This document shows, in pieces, positions 1 through 64,000 of a stretch of 64,000 nt of DNA. Where the stretch lies: positions 310,001 through 374,000 of the forward strand of contig NZ_AP025158.1 of NCBI RefSeq assembly GCF_019974155.1. The letters run 5' to 3'. The notes below the pieces were generated by a model. The model ran no database searches, had not been told where the DNA came from, and saw only the letters and a program-made list of their open reading frames with translations. Position 1 is the stretch's first letter. Each line of letters starts with the position of its first letter. The stretch is from Thermus thermophilus (lineage in GTDB: Bacteria > Deinococcota > Deinococci > Deinococcales > Thermaceae). The position numbers were made by a program, and so were the translations under genes.

Positions 1-122
1 CGCCCCTCCACCCGGGTGACGGGCTCCTGGGGGGCCTCGAGGACCTTGGGGGAGATGTAAAGCCCCTCCCGCTTGAGCCTTTCCAGCTCCTCGCGGACGC
101 GTGCGCGCAAGTCCAGGCTCAT
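1..122 (-). CDS. BioF/Kbl-type PLP acyltransferase, N-terminal 40 residues only
   Basis: Partial gene running off the left edge; only the N-terminus is present. It begins MSLDLRARVREELERL and continues to ...PVTRVEG, which I recognise as the start of the Thermus 8-amino-7-oxononanoate synthase / glycine C-acetyltransferase family (alpha-oxoamine synthases, PLP-dependent condensation of an acyl-CoA with an amino acid). The PLP lysine and all catalytic residues lie outside the window. The ATG at 120-122 is the first start in frame. The choice between BioF and Kbl cannot be made from this fragment. Confidence 0.75.
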   Translation of the reverse strand, partial: MSLDLRARVREELERLKREGLYISPKVLEAPQEPVTRVEG

Positions 123-219
123 GGCCTTATCTAACCGCCTTGGCCCCGGGGCTGTCCAGGGCCTCACCTTCCTCTGACCGAAAAGCGCTACCCTAGGGAT
201 GGGAGGTGGTAGCGGTTCC

Positions 220-1137
220 ATGAGGGCCGAGCTGCAAGCCGAAACCGAGGCCGAGCGCCTGGAGCGCCGGGCGAAGCTCCACGAACTCCTCCACCGCTTG
301 CGGGGGGAGCCGAACGTCCTCCTTCCCTTCCACCAGGCCCTGGCGCTGAGGCCCAGAGGGGAGCGCCATCTGGGCCTCAGGACCATTGAGGTGGACAAGG
401 TGGTGGGCTCCGTGGACCGCTACGAGGACTTTGACCACCGCTTCCTCCCCAAAACCCCCCACACCCTGGAGCGCTGGAAGCGCCTCCGCGCCCTCCAGCT
501 TGAAGGGGTGGAGTTTCCCCCCATAGAGGTCTACCAGGTGGGGGAGGCCTACTTCGTGAAGGACGGGAACCACCGGGTGGCCCTGGCCAAGGCCACGGGG
601 CAGAAGTTCATTGACGCTTACGTCATCGCTCTGGACGTCCCCGTGCCCGTGGAGCCCGGGGACACGCCCAAAGACCTCCTCCTCAAGGCGGAGTACGCCC
701 ACTTCCTGGAGAAGACGCGGCTCAAGGAGCTCCTTCCCGAGGCGGAGGAGATCCGCTTCACCACCTTGGGCCGCTACGACCTCCTCCTGGACCACATCGC
801 CACCCGCCGCTACTTCAAGGGGCTGGAGGAGGGCCGGGAGATCCCTTGGGAGGAGGCGGTGGTGGACTGGTACGAGAACCTCTACAAGCCCACGGTGGAG
901 GCCATCCGCCGCCTGGGCCTCCTCAGGGACTTCCCGGGCCGCACCGAGGCCGACCTCTACCTCTGGGTCATGGACCACCGCTACTTCCTGGCCCAGGAGC
1001 TCGGGGTGGACCCCGGTCCCGAAGGGGCGGCGGAGAGCTACGAAGCCCGCTTCGGGGGCGTGTGGAAGCGGCTTGGCGGGGGGCTTAAGCGCCAGTTGAA
1101 GGCTTTTTTCTTGGCGAAGGGAAAGGAGAAATTCTAG
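220..1137 (+). CDS. ParB/sulfiredoxin-fold domain protein
   Basis: A 305-residue soluble protein. Residues about 50-130 form a ParB-N-like domain with the hallmark DGNHRV at 115-120, the motif that marks ParB/Srx-fold nuclease-like and nucleotide-binding domains. The C-terminal half is helical and rich in aromatic and acidic residues (LWVMDHRYFL), as in a ParB-like family of uncharacterised putative transcriptional regulators. An upstream in-frame ATG exists at 199, but a GGGAGGTGG ribosome-binding site at about 200-208 sits inside that extension and favours ATG 220. It has no parA neighbour, so a chromosome-partition role is not indicated. The substrate is unknown; fold assignment is fairly sure, function is not. 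Confidence 0.7.
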   Translation: MRAELQAETEAERLERRAKLHELLHRLRGEPNVLLPFHQALALRPRGERHLGLRTIEVDKVVGSVDRYEDFDHRFLPKTPHTLERWKRLRALQLEGVEFPPIEVYQVGEAYFVKDGNHRVALAKATGQKFIDAYVIALDVPVPVEPGDTPKDLLLKAEYAHFLEKTRLKELLPEAEEIRFTTLGRYDLLLDHIATRRYFKGLEEGREIPWEEAVVDWYENLYKPTVEAIRRLGLLRDFPGRTEADLYLWVMDHRYFLAQELGVDPGPEGAAESYEARFGGVWKRLGGGLKRQLKAFFLAKGKEKF

Positions 1138-1157
1138 CGGCCCGAATTGCCGTGTCA

Positions 1158-1171
1158 AGTGCATATGCACT
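1158..1171. promoter_or_regulatory. 14-bp perfect palindrome upstream of the CsgG-like gene
   Basis: AGTGCATATGCACT is a perfect 14-bp palindrome located about 90 bp before the lipoprotein start and 20 bp after the preceding stop codon. It has the size and symmetry of a dimeric helix-turn-helix operator. No matching regulator gene is adjacent, so the binding protein is unknown. Confidence 0.4.
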
Positions 1172-1258
1172 CGCTTCTCTTTGGTTTTCCCCTTAGGCTC
1201 ACCCTAGCCCCAAGCTGTGTGGGGTAAAGTCAAGGGTCAAAAGGGAGGTGAGCCTACA

Positions 1259-2053
1259 GTGAAGAGGGCTTGGTTTCTTCTGAGCGCTTTTGCCCTGGCC
1301 GCTTGCGCACCCCAGGTGACGACCAAGGTGGATTCGGGGCTTTCCCCGGACAACCCTTATGCCACCTACACGGGGCCTCGGGCGAAGGTAGTTGTGGCTT
1401 CATTCCCGTGTAAGGCGGAAAAGTGCGGTCCTGGTGTGGATTCGTCCCAAGTGGGTGCGGCCGTTTTGGGTAAGCTTTTCGGCATCGAGGTGTCCACCAG
1501 CAAGGGCGATGTTGGGGCTGGGATTGCCGATATGCTTACCACTGCTCTTATTAACTCCAACCACTTTATCGTCTACGAGCGCTCTATCCTAGATCAGCTG
1601 CAAAAAGAGAGCCAAATCGGCAATCAGGCTCAGCAACTGCAGGGGGCGGAGATTTTGATCACCGGGACCATCACTGCCTTTGAGCCGGACGCCGGCGGTA
1701 CCCGTGGTGGAGGCGGTGGGTTAATTGGAGGCCTCTTGGGAGCCGTTACGGGAGGTCAAAAGAAGGCCTACGTGGCCGTGGACTTCCGTGCGGTGGATGT
1801 TCGCACGGGAGCTGTGGTGGCCGCCTTCCGGGTGGAGGGAGAGGCTTCGGACACGGACTTTGGGGGCTTGCTTGGGGCCTTGGTACCCGGGGCTGCCTTG
1901 GGTGGCGCTTTGAGCCAGTACCAGAAAACCCCCATGGGTAAGGCCTTGGCTGTGATGGTGGGCAAGGCGGTTGAAGAGCTGATCCGTCGCATCCCCCCCT
2001 CTTACTTCAAGTACGGCCCGGACGGGCAGCCTGTGCCTCAACCTGCGAAGTAG
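1259..2053 (+). CDS. CsgG-like (curli assembly family) lipoprotein
   Basis: A 264-residue exported lipoprotein: basic N-terminus (MKR), hydrophobic core and lipobox LAAC with the acylated Cys at residue 16. The mature part resembles CsgG/HfaB-type proteins, which form periplasmic/outer-membrane nonamers: a strand with VVVASFPC, a helix ending in LDQLQKE, then an AEILITGTITAFEP strand and a glycine-rich insertion (GGTRGGGGGLIGGLLG). The start is GTG 1259 because AAGGGAGGTGAG (1241-1252) is an ideal ribosome-binding site 9 nt upstream; a longer frame from 1217 would bury the signal peptide. No csgA/csgB amyloid or csgE/F gene is near, so a curli role is not implied. Codon use is noticeably less G+C-rich than its neighbours (many NNT/NNA codons), suggesting acquisition. 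Confidence 0.75.
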   Translation: MKRAWFLLSAFALAACAPQVTTKVDSGLSPDNPYATYTGPRAKVVVASFPCKAEKCGPGVDSSQVGAAVLGKLFGIEVSTSKGDVGAGIADMLTTALINSNHFIVYERSILDQLQKESQIGNQAQQLQGAEILITGTITAFEPDAGGTRGGGGGLIGGLLGAVTGGQKKAYVAVDFRAVDVRTGAVVAAFRVEGEASDTDFGGLLGALVPGAALGGALSQYQKTPMGKALAVMVGKAVEELIRRIPPSYFKYGPDGQPVPQPAK

Positions 2054-2065
2054 GTGTGTGAGGAT

Positions 2066-2091
2066 GGGGAGCGGCCTTAAGGCCGCTCCCC
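2066..2091 (+). terminator. Strong hairpin terminator after the CsgG-like gene
   Basis: GGGGAGCGGCC followed by its exact reverse complement gives an uninterrupted 26-bp palindrome (centre TTAA) 12 nt after the stop codon. There is no long T-run behind it, which is common in this very G+C-rich genome. Confidence 0.65.
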
Positions 2092-2117
2092 GCTTGACGT
2101 TCCGGTCTTTTCGCTGC

Positions 2118-2133
2118 ATTCTGTATACAGGAT
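2118..2133. promoter_or_regulatory. GntR-type operator overlapping the regulator's own start
   Basis: The centre CTGTATACAG (2121-2130) is a perfect palindrome and the symmetry extends to ATTCTGTATACAGGAT with one mismatch per arm. A TGTATACA core is typical of FCD-class GntR operators. It overlaps the first ATG of the GntR gene (2132) and contains a TATACA -10-like hexamer; a TTGACG hexamer lies at 2094-2099, but at 24 nt the spacing to TATACA is not canonical. Autoregulation is the simplest reading. Confidence 0.55.
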
Positions 2134-2794
2134 GCACGCCCTGGGCTTCCGCCGCCCCAACCAGGTGCGCGAGGCGGTCTACCGTCACCTCAAGGACCTC
2201 CTCCTCTCGGGCCGCTTTGCCCCGGGGGAGAGGCTTTCCGAGCCCCTTTTGGCCCAGGAGCTCGGCGTTTCCCGCACCCCCGTGCGGGAGGCCCTGATGC
2301 GCCTCGCCGAGGAGGGCCTGGTGGAGCTCGTCCCGGGGAGGGGGGCGAGGGTTAGGGCCTTTGCCCCGGAGGAGGTGGAGGAGGTCTACGGGGTGCGGGC
2401 CCTTTTGGAGGGGGAGGCGGCGCGGGAAGCGGCTTTGAGGGCCACGCCCTGGGAGCTCGCCGAGCTTGAGCGCCTCCTTCGGGCCATTGACGAGGCCCCC
2501 CGGGAGGACTACCCGGAGCAGATGCGCCGCGACCTGGAGTTCCACCGCGCCTTGGTGCGGCTATCCGGGAACCGGACGCTTTACCGCCTCTACGAGGATC
2601 TCCTCGCCACCCTGGCCCTGGCCCGGAGCGCCCTGCCCACCCTTTCCCAGGACGAGGCCACGAGGCGGGAGCACCGGGCGATCCTCGAGGCCCTCCTCCA
2701 AAGGGACGCCGAGGGGGCGAGGTGGGCGGTGGAGGCCCACGTCTTCCGCTTCCGCGACCTGGTGGTGGGGCGGCTTCGGAAGGAGGGAGGATGA
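2132..2794 (+). CDS. GntR family (FCD/FadR-type) transcriptional regulator
   Basis: A 220-residue regulator. Residues about 12-75 form the winged helix-turn-helix with the diagnostic [24 protein letters not shown] signature (shown across 44-67); residues about 85-215 are the helical FCD effector-binding domain with conserved acidic/His positions (RDLEFHRAL, and AHVFRFRDL near the end). It overlaps the next gene by ATGA (2791-2794), so it is translationally coupled to proline dehydrogenase and very probably controls proline catabolism and itself through the palindrome at 2118-2133. The effector (proline, P5C or glutamate) is inference. ATG 2132 is the first start; GTG 2165 would also preserve the whole DNA-binding domain. 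Confidence 0.85.
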
Positions 2795-3714
2795 ACCTGG
2801 ACCTGGCCTACCGTTCCTTCGTGCTTTCCGTGGCGGGAAACCCGCAGGTGGAGCGCCTCATCAAGCACCGGGCGAAGGCCCTGGTGCGGCGCTACGTGGC
2901 AGGGGAGACCGTGGAGGAGGCCCTTAAGGCGGCGGAGGTCCTGGAGCGGGAGGGCGTCCACGCCATCCTGGACCTTCTGGGCGAGGGGGTGAAGACCGAG
3001 GAGGAAGCCCGGGCCTTCCAGCGGGGCATTTTGGAGCTTATATGGGCTTTGTCGGAGAAGCCATGGCCTAAATACGTCTCCCTGAAGCCCACCCAGCTCG
3101 GCCTAGACCTCTCCGAGAACCTCGCCCTCGCCCTTCTGCGCGAGATCCTGAGGGAGGCCGAGCCCCGGGGGGTCTTCGTGCGCCTGGACATGGAGGACTC
3201 CCCCCGGGTGGAGGCCACCTTGCGCCTCTATAAGGCCCTGAGGGAGGAGGGGTTTTCCCAGGTGGGGGTCGTCCTGCAAAGCTACCTCTACCGCACGGAG
3301 AAGGACCTTTTGGACCTCCTTCCCTACCGCCCCAACCTCCGCCTGGTGAAGGGGGCCTACCGGGAGCCCAAGGAGGTGGCCTTCCCGGACAAGCGCCTCG
3401 TTGACGCCGAGTACCTGCACCTGGGGAAGCTTGCCCTCAAGGAGGGGCTTTACGTGGCCTTCGCCACCCACGACCCCAGGATCATCGCCGAGGTCAAGCG
3501 CTACACCGAGGCCATGGGGATCCCCAGGTCGCGCTTTGAGTTCCAGCTCCTCTACGGGGTGCGCCCCGAGGAACAGAGGCGGCTCGCCCGAGAGGGGTAC
3601 ACGGTGCGGGCCTACGTGCCCTACGGCCGGGACTGGTACCCCTACCTCACCCGGAGGATCGCGGAAAGGCCGGAGAACCTCCTCCTCGTCCTGAGGAGCT
3701 TGGTCTCCGGCTAG
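2791..3714 (+). CDS. Proline dehydrogenase (PRODH, monofunctional PutA domain)
   Basis: A 307-residue FAD enzyme, the length of the structurally studied Thermus PRODH. It oxidises L-proline to 1-pyrroline-5-carboxylate and passes electrons to the respiratory chain. Visible family motifs include [17 protein letters not shown], the lysine/arginine-rich flavin-binding barrel strands and the C-terminal substrate-binding [17 protein letters not shown], whose paired arginines grip the proline carboxylate. The N-terminus has additional helices ([10 protein letters not shown]...) seen in the bacterial monofunctional form. The ATG overlaps the regulator stop, preceded by AGGAGGGAGG. P5C dehydrogenase follows after 15 nt, completing the two-step pathway. 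Confidence 0.93.
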
Positions 3715-3729
3715 AGGAGGTGGACGAGG

Positions 3730-5280
<1,551 letters not shown>

Positions 5281-5283
5281 GGG

Positions 5284-5289
5284 TATAAT
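5284..5289 (+). promoter_or_regulatory. Perfect -10 hexamer for gdhAB
   Basis: TATAAT occurs 3 nt after the P5CDH stop codon and 16 nt before the gdhA ATG at 5306, giving a leader of about 10 nt. No convincing -35 is visible at the expected spacing. It shows that gdhAB can be transcribed independently of the proline genes. Confidence 0.6.
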
Positions 5290-5305
5290 CCTCGGCGGTG
5301 ATGCT

Positions 5306-6565
5306 ATGCCGCTAAAAGCCTACCGGCCCCCCGAGGACCCGGGGCTTTGGGACACCTACCTGGAGTGGCTGGAGCGGGCCCTAAAGGTGGCGGAGGCCCA
5401 CCCCACCACCCTGGAGTACCTGGCCCACCCCAAGCGCTTGGTCATCCTCTCCCTCCCCGTGGTCATGGACGACGGGAAGGTGCGCATCTTCCAGGGCTAC
5501 CGCGTGGTGCACGACATTGCCCGGGGACCGGCCAAGGGCGGGGTCCGCCTGGACCCGGGGGTCACCCTGGGCCAGACCGCGGGCCTCGCCGCCTGGATGA
5601 CCTTGAAGGCGGCCGTCTACGATCTGCCTTTCGGCGGGGCGGCGGGGGGGATCGCCGTGGACCCCAAGGGGCTTTCCCCGGGGGAGTTGGAGCGCCTGGT
5701 GCGCCGCTACACCGCCGAGCTCGTGGGCCTCATCGGGCCCGATAGCGACATCCTGGGGCCCGACCTCGGGGCGGACCAGCAGGTCATGGCCTGGATCATG
5801 GACACCTACTCCATGACCGTGGGCTCCACGGTGCCCGGGGTGGTGACGGGGAAGCCCCACGCCCTGGGGGGGAGCGAGGGACGGGACGACGCCGCGGGGC
5901 TTGGGGCGCTCCTCGTGCTGGAGGCCCTGGCCAAGAGGCGGGGCCTGGACCTTCGGGGCGCCCGGGTGGTGGTGCAGGGCCTCGGCCAGGTGGGGGCGGC
6001 GGTGGCCCTGCACGCCGAGCGCCTGGGGATGCGGGTGGTGGCCGTGGCCACCTCCATGGGGGGCATGTACGCCCCCGAGGGGCTGGACTTGGCCCAGGTC
6101 CTTTCCACCTACGAGGCCACAGGGTCTTTGCCCCGCCTGGACCTGGCCCCGGAGGAGGTCTTCGGCCTCGAGGCCGAGGTCCTCGTCCTGGCGGCCCGGG
6201 AAGGGGCCTTGGACGGGGACAGGGCCCGGCAGGTCCGGGCCCGGGCGGTGGTGGAGGCGGCCAACTTCGGCCTCACCCCCGAGGCCGAGGCCTACCTTTT
6301 GGGCAAGGGGGTCCTGGTGGTGCCCGACCTCCTCTCCGGCGGGGGCGGACTCCTCGCCAGCTACCTGGAGTGGGTGCAGGACCTCAACATGTTCTTCTGG
6401 AGCCCGGAGGAGGTGCGCGAGCGCTTTGAAACCCGTGTGGCCCGGGTGGTGGACGCGGTCTGCCGGCGGGCGGAGCGGGACGGGTTGGACCTGAGGATGG
6501 GCGCCTTGGCCCTCGCCTTGGAGCGGTTGGACGAGGCCACCCGGCTTCGGGGCGTGTACCCCTAA
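5306..6565 (+). CDS. gdhA: Glutamate dehydrogenase regulatory subunit (GdhA)
   Basis: A 419-residue protein of the hexameric GDH family that is clearly paralogous to the next gene along its whole length. It lacks the catalytic lysine: the PxGGxKGG motif reads PFGGAAGG (108-115), with Ala113 where GdhB has Lys114. The segment after the conserved GPAKGGVR is also altered (LDPGVTLGQ), and the active-site PAPDVNT of GdhB is replaced by LGPDLGAD. This fits the known T. thermophilus GdhA, a catalytically inactive subunit that confers leucine activation and control on a GdhA-GdhB complex. The Rossmann domain ([14 protein letters not shown]) is intact. The gap to gdhB is only 10 nt. Confidence 0.9.
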
Positions 6566-6575
6566 AGGAGCGGCG

Positions 6576-7850
6576 ATGAAGAGCGAACCCCTTTCCTACC
6601 TGGGCAAGGACGGAGGCCCCTGGGAGATCTTCACGGAGCAGGTGGACCGGGTCGTCCCCTACCTGGGGCGGCTCGCCCCCCTGGCGGAAAGCCTCAAGCG
6701 GCCCAAGAGAGTCCTCATCGTGGACGTCCCTGTGCGGCTGGACGACGGGAGCGTGGCCTACTTTGAAGGGTACCGGGTCCACCACAACACCGCCCGGGGG
6801 CCCGCCAAGGGCGGGGTGCGCTACCACCCCGAGGTCACCCTCTCCGAGGTCATGGCCCTGGCGGGGTGGATGACCATCAAAAACGCCGCCGTGGGCCTGC
6901 CCTACGGGGGCGGAAAGGGCGGGGTGCGGGTGGACCCGAGGAAGCTTTCCCCCGGGGAGCTGGAACGCCTCACCCGCCGCTACACCTCGGAGATCGGGAT
7001 CCTCCTCGGCCCCGACCGGGACATCCCCGCCCCCGACGTGAACACCGGGGAGCGGGAGATGGCCTGGATGATGGACACCTACTCCATGAACGTAGGCCGC
7101 ACCGTGCCCGGGGTGGTGACGGGGAAGCCCATTGCCCTGGGCGGCTCCCTGGGCCGGAGGGACGCCACGGGGAGGGGAGTCTTCATCACCGCGGCGGCCG
7201 CGGCGGAGAAGATCGGGCTTCAGGTGGAGGGGGCCAGGGTGGCCATCCAGGGCTTCGGCAACGTGGGCAACGCCGCCGCCCGGGTCTTCCACGACCACGG
7301 GGCCCGCGTCGTCGCCGTCCAGGACCACACCGGCACCGTCTACAACGAGGCGGGCATTGACCCTTACGACCTCCTCCGTTACGTGCAAGAGTTCGGGGGG
7401 GTGAGGGGGTACCCCAAGGCGGAGCCCCTGCCGGCGGCGGACTTCTGGGGCCTGCCCGTGGAGTTCCTCATCCCCGCGGCCTTGGAGAAGCAGATCACCG
7501 AGCAGAACGCCTGGCGCATCCGGGCCCGGATCATCGCCGAGGGGGCGAACGGCCCCACCACCCCGGCCGCCGACGACATCCTCCAGGAGAAGGGGGTCCT
7601 GGTGGTCCCCGACGTCATCGCCAACGCCGGGGGGGTGACGGTGAGCTACTTTGAGTGGGTCCAGGACTTCAACTCCTACTTCTGGACGGAGGAGGAGATC
7701 AACGCCCGCCTGGAGCGGGTGCTCCGCAACGCCTTTGAGGCGGTGTGGCAGGTGGCCCAGGAGAAGAGGATCCCCTTGCGCACCGCCGCCTACGTGGTGG
7801 CGGCCACCCGGGTCCTCGAGGCCCGGGCCCTCCGGGGCCTCTACCCGTAG
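6576..7850 (+). CDS. gdhB: Glutamate dehydrogenase catalytic subunit (GdhB)
   Basis: A 424-residue Glu/Leu/Phe/Val dehydrogenase that deaminates L-glutamate to 2-oxoglutarate with NAD(P)+. Catalytic Lys114 is present in PYGGGKGG (109-116), the substrate-binding lysine in GPAKGGVR, and the catalytic Asp in PAPDVNT; the nucleotide-binding loop is [12 protein letters not shown]. It is the active partner of GdhA immediately upstream, and both are placed behind the proline catabolic genes, so the cluster converts proline to 2-oxoglutarate. ATG 6576 follows AAAGGAG. Confidence 0.93.
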
Positions 7851-7859
7851 GCTAGTGGT

Positions 7860-8387
7860 GTGGACTGGCCCCGCTTCGGCCGCGTGGTCCTCAAGCCCTT
7901 TGCCGCCGGGCTTTCCGAGGAGGAGTGGAAGGGCCTCTACGAGACCTTCCGCGACCCCGAGGTGGCGGAGTGGAACGGCTCAAGCCCCCTGCGCTCGCCC
8001 TTTTGGCTCTTCAAGCGCTTCGTCCTGGCGGAGGCCCGGAGAAAGGACCGCGTGGCCTTCGTCATCCTGGACGAGAAGGGGGAGTACCTGGGGACGCTTG
8101 AGCTTTACGACCTCACCCGCGAGGAGGCCACCTTGGGCATCCTCATCGGGCGGAAGGACCGCTGGGGGCAGGGCTACGGTACGGAAGCGGTGCGGGCGGC
8201 CTTGGACTACGCCTTCCGCGTCCTGGGCCTGAGGCGGGTGAAGCTCAGGACCTTCGCCCACAACCTGAGGGCGAGGCGGGCCTTTGAGAAGGCGGGCTTC
8301 CGCGAGGTGGGCGTGGTCCCAGGCCCCAAGGGGAGAGAGGACGTGCACATGGAGGTGCGCCGTGAGGATCTTGGCCCCGAGGCTTAG
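7860..8387 (+). CDS. GNAT family N-acetyltransferase
   Basis: A 175-residue acetyltransferase of the RimJ/RimL type. The acetyl-CoA pyrophosphate loop is GRKDRWGQGYGTEA, preceded by the beta-4 strand EEATLGILIG and followed by the RRVKLRTFAHNLRARRAFEKAGF strand-helix (N-x-R-A-x-x-A-Y/F-x-K-x-G-F signature). The natural substrate is not predictable from sequence; protein or aminoglycoside-like amines are possible. The start is GTG 7860; a TAGGCT hexamer 6 nt upstream fits a leaderless transcript. Its end overlaps the next gene by 26 nt. Confidence 0.85.
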   Translation: MDWPRFGRVVLKPFAAGLSEEEWKGLYETFRDPEVAEWNGSSPLRSPFWLFKRFVLAEARRKDRVAFVILDEKGEYLGTLELYDLTREEATLGILIGRKDRWGQGYGTEAVRAALDYAFRVLGLRRVKLRTFAHNLRARRAFEKAGFREVGVVPGPKGREDVHMEVRREDLGPEA

Positions 8388-9252
8388 GGAGGAGGTGTGG
8401 GCCGCCTTGCCCGAGGAGGTGGAGGTGCGCTTTCTGGACGCGCCCTGGCCCAAGGCCTGCGACCTCTTCATCCCCCCTTACGGGCAAGAGGAGGTGGTGC
8501 GGCGGGTCCTGGAGGAGGTGGAGGTCAAGGTGGTCCAGACCCTCTCCGCCGGGGTGGACTGGATCCTGCCCCTCGTCCCCGAGGGGGTGGTGCTCTGCGA
8601 CGGCTCCGGGATCCACGACGCCCCCGTGGCCGAGTGGGTGGTCCTGGCCCTCCTCGCCCTCCTCAAGGACCTCCCGGGCTTCCTCGAGGCCCAGAGGGAA
8701 AGGCGCTGGGCCCCGAGGAGGCTTTCCGACCTGGAGGGGAAGAGGGTCCTCCTCTTGGGCTACGGGTCCATCGGGAAGGCGGTGGCGGAAAGGCTTAGGC
8801 CTTTTGGGGTGGAGCTTTTCCCCGTGGCCCGCCACCCCCGCCCCGGGGTCTACACCCGGGAGGACCTGCCCGGCCTCCTGCCCCGGGCGGACGCCGTGGT
8901 CCTCCTCCTCCCCCTCACCCCCGAGACCCGGGGCATCGTGGACCGGGACTTCCTCGCCCGGATGAAGGAGGGGGCCCTCCTGGTGAACGCGGGGAGGGGA
9001 GGGCTCGTGGACACGGAGGCCCTCCTCGAGGCCCTGGAGGCGGGGCGGGTCCGGGCCTTCTTGGACGTCACCGACCCCGAGCCCCTTCCCCAGGACCACC
9101 CCCTCTGGCGGGCTAGGGGGGTGGTCGTCACCCCCCACGTGGCCGGGCTTTCCGAGGGGTTTTCCCGGAGGGTGGCCCGCTTCCTCGCCGAGCAGGTGGG
9201 GCGGTACCTCCGGGGGGAGCCCCTTCTGAACGTGGTGCGGGAGGGGTATTAA
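8362..9252 (+). CDS. D-isomer-specific 2-hydroxyacid dehydrogenase family protein
   Basis: A 296-residue NAD(P)-dependent oxidoreductase. The central Rossmann motif is LLGYGSIGKAVAE; the catalytic Arg-Glu-His set is represented by NAGRGGLVDTEAL (Arg), the acidic DVTDPEPLP region and the C-terminal His of VVTPHVAG. It is shorter than serA-type phosphoglycerate dehydrogenase and has no ACT domain, so glyoxylate/hydroxypyruvate reductase or a related ketoacid reductase is more likely than SerA. GTG 8362 is chosen because GGAGGTGCGCC precedes it directly; it overlaps the acetyltransferase gene, implying translational coupling. Confidence 0.85.
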   Translation: MRILAPRLREEVWAALPEEVEVRFLDAPWPKACDLFIPPYGQEEVVRRVLEEVEVKVVQTLSAGVDWILPLVPEGVVLCDGSGIHDAPVAEWVVLALLALLKDLPGFLEAQRERRWAPRRLSDLEGKRVLLLGYGSIGKAVAERLRPFGVELFPVARHPRPGVYTREDLPGLLPRADAVVLLLPLTPETRGIVDRDFLARMKEGALLVNAGRGGLVDTEALLEALEAGRVRAFLDVTDPEPLPQDHPLWRARGVVVTPHVAGLSEGFSRRVARFLAEQVGRYLRGEPLLNVVREGY

Positions 9253-9335
9253 GGCCACTCCGTGCCCGCTTGGGCCAGCACGGGGACCCCGGGCACTTGG
9301 CCACCCTTGCGGGAAAAGTGCTACCCTGGAGGAGG

Positions 9336-9542
9336 ATGCGGCGTATTGCTCTCCCCGAGGACGTGGCCGAGGCTTTGGAGCGTTTCCGCCGTGCACGGGG
9401 CCGAGGCTGGCGCAAGGCGCTCCTCCACCTGGCGGTAGAGGAGGAGCGGAAAGCCCTGGCCCGGTTGGTGGGGGAGCTTAGGGCCACGGCCGCTTCCCAG
9501 GGGCTCACCGAGGAAGAGGTGGCCCGCCGACTGGAGGTGTGA
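9336..9542 (+). CDS. Small antitoxin-like protein (partner of PIN toxin)
   Basis: A 68-residue charged, helical protein (MRRIALPEDVAEALERFRRARG...) placed directly before a PIN-domain gene and sharing GTGA with it (9539-9542). Size, position and coupling are those of a VapB-type or similar antitoxin. The N-terminal IALPEDVAEALERF resembles a ribbon-helix-helix start. A TGCTACCCT extended -10-like element lies at about 9319-9327, nine nucleotides before the ATG, with GGAGGAGG between them. A longer frame from 9270 reads across this promoter and is not accepted. Confidence 0.65.
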   Translation: MRRIALPEDVAEALERFRRARGRGWRKALLHLAVEEERKALARLVGELRATAASQGLTEEEVARRLEV

Positions 9543-9937
9543 GGGTCGTCCTGGACACCAACGTCTTGGTGGCGGCCCTGTTGACCCAGGGGGCGGCCGC
9601 CCAGGTGGTGGACCTGTGGTTGGCGGGCAGGTATACCCTCCTCACCGCCGAGGTCCAGTTGCGGGAGCTTCGGCGGGTGCTGCGGAACAAGTTTCCCGAG
9701 CTGCCCCGCGCCAAGGTGGGTAGGCTCGTCAACCTGTTGCGCCGTCAGGCGGAGGTGGTGGCCCGCCCCCGTCCCCCCGGCCTTTCCCCGGACCCCGACG
9801 ACGACCTCCTCCTGGGCCTCGCCCTGGTGGGAAGGGCAGACTGCTTGGTGACCGGGGACAAGAGCCACCTGCTTTCCCTTAAGGTGAAGGGGTTGCGCAT
9901 CCTTTCGGTCCGTTCCTTTTTGCGGGAGGTGAGCTGA
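9539..9937 (+). CDS. PIN-domain toxin (VapC-like / PIN family TA component)
   Basis: A 132-residue PIN-fold ribonuclease. The acidic metal site is complete: Asp6 in LDTNVL, Glu in the AEVQLREL helix (38/43), Asp87-Asp89 in DPDDD, and Asp107 in VTGDKSH. The pattern matches the 'putative toxin, PIN family' branch rather than tRNA-fMet VapC. The GTG start is embedded in the antitoxin stop codon, and its own stop (TGA 9935-9937) overlaps the ATG of the following ubiquitin-fold gene. It is probably a single-strand endoribonuclease neutralised by the upstream protein. Confidence 0.82.
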   Translation: MRVVLDTNVLVAALLTQGAAAQVVDLWLAGRYTLLTAEVQLRELRRVLRNKFPELPRAKVGRLVNLLRRQAEVVARPRPPGLSPDPDDDLLLGLALVGRADCLVTGDKSHLLSLKVKGLRILSVRSFLREVS

Positions 9938-10158
9938 TGGAAGTCGTCCTTCACGGCGACCTTCGCCGCTTCGGCGAGCGTTTCCAGGTGGAGGCCAAGA
10001 CCCCCAGGGAGGCCCTGGAGAGGCTTGGGGTTCCCCTGGAGGAGGTCTGGCTCCTCGCCGTGGGGGACAAGGCGGTGGGCCTGGACGAGGAGGTGGAAGG
10101 CCCCCTCGAGGTCTACCCCCCCATCGCCGGGGGTGGTATACTTGAGGTCCTGCCCTAA
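9937..10158 (+). CDS. MoaD/ThiS-like ubiquitin-fold small protein
   Basis: A 73-residue beta-grasp protein: EVVLHGDLRRF (strand 1-2), TPREALERLGVPLEEVWLL (helix and strand), KAVGLDEEVEGPLEVYPPIAGG (final strands). The PPIAGG is the MoaD/ThiS-type tail, but here seven further residues (GILEVLP, counting the third Gly) follow, so the chain does not end in the free Gly-Gly required for C-terminal thiocarboxylation. It overlaps the PIN gene by one base. It may be processed, may act non-catalytically, or may be a fused-off cousin of the ubiquitin domain found on Mut7-C/PIN-like RNases. No moaE, thiG or E1-like gene is in the window. Confidence 0.7.
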   Translation: MEVVLHGDLRRFGERFQVEAKTPREALERLGVPLEEVWLLAVGDKAVGLDEEVEGPLEVYPPIAGGGILEVLP

Positions 10159-10220
10159 AAGGCAGGGGGCGCGAAAGGGGGGGAGCCGCCCGACGCCCAC
10201 CCCGCGTGGAAAGGAGAAAC
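10137..10220 (+). promoter_or_regulatory. Internal promoter and structured leader of the DHS-like gene
   Basis: TATACT (10137-10142) lies inside the end of the preceding gene and would start transcription near 10149. The resulting leader of about 72 nt opens with a CCTGCC-CTAAAA-GGCAGG hairpin (10149-10166) that contains the upstream stop codon, then a second potential stem GGGCG (10167-10171) / CGCCC (10194-10198) enclosing a G-rich stretch, and ends with the AAAGGAG ribosome-binding site. It could be an attenuator or a riboswitch; it fits no class I can name. Confidence 0.4.
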
Positions 10221-11243
10221 GTGCAGAAGAAGGACCTCCTCTCTACGCCCGTGGTCCCCATAGACGTCAAGGCCTTTGACGCCGGGCCCATCCTCGAGGC
10301 CATGGGCAAAACGGCCTTCCAGGCCAGGAACCTCCACCGGGCGGCGGAGATCTACCTGGAGATGCTCCAGGACGATTGCGCCGTCATCCTCACCCTGGCG
10401 GGGAGCCTGGTCTCCGCGGGCCAGGGCCTCATCGTCCACGACCTCATCCGGAAGGGCCTGGTGGACGTCATCGTGGCCACAGGGGCCAACATCGTGGACC
10501 AGGACTTCTTTGAGGCCCTGGGCCACCGCCACTACCAGGGGGACCCGAGGGCGGACGACGAGACCCTGAGGCGCCTCTGGATTGACCGCATCTACGACAC
10601 CTACATTGACGAGGAGGAGCTAAGGCGCACGGACTACACCATCGCCGAGATCGCCGACGGCCTAGAGCCCCGCCCCTACTCCAGCCGGGAGTTCATCTGG
10701 CACATGGGCCGCTACCTGGCGGAACGGGGCCTGGGGGAGAAGAGCATCGTGCGGGCCGCTTACGAGGAGGGGGTGCCCATCTTCGTCCCCGCCTTCTCCG
10801 ACTCCTCCGCGGGCTTCGGCCTCGTCTACCACCAGGTGAAAAACCCGAAGGCCCACGTGACCATAGACTCCGTGGCCGACTTCCGCGAGCTCACCGAGAT
10901 CAAGCTGGAGGCGGGCACCACGGGGCTCGTGATGCTCGGGGGCGGGGTGCCCAAGAACTTCGCCCAGGACATCGTGGTGGCCGCCGAGGTCCTGGGCCAC
11001 CGGGTGGAGATGCACAAGTACGCCATCCAGATCACCGTGGCCGACGAAAGGGACGGGGGGCTTTCCGGCTCCACCCTCTCCGAGGCGCAAAGCTGGGGCA
11101 AGGTGGACGCGCGCCGCTCCCAGATGGTCTTCGCCGAGGCGACCCTCGCCTTCCCCCTCCTCGCTTCCTACGTCTGGCACCGGGCCCCCGCGCGGGCCAA
11201 GCGCCGCTACGCCGAACGCTTCCGGGAGAAGGCGCCCGCCTGA
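10221..11243 (+). CDS. Deoxyhypusine-synthase-like enzyme (putative polyamine aminobutyltransferase)
   Basis: A 340-residue member of the deoxyhypusine synthase / homospermidine synthase-like family, which transfers an aminobutyl group from spermidine using NAD+ and an active-site lysine. The NAD-binding elements TLAGSLVSAG and VATGANIVDQD are present, and the catalytic-lysine region ends in EAQSWGKVD. Bacteria have no eIF5A, so the acceptor is likely a small amine; Thermus makes many unusual long and branched polyamines, which gives a plausible role. GTG 10221 is preferred over GTG 10206 because AAAGGAG lies 5-11 nt before it. It has its own promoter and leader. Confidence 0.85.
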   Translation: MQKKDLLSTPVVPIDVKAFDAGPILEAMGKTAFQARNLHRAAEIYLEMLQDDCAVILTLAGSLVSAGQGLIVHDLIRKGLVDVIVATGANIVDQDFFEALGHRHYQGDPRADDETLRRLWIDRIYDTYIDEEELRRTDYTIAEIADGLEPRPYSSREFIWHMGRYLAERGLGEKSIVRAAYEEGVPIFVPAFSDSSAGFGLVYHQVKNPKAHVTIDSVADFRELTEIKLEAGTTGLVMLGGGVPKNFAQDIVVAAEVLGHRVEMHKYAIQITVADERDGGLSGSTLSEAQSWGKVDARRSQMVFAEATLAFPLLASYVWHRAPARAKRRYAERFREKAPA

Positions 11244-11249
11244 AGGCAA

Positions 11250-11273
11250 GGGGGGGTGGCTTTACCGCCCCCC
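11250..11273 (+). terminator. Terminator after the DHS-like gene
   Basis: GGGGGGTGG-CTTTA-CCGCCCCCC forms a 9-bp stem with one G-T pair, starting 6 nt after the stop codon and followed by a T-rich tail (TCGTCCTTT). The next gene has its own -10 hexamer (TAGACT, 11285-11290). Confidence 0.65.
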
Positions 11274-11298
11274 TCGTCCTTTGGTAGACTCCCGGCAA

Positions 11299-14049
11299 AT
11301 GCCCGATGAGTTGAGGCTTTTCCTGAAGGAGCGTTTCGGCGTCCAGGGGCCTCTGTCCCCGGGGCGCTTTGAGGCGGAGCTCGCCAGGTGGGTGGGAAGC
11401 CCCGCCAAGCGGGCCCCCCTCCTCAAGGCCTGGCGGGCCTATTTGGCCCAAGGGGGGCGGGAGGCGGTGCGAAGTTTCTACCGGGAGGTCCTCAAGGTCC
11501 CCAAGGGGGAGGCCCTGGTCTACGGGATGCACCTCCCCCACCTGGAGTTCTACGCCAAGGAGCTTCCTTCCCGGGTGGAGGGGCGGGTCCTCGAGGTGGG
11601 GGCCTTCACCGGGGCTTTGGTGGGCTTCCTGCAAAGGAAGCGGCCCGACCTGGCGTGGCACGCCCTGGAGGGGGTGGAGGAGGCGGTGGAGGTGGGGAAA
11701 AAGAGGGTGCCCGAGGTGGTCTGGCACCTGGGCTGGGCGGAGGAGGCCGAGCTTCCCCCCTTTGACACCCTGCTCCTCCTCTCCGTCTTCCCCGAGGGGC
11801 TCGTGGACCAGGGCCTGGAGAGCCGCTTGGCGCCCGAGGCCTTCTGGAAGCGCTTCGCCTTCTTTGAGCGCCTCCCCCTCTTCGCCCGCCTCCTCCGCCC
11901 CGGGGGGCTTCTCGTCTACGGCCACGGGCCCTTTTTGGGCAAAAGCCCCGAGGGGGTGGAGGAGGGCCTTAGGCGCCTGGGGTTTGACCGGGTGGAGCGG
12001 GTGGGGGAGGGGGAGTACTTCCTCGTCCTTGCCCGCAAGCCCGAGGCCCTGGCGGCGGTGCGGCTGGAGGAGAGGGAGGCCCCGCCCCCAGAGGAGGCGG
12101 AGGAGGTGGCCGTGGCCTTGGAGGAGGCCCGGGCCCTCCTGGAGGCGGGCCGCTACGCCGAGGCCCTCGCGCTTCTGCCGGAGGAGGCGGAAGGGGAAGC
12201 GGCCTACCTCCGGGGCCGGGCCCTCTTCGCCCTCTCCCGCCACGCCGAGGCGGAGGAGGCCCTGAGGCGGGCCCTTTCCGAGGAGGCCGAGGACCTCAGG
12301 GCCTTGGCCTTGGTGGAGCTCGGGGAGTACGAGCGGGCGAGGGGGCGCCTCGAGGCCCTGGCGGTGCGGGGCGGGCGGTACCGCCTGGCCCTGGGCCGGG
12401 TCTACCTCGCCCAGGGGCGGTACGCCGACGCCCTGCGGCAGTTCGTGGAGTCGGGCCTTCCCGAGGCCGACCTCTACACCCGGGAGACCCTGGAGCGCAT
12501 CACCGAGAGGATGCGCCGCTTCGCCCGGGAGGGGGAGTGGGCGGAGGTGAGCCGCCGGGCGGAGTTCGTGGAGGACCTTTCCCCGGGGCTTCTCACCCGG
12601 GAGATGCTCCGCCTGGGCCTCAGGGCCGCCCTGATCCAGGGGCTTTTCGCCCGGGCGGAGCGGTACGCCCGGAGGCTTGCCGACCTGGACGAGGCCGAGG
12701 GGTTCTTGGGGCTCGCCCTCGCCGCCTTGCGGGTGAAAAGCCCCCTGGAGCTCCGCGGGGGGGAGGACCTGAAGGCGGTGGAGCCCTACCTCACCGAGGC
12801 CCTGAGCCGGGCGGAGATCCCCGAGGCCCTCCTCCTCCTCGGGGTCCTGAGGGAGAGGGAAGGGCGGTTCTGGGAGGCCCTCCACCTCCTGGAGCGGGCC
12901 GCCTTCCGGGGGGAGGGGGAGGTGAAGGGGATGGCCTACCACCACCTGGCCCAGGTGAAGCGGGCCTTGCGGCGGCCCCTCAAGGAGGTCCTCGGGGACC
13001 ACAAGCGGGCCCACGCCCTAAGGGCCTACCCCGCCCCCTACCTCTTCCGCCTGGCCCAGGAGGCCTTGGAGGGGGGGGAGGAGGTGCTGGCCCGGGAGCT
13101 CCTCTCCCGGGCGCGGGACGCGGGGCTGGAGGCGGTGGCCGAGGAGGACCTCACGGGCCTCGTCCACCTCCTGGAGCGGCTGGAGGGGCCGTGGGCCGCC
13201 TTCAGCGTCCTCTACCAGGCCCTAAGCCGCACGCCCCAGCCCCCCCTGGAGCTCCTCGCTTTGGCCTACCGGCTCTCCCGGGCCTTCCGGGAAAGCCCCG
13301 AGGCCGAGACGGCGCGGGGCCAGTACCTGGCCGCCCTTTACGCCGCGGGGCGCGCCGAGGAGGTGGGCCGCCTCCTGGAGGAGGAGCTCAAGGCCCATCC
13401 CCAGGCCCTGGAGGTCCTTTTTGACCTGGCGGAGCATCACGAGGCCCAGGGGGACTGGCGCCGGGCGGCGGAGTTCTGGCAGAAGGCCCTGGAGATGGCC
13501 CTCTACCGGGAGAAGGACCTGGCCTTGGCCCGGGAGATCCTGAGGAACCTCCTCTTCCTCCGGCCCCACGACGAGAGCCTCGCCCTCTACCTGGAGGAGC
13601 TCAAGGCCGTGGGGGAGGGCCTTAAGGCTTTGGGGGAGGAGGCGCCCCACCTGCCCGAGGCGCCCCGGGACCTTCTGGAGGAGGACCTGCCCCGCTTCCA
13701 CGGGGAGCACCTTGTGGTGGTGGGGGGGCACACCCAGCTCAGGAGCCGCCTCGTGCCCTTCCTGGAGGGGCGGGGCCTTAGGGTGGACTGGTACGACGCG
13801 GACACCGTGGGGGTGGGGAAGGAGGCCCTAAGGCGCATCCTAAACCGCCTGGAGAAGGCCCACGGCCTCATGATCGTCTCCAGCTACGTGGGCCACGACC
13901 TCTCCGAGCCCGTGCGCCTCGAGGCGGAGCGGCTTGGGGTGCCCGTCCACGTCATCCCCGGCCGGGCCCGGGGGACCACGGGGTTCCTCCGGGCCCTGAA
14001 GCAGTTCGCCCCGGAGGTCCTCAAACGGGCCCTGAAGGGGGTAGAGTAG
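11299..14049 (+). CDS. Methyltransferase-like / TPR / DUF2325 multidomain protein
   Basis: A 916-residue soluble protein with three parts. Residues about 95-250 contain a Rossmann methyltransferase-like fold (GRVLEVGAFTGALVGF, then a LLLLSVFPEG strand). Residues about 260-800 are a long array of alpha-helical TPR-like repeats (for example ARALLEAGRYAEALALLPEEA and RALFALSRHAEAEEALRRAL). The last about 100 residues form a DUF2325-type domain (HLVVVGGHTQLRSRL, GLMIVSSYVGHD, RARGTTGFLRAL). ATG 11299 is 8 nt after TAGACT, indicating a leaderless message; a TTG frame from 11281 would include the promoter. A scaffold or signalling role is possible; no substrate can be named. Confidence 0.75.
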   Translation: MPDELRLFLKERFGVQGPLSPGRFEAELARWVGSPAKRAPLLKAWRAYLAQGGREAVRSFYREVLKVPKGEALVYGMHLPHLEFYAKELPSRVEGRVLEVGAFTGALVGFLQRKRPDLAWHALEGVEEAVEVGKKRVPEVVWHLGWAEEAELPPFDTLLLLSVFPEGLVDQGLESRLAPEAFWKRFAFFERLPLFARLLRPGGLLVYGHGPFLGKSPEGVEEGLRRLGFDRVERVGEGEYFLVLARKPEALAAVRLEEREAPPPEEAEEVAVALEEARALLEAGRYAEALALLPEEAEGEAAYLRGRALFALSRHAEAEEALRRALSEEAEDLRALALVELGEYERARGRLEALAVRGGRYRLALGRVYLAQGRYADALRQFVESGLPEADLYTRETLERITERMRRFAREGEWAEVSRRAEFVEDLSPGLLTREMLRLGLRAALIQGLFARAERYARRLADLDEAEGFLGLALAALRVKSPLELRGGEDLKAVEPYLTEALSRAEIPEALLLLGVLREREGRFWEALHLLERAAFRGEGEVKGMAYHHLAQVKRALRRPLKEVLGDHKRAHALRAYPAPYLFRLAQEALEGGEEVLARELLSRARDAGLEAVAEEDLTGLVHLLERLEGPWAAFSVLYQALSRTPQPPLELLALAYRLSRAFRESPEAETARGQYLAALYAAGRAEEVGRLLEEELKAHPQALEVLFDLAEHHEAQGDWRRAAEFWQKALEMALYREKDLALAREILRNLLFLRPHDESLALYLEELKAVGEGLKALGEEAPHLPEAPRDLLEEDLPRFHGEHLVVVGGHTQLRSRLVPFLEGRGLRVDWYDADTVGVGKEALRRILNRLEKAHGLMIVSSYVGHDLSEPVRLEAERLGVPVHVIPGRARGTTGFLRALKQFAPEVLKRALKGVE

Positions 14050-14055
14050 GGGGGT

Positions 14056-14874
14056 ATGGAGGCGCTCAGGCTCGGCTTCTCCCCCTGCCCCAACGACACC
14101 TTCATCTTCTACGCCCTGGTCCACGGCCGGGTGGAAAGCCCCGTTCCCCTGGAGCCCGTCCTGGAGGACGTGGAGACCCTGAACCGCTGGGCCCTGGAGG
14201 GAAGGCTTCCCCTCACCAAGCTCTCCTACGCCGCCTACGCTCAGGTGCGGGACCGGTACGTGGCCCTAAGGAGCGGGGGGGCCTTGGGCCGGGGCGTGGG
14301 GCCCCTTGTGGTGGCCCGAGGCCCCCTCCCGGGCCTGGAGGGCCTGAGGGTGGCGGTCCCGGGGCGGCACACCACCGCCTACTTTCTCCTCTCCCTCTAC
14401 GCCCAGGGCTTCGTTCCCGTGGAGGTGCGCTACGACCGCATCCTCCCCATGGTGGCCCGGGGAGAGGTGGAGGCGGGGCTCATCATCCACGAGAGCCGCT
14501 TCACCTACCCCCGCTACGGCCTCGTCCAGGTGGTGGACCTGGGGGCCTGGTGGGAGGAGCGGACGGGCCTGCCCCTGCCCTTGGGGGCCATCCTCGCCCG
14601 GCGCGACCTGGGGGAGGGGCTTATCCGGGCTTTGGACGAGGCGGTGCGGCGAAGCGTGGCCTACGCCCTCGCCCACCCCGAGGAGGCCCTGGACTACATG
14701 CGGGCCCACGCCCAGGAGCTTTCCGATGAGGTGATCTGGGCCCACGTCCACACCTACGTCAACGCCTTTAGCCTGGACGTGGGGGAGGAGGGGGAGCGGG
14801 CCGTGGCCCGCCTCTTCGCCGAGGCCGAGGCCCGGGGGCTCGCCGCCCCCAGCCCCCGGCCCCTTTTCGTGTAA
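14056..14874 (+). CDS. mqnD: 1,4-dihydroxy-6-naphthoate synthase, menaquinone (futalosine) pathway
   Basis: A 272-residue periplasmic-binding-protein-like enzyme that cleaves cyclic dehypoxanthinyl futalosine to 1,4-dihydroxy-6-naphthoate. The sequence matches, from memory, the structurally solved Thermus MqnD: LGFSPCPNDTFIFYAL at the N-terminus, PGRHTTAYFLLSLY, the acidic VEAGLIIHESRF and the HVHTYVNAFSLD tail. It lies 6 nt after the TPR gene. No other mqn gene is in the window, as expected for the scattered futalosine pathway. A TAGAGT hexamer at 14042-14047 may provide a separate promoter. Confidence 0.93.
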   Translation: MEALRLGFSPCPNDTFIFYALVHGRVESPVPLEPVLEDVETLNRWALEGRLPLTKLSYAAYAQVRDRYVALRSGGALGRGVGPLVVARGPLPGLEGLRVAVPGRHTTAYFLLSLYAQGFVPVEVRYDRILPMVARGEVEAGLIIHESRFTYPRYGLVQVVDLGAWWEERTGLPLPLGAILARRDLGEGLIRALDEAVRRSVAYALAHPEEALDYMRAHAQELSDEVIWAHVHTYVNAFSLDVGEEGERAVARLFAEAEARGLAAPSPRPLFV

Positions 14875-14883
14875 ACTCGGGCC

Positions 14884-15507
14884 ATGCTCCAAGGACTGAG
14901 CCTCGAGGCCCGCCAAGAGGCCCTCAAGGTCTTCCGTCCTTTGCGCTTGAGACGGGGGGCGGTCCTCTTCGCCCCCGGGGACCCCGTGGACGGGGTCTAC
15001 CTGGTGCGCCAGGGCCTCGTCGGGCTCCACCGGCCTGGACCGGGCCTGGAGGAAGGGGTCTTGGACGTGGTGGGGCCGGGGGGGGTCTTTGGGGAAGAGG
15101 CCTTGGGGGAAGAGGCGAGGCGGCGCGCCGGGGCCGAGGCCCTCACCTATGCCGAGCTCTACTTCGCCCCCCGGGAGGGCTTGGCCGCCCTAAGGGCGCG
15201 CTTCGCCGAGGTAGAGGCCTTTTTCCTCCAGGCCCTTTACGGGCGGCTCTGCTCCTTGGAGGAGCGGCTTTGGGAGGCGCGCCACCTCTCCGTGGCCCAG
15301 CGCCTGGCCCGCCTCCTCCTCCGGATGGGGGAGGACGGGGTCGCCCCCTTCTCCCACCAGGACCTGGCCCGGATGGTGGGGGCCTCCCGGGAGACGGTCA
15401 CCAAGCTCCTCGGGGAGTGGGCGCTGAAAGGGTGGGTGGACCTGGGCTACCGCAAGGTGGAGGTCCTGGAGCCCAAGGCCCTTGCTCGCCTCGCCGAGGA
15501 ACTTTAG
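14884..15507 (+). CDS. Crp/Fnr family transcriptional regulator
   Basis: A 207-residue regulator: an N-terminal cyclic-nucleotide-binding beta-barrel (about 15-110; GDPVDGVYLVRQGLVGL and GPGGVFGEEAL), a dimerisation helix (115-145) and a C-terminal winged HTH with SHQDLARMVGASRETVTKLL (about 158-177). The canonical cAMP-phosphate-binding Arg-Ser pair is not evident (the region reads EEARRRAGAEAL), so a cAMP response is doubtful. There are no Fe-S cysteines as in Fnr. TAAACT (14872-14877), which includes the mqnD stop codon, lies 6 nt before the ATG, suggesting leaderless expression. Confidence 0.88.
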   Translation: MLQGLSLEARQEALKVFRPLRLRRGAVLFAPGDPVDGVYLVRQGLVGLHRPGPGLEEGVLDVVGPGGVFGEEALGEEARRRAGAEALTYAELYFAPREGLAALRARFAEVEAFFLQALYGRLCSLEERLWEARHLSVAQRLARLLLRMGEDGVAPFSHQDLARMVGASRETVTKLLGEWALKGWVDLGYRKVEVLEPKALARLAEEL

Positions 15508-15517
15508 GCTTTAAAGC

Positions 15518-16972
15518 ATGGAAGCCGCCTGTCTGGTCCGCCGCCTGGGCCTGCCGCAAGGGGAGGAGGCCTTGAAGGCCCGCCTCCGCCGCCCGGGCCA
15601 CCCCCGGCTGCGGGAGGCCCTCGCCGCCTACCTGAAGCGCCTTCAGGCCCCCGAGGAGGCCTTCCGGGCCCTGGAGCGCCTCGAGGTGGGGGCGGTGGTC
15701 ACGGGGCAACAGGCGGGACTTCTCGGTGGGCCCGCCCTCACCTTCTACAAGGCCCACACCGCCCTCTGCCTCGCCAACCGGGCGGGGGCGGCCGGGGTGT
15801 TCTGGGTGGCCTCCCAGGACCACGACGTGGAGGAGGTGCGCCACCTCCACCTGCTACGGGACGAGGTGCCGGAGACCCTCTCCCTGGACCTCCCCCCCTT
15901 GCCCTCGGGCAGGATCCCCCTGGCCCCTCACCGCGGGCGCCTCCGCGCCTTCTTGGGGCCTTGGGCCCAGGACCCCCGCCTGGGCTACGCCCTGGAGGCG
16001 GAGACGCTTTCCGAGTTCTTCGCCCGCGTCCTCCTCGCCTTTCTCGGGGAGCGGGGGCTCCTTCCCTTTGACCCCATGGCGGAGGAGCTCGCCCCCCTCT
16101 TCCTCGAGGCCCTGGAGCGGGAGCTTTCCGACCCCTTGGGGAGCGCCGAAGCCATCAACCGGGAGGCGGAAAGGATCCGGGCCCTTGGGGGGAAGCCTCC
16201 CCTTAGGCGCAAGCCCGGGGCCACCAACCTCTTCCTGGAGACGGACCAAAGGCGCCTCCTCTTCTACGAGGGTGGGGCCTTCACCGACGGGGTGCGGCGG
16301 TACACCGCCAAGGAGCTTTGGGAGATCGCCCGGGCCGACCCCTCCCGCCTGACCCCGGCGGCGGGGCTCAGGCCCGTCTTCCAGGACTTGGTCCTGCCCA
16401 CGGCGGGCTTCGTGGTGGGGCCCAACGAGCTCCGCTATGTGGCCGAGCTCTCCGGGGTCTACGCCCGCTACGGCCTCGCCATGCCCGCCCTCTTCCTCCG
16501 GGCCTTCGGGGTGGTGGTGGAGCCGCCCGTCCGGCGCATCCTGGAGAAGTACCGCCTGGACCCCTGGGCCTTCGTGGACGAGGGGGAGGCGGCCTTCCTC
16601 CGGGCGGCGGAGGCCTGGCTGGCCCCTTTTCGCGCCTTCCGGGACCGGGTGGAGGGGTTTTTGCAGGAGGCCTCCCGGCTTGTGGAGGAGGCGGAGGCCC
16701 TGGAGCCCAACCTCGTCCGGCCCCTCCGGCGTTTCCGGGCCCGGGTTGGGGGGGAGGCGGAGCGGCTTAGGCGGAAGCTCCTCGCAGCCCAAGTGGCCCG
16801 GGACGAGGTCCTCGCCCGCCACCTCAGGCGGCTTAAGGTCCACCTCCTCCCCTTTGGGCTTCCTCAGGAGCGGGTCTACCCCTACGCCATGTACGCCCTG
16901 CGCCACGGGGAGGCCCTGAGGCGCCTGGCCGAGGCCCCCTGGGAGGGGAGGGTGGCCCTCTACCTCGGCTGA
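15518..16972 (+). CDS. bshC: Putative cysteine ligase BshC, bacillithiol biosynthesis
   Basis: A 484-residue protein with the BshC hallmark VVTGQQAGLLGGPALTFYK near residue 65, WVASQDHDVEEV, and a C-terminal coiled-coil region ending with LPFGLPQERVYPYAMYALRHG. BshC adds cysteine to glucosaminyl-malate, the last step in bacillithiol formation, and Thermus is known to use bacillithiol as its low-molecular-weight thiol. The ATG follows TAGGCT (15505-15510, including the crp-family stop codon) by 7 nt. bshA and bshB are not in the window. Confidence 0.9.
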   Translation: MEAACLVRRLGLPQGEEALKARLRRPGHPRLREALAAYLKRLQAPEEAFRALERLEVGAVVTGQQAGLLGGPALTFYKAHTALCLANRAGAAGVFWVASQDHDVEEVRHLHLLRDEVPETLSLDLPPLPSGRIPLAPHRGRLRAFLGPWAQDPRLGYALEAETLSEFFARVLLAFLGERGLLPFDPMAEELAPLFLEALERELSDPLGSAEAINREAERIRALGGKPPLRRKPGATNLFLETDQRRLLFYEGGAFTDGVRRYTAKELWEIARADPSRLTPAAGLRPVFQDLVLPTAGFVVGPNELRYVAELSGVYARYGLAMPALFLRAFGVVVEPPVRRILEKYRLDPWAFVDEGEAAFLRAAEAWLAPFRAFRDRVEGFLQEASRLVEEAEALEPNLVRPLRRFRARVGGEAERLRRKLLAAQVARDEVLARHLRRLKVHLLPFGLPQERVYPYAMYALRHGEALRRLAEAPWEGRVALYLG

Positions 16973-17007
16973 AGAAGGGTTAGGATGTTCGGCGAGAGGA
17001 GGCGGGG

Positions 17008-18057
17008 TTGAAGCGGCTCTTGGCGTGGGTAGGGCTATTGGCCTTGGCCCTGGCGGCGCTGGGCCAGAAGGCCCCAGGCCTCCAAGCCCTCCTCGTCCGG
17101 GTGCTTCTCAAGGAGGTGGACCTGGGGGAGGAGGTGCGGCTTGCCCTCCCCACGGGGGAGGTGGCCCTCCGGGGCCAGGCGGAAGGGGTGGTGGTGGAAG
17201 GGCGCCTCCTCCCCTCCTGGGCGGTGGAGGGGCCCTACTTCGCCTTGGAGAAGAGGCCCTACCGGGGAGGGCTTGTGGCCCGGGTAGAGGGGGGGCGCCT
17301 CCTCCTCGTCAACGTCCTTCCCCTGGAGGACTACCTCCTCGGGGTCCTGCCCGCGGAGATGCCTGCCTCCTTCCCCGAGGAGGCCCTGAAGGCCCAGGCC
17401 GTCCTGGCCCGCACCTTCGCCGTGCGGCGGCTCAACCCTTTGGCCCCCTACGACCTCTGCGCCACGGAGGCCTGCCAGGTCTACCTGGGGCTTTCCGCGG
17501 AGACGCCCCGGCACGAAAGAGCGGTCCGGGCCACGGAGGGGCGGGTGCTGAGCTACGGCGGGCAGGTGGCCTCGGCCCTCTACCACGCCGACTCCGGGGG
17601 GATGACGGCGGGGAGCGAGGAGGTCTTCCAAAAGGCCCTCCCCTACCTCCGCCCCCGGCCCGACCCTTACGCCAAGGGCCCCAAGAGCGTCTGGCAGCAG
17701 GCCGTGCGCCCCGAGGAGGCGGCCCGGGCGCTCCGGGCCTTGGGCTACGCCCCGAGGGGGGATGACCCGCCCCAGGTCCTGGAGAAAAGCCCCTCGGGGC
17801 GGGCCTGGCGGGTGCGCCTCCTCGGGGTGGAGGTCCGGGGCTCCGAGGCCCAGCGCCTCCTCCGCCTCATGGGCCTGCCCTCCGCCATGGCGGAGTTCCA
17901 GGGCTGGCTCGCCCTGGGCCGGGGGGCGGGGCACGGCGTGGGCCTCTCCCAGTGGGGGGCCAAGGGGATGGCGGAGCGGGGCTACGGCTACCGGGAGATC
18001 CTGGGGCACTACTTCCCGGGCACCCTCCTCTCCCCCCTCGAGGTGGCGGCGCGCTAA
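17008..18057 (+). CDS. SpoIID/LytB-domain exported protein
   Basis: A 349-residue protein with a cleavable signal peptide (MKRLLAWVGLLALALAALGQ, 1-20). The SpoIID domain shows LPLEDYLLGVLPAEMPASFP, EALKAQAVLARTFAVRR, YHADSGGMTAGSEEVF and GRGAGHGVGLSQWGAKGMAE, the glutamate of LPAEMP and the GHGVGLSQ loop being the family's active-site markers. The family cuts the glycan strands of peptidoglycan stripped of stem peptides. Thermus does not sporulate, so the role is probably wall remodelling or division. The start is TTG 17008, placed by GAGAGGAGG just upstream and by the signal peptide. Confidence 0.88.
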   Translation: MKRLLAWVGLLALALAALGQKAPGLQALLVRVLLKEVDLGEEVRLALPTGEVALRGQAEGVVVEGRLLPSWAVEGPYFALEKRPYRGGLVARVEGGRLLLVNVLPLEDYLLGVLPAEMPASFPEEALKAQAVLARTFAVRRLNPLAPYDLCATEACQVYLGLSAETPRHERAVRATEGRVLSYGGQVASALYHADSGGMTAGSEEVFQKALPYLRPRPDPYAKGPKSVWQQAVRPEEAARALRALGYAPRGDDPPQVLEKSPSGRAWRVRLLGVEVRGSEAQRLLRLMGLPSAMAEFQGWLALGRGAGHGVGLSQWGAKGMAERGYGYREILGHYFPGTLLSPLEVAAR

Positions 18058-18124
18058 GCGGCTGCACGTTGATTCCGCAACACGGGTGGCCCGAAATAAG
18101 GCTTGGGAAGGTCCTTTTTGGGCC

Positions 18125-18150
18125 CCCACCGCGGCGAAAGCCGCGGTGGG
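18125..18150 (+). terminator. Perfect 11-bp GAAA-tetraloop hairpin
   Basis: CCCACCGCGGC-GAAA-GCCGCGGTGGG is a very stable stem-loop 67 nt after the SpoIID-like gene. The T-run (CCTTTTT) precedes rather than follows it on the plus strand. The hairpin may act as a terminator for upstream transcription; the atl start follows 12 nt later, leaving room only for a leaderless promoter (GATACT, 18150-18155). Confidence 0.55.
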
Positions 18151-18162
18151 ATACTTAAGTCC

Positions 18163-18606
18163 GTGTGGATCCCCACGCCCTTAGGTCCCCTGTGGCTGGA
18201 GGTCTCGCCCCTGGGGGTGCGCCGCCTCGAGCCTGCCCTCTACCCCCGGGGCCCGGAGGCCGAAGGGGCGCTGGCCCTCAAGGTGCGGGAGGAGGTCCAG
18301 GCCTACTTCGCCGGGGAGCGGCCCGACTTCCTGGACCTCCCCCTGGACTACACCGGCCTCTCCTCGGCCAGGCTCCGCCTCTACGAGCGGGTCCGCCTTG
18401 TGCCCTACGGGCGGACAGTGAGCTACGGGGCCTTGGGCCGGGAGCTCGGCCTCTCCCCAAGGGCGGTGGGGGCCGCCCTTAGGGCCTGCCCCTTTTTCCT
18501 CCTCGTCCCCGCCCACCGGGTGATCCACGCCGACGGGCGGCTTGGGGGGTTTCAAGGGCGGGAGGGGCTGAAGCTTTGGCTCCTCCGCTTTGAGGGGGCC
18601 CTTTAG
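18163..18606 (+). CDS. atl: Alkyltransferase-like DNA-damage protein (ATL)
   Basis: A 147-residue homologue of O6-alkylguanine-DNA alkyltransferase. The reactive PCHR motif is PAHR (116-119) with Ala117 in place of the alkyl-accepting cysteine, so it cannot repair by alkyl transfer. The remainder of the DNA-binding domain is conserved: VPYGRTVSYGALGRELG helix-turn-helix, the RAVGAALRACPF helix and HRVIHADGRLGGF. ATL proteins bind O6-alkylguanine, flip the base and hand the lesion to nucleotide excision repair; a Thermus ATL that interacts with the Uvr system is known, and uvrC lies 13 kb downstream. The start is GTG 18163. It overlaps the convergent glycosidase by 4 nt. Confidence 0.93.
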   Translation: MWIPTPLGPLWLEVSPLGVRRLEPALYPRGPEAEGALALKVREEVQAYFAGERPDFLDLPLDYTGLSSARLRLYERVRLVPYGRTVSYGALGRELGLSPRAVGAALRACPFFLLVPAHRVIHADGRLGGFQGREGLKLWLLRFEGAL

Positions 18607-20030
18607 GCCTCCTGCCACAGGGCCAGGGAGAAGGGCGGGAGCACGGGGCCGCAGAGCCTGCCCCCCTGGGGCGTGCAGACTTCCCCGGAGAGGAGGTCTA
18701 TCGCCTTTCCCCCCCGGGGGAAGACCCCGTGCAAGGGGAAGTCTTGGCGGAAGGGGTGGGGAGAGGCGTTCACCACCACCAGGTAGGGCCCCCGAGCGAA
18801 GGCCAGGTGGCCGTCCTGGGCGTAGACCCGCCGGTAAGGGGCGGTGCGCAGCGCGGGGTGTTCCTTCCTGAGCTGGGCCAGGCGCTTGACCGTCTCCCGG
18901 AGGTCCTTCTGCCAGCGGGCCTCCTCCCAGACCATCCCGCCCCGGTTTTCCGGGTCCTTGCCCCCCGCCATCCCCACTTCCTCCCCGTAGTAGACGGTGG
19001 GGTTCCCCGGGAGGAGGAAGAGGAGGGCCAGGGCCAGCCGGGCCCGCTCCACGCTCCCCCGCATCAGGCTGAGGAGCCTGGGGGTGTCGTGGGAGGTGAG
19101 GAGGTTCATCTGGGCCCGGACCACCTCGGGGCGGTAGCGGCCGAAGAGGTCCTCCAGCCGATGGCTGAAGGCCAGGGCTTGGAGGGGCTCTATGCGGCCT
19201 AGGCCTGTCTGCGCCGCGAGGTCCCGGTCTAGGGCCTCCCCGCCCACGAAGCCCAGGACGGCCCGGGCGAGGGGGTAGTTCATCACCGCGTCAAACATGT
19301 CTCCCTGGAGCCAAAAGTCCGCCTCCTCCCAGATTTCCCCCACGATGTAGGCCTCGGGGTTCGCCCCCTTGACCCTTTGGCGGAACTCCCGCCAGAAGCT
19401 GGGGTCGGGGATTTCGTTGGGCACGTCCAGACGCCAGCCGTCTATGCCGAAGCGGATCCAGTGCTCGGCCACGGCGAGGAGGTATGCCCGCACCGCCGGG
19501 GTCTCCACCTTGAGCTTGGGGAGCTCGGGGTTGCCCCACCAGGCCTCGTAGTTGGGGTGGGCGGTGTAGGCCTTTAGGGGGAAGCCCTTGACGTGGTACC
19601 AGTCCCGGTAGGGGCTTTGCTCGCCGTTTTCCATGAGGTGCTGGAAGGCGAAGAAGCCCCGGCCCGTGTGGTTGAAGACCCCGTCCAGGATGACCCTCAC
19701 CCCGTGGGCGTGGGCCACCTCCAGGAGGTGCCTTAAGGCCTCGTTTCCCCCCAGGATGGGATCTACCTGGAAGTAGTCCACAGTGTGGTAGCGGTGGTTG
19801 GCGGTGGAGGCGAAGACGGGGTTGAGGTAGATGGCCTCCACCCCGAGGTCCAGGAGGTAGGGGAGCTTCTCCGCCACGCCCCAAAGCGTCCCCCCTTTGA
19901 AGCCCCTGAGGGTAGGGGGGGCTTCCCAGGGCTCAAAGGGCCCTGCAGGGGCGGGTCTGCCCGGCGGGCCTGCGCGGAAGAAGCGGTCGGGGAAGATCTG
20001 GTAAAAGAAGGCGCCTTCGTACCAGGCCAC
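18603..20030 (-). CDS. GH13 alpha-amylase family glycosidase (neopullulanase/cyclomaltodextrinase-like)
   Basis: A 475-residue GH13 enzyme hydrolysing alpha-glucans. It starts directly at the catalytic barrel (VAWYEGAFFYQIFPDRFF) with no N-terminal dimerisation domain and no signal peptide, so it is cytosolic. The four conserved regions are present: DGVFNHTG, GWRLDVPNE (nucleophile Asp), GEIWEEADFW (acid Glu) and LLTSHDTPR. A short C-terminal beta domain ends in FSLALWQEA. GTG 20030 is chosen because TAGACT on this strand (20038-20043) lies 7 nt upstream; an upstream extension to 20162 would run through the gmk promoter and is rejected. Confidence 0.88.
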   Translation of the reverse strand: MAWYEGAFFYQIFPDRFFRAGPPGRPAPAGPFEPWEAPPTLRGFKGGTLWGVAEKLPYLLDLGVEAIYLNPVFASTANHRYHTVDYFQVDPILGGNEALRHLLEVAHAHGVRVILDGVFNHTGRGFFAFQHLMENGEQSPYRDWYHVKGFPLKAYTAHPNYEAWWGNPELPKLKVETPAVRAYLLAVAEHWIRFGIDGWRLDVPNEIPDPSFWREFRQRVKGANPEAYIVGEIWEEADFWLQGDMFDAVMNYPLARAVLGFVGGEALDRDLAAQTGLGRIEPLQALAFSHRLEDLFGRYRPEVVRAQMNLLTSHDTPRLLSLMRGSVERARLALALLFLLPGNPTVYYGEEVGMAGGKDPENRGGMVWEEARWQKDLRETVKRLAQLRKEHPALRTAPYRRVYAQDGHLAFARGPYLVVVNASPHPFRQDFPLHGVFPRGGKAIDLLSGEVCTPQGGRLCGPVLPPFSLALWQEA

Positions 20031-20037
20031 GCCTCCG

Positions 20038-20066
20038 AGTCTAACACCCCGGTCCTGTGGTATCCT
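20038..20066. promoter_or_regulatory. Divergent leaderless promoters, glycosidase / gmk
   Basis: On the minus strand TAGACT (20038-20043) is 7 nt from the glycosidase GTG; on the plus strand TATCCT (20061-20066) is 7 nt from the gmk GTG at 20074. The two hexamers are only 17 bp apart, so the two polymerases would compete. Confidence 0.6.
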
Positions 20067-20073
20067 CTCCCGG

Positions 20074-20745
20074 GTGAGGGGGATGCGGGGCCGCCTTTTC
20101 GTGATGACCGGGGCGAGCGGGGTGGGGAAGGGCACGGTGCGGGCGAAGGTCCTGGAGCGCACCCGGCTCTTCTATTCCATCTCCATGACCACCCGTCCCC
20201 CCCGGCCAGGGGAGGTGGACGGGGTGGACTACTACTTCGTGGACCGCCCCACCTTTGAGGCCCTCGTCCGCGAGGACGGCTTCTTGGAGTACGCGGAGTA
20301 CGTGGGCCACCTCTACGGCACCCCCAGGGCCCCGGTGGAGCGGGCCTTGAGCCGGGGGGAGGACGTCCTCTTGGAGATTGAGGTCCAGGGGGCGCTCCAG
20401 GTGAAGCGGGCCGTGCCCGAGGCGGTCCTGATCTTCCTCCTTCCCCCCTCCCTCTCCGAGCTGAAGCGCCGCCTGGTCTACCGGGGCAAGGACAGCCCCG
20501 AGAAGATCCAGAAGCGCCTGGAGCAGGCGGAGTGGGAGATCCGGAACGCCCACCTCTTTGACTACGTGGTGGTGAACGACGTCCTCGAGGAGGCCGTGGC
20601 CGACTTCCTCGCCATCCTCACCGCGGAGAGGCGGCGGAGCGGGAGGATGGGGGAGGCTTTGGCGATGGCCCTGCGGCGCGATCCGGCCCTCGAGGCCGAG
20701 CTGGACGAGATCCTAAGGAGGCGGTATGGCGGAACCGGGCATTGA
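20074..20745 (+). CDS. gmk: Guanylate kinase
   Basis: A 223-residue P-loop kinase phosphorylating GMP to GDP. The P-loop is [11 protein letters not shown], followed by the GMP-binding [23 protein letters not shown] region and the [12 protein letters not shown] strand. The leaderless GTG 20074 fits TATCCT 7 nt upstream; ATG 20083 ([10 protein letters not shown]) is the alternative and also leaves the P-loop intact. The C-terminus is slightly longer than E. coli Gmk and overlaps rpoZ by 20 nt. Together with guaA at 28 kb it serves GTP synthesis. Confidence 0.93.
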
Positions 20746-21025
20746 CAAGCTCTTCGGCATGGTGGACTCCAAGTACCGGCTCACCGTGGTGGTGGCCAAG
20801 AGGGCGCAGCAACTCCTCCGCCACGGCTTCAAGAACACGGTCTTGGAGCCGGAGGAAAGGCCCAAGATGCAGACCCTCGAGGGGCTTTTTGACGATCCCA
20901 ACGCCGTGACCTGGGCCATGAAGGAGCTCCTCACGGGCCGCCTGGTCTTCGGCGAGAACCTGGTGCCCGAGGACCGGCTCCAAAAGGAGATGGAGCGGCT
21001 CTACCCGGTGGAGCGGGAGGAGTAG
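20726..21025 (+). CDS. rpoZ: RNA polymerase omega subunit
   Basis: A 99-residue omega subunit, the length seen in Thermus polymerase structures. [30 protein letters not shown] is recognisable at the N-terminus, with the [11 protein letters not shown] helix that clasps the beta-prime C-terminus. The gmk-rpoZ order is conserved in many bacteria. The ATG overlaps gmk by 20 nt with GGAGGCGGT upstream. Confidence 0.95.
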
Positions 21026-21031
21026 CGCGCC

Positions 21032-22222
21032 GTGGCCCGGGTCCTGGTGGCGGTGACGGGGGGGGTGGCCGCGGTGAAGGCCCCCCACCTCCTCCGCCTC
21101 CTGCGCCGGGAGGGGCACGAGGTGCGGGCCCTCGCCACCCCCAGGGCCCTGGAGTTCGTCACCCCCCTCTCCCTGGCCGTGGCCTCCGGGGGCGAGGTGG
21201 CCACGGAGGAGGCCTGGTTCCGGCCCGATGGGAGGGCCCTCCACATAGAGCTCGCCCGCTGGGCCGAGGCGGTCCTGGTGGCCCCCGCCACCGCCGACGC
21301 CCTGGCCAAGGCCGCTTTGGGCCTCGCCGACGACCTCCTCTCCGCCACCCTCCTCGCCGGGGCCAAACGGGTGGCCTGGGCCCCGGCCATGAACGAGGCC
21401 ATGTGGCTTGCCCCCCAGACCCAGGCCCACGTCAGGCGGCTGGAGGAACTGGGGCACGCCTTCTTCGGCCCGGCCTACGGTCCCTTGGCCGCCGTGGGGG
21501 AGGGGGAGGGATGGGGGCGGATGCTGGAACCCGAGGAGCTTGTGGAGCGGTTGCGGGCTTTCCTCGCGCCCAAGGACCTCTTGGGCCTCCGCCTCCTCGT
21601 CTCCGCCGGGCCCACCCGGGAGTACCTGGACCCGGTGCGCTTCCTCTCCAACCCTTCCTCGGGCCGGATGGGCTACGCCGTGGCCGAGGCCGCCCGGGAC
21701 CGGGGGGCGGAGGTGGTCCTGGTTTCCGGGCCCACCGCGCTTCCCGACCCCTGGGGCGTGGAGGTGGTCCGGGTGGAGAGCGCCCTGGAGATGCGGCAGG
21801 CCATCCTGGACCGCTACCCCTGGGCCCAGGCGGTGGTCATGGCCGCCGCGGTGGCGGACTACCGGCCCGCCGAGACCCTAAAGGACAAGGAGCCCAAGGC
21901 CGCGGCGGAAAAGCTCCTCCGCCTCGTGCCCAACCCCGACATCCTCCGCGAGCTCGGGGAGAGGAAGGGGGGGCGGGTGCTCGTGGGCTTCGCCATGGAG
22001 ACCCGGGAGGGCCTGGAGCGGGCCCGGGGGAAGCTCGCCCGCAAGAACCTGGACCTGATCGCCTTGAACTACGTGGGGCGGGAGGGGGTGGGCTTTGGGA
22101 GCCCCGAGAACGAGGTGACCCTGATCCTCCGGGACGGCCGGGTGGTGGAGCTTCCCCGGCTTTCCAAGCGGGAGGTGGCCCACCGTATACTGGATTTCGT
22201 CAAGGAGTTCTGGGAGCGATAG
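21032..22222 (+). CDS. coaBC: Bifunctional phosphopantothenoylcysteine decarboxylase / synthetase (CoaBC, Dfp)
   Basis: A 396-residue coenzyme A enzyme. CoaC (about 1-180) is an FMN decarboxylase with VAVTGGVAAVKAPHLLR, the histidine of LHIELARWAEAVLVAPATADALAK and the PAMNEAMW motif. CoaB (about 185-396) has SAGPTREYLDPVRFLSNPSSGRMG and the NKxDLIALN-type motif KNLDLIALN. The substrate-flap segment that carries a catalytic Cys in E. coli (ACGDIGPGRM) reads AAVGEGEGWGRM here, and the whole protein contains no cysteine. GTG 21032 is 6 nt after rpoZ; the cluster gmk-rpoZ-coaBC is widespread. Confidence 0.92.
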   Translation: MARVLVAVTGGVAAVKAPHLLRLLRREGHEVRALATPRALEFVTPLSLAVASGGEVATEEAWFRPDGRALHIELARWAEAVLVAPATADALAKAALGLADDLLSATLLAGAKRVAWAPAMNEAMWLAPQTQAHVRRLEELGHAFFGPAYGPLAAVGEGEGWGRMLEPEELVERLRAFLAPKDLLGLRLLVSAGPTREYLDPVRFLSNPSSGRMGYAVAEAARDRGAEVVLVSGPTALPDPWGVEVVRVESALEMRQAILDRYPWAQAVVMAAAVADYRPAETLKDKEPKAAAEKLLRLVPNPDILRELGERKGGRVLVGFAMETREGLERARGKLARKNLDLIALNYVGREGVGFGSPENEVTLILRDGRVVELPRLSKREVAHRILDFVKEFWER

Positions 22223-22231
22223 GAGCTGCGT

Positions 22232-22726
22232 ATGGGCAACAAGGCGGAACGGCACCGCGCCATCCAGGAGATCGTCCGCCGGGAGGAGATCGGCACCCAG
22301 AAGGAGCTGGTGGAGAGGCTGCGCCAGCTGGGGTTTGAGGTGACCCAGGCCACGGTGAGCCGGGACATCGCCGAGCTGGGCCTGGCCCGCATCGCCTTGG
22401 GCAAGGGGCGGCACCGGTACGTCCTCCCGGCCTCGGACCTTTCCGAGAACGCCTACGAGGAGCTCAAGCGCCAGTTCGGCCTCTTCGTGCGGGACGTGGA
22501 CCGGGGAGGGAACCTCCTCGTGGTGAAGACGGTGGAGGGGCACGCCTCCGGCATTGCCTACCTCCTGGACCGCCTCCGCCGGGACGAGATCGTGGGCACC
22601 TTGGCCGGGGACGACACCATCCTCGTGGTGGTCCGGACCGAGGAAGCGGCCCAGGCCCTCGAGGACGAGTTCGCGGGCCTGCTCCTAGAGGGAAGGGCCC
22701 TGCGGCGGGCGCTTTCCGGCTCCTAG
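22232..22726 (+). CDS. argR: Arginine repressor
   Basis: A 164-residue ArgR. The N-terminal winged HTH (about 1-75) contains ATVSRDIAELGLARI; the C-terminal hexamerisation and arginine-binding domain contains VEGHASGIAYLLDRL and GTLAGDDTILVV, whose GDDT acidic pair binds arginine. It lies 9 nt after coaBC and precedes marC by one base. It controls arginine metabolism genes elsewhere; no ARG-box is obvious here. Confidence 0.93.
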   Translation: MGNKAERHRAIQEIVRREEIGTQKELVERLRQLGFEVTQATVSRDIAELGLARIALGKGRHRYVLPASDLSENAYEELKRQFGLFVRDVDRGGNLLVVKTVEGHASGIAYLLDRLRRDEIVGTLAGDDTILVVVRTEEAAQALEDEFAGLLLEGRALRRALSGS

Positions 22727-22727
22727 G

Positions 22728-23339
22728 GTGCTGGAGCTCTTTCTCAAGTCCTTCCTGACCCTCTTCGTGGTCATGGACCCGGTGGGGCTCGTCCCCGTCT
22801 TCGTGGCCTTGGCGGGGGACCGGCCCCACCGGACCCAGGTCCTCATCGCCCGCAAGGCGGTCCTGGTGGCGGGGGGGCTTCTCACCTTCTTCTACTTTTT
22901 CGGGCGGGAGCTTCTGGGCCACCTGGGGATCTCCCTCGAGGCCCTGCGCATCGCGGGCGGGGTGCTCCTCTTCCGCATCGCCACGGAGATGGTCTTCGCC
23001 CACCACGAGCGGGAGACGGAGGAGGAGCGGGACGAGGCCTTGAGCCGGGCGGACATCTCCGTCTTCCCCCTCGCCATCCCCCTCATCGCCGGGCCTGGGG
23101 CCTTGGCCAGCGTCCTGGTCCTGGGGGCGGAGGCCAAGGGGGTGCCCTACGGCTTCGCCGTGGTCCTCTTCACCACCTACCTCGTCCTCTTCCTGGCCTA
23201 CCTCTTCCTCCGGGGGGCCACGGCGGTGCGCCGGGCCCTGGGGCGGACGGGGGTGAACGTGGTCACCCGCGTCCTGGGCCTCCTCCTCGCGGCCCTAGCC
23301 GTGCAGTACGTGGCGGACGGGGTGAAGGGCCTCCTCTAG
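22728..23339 (+). CDS. MarC family integral membrane protein
   Basis: A 203-residue inner-membrane protein with about six hydrophobic segments. Family marks are FLTLFVVMDPVGLVPVF at the N-terminus and DISVFPLAIPLIAGPGAL in the middle. Despite the name, MarC proteins have no proven role in multiple antibiotic resistance, and the transported substrate is unknown. The GTG start is one base after the argR stop. It converges with the carboxyltransferase gene (4-nt overlap). Confidence 0.88.
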   Translation: MLELFLKSFLTLFVVMDPVGLVPVFVALAGDRPHRTQVLIARKAVLVAGGLLTFFYFFGRELLGHLGISLEALRIAGGVLLFRIATEMVFAHHERETEEERDEALSRADISVFPLAIPLIAGPGALASVLVLGAEAKGVPYGFAVVLFTTYLVLFLAYLFLRGATAVRRALGRTGVNVVTRVLGLLLAALAVQYVADGVKGLL

Positions 23340-24997
23340 ACCTGGAAGACCCCGATGCGGAAAGGCTCCCGCTCCGGGTTCAGGGCGCAGGCCTCGAGGG
23401 CCCGGATGAGCCACTTCCGGGTCTCGTGGGGGAAGATGACGGCGTCCACCCAAAGCCTCGCGGCGGCGTAGCGCGGGTCCAGGGTCTCCTCGTAGCGGCC
23501 CTTGATGCGCTCGTAAAGCTCCCTTAGCTCCTCGTCCGAGGGCTCCTTTCCTTCCTGCCTGAGCTTCTCCACCTCAAGCTCCAGAAGGGTCTTCGCCGCC
23601 TGGGCCCCGCCCATCACGGCGTACTTGGCGCTGGGCCAGGCGAAGAGGAACCGGGGGGCGTAGGCCTTGCCCGCGAGGGCGTAGTTCCCCGCCCCGAAGG
23701 ACCCCCCGAGGATCAGGGTGATCTTGGGCACCACGGAGTTGCTGACGGCGTTCACCAGCTTCGCCCCCCGCCTTATGATCCCCGCCTGCTCTGACTCCTT
23801 GCCCACCATGAAGCCCGTGACGTCCTGGAGGAAGAGGAGGGGGATATGCATCTGGTTGACCTCGAGGATGAACCGGGCCGCCTTGTCCGCCGCCTCGGCG
23901 TAGATGACCCCGCCCACCTCAATCCGCCCCCGCTTCTTCAGGACGAGGCGCTGGTTGCCCACGATGCCCACCGGAAAGCCCCCGATCCGGGCGAAGCCCG
24001 TGACCAGGGTCTCCCCGTACCCCCCCTTGTACTCCAGAAACTCCGAGCCGTCCACGATGCGGGCGATCACCTCCCGGAGGTCGTAGGGGCGGGAACCGTC
24101 GGGGGAGACGAGGCCGTAGAGGTCCTCTATGGGGTAGAGGGGTTCCCTTGGCGCCTTGCGCCCTTCCGCCCAGGGGGCGAGGCGGGGGGGCGGGTAGAGG
24201 GCGGCGAGCTCCCTTATGCGCGCCAAAGCCGCCTCGTCCGTGGGCTCGTAGAAGTCCACCGTCCCCGAGACCTCGTAGTGCATCCTCGCCCCCCCGAGCT
24301 CCTCGGAGGAGACCTCCTGGCCGATGGCCGCCTTCACCAAGGCGGGGCCCGCGAGGTAGAGGCCGCTTCCCTCCGTCATGATGAGGACGTCCGTCATCAC
24401 GGGGAGGTAGGCCCCCCCGGCCACGCAGTTCCCCATGATGGCCGAGATCTGGGGGATCCCCAGGGCGGACATGCGGGCGTTCAGGTAGAAGATGCGGCCA
24501 AAGTCGTCCTGGTCGGGGAAGACCTCGTCCTGGAGGGGGAGGAACACCCCGGCGGAGTCCACCAGGTAGACCGTGGGGAGGCGGTTTTCCAGGGCGATGG
24601 TCTGGGCCCGGATCACCTTCTTGGCGGTGATGGGGAAGAAGGCCCCGGCCTTCACCGTGGCGTCGTTGGCGATGATCATCCAGTCCCGGCCCGCGATCCG
24701 CCCGATCCCCGTGATCACCCCCCCCGCCGGGGCCCCGCCCCACTCCTCGTACATCCCCCACCCGGCAAAGGCCATGAGCTCGTAGAACTCCGTGCCGGGG
24801 TCCAGGAGCTTTTGGATGCGCTCCCTGGCGGTGAGGCGGCCCTTTTTGTGCTGGCGCTCTATGGCCTTGGGGCCGCCGCCTTGGCGCACCTTCTCCAGGC
24901 TTTCCCTAAAGTCCCGCACCAGGGCCACCCAGGCGTCCTTGTTGGCCTTGAAGGCGGGGCTTTCCCGGTCCTCCGGGCGCAGGGCGGTTTCCAGCAT
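23336..24997 (-). CDS. Acyl-CoA carboxylase carboxyltransferase subunit (MccB/PccB-like)
   Basis: A 553-residue biotin-dependent carboxyltransferase. It has the paired crotonase-like halves: GNCVAGGAYLPVMTD with GGARMHYEVSGTVD in the first and GSFGAGNYALAGKAY with AVMGGAQAA in the second. The length and the insert after LLDPGTEFYELMAFAGWGMY resemble methylcrotonoyl-CoA carboxylase beta (leucine breakdown), but propionyl-CoA or geranyl-CoA are possible. No biotin carboxylase or BCCP gene is adjacent. ATG 24997 is 6 nt from a perfect TATAAT, so it is translated from a leaderless mRNA. Confidence 0.87.
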   Translation of the reverse strand: MLETALRPEDRESPAFKANKDAWVALVRDFRESLEKVRQGGGPKAIERQHKKGRLTARERIQKLLDPGTEFYELMAFAGWGMYEEWGGAPAGGVITGIGRIAGRDWMIIANDATVKAGAFFPITAKKVIRAQTIALENRLPTVYLVDSAGVFLPLQDEVFPDQDDFGRIFYLNARMSALGIPQISAIMGNCVAGGAYLPVMTDVLIMTEGSGLYLAGPALVKAAIGQEVSSEELGGARMHYEVSGTVDFYEPTDEAALARIRELAALYPPPRLAPWAEGRKAPREPLYPIEDLYGLVSPDGSRPYDLREVIARIVDGSEFLEYKGGYGETLVTGFARIGGFPVGIVGNQRLVLKKRGRIEVGGVIYAEAADKAARFILEVNQMHIPLLFLQDVTGFMVGKESEQAGIIRRGAKLVNAVSNSVVPKITLILGGSFGAGNYALAGKAYAPRFLFAWPSAKYAVMGGAQAAKTLLELEVEKLRQEGKEPSDEELRELYERIKGRYEETLDPRYAAARLWVDAVIFPHETRKWLIRALEACALNPEREPFRIGVFQV

Positions 24998-25003
24998 GGC
25001 CCG

Positions 25004-25009
25004 ATTATA
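25004..25009 (-). promoter_or_regulatory. Consensus -10 of the carboxyltransferase gene
   Basis: TATAAT on the minus strand, 6 nt before the ATG at 24997; it lies between this gene and the end of rnhA (25016). Confidence 0.65.
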
Positions 25010-25015
25010 ACGCTT

Positions 25016-25516
25016 TTATGCCTCTTCGTGGAAAAGCGTGGGGGCCTGGGGCGGGCAGGGCGTCTTGGCCTGGGCTTGGGCCTGGCGCCTCGCCTCCCGG
25101 TCCACCCGCTCGTTCTCCGGGTGGCCCGTGTGCCCCTTCACAAAGTGGAACCGCACCCGGTGGGGGGCCATGGCGAGGAGGAGGGCCTCCCAGAGGTCGC
25201 GGTTTTTCACGGGCTTGCCCTCCGCCGTCTTCCAGCGGCTTTTTTGCCATCTTTCTAGCCAGCCTTCCGTGAAGGCCTTCTTGAGGTAGTGGCTGTCGGT
25301 GTGGAGGTCCACCTCACAGGGCTCCTTCAAGGCCTTCAGGCCCTCTATGGCCGCCTTGAGCTCCATGCGGTTGTTGGTGGTGCAAGGCTCTCCCCCGGAG
25401 AGGAGCCTCTCGTGGGCGTTAAAGCGGAGGAGGGCCGCCCACCCCCCGGGGCCGGGGTTTCCCAGGCAGGCCCCGTCGGTGAAGAGGGCCACGCGTTTCC
25501 TGGGGGAGGGGTTCAC
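25016..25516 (-). CDS. rnhA: Ribonuclease HI
   Basis: A 166-residue RNase HI, the exact size of the T. thermophilus enzyme. The catalytic acids are in [24 protein letters not shown] and NERVDREA; the basic handle is [20 protein letters not shown]. The C-terminal tail [15 protein letters not shown] is the Thermus type. GTG 25516 is overlapped by the TGA of the upstream VOC gene (GTGA). Several residues (for example the handle and HTDSHYL) differ from the HB8 protein as I remember it, pointing to another strain. Confidence 0.95.
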
Positions 25517-25732
25517 GTCTCCTCCAGGCCCCAGATCCGCGCCGGGGCGAGCTCCACCAGGTTGCCCGCGGGGTCCTGGGTGTAGAGGCTTTTCCCCTTG
25601 GGCCACTCGGCCCACCACACCGGGTAGCCCGCCGCCTTGAGGCGCGCTTCCCAGGCGGGAAGCTCCTCCTCCTCCACCCGGAAGGCCACGTGGACGCTTC
25701 CTTTGGCCCCGTGGGGAGGGAGGTGGGTTTCC

Positions 25733-26833
25733 TCAAAACTTGCACCTCCCGCATACCCCGCATAAACCTTCACCCCCTCCCCCCGGCGGCCCCAGACCCA
25801 GGGCGTGGAGCTCCCGCAGGATGACCTGCACCACCAGCTCGGGCAAGAGAACCCGAGCTGCCCCCTCCCTGGCCTCCCGCCAGCTCCCCTTCCCCTCCAC
25901 CCCCACCCAGTGGGCCAGCAGGTAGGCCAGAAGGGAGAGCACCAGAAAGCGGTGCACCCCCAAGGCCGTCCGCTGCCCGAACTGCCCCAGGGAGAACTCA
26001 CTCTTCGCAGCCCGGAAGAAGTGCTCTACCGTGAACCGCCTCCTTCCCCAGGTGAGCATGGTCCGGGGCGTGGCGGGAAAGGTGGCCACCACGTACCGCC
26101 ACTCCCAGCCCCCTTGGGGCAGGGGGTAGCGGTACCAGGCCACCCAGACCGGGAAGGAAAGCCCCCACAGGTAGACCCGGCTCCCCTGCCGCCTGAGGTC
26201 CAAAAGCCTTCCCCCTCCCCGCAGCCTCCGGTCCCGCCGCATCCCCACCACCGTTTCCAAGCCCAACCGCCTCACCCCAAAGAGGAACCAGGCCGTACCA
26301 AAGGCCGCGTCCGCGGCCACCCGTATCCGGAAGGTCCGGCGCATCCAGAGGGGCAGAGAGGCCAGGAGGCTCAGGGCCAGGAGGGAGAGGCCTTTCTCCC
26401 CCTTGCCCCGCCATAGACGGTAGGCCCAGGGGACGCGGAGGTCCCCGTAGACGAGGTAAAGGACCACGAGGTGGAGGCCCCACTTGCCGTGAAAGAAGGA
26501 GAGGGGGAGGTGGGGGAAGTGGCCCCGCTTTTCCAGGGTGACCAGGTCCAGGACCACCAGGAGGCGGGGCTTGGGGCCCTTTCTCCGCCTGGCCCGGTCC
26601 AGGGCTTTCTGGGCCTCCTCGCGGGCCAGGCGGATGAGGGCGCGGGTGGGCCAGGGGTAGCGGTTGAGGAAGCGGGAGAGGGCGGAGGGGGACTTGGTCT
26701 TGCTGTGCTGGGGTCTAGCCTTGCCGTGACCGGTGAGGAAAAGGAACAACAGGGCCTTCAAGGATTCCCGCAGGTGGGGGGTTGGCATGAGGGCCAGGAT
26801 GGTCCAAAGTAGGGATAGGGCTACTGGTCTCAT
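25733..26833 (-). CDS. DDE transposase of the insertion sequence
   Basis: A 366-residue transposase. The first Asp is likely in LLVVLDLVTLEKRG, the second in RVAADAAFGT, followed by the conserved VVGMRRDRRL, and the Glu in the C-terminal TVEHFFRAAKSEFSLGQFGQRT, an IS4-superfamily Y-(2)-R-(3)-E-(6)-K-like segment. ATG 26833 is chosen because GAGGGG lies just before it; ATG 26845 is four codons upstream without a binding site. The stop codon uses the terminal base of the IS. Both starts lie in a strong hairpin (26818-26866), a typical way of limiting transposase synthesis. Confidence 0.85.
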   Translation of the reverse strand: MRPVALSLLWTILALMPTPHLRESLKALLFLFLTGHGKARPQHSKTKSPSALSRFLNRYPWPTRALIRLAREEAQKALDRARRRKGPKPRLLVVLDLVTLEKRGHFPHLPLSFFHGKWGLHLVVLYLVYGDLRVPWAYRLWRGKGEKGLSLLALSLLASLPLWMRRTFRIRVAADAAFGTAWFLFGVRRLGLETVVGMRRDRRLRGGGRLLDLRRQGSRVYLWGLSFPVWVAWYRYPLPQGGWEWRYVVATFPATPRTMLTWGRRRFTVEHFFRAAKSEFSLGQFGQRTALGVHRFLVLSLLAYLLAHWVGVEGKGSWREAREGAARVLLPELVVQVILRELHALGLGPPGGGGEGLCGVCGRCKF

Positions 26834-26866
26834 GGCACCCCTCATAAGAGGGGAAACCAGTAGCCC
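26818..26866. repeat. Inverted repeat masking the transposase start codons
   Basis: GGGCTACTGGT (26818-26828) is exactly complementary to ACCAGTAGCCC (26856-26866), and between them CCCCTC-ATAA-GAGGGG (26838-26853) forms an inner stem. On the transposase mRNA this folds into a long hairpin that encloses both candidate ATGs and the ribosome-binding site, so read-through transcripts would be poorly translated. Confidence 0.75.
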
Positions 26867-27094
26867 TCTTCAAGTGGTCCCCAAGCATACTCATGCCCGC
26901 GGTGAATAAGTGCAAGTTTTGAGTTTCCTTTTCCGTGAGCTTGGGGTTGAAGACCAAAAACACCCCCCGCCCAGCGCGGAAGAAGGCGTGCCGGGGCGGT
27001 TTGAACTGGAAGCAGGGAAGGCCCAAGACCCCTTCGTAGAAGGCCCGGGCCTTCTCCAGGTCCTCGGCGTAGACGGAGGTTTCCAGAACCTCCA

Positions 27095-27382
27095 CTACTT
27101 GAGCCGGGCGATGAGGTCGGCCACGGGGATGGCCTCGAGGGTCATCGTCTTCACGCTTCCCCTCGAGGCCAGGTGGAGCATGGCCCGGGCCACGCTGGCG
27201 GCGTCCTCCGCCTCCACGATGTTCACGAAGTCGTAGGGCCCGAGCACGGCGTACTGGGCCACCACCTTCACCCCGAAGTCCCGCTCCAGCTCCTGGTTCA
27301 CCTCCTTGATGCGCTCGGGGTTCTTCACCAGGGTCTCGGCGCCGTCGTCCGTGAGGGTGCTGAGGACGATAAAGGTGGGCAT
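27095..27382 (-). CDS. GYD domain protein
   Basis: A 95-residue protein beginning MPTFIVLSTLTDDGAETL and containing VKVVAQYAVLGPYDFVNIVEA, the GYD-domain signature (the glycine-tyrosine-aspartate core reads GPYDF). This is a small ferredoxin-fold family of unknown function related to dimeric alpha-beta barrels. GGAAAGGGAGG precedes ATG 27382. Its TAG stop overlaps the start of the disrupted VOC gene, so the two were co-translated before the IS insertion. Confidence 0.8.
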   Translation of the reverse strand: MPTFIVLSTLTDDGAETLVKNPERIKEVNQELERDFGVKVVAQYAVLGPYDFVNIVEAEDAASVARAMLHLASRGSVKTMTLEAIPVADLIARLK

Positions 27383-27402
27383 GGCTTGCCTCCCTTTCCA
27401 CT

Positions 27403-27966
27403 CTACGCCTCTTGGCCCTCCAGCGCTACCCCGGCGTAGACCTCCGCCACGGGGAGGCTCCCCTCCAGGCAGGGCAGGGGCACCTCGCCTTCCTCCGCCA
27501 CCTGGTAGAGGATATCGCCCTCCCTCCAGTAAAGCTCCACCCGCCTCTCCCGGGCGCTCACCAGGAGGTAGCCCTTGAGGGAGGGAAGGGAGAGGTAGCG
27601 CCAAAGCTTCTCCCTGCGGTCCACCCCCTCCGTGGCGGGGGAGAGGACCTCCACCACCAGGCAGGGGGCCTCCTCGTAGAAGGGGTCTTTCGGGGGTGGG
27701 GCGCAGACCGCCATGAGGTCCGGGTAGTAGAAGGTGGCCTCCCCCACCCTAAGCTTCATGTCGGCCACGTAGAGGCGGCAGCCCTTCCTGCGGGCCAAGG
27801 GGTAGAGGAGGTAGTGGAGGTTGCTCACGATGAGGTTATGGGCCCGGCCCGCCCCGGCCATGGCGTAGGGAACCCCCTCCAAAAGCTCCCGCTTCACGGG
27901 GGAGGTGGCCTCCTCCCTCAGGTACTCCTCGGCGGTGAGCCGCCTGAGCCTTGCGGGCTCGCCCAT
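27403..27966 (-). CDS. Uma2 family endonuclease-fold protein
   Basis: A 187-residue protein of the Uma2/DUF820 family (restriction-endonuclease-like PD-(D/E)xK fold). Motifs: LTAEEYLREE and ELLEGVPYAMAGAGRAHNLIVSNL at the N-terminus, FYYPDLMAV (Asp), CLVVEVLSPATEGVDRREKLWRYL (Glu and Lys) and RRVELYWR. The biological substrate is unknown; such genes are abundant in cyanobacteria and Thermus. The ATG shares one base with the guaA stop codon, so it is translationally coupled to guaA. Confidence 0.85.
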   Translation of the reverse strand: MGEPARLRRLTAEEYLREEATSPVKRELLEGVPYAMAGAGRAHNLIVSNLHYLLYPLARRKGCRLYVADMKLRVGEATFYYPDLMAVCAPPPKDPFYEEAPCLVVEVLSPATEGVDRREKLWRYLSLPSLKGYLLVSARERRVELYWREGDILYQVAEEGEVPLPCLEGSLPVAEVYAGVALEGQEA

Positions 27967-29477
27967 CACTCCCACTCTATCGTGGCCGGGGGCTTGGAGG
28001 TGAGGTCGTAGACCACCCGGCCGATCTCGGGGACCCGGCGGGTGATGCGCCGGGCCACCTCGTCCAGGAACTCCAGGGGAAGCCTCGCCCAGTCGGCGGT
28101 CATGAAGTCCTCGGTGGTCACGGCCCTGAGGGCGAGGACGTAGCCGTACTTCCGTTCGTCCCCCGCCACCCCCACGCTCCTCACGGGCGTGAGGACCGCC
28201 AGGGCCTGGGCCACCTTCTCGTAGAGGCCCCACTCCCGGAGGAGGCTCGTGAAGATGTCGTCCGCCCGCCTTAGGACCTCGAGGCGTTCCTCCGTCACCT
28301 CCCCCAGGACGCGCACGGCGAGGCCGGGCCCGGGGAAGGGGTGGCGGAGGCGCAAGGTGTCGGGAAGCCCGAGGAGAAGGGCGAGCTCCCGCACCTCGTC
28401 CTTGAAGAGGAGGCGGAAGGGCTCTAGGAGTTCAAACTCCAGGTCCTCGGGGAGGCCCCCCACGTTGTGGTGGCTCTTGATCTTGGCCGCCCCGTGCCCC
28501 CCGGCGGACTCTATGACGTCCGGGTAGAGGGTCCCCTGGGCGAGGAAGCGGAAGGGGCCCCGCTCCCGGGCCACCTCCGAGAAGGCCGCCACGAACTCCC
28601 GCCCGATGATCTTGCGCTTTTCCTCGGGATCCTCCACGCCCTTTAGGGCCTTCAGGAAGCGCTCCTTGGCGTCCACCACCAGGAGGTTCACCCCAAGGGC
28701 CCTCAGGGCCCCTTCCACCTCCTCCCTTTCCCCCAGGCGCAAAAGCCCGTGGTCCACGAAGACCGCCAGGTGGTCCACCCCCGCCTTGGCGAGGAGGAGG
28801 GCTAAGGTGGAGGAGTCCACCCCCCCGGAGACGGCGAGGAGGACCCGCTCCCTTCCCACCCGCTCCCGCACCTCCTGGAGGAGGGCTTCCAGGACGTGCT
28901 CCGGGGTCCAGTCCCGCTTGGCCCCGGCAAGCTCCAGGAAGTTCTCCAGGATCTGCATCCCCTTGGGGGTGTGGGCCACCTCGGGGTGGAACTGGACGCC
29001 GTAGGCCCGCCCGTCCGGGGAGGCGATGGCGGCCACGGGGTTCTCCTCCGTCTCCGCCACCACCCGCCAGCCCGGGGGCGGGACGGTTACGGCGTCCTGG
29101 TGGCTCATCCAGACCTGGACCTCCCCCTCAAGGCCCCGGAAGAGGGGGCCCTCGTGGCGGGTGAGGAGGGCCTTGCCGTACTCCGCCCTTCCGGCGCGCT
29201 CCACCCGTCCCCCGAGCTCCTGGGCCAGGAGCTGCATGCCGTAGCAGATCCCGAGAAGGGGCAGGCCCGAGGAGAAGAGCCTGGGGTCGGGTCGGGGGGC
29301 GTCGGGGTCAAAAACGCTTCTTGGCCCCCCCGAGAGGATGAGGGCCTGGGGGCGGTGCTTGAGGACCTCCTCCAGGGGGGCGTCCCCCGGAAGGATGAGG
29401 GAGAAGGCCCGGAGCTCCCGGAGCCTTCTCGCGATGAGCCGGGTGTACTGGGAGCCAAAGTCCAGCACCAGGACCAT
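27966..29477 (-). CDS. guaA: GMP synthase (glutamine-hydrolysing)
   Basis: A 503-residue two-domain enzyme making GMP from XMP, glutamine and ATP. The class I amidotransferase half has the nucleophile in GICYGMQ and the His/Glu pair in FHPEVAHT; the ATP pyrophosphatase P-loop is SGGVDSST; the dimerisation domain ends [12 protein letters not shown] 29477 is 7 nt from TAGACT (29485-29490, minus strand), so the message is leaderless; the longer frame to 29552 crosses the divergent luxS start and is rejected. Confidence 0.95.
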
Positions 29478-29484
29478 ATGGGCC

Positions 29485-29502
29485 AGTCTAGCAGGGTAGG
29501 AT
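29485..29502. promoter_or_regulatory. Divergent leaderless promoters, guaA / luxS
   Basis: Minus-strand TAGACT (29485-29490) serves guaA, 7 nt from its ATG; plus-strand TAGGAT (29497-29502) serves luxS, 6 nt from its ATG at 29509. The two genes start 31 bp apart. Confidence 0.6.
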
Positions 29503-29508
29503 GGGGGC

Positions 29509-29976
29509 ATGGCCGAGGTGGAGAGCTTCAGCCTGGACCACACCAGGGTCAAGGCCCCCTACGTGCGCCTGGCGGGGAGGAAGGCCCTCGCGGGGGGCGT
29601 GGTGGAGAAGTACGACCTGAGGCTCGCCCAGCCCAACCGGGAAGCCCTTCCCACGGGGGCCTTGCACACCCTCGAGCACCTCCTCGCGGGGTATTTGCGG
29701 GACCACCTCCCGGGGGTCATTGACCTCTCCCCCATGGGCTGCCGCACGGGGTTTTACCTGGTGGTGGAAGGCCCTGTGGGGGAGGAAAGGGTGCTGGAGG
29801 CCTTCGTCCAGGCCCTGAAGGACGTCCTCGCCCACGAGGGGGAGGTCCCCGGGGCGAGCTTTAAGGAATGCGGCAACTACCGGGACCATGACCTTCCTGG
29901 CGCCAAGGCCTGGGCGGAAAAGGTGCTGAAGGCAGGGCTTAGGGTGCAGCCCACCATTCCCCTGGAGGCGAGGTGA
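29509..29976 (+). CDS. luxS: S-ribosylhomocysteine lyase
   Basis: A 155-residue metalloenzyme that cleaves S-ribosylhomocysteine to homocysteine and the AI-2 precursor DPD. The metal ligands are His53 and His57 in HTLEHLLAG plus Cys121 in FKECGNY; Glu56 and Cys78 (MGCRTGF) are the catalytic residues. The next gene is the SAH nucleosidase, overlapping at GTGA, which gives the complete two-step recycling of S-adenosylhomocysteine. Whether AI-2 is used for signalling here cannot be told from sequence. Confidence 0.95.
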
Positions 29977-30635
29977 CCGCCTTTTTCGCCGCCGAGCCCG
30001 AGGAGGCCTCCGCCCTCCGGGAGGCCCTGGGGGCGGGGGAGGCCCTCCTGGCCCCCTTTCCCCTCCACCGGGGCGAGGGGGTCTTGGTGGCGGAGACGGG
30101 CGTGGGGAAGGTGGCGGCCGCCATGGCCGTGGCCCACGTCCTCACCCGCTTCCGCCCCTCGGAGAGCTTCTTCCTGGGGGTGGCGGGGGCCTTGGACCCT
30201 ACCCTTCGCGCCTTGGACCTCCTCCTGGCGGAGAAGGCGGTGCAGTGGGACGTGGACCTCACCCCCTTCGGCCGCAAGCCCGGGGAGACCGCCTTTGGGG
30301 TGGGCTTCTTCCCTTCTGACCCCGCCCTCCTTGCCCGGGCGGAGAAGGCTGCCCTGGCCTTGGGCCTTCCCTTCAGGCGGGGGGTGGTGGCCACGGGGGA
30401 CCGCTTTCTGGCCCAAAGGGAGGAGGCGGAAAGGCTTCGCGCCCTCCACGGGGCGGACGCCGTGGAGATGGAGGGGGCCGCGGCCCTCATGGTGGCCTGG
30501 CGCTTCCGCCATCCCATGGCCCTCCTCCGCGTGGTGACGGACGGGGCCGGGGAGGGGGCGGCCTCGGACTTCCAGGCCTTTTTGCGGGAGGCCGCAAGGC
30601 GCCTTGGGCTCCTCGCCCGGGCCCTGGTAGAGTGA
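29973..30635 (+). CDS. mtnN: 5'-methylthioadenosine / S-adenosylhomocysteine nucleosidase-like
   Basis: A 220-residue purine-nucleoside-phosphorylase-fold protein. ETGVGKVAAA, FLGVAGAL, VATGDRFL and DAVEMEGAA match the family; the EMEG motif binds ribose and adenine, and the conserved catalytic Asp lies in VTDGAG. It supplies S-ribosylhomocysteine to LuxS upstream. Sequence alone does not exclude a futalosine nucleosidase, which has the same fold and would fit the menaquinone pathway used by this organism; the luxS coupling favours MtnN. GTG start inside the luxS stop. Confidence 0.82.
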   Translation: MTAFFAAEPEEASALREALGAGEALLAPFPLHRGEGVLVAETGVGKVAAAMAVAHVLTRFRPSESFFLGVAGALDPTLRALDLLLAEKAVQWDVDLTPFGRKPGETAFGVGFFPSDPALLARAEKAALALGLPFRRGVVATGDRFLAQREEAERLRALHGADAVEMEGAAALMVAWRFRHPMALLRVVTDGAGEGAASDFQAFLREAARRLGLLARALVE

Positions 30636-30649
30636 GGAGGGGGTCCGGC

Positions 30650-31573
30650 ATGGAAATCCAGCTCTTCTCGGGGAGCGCCCACCCCGACCTGGCCCGGCGG
30701 GTGGCGGAGGCCTTGGGGGTCCCCTTGGGGAAGGCCCTGGTGGACCGCTTTCCCGATGGGGAGGTGCGGGTCAGGCTTCTTGAGAGCGTCCGCGGGGAGG
30801 ACGTCTACCTCATCCAGCCCACCTGCCCCCCGGTGAACGACCACCTGATGGAGCTCCTCCTCCTCGCCGACGCCGCCAGGCGGAGCTCGGCGGGGCGCAT
30901 CAACGCCGTCATCCCCTACTTCGGCTACGCCCGCCAGGACAAGCAGACGGAGGGCCGGGAGCCCATCAGCGCCAAGCTGGTGGCGGGGCTTTTGGAGAGG
31001 GTGGGGGTGGAGCGGGTCATCGCCATTGACCTCCACGCCCCCCAGATCCAGGGCTTCTTTGACATCCCCGTGGACCACCTCTCCGCCGTGCGCCTCTTCG
31101 CCCGCTACCTCCGGGAAAAGGGATACGTGGAAAACGCCGTGGTGGTCTCCCCGGACGCGGGCCGGGCCGAGGAGGCGGGGAGGCTTGCGGAAAGGCTCGG
31201 CCTTCCCCTCGCCATGCTGGCCAAAAGGCGCCTCGGGCCCCGGGAGACTTCCGTGACCTACGTCATCGGGGACGTGGAGGGGAAAAGGCCCATCCTGGTG
31301 GACGACATCGTCTCCACCGGGGGGACGATAAGGCGGGGGGTGGAGGCCCTCCTCCGGGCGGGGGCGCTTCCCGAGGTGGTGGTCATGGCCACCCACGCCG
31401 TCCTGGTGGGGGAGGCCCGGGAGAACCTCTCCCACCCGGCCATCCAGGAAGTGGTCTTCACCGACACCGTCCCCCTAAAGGACGGGGGCTACACGGTGCT
31501 CTCCACCGCCGAGCTCCTGGCCCAGGCCATCCGCCACGTCCACACCAACCAGTCGGTGAGTGCCCTCATCTGA
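30650..31573 (+). CDS. prs: Ribose-phosphate pyrophosphokinase (PRPP synthetase)
   Basis: A 307-residue class I PRPP synthetase making PRPP from ribose-5-phosphate and ATP for purine, pyrimidine, His and Trp synthesis. Motifs: LFSGSAHPDLA and DGEVRVRLLESVRGEDVYLIQ at the N-terminus, IPYFGYARQDKQTEGREPI (flexible loop), IDLHAPQIQGFF (metal His) and ILVDDIVSTGGTIR (PRPP loop). GAGGAGGGGG precedes ATG 30650; the longer GTG frame at 30632 overlaps mtnN and lacks a ribosome-binding site. Confidence 0.95.
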   Translation: MEIQLFSGSAHPDLARRVAEALGVPLGKALVDRFPDGEVRVRLLESVRGEDVYLIQPTCPPVNDHLMELLLLADAARRSSAGRINAVIPYFGYARQDKQTEGREPISAKLVAGLLERVGVERVIAIDLHAPQIQGFFDIPVDHLSAVRLFARYLREKGYVENAVVVSPDAGRAEEAGRLAERLGLPLAMLAKRRLGPRETSVTYVIGDVEGKRPILVDDIVSTGGTIRRGVEALLRAGALPEVVVMATHAVLVGEARENLSHPAIQEVVFTDTVPLKDGGYTVLSTAELLAQAIRHVHTNQSVSALI

Positions 31574-31630
31574 GGGGTGTCCGCACGTGGGCCCGGGCCA
31601 GGGCTTGGGGAGGCTGTAAGCCCGCATAGG

Positions 31631-33403
31631 TCAGGTGGGCTCTTCCCCAGCCAGGGCCGCCTTGAGGGCCCGGGCGGCCTCGAGGCTCATCCCGGGAAGC
31701 CGGGCGAGCTCCTCCAGGGGGGCTTCCTTAAGGGCCCTTAGCCCCCCGTAGCGCTCCAAAAGGAGCCGCCTCCTCCTCTCCCCGATCCCGGGGATGCCCT
31801 GGAGGACCCGGAAAAGCTCCTCGCTCCGCCGCTTCTGGTGGTAGCGGAGGCCGTTTTGGTGGGCCTCGTCCCGGAGGTGGATAAGGAGCTGCAAGGCCGG
31901 GTGGGTAAGGGGGAGGCGGAGCTCCCGCCCCTCCGGCGTGACCAGGACCTCCTCCCCCTTGGCGAGGCCCACCAGGGGAAGCCTGAGGCCCGCCCGCGCC
32001 AGGGCCCTTTCCGCCGCCCGCACCTGGCCTATTCCCCCGTCAATGAGGAGGAGGTCGGGGAGGGGAAGGTCTTTGAGGCTTCCCGTGTAGCGGCGGAAGA
32101 CCCCTTCCTCCATGGCGGCGTAGTCGTCGTTCCCCGCCTTGAGGCGCATCCTGCGGTACTCCTGCCGCTTGGGCCTTCCCCCCTCAAAGACGGCGATGGA
32201 GAAGACCCGGGCCTGGCCCTGGAGGTGGCTCACGTCGTAGCCCTCGAGGCGCCAGGGGCGGGCGGGAAGCCCCAGGAGGTCCTGGAGGGCCTTGAGGGCG
32301 GGGTGCTCCCCCCGCCTTTCCCGAAGCTTAAGCTCGGTCTCCAGGGCGAGGCGGGCGTTCCTTTCGGCAAGCTCCAAGAGCCTCGCCTTCTCCCCCTTCT
32401 TCGGCACCCTTAGCTCCACCTTCCGCCCCGCGCGGCGCTTAAGGAGCTCGGCGAGGCCCTCCAGGTCCTCCAGGGGAAAGGGGAGGAGGACGAGGGGGGG
32501 GAGGGGGGAGGCCTCCAGGTAGTGGTCCCGGAGGAAGGCCCAGAGGATTTCCTCGTCCGTGGCCTCCTCCTTCTCCACCACGCGGCCGATGCGGCCGAGG
32601 ATCCGCCCGGAGCGCACCTGGTAGAGCTGCACCACGGCGAGGGCTCCGGAGCGGGCAAGGCCCAAAAAGTCCAGGTCCCCCATCTCCGGGTCAAAGGCCT
32701 GCTGGCCCGTGGAGAAGAAGGCCCTTAGGGCCTCCATCTGGTCGCGGATCTCCGCCGCCCGCTCAAACTCAAGCCTTCTCGCCGCCTCCCGCATCTTGGC
32801 CTCGAGCTCCTGAAGGAGCCCGTCCACCCGGCCCTCCAGGACCGCCTCCACCTGGCGCACCACCTCCCGGTAGGCCTCTGGGTCCGCCTTCCCCACGCAA
32901 GGGGCGAGGCAGCGCCCCATGCTGTAGTTCAGGCAGGGGTAGCGCCTCCGCTTCATGGGGTAGCCCGAGTTCTTGCGCAAGGGGAAGAGGCGGTCTATGA
33001 GGGTCTTGATGCGGCGAAGCGCCCCCGCCTCGGGGAAGGGGCCGTAGTACTTGGCCCCGTCCTCCTCCACCCGGCGCACCACGAGGAGGGTGGGGAAGGG
33101 CTCGTTGGTGAGCTTGAGGAAGGGGTAGTGCTTGTCGTCCTTGAGGAGGACGTTGTAGGGGGGGCGGTGGGCCTTGATGAGGTTGGCCTCGAGGAGGAGG
33201 GCCTCCACCTCGTCCCGGGTGGCGATGAAGTCCAGGCCCGTGGCCTCCTCGGCGATGCGCCGGGCCTTGCCCTCGGCGTGGAAGTAGCTCCGTACCCGGG
33301 CGCGGAGGCTCTTGGCCTTGCCCACGTAGAGCACCTCCTCCCCCCGCTTCCAGAGGTAGACCCCGGGGGCCTCGGGGAGGGGAGGGAGGTCTTGGGCCCG
33401 CAC
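31631..33403 (-). CDS. uvrC: Excinuclease ABC subunit C
   Basis: A UvrC of 590 residues (593 if ATG 33412 is used). It makes the two incisions in nucleotide excision repair. The N-terminal GIY-YIG nuclease (APGVYLWKRGEEVLYVGKAKSLRARV), a Cys-rich linker (RRRYPCLNYSMGRCLAPCVG), the UvrB-interacting UVR helices, the RNase-H-like C-terminal nuclease (DLLLIDGGIGQVRAA) and two HhH motifs (IPGIGERRRRLLL, LPGMSLEAA) are all visible. GTG 33403 is preferred since the minus-strand TACAAT (33411-33416) overlaps ATG 33412 and lies 7 nt from the GTG, the spacing of leaderless genes here. Confidence 0.95.
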   Translation of the reverse strand: MRAQDLPPLPEAPGVYLWKRGEEVLYVGKAKSLRARVRSYFHAEGKARRIAEEATGLDFIATRDEVEALLLEANLIKAHRPPYNVLLKDDKHYPFLKLTNEPFPTLLVVRRVEEDGAKYYGPFPEAGALRRIKTLIDRLFPLRKNSGYPMKRRRYPCLNYSMGRCLAPCVGKADPEAYREVVRQVEAVLEGRVDGLLQELEAKMREAARRLEFERAAEIRDQMEALRAFFSTGQQAFDPEMGDLDFLGLARSGALAVVQLYQVRSGRILGRIGRVVEKEEATDEEILWAFLRDHYLEASPLPPLVLLPFPLEDLEGLAELLKRRAGRKVELRVPKKGEKARLLELAERNARLALETELKLRERRGEHPALKALQDLLGLPARPWRLEGYDVSHLQGQARVFSIAVFEGGRPKRQEYRRMRLKAGNDDYAAMEEGVFRRYTGSLKDLPLPDLLLIDGGIGQVRAAERALARAGLRLPLVGLAKGEEVLVTPEGRELRLPLTHPALQLLIHLRDEAHQNGLRYHQKRRSEELFRVLQGIPGIGERRRRLLLERYGGLRALKEAPLEELARLPGMSLEAARALKAALAGEEPT

Positions 33404-33410
33404 GCCCCCC

Positions 33411-33420
33411 ATTGTAGACT
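33411..33420. promoter_or_regulatory. Divergent -10 hexamers sharing 2 bp (uvrC / dipeptidase)
   Basis: ATTGTAGACT holds TACAAT on the minus strand (33411-33416, uvrC) and TAGACT on the plus strand (33415-33420, dipeptidase). The coding starts are 7 nt and 6 nt away, so both messages would be leaderless and initiation events mutually exclusive. Confidence 0.65.
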
Positions 33421-33426
33421 TTCCCC

Positions 33427-34389
33427 GTGCCCCCCTTCCTGGTGGACGCCCACCTGGACCTGGCCTGGAACGCCCGCGCCCTGGGGCGGGACCTCACCCT
33501 TTCCCTGGAAGCCCTCCGCGCCCAGGACCCCCACCCCGACACCCCCCTGGTCACCCTCCCGAGCCTTAAGGAGGCGGGGGTGGCCCTCGCCTTCGCCACC
33601 CTCTTCGCCGACCCCCGGGAAGGGGCACGGGAGGACTGGGAGGAGGAGGTGTACGCCCAGCTCGCCCTCTACGAGGCCTGGGAGAGGGGGGGCCTCGTGA
33701 GGGTCCTAAGGGAGCGGGCGGACCTCTTGGCCCACCTGGAGCGCTTCCCCCAAGACGGCGTCTTGGGCCTCGTCCTCCTCCTGGAGGGGGCCCACGCCCT
33801 GGAAGCCCCGGAGGACCTCCGCCCCTTGCGGGAAAGGGGCCTCAGGCTCCTTTCCCTCACCTGGGCCACGGGAAACGCCTACGCCGGCGGGAACGCCGAG
33901 CCCGGCCCCCTTACGGCCAAGGGCCAAGCCCTCCTCCAGGAGATGGCGGCCCTGGGCGTGGCCCTGGACCTCTCCCACCTGGCGGAGGAGGCCGCCTGGA
34001 GGGCCCTGGAGGCCTACCGGGGCCCCGTGTGCGCCACCCACGCCAACTGCCGCGCCCTGGTGCCCTCCGAGAGGCACCTCTCCGACGGGCTCTTGCGGGC
34101 CCTGGCCGGGCGGGAGGGGGTTTTGGGCCTCGTGCCCTTCAACGCCTTCTTGGACCCCGCCTGGAAGCGGGGGATGCCGCGGCTTCCCCTGGAGGCCTTC
34201 CTCCGGCACAAGGCCCACGCCGAGGCCCTCATGGGCGGGGGGCGGGTGGGCCTGGGCACGGACTGGGACGGGGGGTTCGGCCTCGAGGCCACCCCCCAGG
34301 GCCTGGACCGGCACCGGGACCTATGCGCCTTAGGGGGCGAGGGGTTTTTGGGCGGGAACTGGCTACGCTGGCTCCTTGGCTGGTTCTAG
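33427..34389 (+). CDS. Membrane dipeptidase (peptidase family M19)
   Basis: A 320-residue zinc dipeptidase of the renal-dipeptidase family. The metal ligands are visible in order: VDAHLDLAWN (His, Asp), the bridging Glu in LLLEGAHAL, His in LDLSHLAEEA, His in CATHANCRAL and Asp in LGTDWDGGFG. There is no signal peptide, so it is cytosolic despite the family name. GTG 33427 follows TAGACT by 6 nt. The 3' end overlaps the convergent thioesterase gene by 27 nt. Confidence 0.9.
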   Translation: MPPFLVDAHLDLAWNARALGRDLTLSLEALRAQDPHPDTPLVTLPSLKEAGVALAFATLFADPREGAREDWEEEVYAQLALYEAWERGGLVRVLRERADLLAHLERFPQDGVLGLVLLLEGAHALEAPEDLRPLRERGLRLLSLTWATGNAYAGGNAEPGPLTAKGQALLQEMAALGVALDLSHLAEEAAWRALEAYRGPVCATHANCRALVPSERHLSDGLLRALAGREGVLGLVPFNAFLDPAWKRGMPRLPLEAFLRHKAHAEALMGGGRVGLGTDWDGGFGLEATPQGLDRHRDLCALGGEGFLGGNWLRWLLGWF

Positions 34390-34776
34390 GGGGACCACGG
34401 CCAGGGTGCAGCGGCTTGCGGCCACCAGGCGCCCTTCCTCGTCGTAGACCTTCACCTCCCAGACCTGGGTGGTGCGGCCCACGTGGAGGGGCTTCCCCAC
34501 GGCCCGGATCGTCCCCTCCCGCTTCTTGCGGAGGTGGTTGCAGTTGATCTCCAGGCCGAAGGCGGCGTGCCCCGGGGGGCAGTTCAGAAACCCCCCCACG
34601 CTCGCCACGCTCTCCGCCAGGGCCACCGTGGCCCCCCCGTGGAGGAAGCCGAAGGGCTGGTGGACCTTGGGCGTCACCGCAAGCTCCGCCACCACCTCGT
34701 CCTTCTCCGCCTTGAGGTAGCGCACCCCCAAAGTCTGATCCAGGGTTTCCCGTTCCAGGAAGGCCTTGACCTCCAT
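34363..34776 (-). CDS. PaaI-type hotdog-fold thioesterase
   Basis: A 137-residue hotdog thioesterase. FGFLHGGATVALAESVAS carries the HGG motif at the start of the central helix with the catalytic acidic residue (Glu) in AES, and GLEINCNHLRKKREG is the long strand pairing in the tetramer. The phenylacetyl-CoA-type PaaI of T. thermophilus has this size and architecture. ATG 34776 is 7 nt from TATACT; the longer frame to 34887 is an extension through the divergent promoter. No paa genes are in the window. Confidence 0.88.
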   Translation of the reverse strand: MEVKAFLERETLDQTLGVRYLKAEKDEVVAELAVTPKVHQPFGFLHGGATVALAESVASVGGFLNCPPGHAAFGLEINCNHLRKKREGTIRAVGKPLHVGRTTQVWEVKVYDEEGRLVAASRCTLAVVPLEPAKEPA

Positions 34777-34783
34777 GCCCTGG

Positions 34784-34791
34784 AGTATAAA
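34784..34791. promoter_or_regulatory. Divergent -10 hexamers sharing 4 bp (thioesterase / hydrolase-fold gene)
   Basis: AGTATAAA contains minus-strand TATACT (34784-34789) and plus-strand TATAAA (34786-34791). The thioesterase ATG is 7 nt away on one side and the GTG of the hydrolase-fold gene 6 nt away on the other. Confidence 0.65.
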
Positions 34792-34797
34792 GGGGCC

Positions 34798-35430
34798 GTG
34801 GGCGAGATCCGGCTCTTTCCCGGCCTCCTCGCCCCCCCGGCGGGGCTGGACTTCCTCTTGGACCTCCCTTCGGAGGAGGGGCTTCACCTCGTGGCCTTCG
34901 CCGAGGGGGCCTTGGACGCGCTGAAGGCGGCCTTCCGGGAGGGGGCGAGAAGCCTCGTCCTCCTCTCCCCGGTCCTCTTCCGGGACGCGCTCCTTGGGGC
35001 GCGGCTTGGCGCCTTGCGCTTCGGCTTGGAGCGGGGCGGGGTGGAGGGGTTTGCCCGGGTGGGCCGGGCCCTCTTCTTCGGGGCCTTAAGTGCGGGGAGC
35101 GAGGAGGTCTACGAGGCCTGGAAGGAGGGCCTGAGCGAGGCGGGGCTTTGGCGGTGGCTTGGGCGCCTCGAGGCCCTCACCGACGAAAGGCGCTGGCTTC
35201 GGGGCACCGAGGCCCGGGTCCTCGTGGTCCAGGGGGCCCTGGACGCTTTCACGCCCCCCCTTCACGGGGCCAAGGTGGCGGACTTCGCCAAGGGGGAGGC
35301 CCTCCGCTTCGTGGTGGACGAGGCCGGGCACCTCGTGCCCTGGGAGGCCCAGGAGGAGGTCCGGGACCTGGTGGCGGACTTCCTCCTGGGGGAGGGGTTC
35401 AGGCCCCTGCCCGGGGGGCTCGCCTTATGA
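34798..35430 (+). CDS. Alpha/beta-hydrolase-fold protein lacking the nucleophile Ser
   Basis: A 210-residue protein with an alpha/beta-hydrolase layout: LRFVVDEAGHLVPWEAQEEV carries the late His, and VLVVQGALDAFTPP the usual acidic-turn strand (the GxxD motif). The nucleophile elbow, normally GxSxG, reads AFAEG (33-37) with Ala35 at the Ser position. It is therefore probably non-catalytic or uses another mechanism. GTG 34798 is 6 nt after TATAAA, leaderless. It is coupled by ATGA to the next gene, which is another shortened member of the fold. Confidence 0.72.
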   Translation: MGEIRLFPGLLAPPAGLDFLLDLPSEEGLHLVAFAEGALDALKAAFREGARSLVLLSPVLFRDALLGARLGALRFGLERGGVEGFARVGRALFFGALSAGSEEVYEAWKEGLSEAGLWRWLGRLEALTDERRWLRGTEARVLVVQGALDAFTPPLHGAKVADFAKGEALRFVVDEAGHLVPWEAQEEVRDLVADFLLGEGFRPLPGGLAL

Positions 35431-35822
35431 GGCGCACGGGCTACCTCCACCTCTACGGCCTGAACCTGGTCTTTGACCGGGTGGGGAAGGGGCCTCCCGT
35501 CCTCTTGGTGGCCGAGGAGGCTTCCCGCTGGCCCGAGGCGCTTCCCGAGGGGTACACCTTCTACCTCCTGGACCTGCCCGGGTACGGCAGGACCGAGGGG
35601 CCGAGGATGGCCCCCGAGGAGCTCGCCCACTTCGTCGCGGGCTTCGCGGTCATGATGAACCTGGGCTCCCCCTGGGTCCTCCTCCGGGGCTTGGGGCTGG
35701 CCCTCGGGCCCCACCTCGAGGCCCTGGGCCTCCGCGCCCTCCCGGCGGAGGGGGTGGAGATTACAGAGGTCTTGTCAAGTAAACTTAGCTATGGTAGCAT
35801 AGACCCAGGAGGTAACCTATGA
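35427..35822 (+). CDS. Minimal alpha/beta-hydrolase-fold protein
   Basis: A 131-residue protein corresponding only to the N-terminal half of an alpha/beta hydrolase: LHLYGLNLVFDRVGKGPPVLLV, YLLDLPGYGRTEGP, then the strand-turn-helix VLLRGLGLALGPHLEAL where GxSxG would be; Leu89 stands in the Ser position. No Asp/His half exists. I recall that a Thermus protein of this kind was crystallised as a minimal version of the fold. Translationally coupled to the preceding gene (ATGA); its stop overlaps the ATG of the outer-membrane gene, whose promoter lies inside this gene's 3' end. Function unknown. Confidence 0.75.
   Translation: MRRTGYLHLYGLNLVFDRVGKGPPVLLVAEEASRWPEALPEGYTFYLLDLPGYGRTEGPRMAPEELAHFVAGFAVMMNLGSPWVLLRGLGLALGPHLEALGLRALPAEGVEITEVLSSKLSYGSIDPGGNL
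35772..35813 (+). promoter_or_regulatory. Canonical -35/-10 promoter and ribosome-binding site of the outer-membrane protein gene
   Basis: TTGTCA (35772-35777), 17-bp spacer, TAGCAT (35795-35800), then AGGAGGT (35807-35813) 5 nt before ATG 35819. This is one of the few complete sigma-A promoters with a Shine-Dalgarno leader in the window, suggesting strong expression. Confidence 0.75.
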
Positions 35823-36259
35823 GGAAGCTTTTGGCGACCGCGGTTCTGCTTTTGGGCCTGGCCTCGGCCCAGTTCTCGGTGGAGAACCTGAAGCCTTCCT
35901 TCGCCTTCGTGGGCGGCACCCAGGGGTTTGGCCTTGAGCTTTCCTGGCACTGCCTCCTCTTCCAGCTCCCCGTGGGGGAGGTGCGCCCCGCCTTGGACCT
36001 GGCCTACACCGTTGCGGGGGACTTTAACGGGGCCTTCCTCTTCCGCTACCTCTACCCGGTGGCCGAGGGGTTTAAGGCGGGGGCCGGCCTCGGGGTGGCG
36101 GTTACCGGCCTCAACTTCAGCAACACGAGCCTTTACTTCCGCGCCGACGCCGAGTACGACCTGGCCCAGGCCCTGAACGTGCCCGCCTTCGTGGGCGCCG
36201 ACCTGGGCCTTGCGGGCGGGAAGTTCGCCGCCCAGCTCAAGGTGGGCTACCGCTTCTGA
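35819..36259 (+). CDS. Small outer-membrane beta-barrel-like exported protein
   Basis: A 146-residue protein with a clear signal peptide (MRKLLATAVLLLGLASAQ, cleavage after ASA). The mature part is built of alternating hydrophobic/polar strands (GLELSWHCLLFQLPVG, NGAFLFRYLYPVAEG, SLYFRADAEYDLAQAL) and ends in KVGYRF, a terminal aromatic residue as in outer-membrane barrels recognised by BamA. About eight strands are predicted by eye. It has a strong promoter and an intrinsic terminator of its own. Role unknown; a small porin-like or structural protein is possible. Confidence 0.7.
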   Translation: MRKLLATAVLLLGLASAQFSVENLKPSFAFVGGTQGFGLELSWHCLLFQLPVGEVRPALDLAYTVAGDFNGAFLFRYLYPVAEGFKAGAGLGVAVTGLNFSNTSLYFRADAEYDLAQALNVPAFVGADLGLAGGKFAAQLKVGYRF

Positions 36260-36296
36260 GCACCCCACCACGGCGAAAGTCTAAGCGGGACGAAAA

Positions 36297-36331
36297 GATG
36301 GAGGCGGCCAAAAGCCGCCTCCATCCTTTTT
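36297..36331 (+). terminator. Classic intrinsic terminator
   Basis: GATGGAGGCGGC-CAAAA-GCCGCCTCCATC (12-bp stem, 36297-36325) followed by CTTTTT (36326-36331). It ends the outer-membrane gene and abuts the 3' end of the convergent tRNA-Ser gene. Confidence 0.9.
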
Positions 36332-36422
36332 GGCGGAGGGGGCGGGATTCGAACCCGCGAGGCCCCGCGAAGGGCCTACCGGTTTTCGAGACCGGCCCGT
36401 TCAACCGCTCCGGCACCCCTCC
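36331..36422 (-). tRNA. tRNA-Ser (anticodon CGA)
   Basis: On the minus strand a 92-nt class II tRNA: acceptor GGAGGGG paired with CCCCTCC, discriminator G, encoded CCA (36331-36333), anticodon loop CT-CGA-AA (anticodon at 36386-36388), a long variable arm (AGGCCCTTCGCGGGGCCT) and T arm GCGGGTTCGAATCCCGC. It reads UCG codons. Its first 22 nt (36401-36422) are also the last codons of tilS-tadA on the same strand. Confidence 0.97.
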
Positions 36423-37924
36423 CTGAGCCGGGCGAAGAAGTCCCTTAAGAGCTTAGCACACTCCCTTTCCCGCACACCACCCCGGGCCCGGGTGGGGAGG
36501 CCGAAGCGGGTGAGGGCGCCTTCCTTGAGGTTTTCCGCCCCGTAGACCACCTCTACCCCCGCCTGGGCCAGGGCGTGGTGGCACATGAGGCAGGGCTCGA
36601 GGGTCACGTAAAGCCGCCCGCCCCGGGCCTCGGGCCCCGCCTCCCTAAGGAGGAGCATCTCCGCATGGGCCGTGGGGTCCCTTAGCCCCTCCACCCGGTT
36701 GTGCGCCCGGAGGACGCGGCCCGGGAGGACGAGAACCGCCCCCACCGGCACCTCCCCTTCCCGGAAGGCCAAAGCCGCCTCCGCCAAGGCCTCCGCCATG
36801 TGGGCCTCCTCGGGAGGGGGCGGGTAAAGGCCCAGGACCTCCACCACCCGGCTGCCCTCGGCACGCACGGGCCAGAGGGGCTTGAGCTCCCGGGGGACCC
36901 CTTTTTCCGCCAGGAAGTCCACGAGGCGCTTCCTCCCGGAAGGACGCTCCAGGTAGTCCCCGGGCGCGGGGCGGCGGAACCCCGGGGGCAGGGGCAGGCG
37001 GGGCCTTGGGGGGAGGAGGAAGAGGGTGCCCCCCTTGCGCCGGGCCAGGACGCCCCCCGGGAGGGTCTGGGGCCGGCCGCGGAGGGCCTCTTCCAGGAGG
37101 AGGACGAGGCGGGCCTCCGGCCTGAGGCCGAGCTTTTCCAGAAGCCGCCTCAAGGCCCGGCGGCGCACCGCCAAGGGGGCCTCGAGGAGGGGCGCCGCCC
37201 GGAAGGCGGGGACGAAGAAGCGGGGGTCGGGGAGGAGCCGGGCCTCGGCCTGGCGCTCCAGGACCCCTTCCTCCTCGGCCCGAGCCTCGGCGAAGCGGGC
37301 CAGGGCGCGCTTGGCCGCGGGAAAGCGCTCCTCCAAGAGGGGAAGGACGAAGAGCCGGAGGAAGTTCCGGTCCAGGGCGGGGTCCTGGTTCGTGGGGTCC
37401 TCGCGCCAGGCCTCTCCTCGGGCCCGGAGGTAGGCCCGAAGCTCCTCCCGGGTGTGGGCCAGGAGGGGGCGGACCACGATCCCCTCCCGCTCCCGGATGC
37501 CCGTGGCCCGGGCGGTTCCCTGGAGGAGCTGGAGGAGCACGGTCTCCGCCTGATCGTCCAGGGTGTGGGCGGTGAGGATCGCCCGGGCCCCCACCTCCCG
37601 GGCCACCCGGTGGAGGAAGGCGTAGCGCACCTCCCGGGCCACCGCCTCCAGGTTCTCGCCCCGGGCCTGGGCGATCCGGGCCACCTCCACCCGCTCGGTG
37701 AAGAAGGGGAAGCCCAGCCTTTCCGCCAGGGCCCGGACGAAGGCCTGGTCCAAGGGGCTCTCCGGGCGCAGGCCGTGGTCCAGGTGGGCCACCACCGCCT
37801 GGCGCCCCGCTTCCTTCACCAGGAGGGCCAGGGCCACGGAGTCCCCGCCCCCGGAGACGGCGAGGACGAGGGGGTCTTTGGGGGCGAGGCGAAGAAGGCG
37901 CTCGCGGAAGGCCGGGACGTCCAT
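36401..37924 (-). CDS. tilS-tadA: Fused tRNA(Ile)-lysidine synthase / tRNA adenosine deaminase (TilS-TadA)
   Basis: A 507-residue fusion of two anticodon-34-modifying enzymes. TilS (about 1-370) has the PP-loop LAVSGGGDSVAL, AHTLDDQAETVLL and the C-terminal LVDFLAEKGVP domain; it makes lysidine at C34 of tRNA-Ile2(CAU). TadA (about 376-507) has the zinc deaminase motifs HAE (420-422) and PCLMC (444-448) and converts A34 to inosine in tRNA-Arg(ACG). The final seven codons and the stop lie inside the tRNA-Ser gene on the same strand. It is 46 nt downstream of a CAU tRNA, so tRNA, modifying enzyme and tRNA appear co-transcribed. ATG 37924 is the first start matching the TilS N-terminus. Confidence 0.93.
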   Translation of the reverse strand: MDVPAFRERLLRLAPKDPLVLAVSGGGDSVALALLVKEAGRQAVVAHLDHGLRPESPLDQAFVRALAERLGFPFFTERVEVARIAQARGENLEAVAREVRYAFLHRVAREVGARAILTAHTLDDQAETVLLQLLQGTARATGIREREGIVVRPLLAHTREELRAYLRARGEAWREDPTNQDPALDRNFLRLFVLPLLEERFPAAKRALARFAEARAEEEGVLERQAEARLLPDPRFFVPAFRAAPLLEAPLAVRRRALRRLLEKLGLRPEARLVLLLEEALRGRPQTLPGGVLARRKGGTLFLLPPRPRLPLPPGFRRPAPGDYLERPSGRKRLVDFLAEKGVPRELKPLWPVRAEGSRVVEVLGLYPPPPEEAHMAEALAEAALAFREGEVPVGAVLVLPGRVLRAHNRVEGLRDPTAHAEMLLLREAGPEARGGRLYVTLEPCLMCHHALAQAGVEVVYGAENLKEGALTRFGLPTRARGGVRERECAKLLRDFFARLREGCRSG

Positions 37925-37946
37925 GCGCCTTCCATGATGCCACGGC

Positions 37947-37964
37947 CCCCCGGTTTCCCGGGGG
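37947..37964 (-). other. GAAA-tetraloop hairpin between tRNA(CAU) and tilS-tadA
   Basis: CCCCCGG-GAAA-CCGGGGG on the minus strand forms a compact stem between the tRNA 3' end (37971) and the tilS start (37924). There is no T-run, so it is more likely a processing or attenuation element than a full terminator. Confidence 0.5.
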
Positions 37965-37970
37965 ACCTCC

Positions 37971-38047
37971 TGGTGGCGGCGGTGGGACTCGAACCCACGA
38001 CACCACGATTATGAGTCGTGTGCTCTGACCACCTGAGCTACGCCGCC
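37971..38047 (-). tRNA. tRNA with CAU anticodon (elongator Met most likely; Ile2 possible)
   Basis: A 77-nt class I tRNA on the minus strand: acceptor GGCGGCG/CGCCGCC, discriminator A, encoded CCA (37971-37973), anticodon stem CACGA/TCGTG with loop CTCATAA, T arm GTGGGTTCGAGTCCCAC. Paired 1-72 (G-C) rules out initiator tRNA. The GGCGG acceptor looks like elongator Met; the CGACTCATAATCG anticodon stem-loop also resembles tRNA-Ile2, the TilS substrate encoded next door, so the identity is not certain. Confidence 0.93.
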
Positions 38048-38065
38048 AGGCGCCAGGCAACCCCC

Positions 38066-38094
38066 ATCATAGGGGAGGCCGGGCCTCTGGTCAA
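38066..38094 (-). promoter_or_regulatory. Sigma-A promoter of the tRNA(CAU)-tilS-tadA-tRNA-Ser unit
   Basis: On the minus strand TTGACC (38089-38094), 17-bp spacer, TATGAT (38066-38071). The predicted start is about 11 nt upstream of the tRNA 5' end at 38047. No other promoter is obvious before tRNA-Ser. Confidence 0.8.
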
Positions 38095-38165
38095 TCGTTT
38101 CGCCATTGGCCCGGGGAGTCTCCCCAAGGACCTTCTGCCGGGGTCCCCGTGTGGACACAAGCCCG

Positions 38166-39278
38166 TTACACAATGCCCCGCTCCCGCAAGGGCTTTCCTT
38201 CCCGGAAGCGGCTTAGGCGGAAGGGGGCGATATCCAGGCTTTGCGCCTTTCCGAAGGCCACCTCCTCCGCCATGAGGCGGCCCACCATGGCCGCCTGCTG
38301 CACCCCGTGCCCCGAGAAGCCCGCGGCCAAAAGAAGCCCCTCCTCCACGAAGCCGAGGATGGGGTTGTGGTCCGGGGTTACCTCGTAGTAGCCCCACCAG
38401 CTCGCCCTTGGGTCCAGGGAAAGCCCTTCCAGGAAGGGGAAGCGGGCGAGGCCCGCCTCGAGGGTGGGCCCAAGCCACCCCCAGTCCATCCCCTCCCGGA
38501 AGCCCGGGGGCTCCTCGGGGTTGGAGCGGCCGAAGAGGAGGCGGCCTCCCTCGGAGCGGAAGTAAAAGCCCGTGCCGAGGTCCACGGTGAGAGGAAAGGC
38601 GTGGGGGAAGGGCGTGGGGGCGGTGGCGAAGACCATGCGGCGCACCGGGTAAATGGGGATCTCCAGGCCCAAACGCCTTCCCACCTCCCCCGTCCAGGCC
38701 CCGGTGCAGAGGAGGAGGAAAGGGGCCTCGTACCGCCCCTTCGCCGTCTCCACCCGCCAAAGCCCCTCCTCCCGCCGGGCGGAGAGGAGGGCTTCCGAAA
38801 AGCGCACCTCCGCCCCAAGCCGCCTCGCCTCCCGGAGGTAGTAGGCCGTGGCCCCGTGGGGGTCTATGGTCCCGTCCATGGGGCCGAAGGTGGCGTAGGC
38901 CAGGCCCTCCTCCTTAAAAGGCACCTTCCTTTGGGCCTCCGCCAGGGAAAGCCTCTCCACGGGGACCCCCAGGGCCTTCTGCACCCTTAGGGCTTCCTCC
39001 TGGGCCTCGGCCTGGGCCTCGGGCACCAGGAAGAGGTACCCGATGGGCCGGTAGGCGGCCTCGGGGATCTCCCGGTACTCCAGGATGGAACGGTAGGAGA
39101 GGAGGACGTTAAGGGGCTCGGAGAACTGCACCCGCACCCCGGCGGCGCTCTTGCCCGTGGACCCTTGGGCGTAGGTGGCCTCCTTCTCCAGGACCAAGAC
39201 CCTAAGCCCCTTTTCCGCCAGGCGGTAGGCCGAGGCCGCCCCCACGATCCCCGCCCCCACCACGACCACGTCCGGCAT
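38166..39278 (-). CDS. FAD-dependent amine oxidoreductase (DadA / sarcosine oxidase beta-like)
   Basis: A 370-residue flavoprotein of the DAO family. The N-terminal Rossmann motif VVVGAGIVGAASAYRL and LVLEKEAT bind FAD; GKSAAGVRVQFSEP is a family loop; the C-terminus has YEVTPDHNPILGFVEEGLLLAAGFSGHGVQQA, the second FAD-binding signature. Substrates in the family are D-amino acids, sarcosine, glycine or proline-like imino acids; none can be chosen here. ATG 39278 is 6 nt from TAGACT (39285-39290, minus strand), leaderless. Confidence 0.87.
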   Translation of the reverse strand: MPDVVVVGAGIVGAASAYRLAEKGLRVLVLEKEATYAQGSTGKSAAGVRVQFSEPLNVLLSYRSILEYREIPEAAYRPIGYLFLVPEAQAEAQEEALRVQKALGVPVERLSLAEAQRKVPFKEEGLAYATFGPMDGTIDPHGATAYYLREARRLGAEVRFSEALLSARREEGLWRVETAKGRYEAPFLLLCTGAWTGEVGRRLGLEIPIYPVRRMVFATAPTPFPHAFPLTVDLGTGFYFRSEGGRLLFGRSNPEEPPGFREGMDWGWLGPTLEAGLARFPFLEGLSLDPRASWWGYYEVTPDHNPILGFVEEGLLLAAGFSGHGVQQAAMVGRLMAEEVAFGKAQSLDIAPFRLSRFREGKPLRERGIV

Positions 39279-39315
39279 AGGCCAAGTCTAGGACACTTTT
39301 CCCCCGGGGAAGGGG

Positions 39316-39334
39316 TATGCTATGCCCCGGAGGT
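39316..39334 (+). promoter_or_regulatory. -10 hexamer and ribosome-binding site of icd
   Basis: TATGCT (39316-39321) followed by GGAGGT (39329-39334), 5 nt before ATG 39340. The upstream ATG at 39322 lies too close to the -10 to be in the transcript. Confidence 0.55.
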
Positions 39335-39339
39335 CAGGT

Positions 39340-40617
<1,278 letters not shown>

Positions 40618-42405
40618 CTACACGAGGGCGAAGCGGGCCTCGAGGCCCGGAAGGTCCGCCTCCAGGAAGCGGAGGCGGGCCTCGGCGTTCAGGGGAAGGG
40701 CCTGGGAGAGGGCCACCTGGGCGGAAAGCCCGAGCTCGGGGAGGAGGAAGACCCCTTGCCCTCCCCGCCTTTCCACCAGGACGCCGGGCCCCTCGTACCC
40801 CCTCTCCTGGAGGTAGAGGAGGGTCCAGTGGAGCTTGCTCTTCCGCTCCGCCTCCCGCACCAGGTCGGCCACCGCCTCCGCCGCCCCCACCCTTTCCAGG
40901 ACCTCGCTTTGGGAGAGGGGCCTTTCCCCCTTGAGCCAGGCCCTGAGCTGCTGGTGGGCCACCAGGTCCAGGTAGCGCCTTAGGGGGCTCGTCACCTGGG
41001 CATAGAGGGGAAGGCCCAAGCCCTTGTGGGGGGCGGGGACCGCCTTGAGCTGGGCCCGCTTCATGGCCTTCCGCTGCTCCCACATGGCGGCCAGGCCCTC
41101 CCCTTCCACCCGCCTCGAGGGGGCCTCCTGGGCAGCGAAGGGGAAGGGAAGCCCCTCCCGCACCGCCAGGTGGGCCGCGGCGTACCCGGCGAGGAGCATG
41201 GCCTCCCGCACCCAGGCGCGGCTTGGGTAGGGGGGCAAGGGGGTGATCCGGACCTCCTCCCCCTCCACCCGCACCTTCACCTCGGGGAGGGCGATCTCCA
41301 AGGCGCCCGCGGCGAGGCGCCTGGCCCGGAAGGCCTCCGCCAGGGCCTCCAGGGGCCTCAGGGCCTCCACCCCCAGGGCCTCCCGGTAGGTGAGGCGCTT
41401 CACCCGCACCCAAGAGGGGTAGACCCGCTCCTCCAGAAGCTCTCCTTCCTCCGAGACCCATAGCTCAAAGGTGAGGGCCGGGGAGACCTCCCTTAGGCCT
41501 AGGCCAAGGGCCTCGGTGACGGCGGGGGGGAGCATGGGCACCGTCCCCTCGGGCAGGTAGAGGTTCGCCCCCCGGCGCAAGGCCTCCTCGTCCAGGGGGC
41601 TTTTGGGGGGGACGAGGGCGGCCACGTCGGCCACGTGGACGAAGAGGCGGAAGCCCCCCTTCACCCGCTCGGCGAAGACGGCGTCGTCGGGGTCTTGGCT
41701 TCCCTCGTCGTCTATGGCGAAGGCGGGGAGGTGGGTGAGGTCCACCCGGTCCTCCTCGGGGAGGGGAGGGACGGGCAGGTCCGGGGGCTGGAGGGGAAGG
41801 CCGAGCCTCCTTGGGTGGGGGTTTTCCCTCTGCCAAAGCCCCAGGCGGAGGAGGAAGGCGTGGGCCGCCTCAGGGGTTTCGGGGAGGCCCAGGGCCCGGA
41901 GGACGGGGCTTTCCTTCCTCTCCCCCCGGGCCAGGGCCTCTACCTCGGCGAGGAGGGGGCGGTCCTCGGGGGCGGGGCTTCCCTCCCTTAGGCGCTTCAG
42001 GGCCTCCTGGAAGGCCCGTTCCCGCTCTACCCGCTTCCTTTCCGCCTCCTTCAGGGCCAGAAGCTCCTCCCGGGTGCGGGCCCGGACCCCTTCCCCCTCG
42101 AGGACGAAGCGCTCCCCCCTTTGGGCAAGGAGGTAGGCCCCGTAGGCGGCCTCCGGGGTGTAGGCCCCGTAGACCAGCTCGGCAAGCTCCCTAAGGCTCA
42201 CCGTCTGCCCCTCCAGGAGTTCCCAGGCGGCCTCCTCCTCCCCCTCGGGCACCTTCAGGTCCAAGGAGGCGGGGCCCGGGTGGAGGAAGAGGACGTCCTT
42301 GGGGCGCACCTTCTGCTTCGCACCCCCTTCCAGGGTGAGCTCCAGACGGCCCCCCTTCTCCTCGGCGAGGGCGGGTTTGCCTTTGTAGACGACGAGCGCG
42401 GCCAC
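40618..42405 (-). CDS. RNase II/R-type exoribonuclease (RNB domain)
   Basis: About 595 residues. The RNB catalytic domain (about 240-540) is complete: FAIDDEGSQDPDDAVFAE supplies the metal-binding aspartates, and TSPLRRYLDLVAHQQL is the family signature. A short C-terminal S1-like region (LPELGLSAQVALSQALPLNAEARL) closes the protein; the N-terminal part is shorter than in E. coli RNase R. It degrades single-stranded RNA 3' to 5'. GTG 42405 is preferred because TATGCT (42413-42418, minus strand) lies 7 nt upstream; ATG 42417 (MLRG) overlaps that hexamer. Confidence 0.88.
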   Translation of the reverse strand: MAALVVYKGKPALAEEKGGRLELTLEGGAKQKVRPKDVLFLHPGPASLDLKVPEGEEEAAWELLEGQTVSLRELAELVYGAYTPEAAYGAYLLAQRGERFVLEGEGVRARTREELLALKEAERKRVERERAFQEALKRLREGSPAPEDRPLLAEVEALARGERKESPVLRALGLPETPEAAHAFLLRLGLWQRENPHPRRLGLPLQPPDLPVPPLPEEDRVDLTHLPAFAIDDEGSQDPDDAVFAERVKGGFRLFVHVADVAALVPPKSPLDEEALRRGANLYLPEGTVPMLPPAVTEALGLGLREVSPALTFELWVSEEGELLEERVYPSWVRVKRLTYREALGVEALRPLEALAEAFRARRLAAGALEIALPEVKVRVEGEEVRITPLPPYPSRAWVREAMLLAGYAAAHLAVREGLPFPFAAQEAPSRRVEGEGLAAMWEQRKAMKRAQLKAVPAPHKGLGLPLYAQVTSPLRRYLDLVAHQQLRAWLKGERPLSQSEVLERVGAAEAVADLVREAERKSKLHWTLLYLQERGYEGPGVLVERRGGQGVFLLPELGLSAQVALSQALPLNAEARLRFLEADLPGLEARFALV

Positions 42406-42445
42406 GCCCCTTAGCATACGGGGATCCGACCGGACGGGTCTTGGG

Positions 42446-42637
42446 GTGTACCCACGTCGGTCAGCGAAGCTCGGCGGCGTGTACCTGAACGAGGAGGGAC
42501 GGAAGCGGCTCATCGCCCTGGTGGAGGAGGCGAGCCACCCTTTGGGGTTCCGCAAAATGATTGAGGTGCAGGCTCAGCGGCTGAAGGGGACCCTTTTGGG
42601 GCGGGGGCGCTACACCCCCTTTTACCTCTGGCGATAG
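42446..42637 (+). pseudogene. Probable C-terminal remnant of cas1
   Basis: An open frame whose last about 53 residues read GGVYLNEEGRKRLIALVEEA, then SHPLGFRKMIEVQAQRL and end GRGRYTPFYLWR. This is the pattern of a Cas1 integrase C-terminus (VYL-x-x-EGRKR..., RLxxxQAxRL, Y-x-PF near the last residues). The N-terminal 250 or so residues with the metal-binding Glu/His/Glu are absent, so it cannot be functional. It lies directly before the leader of the CRISPR array, as expected if an adaptation module was deleted here. Confidence 0.55.
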
Positions 42638-43002
42638 GGCGGGCCTTGGCTATACTTGTCAGCAAAATTACGATGCAACTGGCTTTCTTTGAACTTTGAA
42701 AAACAAAGCTCAGTGCAGGAGCCCTTTCTTCACCGAAATTTTGACCTGGCCCAACGTTGCGGTGTGTGCTATACTCCCCCTAACCCGGACCTCCGGGCGG
42801 GGACCTTGAAAGCCAGTTTTCCCCTTGCCGAAGGCGAATATGCGTTTTTCCCTTCTCATCGCCCCTTTCTCCTGTGGCTTGCCATCGGCACAAACCCCCG
42901 AAAACCCCTGTTATTCGCCGTGTGCATATTCCAAGCTTCATCTTTCTCACAAACCCCCCCTCTGGCGGTGCCGTCCAGGACGGGGTTCTGAGGGGGGGTA
43001 GA
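42638..43002 (+). promoter_or_regulatory. CRISPR leader (365 bp, A+T-richer)
   Basis: Non-coding, visibly less G+C-rich than the rest of the window, ending at the first repeat. It has two TATACT hexamers (42651-42656 and 42770-42775); the second has an extended TGC in front (42767-42769) and is the better candidate for the array promoter. GGCGAATA (42833-42840) is complementary to TATTCGCC (42912-42919) and GAATATGC (42836-42843) to GCATATTC (42924-42931). A 111-codon frame over it has no protein-like features. Confidence 0.65.
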
Positions 43003-44187
43003 GTTGCAAGAGCTTGAGCCCCGTAAGGGGATTGCGACTCCTTGCCCTCGTAGGTCTCCGTCTGGAGCCTCCCTTGTTGCAAGAGCTTGAGCCCCGTAAG
43101 GGGATTGCGACTAGGCCCCACCCTAGGGGGTGCCCTAGGCACCCCTTCAGGTAGTTGCAAGAGCTTGAGCCCCGTAAGGGGATTGCGACTGAAAGCACAG
43201 TTGTAGTTGGCTTGCCCGTTCTCCTGGAGTTGCAAGAGCTTGAGCCCCGTAAGGGGATTGCGACTGGAGGGGCCTGGCCCGGAACAGGAGCTCTTCGAGC
43301 TCTTGCCGGGTTGCAAGAGCTTGAGCCCCGTAAGGGGATTGCGACGGGACGTAGTACGTGGAGACGGCTCCCTCTTCCTCCGTTGCAAGAGCTTGAGCCC
43401 CGTAAGGGGATTGCGACGCTGACCGCAATAACGCACATCGCTCACCCCCTAATCCAGTAGAGTTGCAAGAGCTTGAGCCCCGTAAGGGGATTGCGACGGG
43501 CCCCGTAATCTGTATCGTCAGGCACCCCGAAGTGCACATGTTGCAAGAGCTTGAGCCCCGTAAGGGGATTGCGACTTATCCCGCACGACCCCCTGATGCA
43601 CCCAGAACTTCCGCTTTGTTGCAAGAGCTTGAGCCCCGTAAGGGGATTGCGACCTCGGCGAGGTGACCGGAGAAGCTAAGGAGCAAGTCCTTGAGTTGCA
43701 AGAGCTTGAGCCCCGTAAGGGGATTGCGACCCGGTCATAGACCCGGGTGGGGACGGTGGCAATGACAACCGGTTGCAAGAGCTTGAGCCCCGTAAGGGGA
43801 TTGCGACTCCTTGGCGTGGCGGTAGGAGGCGGGGAGGGGGAAGAACCTGGTTGCAAGAGCTTGAGCCCCGTAAGGGGATTGCGACCGCCCTATGCCTCTA
43901 CTCCTCCTCCGCCTCTTCCTCCTCAGTTGCAAGAGCTTGAGCCCCGTAAGGGGATTGCGACTCGGTGATGAGGACGCTTCCTTCGCGACTCCTGAACTTA
44001 GCCAGTTGCAAGAGCTTGAGCCCCGTAAGGGGATTGCGACACGGGTTTGACAGCCTTGATGATCTTAGCTTTCATCTGTTGCAAGAGCTTGAGCCCCGTA
44101 AGGGGATTGCGACTCGCCGTACTCCCGGGTGACGAAGACGCGGTACTCCTGGTTGCAAGAGCTTGAGCCCCGTAAGGGGATCGCGAC
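43003..44187 (+). CRISPR. Orphan CRISPR array, 16 repeats and 15 spacers
   Basis: Sixteen 36-bp repeats beginning GTTGCAAGAGCTTGAG, with the stem CCCC-GTAA-GGGG and the 3' end ATTGCGAC (the likely 8-nt crRNA handle). Repeat starts: 43003, 43076, 43154, 43229, 43310, 43382, 43462, 43540, 43618, 43695, 43772, 43850, 43926, 44005, 44078, 44152. Spacers are 36-45 bp. The last repeat alone has a change (GGGGATCGCGAC, C at 44182), so the leader is on the left and transcription is plus-strand. The repeat closely resembles the Thermus repeats processed by Cas6 enzymes for type III systems. No intact cas gene lies in the window. Confidence 0.97.
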
Positions 44188-44198
44188 GCACGTAAGCG

Positions 44199-44288
44199 CC
44201 CCCTGCCCCTCGCTTCCCCGGAGGGTCCGACGGGGCCTACGCCCTCTACGGCCGCTTCCACCCTTATATGGACCTCCAGGTGGAGTGA
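44199..44288 (+). other. Possible 3' remnant of an unknown gene after the array
   Basis: A frame entering from the array flank reads GSDGAYALYGRFHPYMDLQVE and stops at TGA 44286-44288. It has Thermus-like codon bias and a natural protein-like end but no start. It may be the tail of a gene truncated by array-associated rearrangement. I do not recognise the family. Confidence 0.3.
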
Positions 44289-44296
44289 GCTTCCTT

Positions 44297-44302
44297 TATA
44301 GT
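44297..44302 (+). promoter_or_regulatory. -10 hexamer of pepF
   Basis: TATAGT, 8 nt before the GTG start at 44311, giving a leaderless or nearly leaderless message. Confidence 0.55.
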
Positions 44303-44310
44303 GGTTCCCC

Positions 44311-46023
44311 GTGGAGTGGAACCTTGACGACCTTTACGCGGGTCCTGCCGACCCGCGGATTGAGGAGGACCTGAAGGCCGCCCTCGCCCTGGCCCAAGGC
44401 CTTGACCCCCAGGGCCTCCTGGACCCGAAAGAGGCCCAGGACCTCTTGGGGCGGTACGAGAAGGCCCTGGAGCTCGCCTATAGGCCCCTGAACTACGCCA
44501 GCCTCTACTTCGCCACCCGCACCCAGGACCCCGAGGCCAAGGCCCTCCTGGACAGGGTGCGAAACCGGTACACCGAGGTCAAAAACCGCCTCGTGCCCCT
44601 GGAGGTGGCCCTGAGGAAGCTTCCCGAGGAGGCCTTCCAAAGGCTTTTGGACCACCCGGGGCTAGCCGACCTCCGCCACTTCCTCAAAAGGCAGAGGGCC
44701 TACGCCCCCCACACCCTCTCCGAGCGGGAAGAGGAGCTTCTAAACCTCAAGGGCCTGGTGGGAAGGAGCGCCTGGAGCCAGTTCTACACGGAGTACACGG
44801 GCCGCTTCCGCTTCCGGGTGCAGGGCAAGGAACTCACGGAGATGGAGGTCCGGGCCCTCCGCCGCGACCCAAGCCCCGAGGTGCGCCGCGAGGCCCACCG
44901 GGCGCTTTACGGGAAGCTCCTCGCCGAGGCCCCCACGCTGGGCGCCGTCTTCAACGCGGTTTACCTGGACTACCTCCAGGACCTCCGCCTCAGGGGCTAC
45001 CGCCACCCCTTGGAGCCCGTGGCCCTCCGGGACGAGGTGGAGGTGAAGGACATTGAGGCCCTGCTGGAGGCCACGGAGGCCCACTACCCCCTGGTGGAGC
45101 GCTACTACCGCTGGAAGGCCAGGAGGCTCGGCCGGGAGAAGACCCCAAGCGAAGACCTCCTCGCTCCCCTGGGGGAGAAGCCCAAGGTGCCCTTCGCGGA
45201 GGCGAAGGCCCTGGTGCTGGAGGCCTTCCGCCGCTTCTCCCCGGAGCTTGAGGCCATCGCCCGGGAGTTCTTTGAGAAGCGCTGGATAGACGCCTACCCG
45301 AGGCCCGGCAAACGGGGCGGGGCCTTCTGCTCTGGGGGGCTTCCCTCCACCCACCCCTACATCCTCCTCAACCACACGGACGACCTGGACAGCGCCCACA
45401 CCCTCGCCCACGAGCTCGGGCACGGGGTGCACTTCTACCTCGCCCGCAAGCAGCGCCTCCTCAACTTCGGGGCCTCCACCCCCCTCGCCGAGACCGCCAG
45501 CGTCTTCGCCGAGATCCTCCTGGACGACCTCCTCCTGGAGAGGCTTTCCGGGGAGGAAAAGGCCCTCCTCCTGGCGGAGAGGGTGGAGGACGCTATAGGC
45601 ACCCTCTTCCGCCAGGTGATGTACACCTTCTTTGAGCAAAGAAGCCTCGAGGCCCGCAAGGAGGCCGCCCTCTCCCCCGAGGCCTTCCACGCCCTCTGGG
45701 ACGAGGAGCAGAGGAGGCTTTACGGGGAGGCCGTGGCCTGGACGGAGCTTGACCGCGCCGCCTGGGCGGGCATCCCCCACTTCGTCCACTACCGCTTCTA
45801 CACCTACAGCTACGCCCTGGGCTACCTGGTGGTCCTCGCCCTCTACGGCAGGTACCGGGAGGAGGGGGAGGCCTTCGTGCCCAAGTACCTCCGGGTCCTC
45901 GAGGCCGGGGAGAGCCGAAGCCCCAAAGAGATCCTCGCCGAGGCCGGGGTGGAGCTCGGCTCCGAGGCCTTCTTCCGCTACGGCTTCGGCGTCCTGGAGT
46001 CTTGGCTTGAGGCCCTCCCTTAG
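44311..46023 (+). CDS. Oligoendopeptidase F-type metallopeptidase (M3 family)
   Basis: A 570-residue cytosolic zinc peptidase. The HExxH motif is in TLAHELGHGVHFYLA, with the third ligand Glu about 27 residues later in LAETASVFAE. The N-terminal helical half and the GGAFCSGGLPSTHPYILLNH segment match the M3B (PepF) branch. It degrades short peptides. GTG 44311 (MEWNLDDLY) agrees with the PepF N-terminus, which typically begins with a WDL-D-LY motif. It is the first intact gene after the CRISPR array. Confidence 0.9.
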   Translation: MEWNLDDLYAGPADPRIEEDLKAALALAQGLDPQGLLDPKEAQDLLGRYEKALELAYRPLNYASLYFATRTQDPEAKALLDRVRNRYTEVKNRLVPLEVALRKLPEEAFQRLLDHPGLADLRHFLKRQRAYAPHTLSEREEELLNLKGLVGRSAWSQFYTEYTGRFRFRVQGKELTEMEVRALRRDPSPEVRREAHRALYGKLLAEAPTLGAVFNAVYLDYLQDLRLRGYRHPLEPVALRDEVEVKDIEALLEATEAHYPLVERYYRWKARRLGREKTPSEDLLAPLGEKPKVPFAEAKALVLEAFRRFSPELEAIAREFFEKRWIDAYPRPGKRGGAFCSGGLPSTHPYILLNHTDDLDSAHTLAHELGHGVHFYLARKQRLLNFGASTPLAETASVFAEILLDDLLLERLSGEEKALLLAERVEDAIGTLFRQVMYTFFEQRSLEARKEAALSPEAFHALWDEEQRRLYGEAVAWTELDRAAWAGIPHFVHYRFYTYSYALGYLVVLALYGRYREEGEAFVPKYLRVLEAGESRSPKEILAEAGVELGSEAFFRYGFGVLESWLEALP

Positions 46024-46037
46024 GCGAGAATAGGGGG

Positions 46038-47108
46038 ATGGACCTCGTTTACCGCCCCGAGCGCTACCCCTTTCTCACGGAAGACCTCCCCGGGGTAGGG
46101 GGGGAGATCCGGGTGGAGCCCCAGGACTTCCAGGTGGAGGAGGTCCCCGCCTACCTCCCCAAGGGGGAAGGGGAGCACCTCTACCTCCTCCTGGAGAAGG
46201 AGGGCCGCACCACCCGGGAGGTCCTGGAGTTCCTGCGGGACGAGGTGGGGGTGCCCGAGAAGGAGATCGGGGTGGCGGGCCTCAAGGACAAGCGCGCCCA
46301 AACCCGCCAGTGGTTCTCCATCCCGAGGAAGTACGAGGACGCCCTCTGCCTTCTGGAGAACCTCCAGGGCGTGAGGCTCCTTGCCGCCGACCTCCACACC
46401 AACAAGCTCAGGACGGGGCACCTCAAGGGCAACCGCTTCCGCGTCCTCATCCGCCGCCCCAAAGGGGGGGTGGCGGAGGCGGAGGCGGTCCTTAGGCGCC
46501 TCGCGGAGAAGGGCGTCCCCAACTACTACGGCCCCCAGCGCTTTGGCCTTGGGGGGCTCAACCCGGTTAGGGGCTACAAGCTGGTGAAGGAAGGAAGGGG
46601 CCGGGGAAGCCCCTGGCTCAAGCGCTTCCTCATCGGAAGCCTCCAAAGCCTCCTCTTCAACGACTGGGTGGCCCTGAGGATGGCCCTGGGCCTCTACGAC
46701 CGGGTGGTCCCCGGGGACTGGGCCAAGAAGCACGCCACGGGAGGGGAGTTCCTGGTGGAAGACCCAAGGGAGGCCGAGCGCGCCCTAAGGCTTGAGATCA
46801 GCGCCACCGGGCCCCTCTTCGGCAAGAAGTACCCCGAGGCCCAAGGGGAGGCGAGGGCCATAGAGGACGAGGTCCTCGCCCGCTACGGCCTCAAGCGGGA
46901 GGAGTTCAGGGCGAGGCGGGGCGCCCGAAGGCCCATCCGGGTCCCCCTCGCGGAGTGGAAGGTGGAGGAGGGCCCGGAGGGGCTTTGGCTTTCCTTCTTC
47001 CTGCCCAAGGGGAGCTACGCCACGAGCCTCCTCCGGGAGGTGATGAAGGTAGAGGCCCTAGACCACCTGGAAACCGAACCGGCCTCCGAGGACGCCGAGG
47101 GCCTTTAA
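46038..47108 (+). CDS. truD: tRNA pseudouridine(13) synthase
   Basis: A 356-residue TruD-family synthase modifying U13 in tRNA. The catalytic Asp84 is in VAGLKDKRAQTRQW; the NRFRVLIRR and NYYGPQRFG motifs and the inserted TRUD domain (about 145-300) are present. It starts at ATG 46038, 14 nt after pepF. Its 3' end overlaps the convergent Cys-cluster gene by 51 nt. Confidence 0.93.
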   Translation: MDLVYRPERYPFLTEDLPGVGGEIRVEPQDFQVEEVPAYLPKGEGEHLYLLLEKEGRTTREVLEFLRDEVGVPEKEIGVAGLKDKRAQTRQWFSIPRKYEDALCLLENLQGVRLLAADLHTNKLRTGHLKGNRFRVLIRRPKGGVAEAEAVLRRLAEKGVPNYYGPQRFGLGGLNPVRGYKLVKEGRGRGSPWLKRFLIGSLQSLLFNDWVALRMALGLYDRVVPGDWAKKHATGGEFLVEDPREAERALRLEISATGPLFGKKYPEAQGEARAIEDEVLARYGLKREEFRARRGARRPIRVPLAEWKVEEGPEGLWLSFFLPKGSYATSLLREVMKVEALDHLETEPASEDAEGL

Positions 47109-47687
47109 CCGGGCCTCCACCCCTTCCCGGTCCTCGGGGAGGCCGGTGAGGAGGAGGTAGAGGAGGCCGGAAAGCTCCCCGAGCACCAGAAAACCCGTCC
47201 GGGCCCGCTCCTCCTCCCAAAGCTCCTCCATCCGCCTGCGGGCCATGCGGTGGGGCACCCGGAGGAAGTGCCCGGGTCCGTGGTGGGGCTTGGGGGCGGG
47301 GTGGGGGTTTTCGGGGTCGCAGTAGGCGGGGTCCTCGTCGGTCAGAACCCCCCGGCAGGCCAGGGGGCGGTGGGCGTAGACCCCGCAGAGCCCCTCCTCC
47401 AGGAGGGGGCAGGGGCTTCTGCTTAGGAAGAAGCGGCGGGGGAAGCCGGGGTCGTCCTTCCCGCGGGCGAGGAGGGCGAGGCGCCTCGGGCCTTCCTCCA
47501 GGACGCGGGCCTTCTGCGCCTCGGTGAGGTGGGGGAGGAGGGCTTGGGCCTCGAGGCGGCTCGCCGTCACCCAGCCGTAGCAGCAGGCGAAGCACCCCGG
47601 GCCACAGGAGGGACGGATCCCTTTTCGGGCGAGGTAGTCGGCGATCCCCTCGTCCAGCGCCCGGAAGGCCCGCTCCACCGCCTCCAC
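47058..47687 (-). CDS. YkgJ-family cysteine-cluster protein
   Basis: A 209-residue protein of the UPF0153/YkgJ zinc- or iron-chelating family. SCGPGCFACCYGW contributes four cysteines, and CPLLEEGLCGVYAHRPLACRG three more, in the order typical of the family (CxxxCxxCC ... CxxxxxxCxxYxxRPxxCR). Function unknown; a metal-binding or modification enzyme is likely. GTG 47687 lies 7 nt from the minus-strand TATTCT. It shares its -10 region with the divergent DinB gene. Confidence 0.85.
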   Translation of the reverse strand: MEAVERAFRALDEGIADYLARKGIRPSCGPGCFACCYGWVTASRLEAQALLPHLTEAQKARVLEEGPRRLALLARGKDDPGFPRRFFLSRSPCPLLEEGLCGVYAHRPLACRGVLTDEDPAYCDPENPHPAPKPHHGPGHFLRVPHRMARRRMEELWEEERARTGFLVLGELSGLLYLLLTGLPEDREGVEARLKALGVLGGRFGFQVV

Positions 47688-47693
47688 GCCCCG

Positions 47694-47700
47694 TAGAATA
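47694..47700. promoter_or_regulatory. Divergent -10 hexamers sharing 5 bp (YkgJ-type / DinB)
   Basis: TAGAATA contains plus-strand TAGAAT (47694-47699), 6 nt from the DinB ATG, and minus-strand TATTCT (47695-47700), 7 nt from the GTG of the Cys-cluster gene. The coding sequences start only 18 bp apart. Confidence 0.65.
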
Positions 47701-47705
47701 AGGCT

Positions 47706-48194
47706 ATGCCCGCGCCCTTTCTAGAACCCCTGGAACCCGGGGTTTCCCCGGCGGTGTCCGCCTGGATCAAGGGCCTGAAGGAGGTGGCCCTGCACCTGGA
47801 CGGGTGGGCCTTTGACCTCCCCGAGGAGCCCTTCTGGCGGCGGCCCAAGGAGGGGGCGAACCCCATCGGCGGCCTGGTGCGCCACATCACGGGAAGCTCC
47901 TTGCGCCTCGCCCACTACGCCCTGGGCGTGGAACTTCCCGAGTGGGCGAGGAAGGGGAGGGAGTGGGAGCTTTTGGGGGAGCCCGAGCCCAAGGAGGCGG
48001 TGGAGGCCCGCTTCCGGGAGGCCTGGGCAGTCCTCCTCGCCGCCTTCCGCCGGGTGGAAGAGGCGGCCTTGGCGGAGGTGGTGCGCGTGGGGCACCTGGG
48101 CGCCGAGGCGCCCCGGGCCCACGTCCTCCACCACCTGGTGGAGCACGCCCAGCACCACGCCGGCCAGGTGATCTACGCCCGGAAGCTCCTTTAG
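47706..48194 (+). CDS. DinB-family four-helix metal protein
   Basis: A 162-residue DinB/YfiT-fold protein. The metal-ligand histidines fit NPIGGLVRHITGSSLRLAHY (first) and HVLHHLVEHAQHHAGQVIYARKLL (second and third). The superfamily includes thiol-dependent transferases (bacillithiol- or mycothiol-dependent), which fits an organism with bshC. The specific substrate is unknown; it is not the DinB DNA polymerase. Leaderless ATG. Confidence 0.83.
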   Translation: MPAPFLEPLEPGVSPAVSAWIKGLKEVALHLDGWAFDLPEEPFWRRPKEGANPIGGLVRHITGSSLRLAHYALGVELPEWARKGREWELLGEPEPKEAVEARFREAWAVLLAAFRRVEEAALAEVVRVGHLGAEAPRAHVLHHLVEHAQHHAGQVIYARKLL

Positions 48195-48210
48195 CGCGTA
48201 AGATGAGGCC

Positions 48211-48606
48211 ATGGTACGCGTGGGCATGCGCGCCGCGCCCCGGGTGAGCCTCGAGGCCCTGAAGGCGGCCCTGGGCGGCCTGAAGCTTTCCGAGGCCAAG
48301 GTTTACCTCATCACCGACTGGCAGGACAAAAGGGACCAGGCCCGTTACGCCCTCCTCCTCCACACGGGCAAGAAGGACCTCCTCGTCCCCGACGCCTTCG
48401 GCCCCGCCTTTCCCGGGGGAGAGGAGGCCCTCTCCGAGCTCGTGGGGCTCCTCCTCGCCCAGGGGGCGAGGAAGTTCTACGAGGCCGTGGTCTCCCCCGG
48501 GGAGATGACGGCCCTCTTGGACCTGCCCCCGGAGGAGCTCCTCAAGCGGGTCATGGCCATCGCCAACCCCACGGACCCCGGGATCTACCTCAAGCGGGCG
48601 GCTTAG
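48211..48606 (+). CDS. Conserved Thermus protein of unknown function
   Basis: 131 residues, leaderless (TAAGAT 48199-48204, then 6 nt to ATG 48211). It begins MVRVGMRAAPRVSLEALKAAL, contains KVYLITDWQDKRDQARYALLLHTGKKDLLVPDAFGP and ends GIYLKRAA. It is probably a compact alpha/beta domain with neither signal peptide nor transmembrane segment. It is followed by a strong terminator. I do not recognise a family. Confidence 0.7.
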   Translation: MVRVGMRAAPRVSLEALKAALGGLKLSEAKVYLITDWQDKRDQARYALLLHTGKKDLLVPDAFGPAFPGGEEALSELVGLLLAQGARKFYEAVVSPGEMTALLDLPPEELLKRVMAIANPTDPGIYLKRAA

Positions 48607-48620
48607 GAAGTTTCTTCACA

Positions 48621-48652
48621 AAAGGGGGCCTAGGCCCCCCTTTAAGGTTTTT
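48621..48652 (+). terminator. Intrinsic terminator
   Basis: AAAGGGGGCC and GGCCCCCCTTT form a near-perfect stem (48621-48643) 15 nt after the stop codon, followed by AAGGTTTTT. Confidence 0.85.
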
Positions 48653-48667
48653 GAGGGGGGTGAGCCG

Positions 48668-49624
48668 ATGCGCGCGGTGGTGCTCAAGGGCTTCGGCGGG
48701 TTGGAGATGCTGGAGGAGCGGGACCTCCCGGTGCCCGAGCCCGGGCCCGGGGAGGTCTTGGTGAGGAACCTGGCCGTGGCCGTGAACCCCGTGGACGCCA
48801 AGATCCGAGCGGCGGGGCGCTGGGCGGGGGTGGAGCCCCCCTTCGTCTTGGGCTACGACGCCGCCGGCGTCGTGGCCAAGGTGGGCCCCGGGGTGAAGGA
48901 CCTTAAGGAGGGGGACGAGGTCTACTACACCCCCGAGATCTTTGGAAACCCCCACGGCACCTACGCCGAGTACACCCCCGTGCCCGCGGGGATCGTGGCC
49001 AAGAAGCCCAAGAACCTCTCCTTCGCCGAGGCCGCCGCCATTCCCTTGGCGGGGGGTACCGCCTGGGAGGCGGTGGTGCGCCGCCTGGCCGTGCGCCCGG
49101 GGGAGACGGTGCTGGTGATGGGCGGGGCGGGGGGCGTGGGCTCCTTCGCCGTCCAGTTCGCCAAGGCGGCGGGGGCCTACGTGATCGCCACGGCGGGCGC
49201 GGAAAACCTCCCGGTGCTCAAGGAGCTCGGGGCCGACCTCGCCCTGGACTACCGGGGCCCCTGGCCGGAGGAGGTCCTCAAGGCCACGGAGGGCCAGGGG
49301 GTGGACGCCGCCCTGGAAACCGCCGGGGAGAACCTGGTGGAGCGGGTCATCCCCGTGGTGCGCCCCTTCGGCCGCATCGCCACCATCCTCCCCCCGCAGG
49401 GGAACCTTTCCGGGCTTTACACCAAGAACCAGACCCTCTACGGCGTCTTCCTCACGCGGGAGAGGAAGCGCCTTCTGGAGATGCGCCCCCTCTTTGAGCG
49501 GGGCCTGGCGAGGCCCCTCATCGCCGAGGTCCTCCCCTTCAGCCTGGAGAACCTGAGGAAGGCCCACGCCCGCATGGACTCCGGGCACGGGCGGGGGAAG
49601 ATCGTCCTCACCTTTCAGGCGTAA
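48668..49624 (+). CDS. Zinc-free MDR oxidoreductase (quinone reductase-like)
   Basis: A 318-residue medium-chain dehydrogenase/reductase. The GroES-like half has VNPVDAKIRAAGRW and LGYDAAGVVAKVGPGVKDLKEGDEVYY; the NAD(P)-binding half has MGGAGGVGSFAVQFAKAAGA. The cysteine and histidine ligands of zinc alcohol dehydrogenases are absent, which places it with quinone oxidoreductases (QOR). GGGGGGTGAG lies ahead of ATG 48668. It overlaps the convergent HMG-CoA lyase gene by 10 nt. Confidence 0.9.
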   Translation: MRAVVLKGFGGLEMLEERDLPVPEPGPGEVLVRNLAVAVNPVDAKIRAAGRWAGVEPPFVLGYDAAGVVAKVGPGVKDLKEGDEVYYTPEIFGNPHGTYAEYTPVPAGIVAKKPKNLSFAEAAAIPLAGGTAWEAVVRRLAVRPGETVLVMGGAGGVGSFAVQFAKAAGAYVIATAGAENLPVLKELGADLALDYRGPWPEEVLKATEGQGVDAALETAGENLVERVIPVVRPFGRIATILPPQGNLSGLYTKNQTLYGVFLTRERKRLLEMRPLFERGLARPLIAEVLPFSLENLRKAHARMDSGHGRGKIVLTFQA

Positions 49625-50475
49625 AGGCCCTTAAGCCGCGCCGCCTCCTCCGCGAGAAGGGGGAGGCGGCTTGGGTCTACTCCCGTGGCGAGGCCCCGCT
49701 TCTCCAGATGGGGGAGGACGACCTCCGTGGGGAGGTTGCCCACGAGCTCGTCCCCGGCGAAGGGGCACCCCCCCACCCCCGCCAGGGCCCCCTCGAGCCA
49801 GGTGACCCCCGCCGCAAGGACCGCCTCCACCTTGGCCAAGGCCCCCTCGGGCCGGGCGTGGAGGTGGGCCCCGAGGCCTTCCGGGCCAAAGCGGGCCACG
49901 GCGGCCTTCAAGACCTCATGAATCCGCTCCGGTTCCGCCACCCCGTAGGTGTCGGCGAGGGCGATCTCCCGCACGCCCATTTCCTTAAGCCGGGCGAGGG
50001 CCTGGAGGACGGCCTCCACGCTCCAGGGGTCCCCGTAGGGGTTGCCGAAGGCCATGGAGAGGTAGACCACGAGGCCAAGCCGCCCCCGCGTCCTCTCCAC
50101 CATGGCCGCCACCAGGGGCCAGGAGGCCTCTATGGAGCGGTTGGTGTTCCTCCGCTGGAAGGTCTCGGAGAGGGAGAAGGGGTAGCCCACGTGGGTGAGG
50201 TTGGGGGTGGCGAGGGCCCTTTCCAAGCCCTTCTCGTTGGCCACGATGGCGAGGTAGGTGCGCCCGTTGGGCGGGGGGAGGGCCTTGAGCACCTCCTCGG
50301 CGTCCTGCATCTGGGGCACCCACTTGGGGGAAACAAAGCTCGTGAGGTCCAGGTGGGTGAACCCGGCCTCCAGGAGCTTGTTGAGGAAGGCCACCTTCTC
50401 CTCCGTGGGGATGAAGCGGGAAAACCCCTGCCAGGCGTCCCTGGGGCACTCCACCCACCGCACCCTCGCCTTCAC
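49615..50475 (-). CDS. Hydroxymethylglutaryl-CoA lyase
   Basis: A 286-residue TIM-barrel lyase of the HMGL family. Metal and catalytic elements: VECPRDAWQGF at the N-terminus (Arg-Asp pair), the HLHARPEGAL histidines and the C-terminal catalytic Cys loop GVGGCPFAGDELVGNLPTE. It cleaves HMG-CoA to acetoacetate and acetyl-CoA, the last step of leucine degradation; the carboxyltransferase at 23-25 kb may act earlier in the same route. GTG 50475 has AGGAGG upstream and lies 11 nt after recN. Confidence 0.9.
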   Translation of the reverse strand: MKARVRWVECPRDAWQGFSRFIPTEEKVAFLNKLLEAGFTHLDLTSFVSPKWVPQMQDAEEVLKALPPPNGRTYLAIVANEKGLERALATPNLTHVGYPFSLSETFQRRNTNRSIEASWPLVAAMVERTRGRLGLVVYLSMAFGNPYGDPWSVEAVLQALARLKEMGVREIALADTYGVAEPERIHEVLKAAVARFGPEGLGAHLHARPEGALAKVEAVLAAGVTWLEGALAGVGGCPFAGDELVGNLPTEVVLPHLEKRGLATGVDPSRLPLLAEEAARLKGLYA

Positions 50476-50486
50476 GCTTCCACCTC

Positions 50487-52064
50487 CTAAAGGGCGCCCT
50501 GGGCCTCCAGAAGCTCCCGGGCGTGGGCCAAAGCCGCCTGGGTGTAGGCCCCGGAGAGGAGGCGGGCGATCTCCTGCACCCGGGCCTCGCCCTCCAAGGG
50601 CTCCACCCGCACGCCCTCGGGGGTCTTGGTCACCCGGAAGTGGCGCTGGGCCACGGCGGCCACCTGGGGCAGGTGGGTCACCACCAGGACCTGGCGCCTC
50701 TCGGCCAGGCGCTTGAGCCTTTCGGCGAGCCGCCAGGCGGTTTCCCCGCCCACCCCGGCGTCCACCTCGTCAAAGACCACGGTGGGCGCCTCGGCCCCCG
50801 TGAGGAGGGCGAGGGCCAGGGCCACGCGGGAGAGCTCCCCGCCGCTTAGGGCCTCGAGGGGGGCCGGGGGCAGGTTGGGGTTTGGGGCCACCCGGAAGGC
50901 CACCGCCTCGAGGCCCTGGGGGCCGGGCTCGGGGAGGGGCTCCAGGACCACCGCGAAGCGGGCCCCGGCGAGGCCCAGGGCGGGAAGCTCCCGCATCATC
51001 CCCTCCGTAAGCCTTCGCGCCGCCTCCTCCCGGGCCCGCCTCAGGGCCTGCCCCCGGGCCTTGACCTCCTCGTGGAGGGCCTTAAGGAGGCGCTCCACCT
51101 CCGAAAGCCGCTCCTCCCCCCCTTCCATCCGGGCGAGCTCCTCCCGGGCCTTTTGGGCGTGGGCCAGGACGTCCGCTAAGGTGGGGCCGTACTTCCGCTT
51201 CAGGCGCTCCAGGAGGCTGAGGCGGGCCTCCACCCGGTCCAGCGCCTCGGGGTCTAGGTCCAGGCCCTCCAGGTGGTCCTCCAGCTCCCGGCCCACGGCC
51301 CGGACCGCCTCGGCCGCCCCCGAAAGCTCCTCGGCCAGGGCCTCGAGGGCCGGGTCGTGCCGGGCCGCCGCCCGCACCTCCTTCGCCGCCAGGGCCAGAA
51401 GGTCCTGGGCTTCCCGCTCCGTGAGGAGGGCGAGGGCCCGGGCGAGCCTTTCCCGGATGGTCTCCAGGTGGCGGAGGCGTTCTGCCAGGGCCAAAAGCTC
51501 CTCCTCCTCCCCGGGCCGCACCCGGGCCTCCTCAATCTCCCGGATCTGGTAGCGGAGGAGGTCCTCCCGCTCCGCCCGGGCCCTCAGGCTTTCCTCCAAG
51601 GCCGCCTTCTCCTTTAGGAGGGCCTCGCGCCGGGCGTAGGCCTCCTGGTAGGCGGCGAGGAGGCCCTCGGGGAGGAGGGCGTCCAGGGCCTCCCGCTGGC
51701 GCCTGGGGGAGAGGAGGGCCAAGGCGGTGTGCTGGGCGTGGAGGGAGAGGCGCCTTTCCGCTTCCGCCTGGAGTTCCTTCAGGGTGACCACCTCCCCGTC
51801 CACCCTGGGGGTGGAGCGGGCCCCCACGCGGCGGGAGAGGACCGCCTCCCCGGGGGAGCCCTCAAAGAAGGCGGTCACGAGGAGGCTTTCCCCGTAGGGC
51901 CCGATAAGCCCCTCCGCCCGCCCCCCGAGGAGGAGGGCGAGGGCGTCCACGAGGAGGCTTTTCCCCGCGCCCGTCTCCCCGGTGAGGACGTTGAGGCCGG
52001 GGGCGAAGTCCAAGGCGGCCTCGCGGATGACGGCGAGGTTCTGGACCTCGAGGCGGCGGAGCAT
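50487..52064 (-). CDS. recN: DNA repair ATPase RecN
   Basis: A 525-residue SMC-like protein: Walker A GETGAGKS near residue 33, long antiparallel coiled coil (about 150-350), then LSGGELSRVALALAL (ABC signature) and VVFDEVDAGVGG (Walker B) and VVTHLPQVAA. RecN tethers broken DNA ends for recombination. ATG 52064 is chosen since TAAAAT (52072-52077, minus strand) lies 7 nt upstream and overlaps the earlier ATG at 52073. Confidence 0.94.
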   Translation of the reverse strand: MLRRLEVQNLAVIREAALDFAPGLNVLTGETGAGKSLLVDALALLLGGRAEGLIGPYGESLLVTAFFEGSPGEAVLSRRVGARSTPRVDGEVVTLKELQAEAERRLSLHAQHTALALLSPRRQREALDALLPEGLLAAYQEAYARREALLKEKAALEESLRARAEREDLLRYQIREIEEARVRPGEEEELLALAERLRHLETIRERLARALALLTEREAQDLLALAAKEVRAAARHDPALEALAEELSGAAEAVRAVGRELEDHLEGLDLDPEALDRVEARLSLLERLKRKYGPTLADVLAHAQKAREELARMEGGEERLSEVERLLKALHEEVKARGQALRRAREEAARRLTEGMMRELPALGLAGARFAVVLEPLPEPGPQGLEAVAFRVAPNPNLPPAPLEALSGGELSRVALALALLTGAEAPTVVFDEVDAGVGGETAWRLAERLKRLAERRQVLVVTHLPQVAAVAQRHFRVTKTPEGVRVEPLEGEARVQEIARLLSGAYTQAALAHARELLEAQGAL

Positions 52065-52097
52065 CCCCCCCATTTTAAGGGGGCCCCGCGGGCGCCT

Positions 52098-53361
<1,264 letters not shown>

Positions 53362-53367
53362 TAGGCC

Positions 53368-53643
53368 ATGAAAGGGAACGCCTTCACCATCTTGAAGTGG
53401 GGCCTTCTGCTCACCCTGGTCGTCCTCCTCCTCACCATCCTCCTCATCAACTTCACCACGAGCCGCGACCTTCCCGAGCTGGTGCGGGTCCAGGTGGAGC
53501 GGTATGCGGTGTGCAGCTATTGGTTTTTCGGCTGGCACCTGGCCTCCACCGGGGCCTTCGCCTTCACCTTCTTGCTGGTGGGGTTTTTGGGCGGGCTCGC
53601 CCTTGGGTTTTTCCTGAGGGGAAATGCGCCTAGAAGGGCTTGA
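53368..53643 (+). CDS. Small two-TM membrane protein (LapA/DUF1049-like)
   Basis: 91 residues with two hydrophobic helices (about 10-30, ILKWGLLLTLVVLLLTILLI, and about 60-85, ending GFLGGLALGFFL) and a basic C-terminus RGNAPRRA. The two-helix layout and the final glycine-rich helix resemble the LapA/DUF1049 domain, though the similarity is weak. It overlaps the dynamin-like GTPase gene by 20 nt, suggesting that the two act together at the membrane. Confidence 0.65.
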   Translation: MKGNAFTILKWGLLLTLVVLLLTILLINFTTSRDLPELVRVQVERYAVCSYWFFGWHLASTGAFAFTFLLVGFLGGLALGFFLRGNAPRRA

Positions 53644-55231
53644 GGGAAAGCGGGCACAGGTCCGGGCCCTCCTCGCCCGGGGCCTCGAGGCCCTCGCCCG
53701 CACCCCCGTTGACCCCGCCCCCCTGCGCCAGGCCCTTCTGGACCTGGAGGGGCCCTTCCTTCTCGTGGCCGTGGGGGAGTTCAACAGCGGCAAGTCCAGC
53801 CTGGTGAACGCCCTTTTGGGCGAGGACCTCCTCCCCGAGGGCCCCACCCCCACCACGGACCGGATCCAGCTTCTGGAGTACGGGGAGGAGGGGAAGGAGG
53901 AAGGGGAAGGCTTCCTGAGGCTCCGCAAGCCCCACCCCCTCCTCCGGACCCTGGCCCTGGTGGACACCCCGGGCACCAACGCCCTTCTGGAGCACCACGA
54001 GGTCCTGACCCGGACCTTCCTCCCCCGGGCGGACCTCATCCTCTTCGTCACCAGCGCCGACCGCCCCCTCACCCGCTCCGAGGCCGAGTTCCTCCGCCTC
54101 ATCCGCGACTGGGGGAAGAAGGTGGTCCTGGTGGTGAACAAGGCGGACCTCCTCTCCGAGGAGGACCGGGAGGCCGTGGCCCGCTACGTGGCCGAGGGGG
54201 CGAGGGCGGTCCTGGGGGAGGAGGCGCCCCTTTTCCTGGTCTCCGCCCGGCGGGGGAAGGAGGGGAGGGACGAGGGGCTTTGGGGCCTCCGGGACCACGT
54301 GGCGCGGGTCATCGCCCAGAAGGCCCTCCCCCTCAAGCTCTCCGCCGCCCTCGGGGTCCTGCGGCGCCTCCTCGTGGAGGGGGAGCGGGCCCTGGAGGCG
54401 GAGGCCGAGGAGGTGGGCCAGGCCCTCGCCACCTGCGAGGCCCTGGAGGACCTCCTCAGGCGGCACGGGGCCCGGGTGCGGCGCGACTTCGCCGGGCAGG
54501 TGGCCCTGGTGGAGCGGGTCTTCCGCGAGGTGGAGGAACGGGGCCACCGCTTCTTGGACGAGACGGTGCGCCTGGGCCGCCTTCCCGACCTCCTGAACGC
54601 CAAGGCCTTCCGGGAGAGCTTCCTCAAGGAAGTGGTCCAGGACGCCGGGGCGAGGCTGGAGCGGGCGGTGGGGGAGGCCTTGCGGTGGCTTGCCCGGCGC
54701 GAGGAGGAGCTCCTCCTGGACGCCCTCGCCCTCCTCAAGGAGGCCCGGCCCCTTCCCAGGGGGGAGGAGCCCCTTCTTGCGCCCTTGGAGGAGGCCCTCG
54801 CCCGCTTCCGCCCCGAGGAGGAGGCGGCGCGGCTTTCCGGCCTGGCCCAGGAGGCGGTGGTGCGCACCCTGGCGGGGGGCGTGGGGGGGCTTGGCCTGGG
54901 GGCGGCCTTGACCCTGGTGCTCAAGGGGCTGGTCGCGGACCTCACCGGGCTTTTGGCGGGGTTCTTCGTGGCTTTCCTCGCCCTCTCCGTCCTGCCGAGG
55001 CGCAAGGAGCGGGCGAAGCGACTCCTCTCCCAAGGCCTCGAGGAGGCCTACGCCGCCGTGCGCCGGGCCCTGGAGGAGGCCTTGGAGGAGGGCCTTGCCC
55101 GGCAGGAGGAGCGGTTCCGCGGGCTTTACCGGGACCGGTGCGAGGCCTTGGCGGAGAGGCGCCACGAGCTCAAGGCCCGCAAGGAGGCCTTGCAGCGGCT
55201 TCGGGAGGAGGCGGAGGCCCTTGTGGCTTGA
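53624..55231 (+). CDS. Dynamin-like GTPase
   Basis: A 535-residue bacterial dynamin-like protein. GTPase motifs: G1 GEFNSGKSS (about 52-60), G3 DTPGTN, G4 NKAD. The long helical stalk (about 230-420) is followed by a hydrophobic membrane-inserting hairpin (GGVGGLGLGAALTLVLKG ... LLAGFFVAFLALSVL) and a basic C-terminal helix. Such proteins remodel or fuse membranes. It is coupled to the two-TM protein upstream and overlaps trmN by 11 nt. Confidence 0.88.
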   Translation: MRLEGLEGKRAQVRALLARGLEALARTPVDPAPLRQALLDLEGPFLLVAVGEFNSGKSSLVNALLGEDLLPEGPTPTTDRIQLLEYGEEGKEEGEGFLRLRKPHPLLRTLALVDTPGTNALLEHHEVLTRTFLPRADLILFVTSADRPLTRSEAEFLRLIRDWGKKVVLVVNKADLLSEEDREAVARYVAEGARAVLGEEAPLFLVSARRGKEGRDEGLWGLRDHVARVIAQKALPLKLSAALGVLRRLLVEGERALEAEAEEVGQALATCEALEDLLRRHGARVRRDFAGQVALVERVFREVEERGHRFLDETVRLGRLPDLLNAKAFRESFLKEVVQDAGARLERAVGEALRWLARREEELLLDALALLKEARPLPRGEEPLLAPLEEALARFRPEEEAARLSGLAQEAVVRTLAGGVGGLGLGAALTLVLKGLVADLTGLLAGFFVAFLALSVLPRRKERAKRLLSQGLEEAYAAVRRALEEALEEGLARQEERFRGLYRDRCEALAERRHELKARKEALQRLREEAEALVA

Positions 55232-56228
55232 GGCCACCACCCACCCGGGCCTGGAGGACCTCCTCCTGGAGGAGCTTTCCGCCCTCTACCCTGGCGAAGG
55301 GGCGGAGGTGGACGCCCGGAAGGGCCGGGTCCGCATCCCCAGGGCCGGGGTGGGGGAGGAGGCCTTAGGGCTTCGCCTCGCCCACCACCTCGTCCTCTTC
55401 CGCGCCCGGCTTCCTCTGCCCCGGGAGGACCCCTTGGGGGCCCTGGAGCGGGCCGCCTTGGCCCTTCCCTGGCCCGAGCTTGAGGGGGCGGGAAGCTTCC
55501 GCGTGGAGGCCCGGAGGGAGGGCGAACACCCCTTCACGAGCCCGGAGGTGGAGAGGCGGGTAGGGGAGGTCCTCCACCGGGCCTACGGCGTGCCTGTGGA
55601 CCTGAAGCGCCCGGCCGTGCGGGTCCGGGTGGACGTCCGCGGGGAGGAGGCCTTCCTCGGGGTCCAGCTCACGGAAAGGCCCCTCTCCCGCCGCTTCCCC
55701 AAGGCGGCCCTCCGGGGAAGCCTCACCCCCGTCCTCGCCCAGGCCCTCCTCCGCCTCGCGGACGCCCGCCCCGGGATGCGCGTCCTGGACCCCTTCACGG
55801 GCTCGGGGACCATCGCCCTCGAGGCGGCGAGCACCCTGGGGCCTGCGAGCCCCGTATACGCCGGGGACCTGGACGAGGGGAGGCTCGGGCTTGCCCGGGA
55901 GGCGGCCCTGGCCTCAGGGCTTTCCTGGATCCATTTCCTTCGGGCCGACGCCCGCCACCTCCCCCGCTTCTTCCCCGAGGTGGACCGGATCCTCGCCAAC
56001 CCGCCCCACGGCCTCCGCCTGGGCCGGAAGGAGGAGCTTTTCCGCCTCTACCGGGACTTCCTCCGCGGGGCCTTGGCCCTCCTCCCTCCCGGGGGAAGGG
56101 TCGCCCTCCTCACCCTGCGCCCCGCCCTCCTCAAACGGGCCCTGCCCCCGGGCTTTGCCCTCCGCCACGCCCGGGTGGTGGAACAGGGGGGCGTCTACCC
56201 CAGGGTCTTCGTCCTAGAGAAGCTCTAG
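55221..56228 (+). CDS. trmN: tRNA (guanine-N2)-methyltransferase, THUMP type (TrmN)
   Basis: A 335-residue enzyme with an N-terminal ferredoxin-like/THUMP module (about 1-150) and a Rossmann methyltransferase (DPFTGSGTIALEA, motif IV NPPHG). It matches, from memory, the characterised Thermus TrmN that forms m2G at position 6 of tRNA. The start is TTG 55221 (MWLEATTHPGLEDLL), overlapping the dynamin gene by 11 nt; no ATG or GTG is available at this N-terminus. Convergent overlap of 15 nt with purF. Confidence 0.92.
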   Translation: MWLEATTHPGLEDLLLEELSALYPGEGAEVDARKGRVRIPRAGVGEEALGLRLAHHLVLFRARLPLPREDPLGALERAALALPWPELEGAGSFRVEARREGEHPFTSPEVERRVGEVLHRAYGVPVDLKRPAVRVRVDVRGEEAFLGVQLTERPLSRRFPKAALRGSLTPVLAQALLRLADARPGMRVLDPFTGSGTIALEAASTLGPASPVYAGDLDEGRLGLAREAALASGLSWIHFLRADARHLPRFFPEVDRILANPPHGLRLGRKEELFRLYRDFLRGALALLPPGGRVALLTLRPALLKRALPPGFALRHARVVEQGGVYPRVFVLEKL

Positions 56229-57605
56229 GGCGAGCTTCTCCCCCTCCTCGGGCACCCCCGCCGGGTAGCGCCCGTTGAAGCAGGCGAGGCAGACGGGCCG
56301 CCCGATGGCCCGCCTCACCCCCTCCTCCGAGAGGAAGGCCAGGGAGTCCGCCCCGATGTAGGCTCGGATCTCCTCCACGCTCTTCTCCGCGGCGATGAGC
56401 TCCTTGCGGGCGGCGGTGTCTATGCCGTAGTAGCAGGGGAAGCGGATGGGGGGGCTACTGACGCGGAAGTGGACCTCGAGGGCCCCCGCCTCCTTGAGCA
56501 TGCGCACGATGCGGCGGCTCGTGGTGCCCCGAACGATGGAGTCGTCCACCAGGACCACCCGCTTGCCCCGCACCGCCCCCGTGGGGGAGAGCTTGAGCCT
56601 CGTCTTCAGGTCGCGGAGCTCCTGGGTGGGCTGGATGAAGGTGCGCCCGGCGTAGGGGTTCTTGTAGAGGCCAAACTCCAGGGGAAGCCCGCTCGCCTTG
56701 GCGTAGCCCACGGCGGCCCCGATGCCCGAGTCGGGGACGGGGACCACGAGGTCGGCCTCCGCGGGGGCCTCCCGGAAAAGCTCCATCCCCATCCTCACCC
56801 GGGCCTCGTAGGCCTCGGCGCCGTCCAGGACGCTGTCGGGCCGGGCGAAGTAGATCCACTCAAAGGCGCAGGGGGTGGGCTCTGGGGGGAGGGCCTGGAG
56901 GCTTTGCAGCCTCCCCTCCTCCACCCAGACCACCTCCCCGGGGCGCACGTCCCGCACGTACTCCGCCCCCATGAGGAGGAGGGCCGGGGGCTCGGAGGCG
57001 AAGGCGAAGCCCCAGGGGGCCTTGCCGAGGACGAGGGGCCTCACCCCGTGGGGGTCGCGGAGGGCGAGGAGGGTCTTGCGGTTCATGAGGAGGATGGAAT
57101 ACCCCCCCTGAAGGAGCCGCATGGCCTGGGCGGCGGCCTCGGGGAGGGGGAGGTGGCCCAGGCGGGCGAGGAGGAGGAGCATGACCTCCGTGTCCGAGGT
57201 GCTCTGGAAGGTGGCCCCCTCCCGGAGGAGCCGGTCGCGCAGGGGCTTGGCGTTGGTGAAGTTGCCGTTGTGGGCGATGGCCAAGACCCCGTGGGCGGTG
57301 CGGGCGGTGAGGGGCTGGGCGTTGATGCGCAGGTTGGAGCCCGTGGTGGAGTAGCGGGTGTGGGCGAGGCCCAGACGGGCCTCGGGAAGGCGGAGCTTCC
57401 CCAGGCGCTCCTCGGTGAAGACCTGGTTCACGAGGCCCAGGTCCTTTTCCACCAGAAATTCTTTGCCGTCCGTGACCGCCATCCCCGCCGCCTCCTGGCC
57501 CCTGTGCTGTAGGGCGAGGAGGCCGAGGTGGAGAAGCCCGGCCACGTCCACGGGGCCTTCGCTCCAAAGCCCGAGGATGCCGCACTCCTCCTGGGGCTTA
57601 TCCAT
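56214..57605 (-). CDS. purF: Amidophosphoribosyltransferase
   Basis: A 463-residue enzyme of step 1 of purine synthesis (PRPP + Gln to phosphoribosylamine). The nucleophile Cys8 (EECGILG) becomes N-terminal after removal of a 7-residue propeptide. The four Cys that bind [4Fe-4S] in the B. subtilis type are present (TPCAFEW, FPCYYGID and CLACFNG), and the PRPP loop is VVLVDDSIVRGTTSRR. It is the last gene of the pur operon and overlaps purL by 8 nt. Confidence 0.96.
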   Translation of the reverse strand: MDKPQEECGILGLWSEGPVDVAGLLHLGLLALQHRGQEAAGMAVTDGKEFLVEKDLGLVNQVFTEERLGKLRLPEARLGLAHTRYSTTGSNLRINAQPLTARTAHGVLAIAHNGNFTNAKPLRDRLLREGATFQSTSDTEVMLLLLARLGHLPLPEAAAQAMRLLQGGYSILLMNRKTLLALRDPHGVRPLVLGKAPWGFAFASEPPALLLMGAEYVRDVRPGEVVWVEEGRLQSLQALPPEPTPCAFEWIYFARPDSVLDGAEAYEARVRMGMELFREAPAEADLVVPVPDSGIGAAVGYAKASGLPLEFGLYKNPYAGRTFIQPTQELRDLKTRLKLSPTGAVRGKRVVLVDDSIVRGTTSRRIVRMLKEAGALEVHFRVSSPPIRFPCYYGIDTAARKELIAAEKSVEEIRAYIGADSLAFLSEEGVRRAIGRPVCLACFNGRYPAGVPEEGEKLALELL

Positions 57606-59772
57606 CCAGCACCTCCCTGAGGGGCGCTTTCCAGGCGGAAAGCAGTTCCTCCAGGCTCCACTCTAGGACACCCCCCGGGGTCAGGACCGTGAGGGTCTTC
57701 CCCCCGGTCTCCCCCAGGACCCGGTAGGGGAGGCCCCGCTCCTCCAGAAGGAGGGTGGCCTCCTGGAGGCGGGCCTTCTCCACGGTGAAGAGGACGCGGC
57801 TTGGGGCCTCGCCGAAGAGGGCCTCGAGGCTCCCCTCCCGCACCTCCACCGTGGCCCCCACCCCGTAGGGGAAGGTCATCTCGGCGAGGGCCACAAGAAG
57901 CCCCCCTTCCGCCACGTCGTGGGCCGTTCGGGTGAGGCCCCTTTGGATGAGATCCCGGATCGCCTCCTGCACCGCCTTTTCCCGCCCGAGGTCAAGCCTT
58001 GGGGGGTGGCCGAACTCCCTCCCCGTGAGGAGGTAGAGGACCTCGCTCGCCCCGAGCTCCCCCTTCTCCTCCCCGATGAGGAGGAGGACCTCCCCCGGGC
58101 GCCTAAAGCCCATCTCCGCCCGCTTGTCCACCTCCAGGACCCCCACCACCCCCACCATGGCCGTGGGGGGGATGCGCCTCCCCCCGCTTTCGTTGTAGAG
58201 GGAGACGTTCCCCGAGACCACGGGGACGCCCAAGGCCTCGCTCGCCTCCTTGAGTCCGGCGATGGTCTCCTGAAGCTCGTGGTAGCCCTCCGGGGTCTCC
58301 GGGCTTCCCAGGTTGAGGCCGTCGGTGTAGGCGAGGGGCTTCGCCCCCACCACGCTGACGTTCCGGCAGGCCTCCGCCAGGGCGTGCATGGCCCCAAGCC
58401 GGGGGTGGAGGCGGCTATACCGGGGGTTTTGGTCCACCTTGGCGGCGACGCCGAGGCGGGTGCCCTTGATCCATAAGACGGCGGCATCCCCTCGTCCCGG
58501 GAGGAGGGCGGTGCGGGTTCCCACCTGGTGGTCGTACCGCTCGTAGACCGCCTCCCGGCTCGCCAGGTTGGGGGAGGCGAGGAGCCTCCTTAGGACCTCC
58601 TGGGGGTCGGCCTCTAGGGGGGGGATGGGGGTCTCCCGGAGCCTCCGCACCTCGGGGTCCTCCCGCCCCACCCTCACGTAGGTGGGGGCCTCGGCCAGGG
58701 CCTCCGTGGGCACCTCCGCCACCACCTCGCCCCGGAAGAGGACCCGGAAGACCCTTTCCGGGATGGTCCTGGCCACGGGGACGCAGTCTAGGCCCCACCT
58801 GCGGAAGACCGCCTCCAGCGCCTCCTCCTTCCCCTCCTTGGGCACGAGGACCATCCGCTCCTGGCTTTCCGAGAGGAGGAGCTCCTCCGGGGTCATCCCC
58901 TCCTCCCGGGTGGGGACGAGGTCCAGGTGGAGCTCCACCCCGAGGCCCGACTTGTGGGCGAGCTCCGAGAGGCTACTGGTGAGCCCCGCCGCCCCCATGT
59001 CCTGGACGCCTTCCACGAGGTCTTTTTCTATGGCCTCGAGGGTGGCCTCCATGAGGAGCTTGCCGAGGAAAGGGTCCCCCACCTGGACCGCGGGCCGGTC
59101 CTCCTCCTTCTCCTCCTTGAGCTCGCGGCTCGCGAAGGCCGCTCCTCCAATGCCATCCCGGCCCGTCTTGGCCCCGGCGTAGTAGATGGGGCGGCCCAAA
59201 GAGGCCCGGCTCCGCCGCAGGTGTTCCTCCCTTAGGAGGCCGAGGGCCATGGCGTTCACCAGGGGGTTTTCCCGGTAGCCCTCGTGGAAGTAGAGGTCCC
59301 CGCCCACCGTGGGCACCCCGATGGCGTTGCCGTAGAAGCTGATCCCCGAGACCACCCCCTTGAGGAGGTAGCGGCTTCGCCCTTCGGGCGGCCCGAAGCG
59401 GAGGGAGTCCAGGAGGGCGATGGGCCTCGCCCCCATGCTCAGGATGTCCCGGAGGATCCCCCCGACCCCCGTGGCCGCCCCCTGGAAGGGCTCCACCGCC
59501 GAGGGGTGGTTGTGGCTTTCTATCTTGAAGGCCACGGCCCAGCCCTCGCCCACCCGCACCACGCCGGCGTTTTCCCCGGGGCCCTGGAGGACGGCCTCCC
59601 CCTCCTTGGGAAGCTCCTTGAGGAGGGGGCGGGAGTTCTTGTAGGCGCAGTGCTCGCTCCACATCACCTTGAAGAGGAGGAGCTCCACCCGGTTGGGCTC
59701 CCGCCCAAGCCTCCGGACGATCTCCCGGTACTCCCCTTCCGGGATGCCGATCTCCTTGGCGAGGGCTTCCAT
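57598..59772 (-). CDS. purL: Phosphoribosylformylglycinamidine synthase, large subunit
   Basis: A 724-residue small-type PurL that works with PurS and PurQ. It contains the tandem AIRS-like halves: MWSEHCAYKNSRP, FKIESHNHPSAVEP and GVGGILRDILSMGARP in the first; ARRNVSVVGAKP-type ACRNVSVVGAKPLAYTDG and GNVSLYNES in the second. ATG 59772 overlaps the HAD gene's TGA (TGATG). GTG 59775 is an equally close alternative. Confidence 0.96.
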   Translation of the reverse strand: MEALAKEIGIPEGEYREIVRRLGREPNRVELLLFKVMWSEHCAYKNSRPLLKELPKEGEAVLQGPGENAGVVRVGEGWAVAFKIESHNHPSAVEPFQGAATGVGGILRDILSMGARPIALLDSLRFGPPEGRSRYLLKGVVSGISFYGNAIGVPTVGGDLYFHEGYRENPLVNAMALGLLREEHLRRSRASLGRPIYYAGAKTGRDGIGGAAFASRELKEEKEEDRPAVQVGDPFLGKLLMEATLEAIEKDLVEGVQDMGAAGLTSSLSELAHKSGLGVELHLDLVPTREEGMTPEELLLSESQERMVLVPKEGKEEALEAVFRRWGLDCVPVARTIPERVFRVLFRGEVVAEVPTEALAEAPTYVRVGREDPEVRRLRETPIPPLEADPQEVLRRLLASPNLASREAVYERYDHQVGTRTALLPGRGDAAVLWIKGTRLGVAAKVDQNPRYSRLHPRLGAMHALAEACRNVSVVGAKPLAYTDGLNLGSPETPEGYHELQETIAGLKEASEALGVPVVSGNVSLYNESGGRRIPPTAMVGVVGVLEVDKRAEMGFRRPGEVLLLIGEEKGELGASEVLYLLTGREFGHPPRLDLGREKAVQEAIRDLIQRGLTRTAHDVAEGGLLVALAEMTFPYGVGATVEVREGSLEALFGEAPSRVLFTVEKARLQEATLLLEERGLPYRVLGETGGKTLTVLTPGGVLEWSLEELLSAWKAPLREVLDG

Positions 59773-60485
59773 CACGTGAGGAGGGAGAGGAGCTCCCGGT
59801 GGTCCTTCACCTTGGCCGTGGGCTTCACCTCCCCGTTCACCTCCCTCAGGCCCACGTACTGGACCGCCCAGGGGTAGCCCGTCCCGAAGGCCCCCTTGAT
59901 GTCCGTCTGGGGCAGGTCCCCCACGTGCAGGGCCTCCTCCGGGGCCACGCCCAGGGCCTCGAGGGCCACGCGGAAGGCCTCGGGCTTGGGCTTCACGAAG
60001 CCCGTCTCGTCGGAGAAGCTAAAGGCCTGGAAGACGTCCAGGCCCTGCCGCTTGAGGTGCTCCCGCAGGAGGCGGCCCGGGGTCATGCCGGTGTCGGAGA
60101 CGATGGCCAGGGGGTACTTCTTGGCGAGGTCCTTCAGGACCTCCACCCCGGGGAGGGGCTTGAGGGGGGCGAGGAGGGAGCTTTCCTCCAGGCGCCTTGC
60201 GGTGAGGGCGATGAGCCCGGGGTCGTGGGGGGCGCCGAGGAGGGCGAAGATCCGGGCCACCCGTTCGTAGACGGGCATGTGCTCCCCCGCCTTCCAGGCC
60301 TCCTCAAAGGCCAAGGCGGCCTGGCGGTAGGCCTCCCGCACCTCGGCCTCCTCGGCGGGGTGCCCGGCCTCGGAGAGGGCGTCCAGGAGGATCTCGTACC
60401 GGGCGGGCATGACCTTTTCCAAAAACGCCTCCCCCTCGGTGAAGAGGGTGCCCCAGAAGTCAAAGGTGATGGCTTTGGGTTTCAT
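59772..60485 (-). CDS. HAD-superfamily hydrolase inside the pur operon
   Basis: A 237-residue HAD phosphatase-like protein. Motif I is [10 protein letters not shown] (nucleophile Asp; the usual second Asp is Trp here), motif II IVSDTGM, motif III lysine in KPKPEAF, motif [16 protein letters not shown]. The cap domain is helical (C1, about 15-85). It is locked between purQ and purL by ATGA and TGATG overlaps, so it is made in step with the pathway; it may be a house-cleaning or nucleotide-related phosphatase. The missing second Asp could lower phosphatase activity. Confidence 0.88.
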
Positions 60486-61165
60486 CGCGCCACCTCCTTG
60501 ACGAGCCCCAGGAAGAAGGGAAGCCCGTCGGTGTTGCCCAAGACCTCGTCCACGGCCCTTTCGGGATGGGGCATCATCCCGAGGACGTTGCCCCTTTCGT
60601 TCGTGATCCCCGCGATGTCGTTGAGGCTTCCGTTGGGGTTATAGTCCGCCTCCCCCTTCAGGGGGGCGTAGCGGAAGACCACGAGCCCCTCCCCCTCGAG
60701 CCGGGCGAGGGTTTCGGGGTCGGCGTAGTAGCGGCCCTCCCCGTGGGCGATGGGAAGCCTCAGGACCTGGCCCCTTGGGTAGAGCCGGGTGAAGGGGAGG
60801 TCGTTCCGCTCCACCCGCACCCCCACCTCCTTGCAGGTGAAGTGGAGGTTGAGGTTGGCAAGGAGCGCCCCCGGGAGAAGCCCCGCCTCCGTGAGGATCT
60901 GGAAGCCGTTGCAGACCCCCACCACGTACCGCCCCTCCTCGGCGAAGCGCCGCACCGCCTCCATCACCGGGCTCTTGGCGGCGAGGGCCCCCGCCCTCAG
61001 GTAGTCCCCGTAGCTGAACCCCCCGGGCAGAAAGACCCCGTCAAAGCCCCGGAGGTCCCTTTCCGTGTGCCAGACGAACTCCGCCCGAAGCCCCGCCTTC
61101 TTTAGGGCGAAGCGGGCGTCCTCGTCGCAGTTGGCGCCGGGAAAGCGGACGATGGCCCACCTCAT
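60482..61165 (-). CDS. purQ: Phosphoribosylformylglycinamidine synthase, glutaminase subunit
   Basis: A 227-residue class I glutamine amidotransferase. [20 protein letters not shown] is the PurQ N-terminus, the nucleophile is in [15 protein letters not shown], and the His/Glu pair in [10 protein letters not shown]. It supplies ammonia to PurL. It overlaps purS and the HAD gene by ATGA at each end. Confidence 0.96.
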
Positions 61166-61416
61166 GGGAGTTCCTTTAGGGCTTCCAGGGCGTAGACCTC
61201 CATCACCGGGTTGGCGAGGAGGGCGCCCATGGCCTTGGCCTTCGCCTCGGCCTCCAGGAGGTTTTCCGCCGGGAAGACGATCTCCAGCACCTTCCCCACC
61301 CGCACCTCCTCCACCGGGTGGCCGAGGTCCCTCAGCACCCCCTCCACCGCCCGGCCCTGGGGGTCCAGGATGCCCTTCTTCAGCTCAATGAGCAGGGTGG
61401 CCTGGTAGCGCGGCAT
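61162..61416 (-). CDS. purS: Phosphoribosylformylglycinamidine synthase, PurS subunit
   Basis: An 84-residue PurS ([21 protein letters not shown] ... [12 protein letters not shown]), the small dimeric scaffold that links PurQ and PurL. The length equals that of the Thermus structure. ATG 61416 is the first Met matching the family; the longer frame to 61530 overlaps purC. Confidence 0.95.
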
Positions 61417-61427
61417 ATGGCCCAAGT

Positions 61428-62117
61428 CTACCCCAGGACCCGCCGGAGCACCTCCCGGTAGGCCTCCTCCACGCCGCCTAGGTCCTTGCGGAAGCGGTCC
61501 TTGTCCAAAGGCTCCCCCTTTTCGTCCCAAAGGCGCATGGTGTCGGGGCTGATCTCGTCGGCGAGGAGGACCTCCCCCCCAAGCCGCCCGAACTCCAGCT
61601 TGAAGTCCACGAGCTCTAGGCCCCGCTCGGCGAAGAAGGCCTTGAGGAGTTCGCCCACCTTGAGGGTGGTGCGCTTCACCGCCTCAAGCTCCTCTTCCCC
61701 TGCAAGCCCCAGGGCGAGGACGGCGTTCTCGCAGATCAAGGGGTCCCCTAGGGCGTCGTTTTTGAGGGAGAACTCCAGAAGGGGCGCCCCAAGCGGGGTC
61801 CCCTCCTTCAGGCCGTAGCGCCGGGCGAAGCTTCCCGCCGCCAGGAAGCGGAGGATCACCTCCAGGGGGAGGATCTCCACCCGCCGCACCCGCATCTCCC
61901 GGTCGGAGACCTCCTCCAGGAAGTGGGTCTTGACCCCGTGGGCCTCGAGGTAGCGGAAGAGGGCCGCCGAGACCTTGTTGTTCACCACGCCCTTGCCCGG
62001 GATCACCCCCCGCTTTTGCGCGTTGAAGGCGGTGGCCTCGTCCTTGAAGTAGACCCTTAAGGTGTCCGGGCCTTCCCGGTAGAGCACCTTGGCCTTGCCC
62101 TCGTAGAGCTTTTCCAT
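61428..62117 (-). CDS. purC: Phosphoribosylaminoimidazole-succinocarboxamide synthase
   Basis: A 229-residue SAICAR synthetase: MEKLYEGKAKVLYREG, the ATP-binding KNDALGDP, VDFKLEFG and LLADEISPDTMRLWD motifs. It is the first gene of the operon purC-purS-purQ-HAD-purL-purF, with its promoter inside the end of the neighbouring DUF5615 gene. AGGGAGAGG precedes the ATG. Confidence 0.96.
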   Translation of the reverse strand: MEKLYEGKAKVLYREGPDTLRVYFKDEATAFNAQKRGVIPGKGVVNNKVSAALFRYLEAHGVKTHFLEEVSDREMRVRRVEILPLEVILRFLAAGSFARRYGLKEGTPLGAPLLEFSLKNDALGDPLICENAVLALGLAGEEELEAVKRTTLKVGELLKAFFAERGLELVDFKLEFGRLGGEVLLADEISPDTMRLWDEKGEPLDKDRFRKDLGGVEEAYREVLRRVLG

Positions 62118-62158
62118 GCCTCTCCCTGTGGGCCTGAGGGCCCGTTACCTTCATTGTA
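62118..62158 (-). promoter_or_regulatory. purC operon promoter and short hairpin leader
   Basis: Minus-strand TACAAT (62153-62158) overlaps the last codons of the DUF5615 gene. The leader of about 29 nt holds a GGGCC-CTCA-GGCCC hairpin (62130-62143) ahead of the ribosome-binding site. No -35 and no PurR-type box are visible. Confidence 0.5.
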
Positions 62159-62378
62159 GCGGCAGGAGGCGAACCCGCGTTTTCTCGGGTCCGATCACCG
62201 CCAGGGCTCCCCGTTCCAGAGCTTCGGGGAAACGCCTTAAGACCTCCAGCACTGAGGGTAGGGCCTCGTCGGGGGCGTTAGCCGGGCCCACGTGGCGCCA
62301 CCATACGGCTTCGTACCCCGAGGCCTCGAGCGCTTCCCGCCAGCGCGGCGAGAGGTTCATGTCCACCAGGATCTTCAC
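62151..62378 (-). CDS. DUF5615-type (PIN-like) toxin homologue with internal deletion
   Basis: A 75-residue protein that joins the N-terminus of the DUF5615 family (VKILVDMNLSPRWREALEASG, then EAVWWRHVGPANAPDEAL) directly to its C-terminus (EVLRRFPEALERGALAVIGPEKTRVRLLPL). The central about 35-40 residues, which in the family carry the T-x-D-x-D-F acidic motif, are missing in frame. It is therefore probably inactive. The GTG start overlaps the antitoxin-like gene's TGA; the 3' end carries the purC promoter. Confidence 0.7.
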   Translation of the reverse strand: MKILVDMNLSPRWREALEASGYEAVWWRHVGPANAPDEALPSVLEVLRRFPEALERGALAVIGPEKTRVRLLPLQ

Positions 62379-62602
62379 AGACTTAGGGCGTGCTCTTCCT
62401 CCTCCAGCCTCCAAGCGGCGTAGGCGAGGGCTTCCCGAATGTCCTCGAGGGTAAGCTCGGGGTAGTCCCGGAGGAGGTCCTCGGGGCGTTCTCCGTAGGC
62501 CAACCGCCGGAGCAGGGCCGCCACCGTGAGGCGCAGCCCCCGGATGGTGGCTTTACCGCCGAAGAGGCGAGGATCGTGGGTGATCCGGCTAAACCGGGGC
62601 AT
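62375..62602 (-). CDS. DUF433 antitoxin-like protein
   Basis: A 75-residue DUF433 protein with an HTH-like fold: RITHDPRLFGGKATIRGLRLTVAALLRRL (family form I-x-x-x-P-x-x-x-x-GxPxIxGTRIxV) and DLLRDYPELTLEDIREALAYAAWR. DUF433 genes usually precede DUF5615 genes as toxin-antitoxin pairs, as here. ATG 62602 is leaderless, 6 nt after minus-strand TAGAAT (62609-62614). Confidence 0.85.
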   Translation of the reverse strand: MPRFSRITHDPRLFGGKATIRGLRLTVAALLRRLAYGERPEDLLRDYPELTLEDIREALAYAAWRLEEEEHALSL

Positions 62603-62702
62603 GCCTTCATTCTAAGTACCCCGCTTCGGCTTGCGCCAGAGCGGGGGCCCCAAAAGGCTTCTGGCCAGGGGACCCCATGTTGCAAAGTTCGGGTGCGGGC
62701 GC

Positions 62703-64000
62703 TTAGAGCCCGAAGCGGGCGTAGATGGCGTCCACGTGCCGGAGGAAGGGCTTGGGGTCAAAGAGGGCCCTCAGCTCCTCCCCCTTGAGGGGGTTCTCGG
62801 GGTCGGCCTCCAGGAGTTCCAGGAAGCTCCGCTCCTCCTCCCAGCTCCTTAGGGCGTTCCGCTGGACGAGGGCGTAGGCCTTGTCCCGTGAAAGGCCCCG
62901 GGCGATGAGGGCGTTCAGGACCTGCTGGGAGTAGACGAGGCCCCGGGTGAGCTCCAGGTTCCTGGCCAGGTTCTCTTCAAAGACCTCGAGGCCCTCGAGG
63001 ATCCCCTTGAGGCGCCTTAGGGCGTAGTGGGCCAGGGTGGTGGCGTCGGGGAGGACGACCCGTTCCACGGAGGAGTGGGAGATGTCCCGCTCGTGCCAGA
63101 GGGCGATGTCCTCCAGGGCGGGCCCTAGGTACCCCCTAAGCAGCCTCGCCACCCCGGTGAGGTTCTCCAGGCCCACGGGGTTCTTCTTGTGGGGCATGGA
63201 GGAACTCCCCGTCTGCCCCTCGCGGAAGGGCTCCTGGGCCTCGAGGACCTCCGTACGCTGGAGGTGGCGTAGCTCCACGGCCACCCGCTCCAGGTTCCCC
63301 CCCAGGAGGGCGAGGGCCGCCATGACCTCGGCGTGCCGGTCCCGGGGGACGACCTGGGTGGAAAGGGGTTCGGGCCTGAGGCCAAGCCTAGAGGCCACGT
63401 GGGCCTCCACCTCGGGGGGCACGTGGGCGTAGTTGCCCACGGAGCCCGAGAGCATGGCGACCCCGATGGTCTCCTGCGCCCGCTTAAGCCGTTCCTCGTC
63501 CCTCTGGAAGGCGGCGTAGAAGGAGAGGAAGCGGAGGCCGAAGCTCGTGGGCTCGGCGTGGACCCCGTGGGTGCGGGCGATGGCGGGGGTGTGCTTGTAG
63601 CGGAGGGCGAGGGCCCTAAGGGCCTCCTCCACCCCCTTAAGCTCCTCCAGGACGAGGCTTAGGGCCTCCACCAGGAGGGCGTTTTGCGCCGTGTCCACCA
63701 CGTCCGAGCTGGTGAGGCCGAGGTGGAGGTAGCGCCCCACCTCCTCGTCCCCCGTCCACTCCACTAGGGCCCGGGTGAAGGCCACCAGGTCGTGGCGGGT
63801 TACCGCCTCAAGCTCCGCCACCCTTTGGGCGAAGGCGGCGTCCAGGGGCTTTTCCTCTAGCTTGGCGAGAAGCCTCGCCGCAAGGCCCCTAGGCACTTCC
63901 CCTAAGTTCTCCCAGGCCTCGAGGGCGTAGGCCTCCACCCGGGCCCACATCCGGTAGCGGCTTTCCTCCGACCAGAGGCGGGCCATCTCCGGCGTCTGGT
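62703..64000 (-). CDS. purB: Adenylosuccinate lyase (5' end outside the window)
   Basis: At least 431 residues; the frame stays open to the right edge (…QTPEMARLWSEE), so the true start, a few codons upstream, is not in the window and the internal ATG 63986 is not the start. Fumarase/aspartase superfamily: LGLTSSDVVDTA, ARTHGVHAEPTSFGLR and the signature GSSSMPHKKNPVGLEN with the flexible catalytic Ser loop. It acts twice in purine synthesis (SAICAR and adenylosuccinate cleavage). It is separated from purC by the DUF433/DUF5615 pair. Confidence 0.95.
   Translation of the reverse strand, partial: QTPEMARLWSEESRYRMWARVEAYALEAWENLGEVPRGLAARLLAKLEEKPLDAAFAQRVAELEAVTRHDLVAFTRALVEWTGDEEVGRYLHLGLTSSDVVDTAQNALLVEALSLVLEELKGVEEALRALALRYKHTPAIARTHGVHAEPTSFGLRFLSFYAAFQRDEERLKRAQETIGVAMLSGSVGNYAHVPPEVEAHVASRLGLRPEPLSTQVVPRDRHAEVMAALALLGGNLERVAVELRHLQRTEVLEAQEPFREGQTGSSSMPHKKNPVGLENLTGVARLLRGYLGPALEDIALWHERDISHSSVERVVLPDATTLAHYALRRLKGILEGLEVFEENLARNLELTRGLVYSQQVLNALIARGLSRDKAYALVQRNALRSWEEERSFLELLEADPENPLKGEELRALFDPKPFLRHVDAIYARFGL

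Follow-up and report, generated by a model that had tools for sequence, protein, structure and literature searches.

Does a gene for a tRNA-modifying enzyme that ends inside a tRNA gene form a regulatory device with that tRNA, or does its ending reflect the way neighbouring genes are packed? The question is raised by tilS-tadA of Thermus thermophilus, which lies in the window analysed here, a stretch of 64,000 nt (C1:310001-374000) from a genome of 2.17 Mb. A first-pass annotation had proposed that RNase P cleavage at the tRNA 5′ end would strip the stop codon from the message, that maturation of the tRNA and synthesis of the enzyme exclude each other, and that this could be a built-in feedback. 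The features at the 3′ end of the gene are as follows.

36401..37924, minus strand: tilS-tadA fusion gene, 507 amino acids, tRNA(Ile)-lysidine synthetase and tRNA adenosine-34 deaminase (open reading frame and profiles)
36331..36422, minus strand: tRNA-Ser(CGA), CCA encoded (ARAGORN, Rfam, acceptor stem)
36401..36422, minus strand: 22-nt overlap, in which tRNA nucleotides 1-22 are also the end of tadA (..EGCRSG-stop; sequence, 25 Thermus genomes)
36401..36403, minus strand: TGA stop of tilS-tadA, nucleotides 20-22 of the tRNA in the D-loop GGTTGA (sequence)

The overlap in Thermus and its relatives

The tRNA was matched at 36423-36331 by ARAGORN and at 36422-36334 by Rfam RF00005 (56.5 bits). 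Its acceptor stem of 7 bp (GGAGGGG/CCCCTCC) places G1 at 36422, and CCA reaches 36331. The stop of the open reading frame, at 36403-36401, lies within the tRNA gene at 36422-36331, confirming that the ending of tilS-tadA inside a same-strand tRNA gene is a real observation. The sharing of 22 nt stands as first described, although the count of seven final codons was slightly generous: the shared stretch opens on the last base of an Arg codon and continues through six complete codons (E G C R S G) to the stop. Nucleotides 1-19 of the tRNA are free of stops in every frame.

The overlap is not a product of chance since the protein is a genuine TilS-TadA and its end is identical in 25 Thermus genomes. 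The TilS half scores 159.3 bits against TIGR02432, above the curated cut-off of 93.6, and its SGGxDS motif reads SGGGDS, invariant in 13 relatives. The TadA half carries a deaminase domain (PF00383, 65.4 bits) with both zinc motifs, HAE as H420-A-E422 and PCxxC as P444-C-x-M-C448, also invariant in 13 relatives. Against NF008113 this half scores 81.6 bits, below the cut-off of 150, as expected for a domain within a fusion. The fusion itself occurs across the whole phylum. TilS acts on tRNA-Ile(CAU) and TadA on tRNA-Arg(ACG), both of which are encoded elsewhere in the genome; tRNA-Ser(CGA) is not known to be a substrate of either enzyme.

The 25 genomes with the end ..REGCRSG-stop include the window genome, T. 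igniterrae, T. scotoductus, T. tenuipuniceus, T. brockianus, T. arciformis, T. composti and T. caliditerrae. T. parvatiensis, the closest named relative of the window genome (97% protein identity), has the identical end with the frame broken farther upstream; its tilS-tadA (G061) matches as two pieces in different frames, the reading frame being either truly shifted or misread in sequencing. In the 26th Thermus genome (G060) the tRNA is read in a different frame and the stop lies 47 nt in, the change expected of a drifting tail. Outside Thermus the 22-nt overlap is found in genome G071 from a neighbouring genus, in one of the two genomes of another genus (G024) and in six genomes of the sister family. 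It is absent from Meiothermus, where the stop precedes the tRNA by 38-327 nt, from Calidithermus (21-22 nt), from G023 (a gap of 52 nt) and from two sister-family genera (gaps of 3-4 and 11 nt). These sister lineages rule out the overlap as a general feature of Thermales, and the protein tree, in which the deep forks are poorly resolved, requires at least two changes of overlap state. Absence from close relatives had been taken in advance as evidence against the feedback idea; comparison shows the overlap to be real and old within the genus, and its lack in sister genera counts against that idea. In a Truepera-like genome outside the Thermales families (G109), tRNA-Ser(CGA) lies 39 nt downstream of tilS-tadA, so the adjacency of the two genes may predate their overlap.

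A predicted tRNA-Ser promoter within tadA

The last codons of tadA before the tRNA, and the sequence beyond it, contain four further features.

36450..36458, minus strand: extended -10 TGC-TAAGCT (TGCTAAGCT) of a predicted internal tRNA-Ser promoter, within the codons TGT GCT AAG CTC
36446..36460, minus strand: five-codon stretch TGT GCT AAG CTC TTA (codon comparison, 24 Thermus species)
36479..36481, minus strand: invariant GGT, a rare Gly codon that may belong to a weak -35 (GTGGTG)
36297..36325, minus strand: GC-rich hairpin 5 nt past the tRNA CCA, likely transcript end (sequence)

In each Thermus species tadA contains TGTGCTAAGCT, whose TAAGCT ends 27 nt upstream of G1 of the tRNA. The element fits the pattern of a sigma-70 extended -10, TGn and then TAnnnT, and its place ahead of the tRNA is conserved; about ten other tRNA genes in the window genome have TGCTANNNT as their extended -10. 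The codons that spell it are TGT GCT AAG CT-, followed by TTA or CTA in Thermus. TGT and GCT stand at the element in 24 of 24 Thermus species, and elsewhere in the gene make up 6.8% of Cys and 5.6% of Ala codons, respectively. Indeed, the residue is invariant and its codon degenerate in 271 columns, of which no more than five show A or T as third base in at least 90% of the 24 species, and all five (codons -26, -19, -18, -15 and -1) fall among the last 26 codons: three at the -10 element, one at the GGT codon (-26) and one in the tRNA D-loop. Codons -19 to -15 also have the lowest codon adaptiveness and the highest A/T third-base content of the gene across these species. In Meiothermus the homologous tadA codons are mostly ordinary (TCG GCC AAG CTG CTG) and TGCTAAAGT is found in the spacer before the tRNA, preceded in several species by GTGAC[TA] at a spacing of 17 nt. 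The -10 element and the odd codons move together, the element following the space available.

The conserved -10, the invariant rare codons and the Meiothermus element in the spacer indicate that tRNA-Ser(CGA) appears to have its own promoter embedded in tadA. A conserved element of this kind should give tRNA-Ser independently, which argues against the tRNA depending on the tilS-tadA message. The first-pass annotation had itself named a tRNA-Ser promoter inside tilS-tadA that drives nearly all of the tRNA, with the fusion mRNA never processed, as evidence that would undo its reading, and as far as sequence can show the predicted promoter agrees with this.

The promoter has unusual features. No recognisable -35 lies 16-18 nt from the -10, the best candidate being GTGGTG, 19 nt before TAAGCT; a -35 is optional for extended -10 promoters. 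The distance from -10 to tRNA is 26-27 nt here as against 11-16 nt for most tRNA promoters in the genome. The poor -35 and this unusual distance leave room for a weak internal promoter and for a contribution from read-through. A plain consensus promoter scan of 36200-38200 did not call the internal site and comparative codon evidence was used for that reason; the literature searched yielded no usable Thermus start-site data. The invariant rare codons could in principle serve otherwise, for example by slowing the ribosome near the stop. Folding of the leader together with the tRNA gave nothing beyond chance (z of -0.4 and -0.1). The hairpin after the CCA is visible in other Thermus species too, and that at 36297..36325 can also be read as the terminator of a convergent gene ending at 36259.

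A second overlap at lnt

The same layout recurs once more in the genome, outside the window.

G000:C1 about 1623787-1625315 (L147:1056-2522): lnt (apolipoprotein N-acyltransferase), its end overlapping tRNA-Leu(CAA)

Like tilS-tadA, lnt ends 22 nt inside its tRNA in the same frame relation, with the stop at tRNA nucleotides 20-22 and a promoter in the coding region. It differs in having TAG rather than TGA, a good -35 and a -10 only 12 nt from the tRNA, the lnt codons containing TTGAC[CG]-N17-TATCCT at that distance. The overlap is present in all 26 Thermus genomes with lnt and in G071. The lnt stop of Meiothermus and Calidithermus precedes the tRNA by 12-36 nt and adjoins the -10 (GCACTATAGTTTAG). 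Hence the embedded promoter appears to have come first, and a later loss of the stop would have let the frame continue into the tRNA. Lnt, a lipoprotein acyltransferase, is unrelated to tRNA modification, and so the arrangement is blind to protein function.

These two cases are the yield of a survey of the window genome in which 2 of 47 tRNA genes overlap a frame of real coding character, judged by third-position GC pattern (base composition) and not by homology. Another 22 open frames enter tRNAs in this genome, none with the third-position GC pattern of real genes. The same survey gave none among 48 tRNA genes in a sister-family genome and one among 46 in a Meiothermus-group genome, a 71-codon frame that we regard as spurious.

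Probable gene packing and the predicted fate of the message

The same ending at the unrelated lnt, together with the promoter predicted for the tRNA, points to gene packing rather than a feedback switch. We consider it probable that the end of tilS-tadA has become locked into its overlap with a tRNA whose promoter is embedded in the gene, and that this is no dedicated feedback device. We infer the following course. The promoter (-10 TGCTAAGCT) and the 5′ end of tRNA-Ser(CGA), which lie within the last 20 codons of tilS-tadA, would have moved into, or grown within, the end of the upstream gene. A stop of tilS-tadA's own before the tRNA would have been lost or never present, leaving the frame to run to the TGA of the D-loop; D-loops often provide TGA or TAG. 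The bases from the last needed TadA residue (FFARL) to the stop would then be owned by the tRNA or lie directly after the promoter and the TadA helix. Since changes to the last codons would harm the promoter, the helix or the tRNA, an earlier stop would be hard to regain and the overlap would become fixed in the genus. These constraints would in turn keep the tails identical even if the overlap as such were not selected. The tails EGCRSG and PGWRNR are translated tRNA and not protein motifs, a caution for annotation.

Most tRNA-Ser would start at the internal promoter, carry a leader of about 20 nt and end at the hairpin past the CCA. Messages of tilS-tadA initiated upstream would run through the tRNA and could be trimmed by RNase P. 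Where cutting preceded translation, the message would be non-stop and become a task for tmRNA, a gene for which is present in the genome; this side effect may be tolerated because little enzyme is needed.

The first-pass interpretation is partly supported. With its sole stop in the tRNA, the full-length message is predicted to carry an RNase P site and to become non-stop if cut there: every stop-containing tilS-tadA mRNA would be an RNase P substrate, and a message cut at the tRNA 5′ end would finish ..CTC AG. The claim that tRNA and enzyme exclude each other goes too far. A ribosome may reach the stop before RNase P acts, so the two products need not be exclusive, and a message translated before cutting could give normal protein.

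The idea of a message made non-stop by RNase P is not new, having been published for selB/selC (Mukai 2021, PMC8124441). There, selB genes contain or end within tRNA-Sec in Alphaproteobacteria, Dyella/Luteibacter and Nitrospirae, and RNase P cutting was proposed to yield a non-stop message. As in tilS-tadA, the end of a protein gene overlaps a same-strand tRNA gene, and the overlap is conserved and lost in some relatives; in Dyella/Luteibacter nucleotides 46-48 of the tRNA form the stop (PMC8124441). The frame of tilS-tadA likewise runs into a same-strand tRNA gene. In selB/selC, however, the tRNA is the partner of the protein, SelB binding Sec-tRNA, and a shared transcript was proposed (PMC8124441), whereas tRNA-Ser(CGA) is an ordinary elongator tRNA and no functional partner of TilS or TadA, an internal promoter is predicted for it and lnt repeats the layout. 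Protein and tRNA genes also overlap in animal mitochondria, for example cox1 and tRNA-Lys of Armadillidium (discussed in PMC8124441). Those overlaps similarly share bases on one strand, and release of the tRNA competes with the message, but they occur in long polycistrons with no promoter for each tRNA, whereas in Thermus a bacterial promoter lies in the protein gene. We found no earlier account of two such overlaps kept throughout Thermus, with ordinary tRNAs and promoters embedded in the genes, in a search that was thin on subscription journals.

An alternative close to the selB/selC proposal, without its matching tRNA, is that RNase P governs tilS-tadA: most message would be cut, non-stop and tagged by tmRNA, and the resulting ceiling on the enzyme would be selected. 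Such control would fit the position of the stop solely inside the tRNA, its conservation across the genus, the tmRNA gene and the retention of the overlap after a frame change in G060, and cutting of mRNA by RNase P near tRNA-like structures is documented (PMC11143913). We nonetheless think it unlikely, given that the tRNA has a predicted promoter of its own, that lnt is arranged alike and removes any link to tRNA modification, that Meiothermus, Calidithermus and part of the sister family lack the overlap, and that tRNA constraint already explains the conserved tail. It is similarly doubtful that RNase P and tmRNA set a selected, genus-wide translation ceiling on both tilS-tadA and lnt messages. 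Were that so, maturation of tRNAs would exert a general control on protein genes, rather than a tRNA-enzyme feedback, and the full-length messages of both genes, with stops only in tRNA D-loops, would be obligate RNase P substrates.

Compaction with no internal promoter, in which tRNA-Ser would come solely from the processed tilS-tadA transcript, would account for the poor -35 match, the unusual -10 distance and the silence of the consensus scan. It leaves unexplained the invariant rare codons exactly at the -10 and the element in the Meiothermus spacer, and we judge it very improbable.

The last alternative concerns the tRNAs around the gene, including one on its upstream side.

37971..38047, minus strand: tRNA with anticodon CAU, elongator Met type, 46 nt upstream of the tilS ATG (tRNA search and comparison)
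38066..38094, minus strand: promoter TTGACC-N17-TATGAT before tRNA-Met, which may also transcribe tilS-tadA (promoter scan)

This promoter was the only sigma-70-like site found in 36200-38200. We considered whether TilS lies beside its own substrate and rejected it, the upstream CAU tRNA being slightly nearer tRNA-Met than Ile2. It scores 43 against E. coli tRNA-Met and 39 against Ile2, and the genome has a second CAU tRNA with a clear resemblance to Ile2 (42 versus 21), both comparisons serving as leads only. Feedback as first framed, with maturation of the tRNA and production of the enzyme sensing one another, has both functions on one potential transcript in its favour and is scarcely credible: tRNA-Ser(CGA) is no known substrate of TilS or TadA, the CAU tRNA upstream resembles tRNA-Met while the Ile2-like CAU tRNA is encoded elsewhere, lnt has the identical layout, sister genera lack the overlap, and no sensor element was seen at the locus, where only the two tRNAs match Rfam.

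In Thermus, a genetically tractable genus, conserved protein genes hold the 5′ ends of ordinary elongator tRNAs and what appear to be their promoters, and the stop codon of the protein falls within the tRNA. The locus offers a clean place to ask what becomes of a bacterial message whose sole stop RNase P removes, and how one stretch of DNA meets the constraints of protein, promoter and tRNA together.

Several further observations were made around the gene. Besides the window genome, the upstream CAU tRNA occurs only in T. parvatiensis and, at a greater distance, in G060; in the window species the tilS-tadA message may have a tRNA on either side. Between tRNA-Met and tilS (37925-38094 region) is a strong GC hairpin, CCCCCGG-GAAA-CCGGGGG. 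The divergent G060 has a gene for tRNA-Ile(UAU), a tRNA unusual in bacteria, just upstream of tilS-tadA (L267:1842-1919), and also keeps an Ile2-like CAU tRNA and TilS. A plasmid search gave no match. Finally, a CRISPR array of 16 repeats, matching Rfam CRISPR-DR36, lies at 43003-44187.
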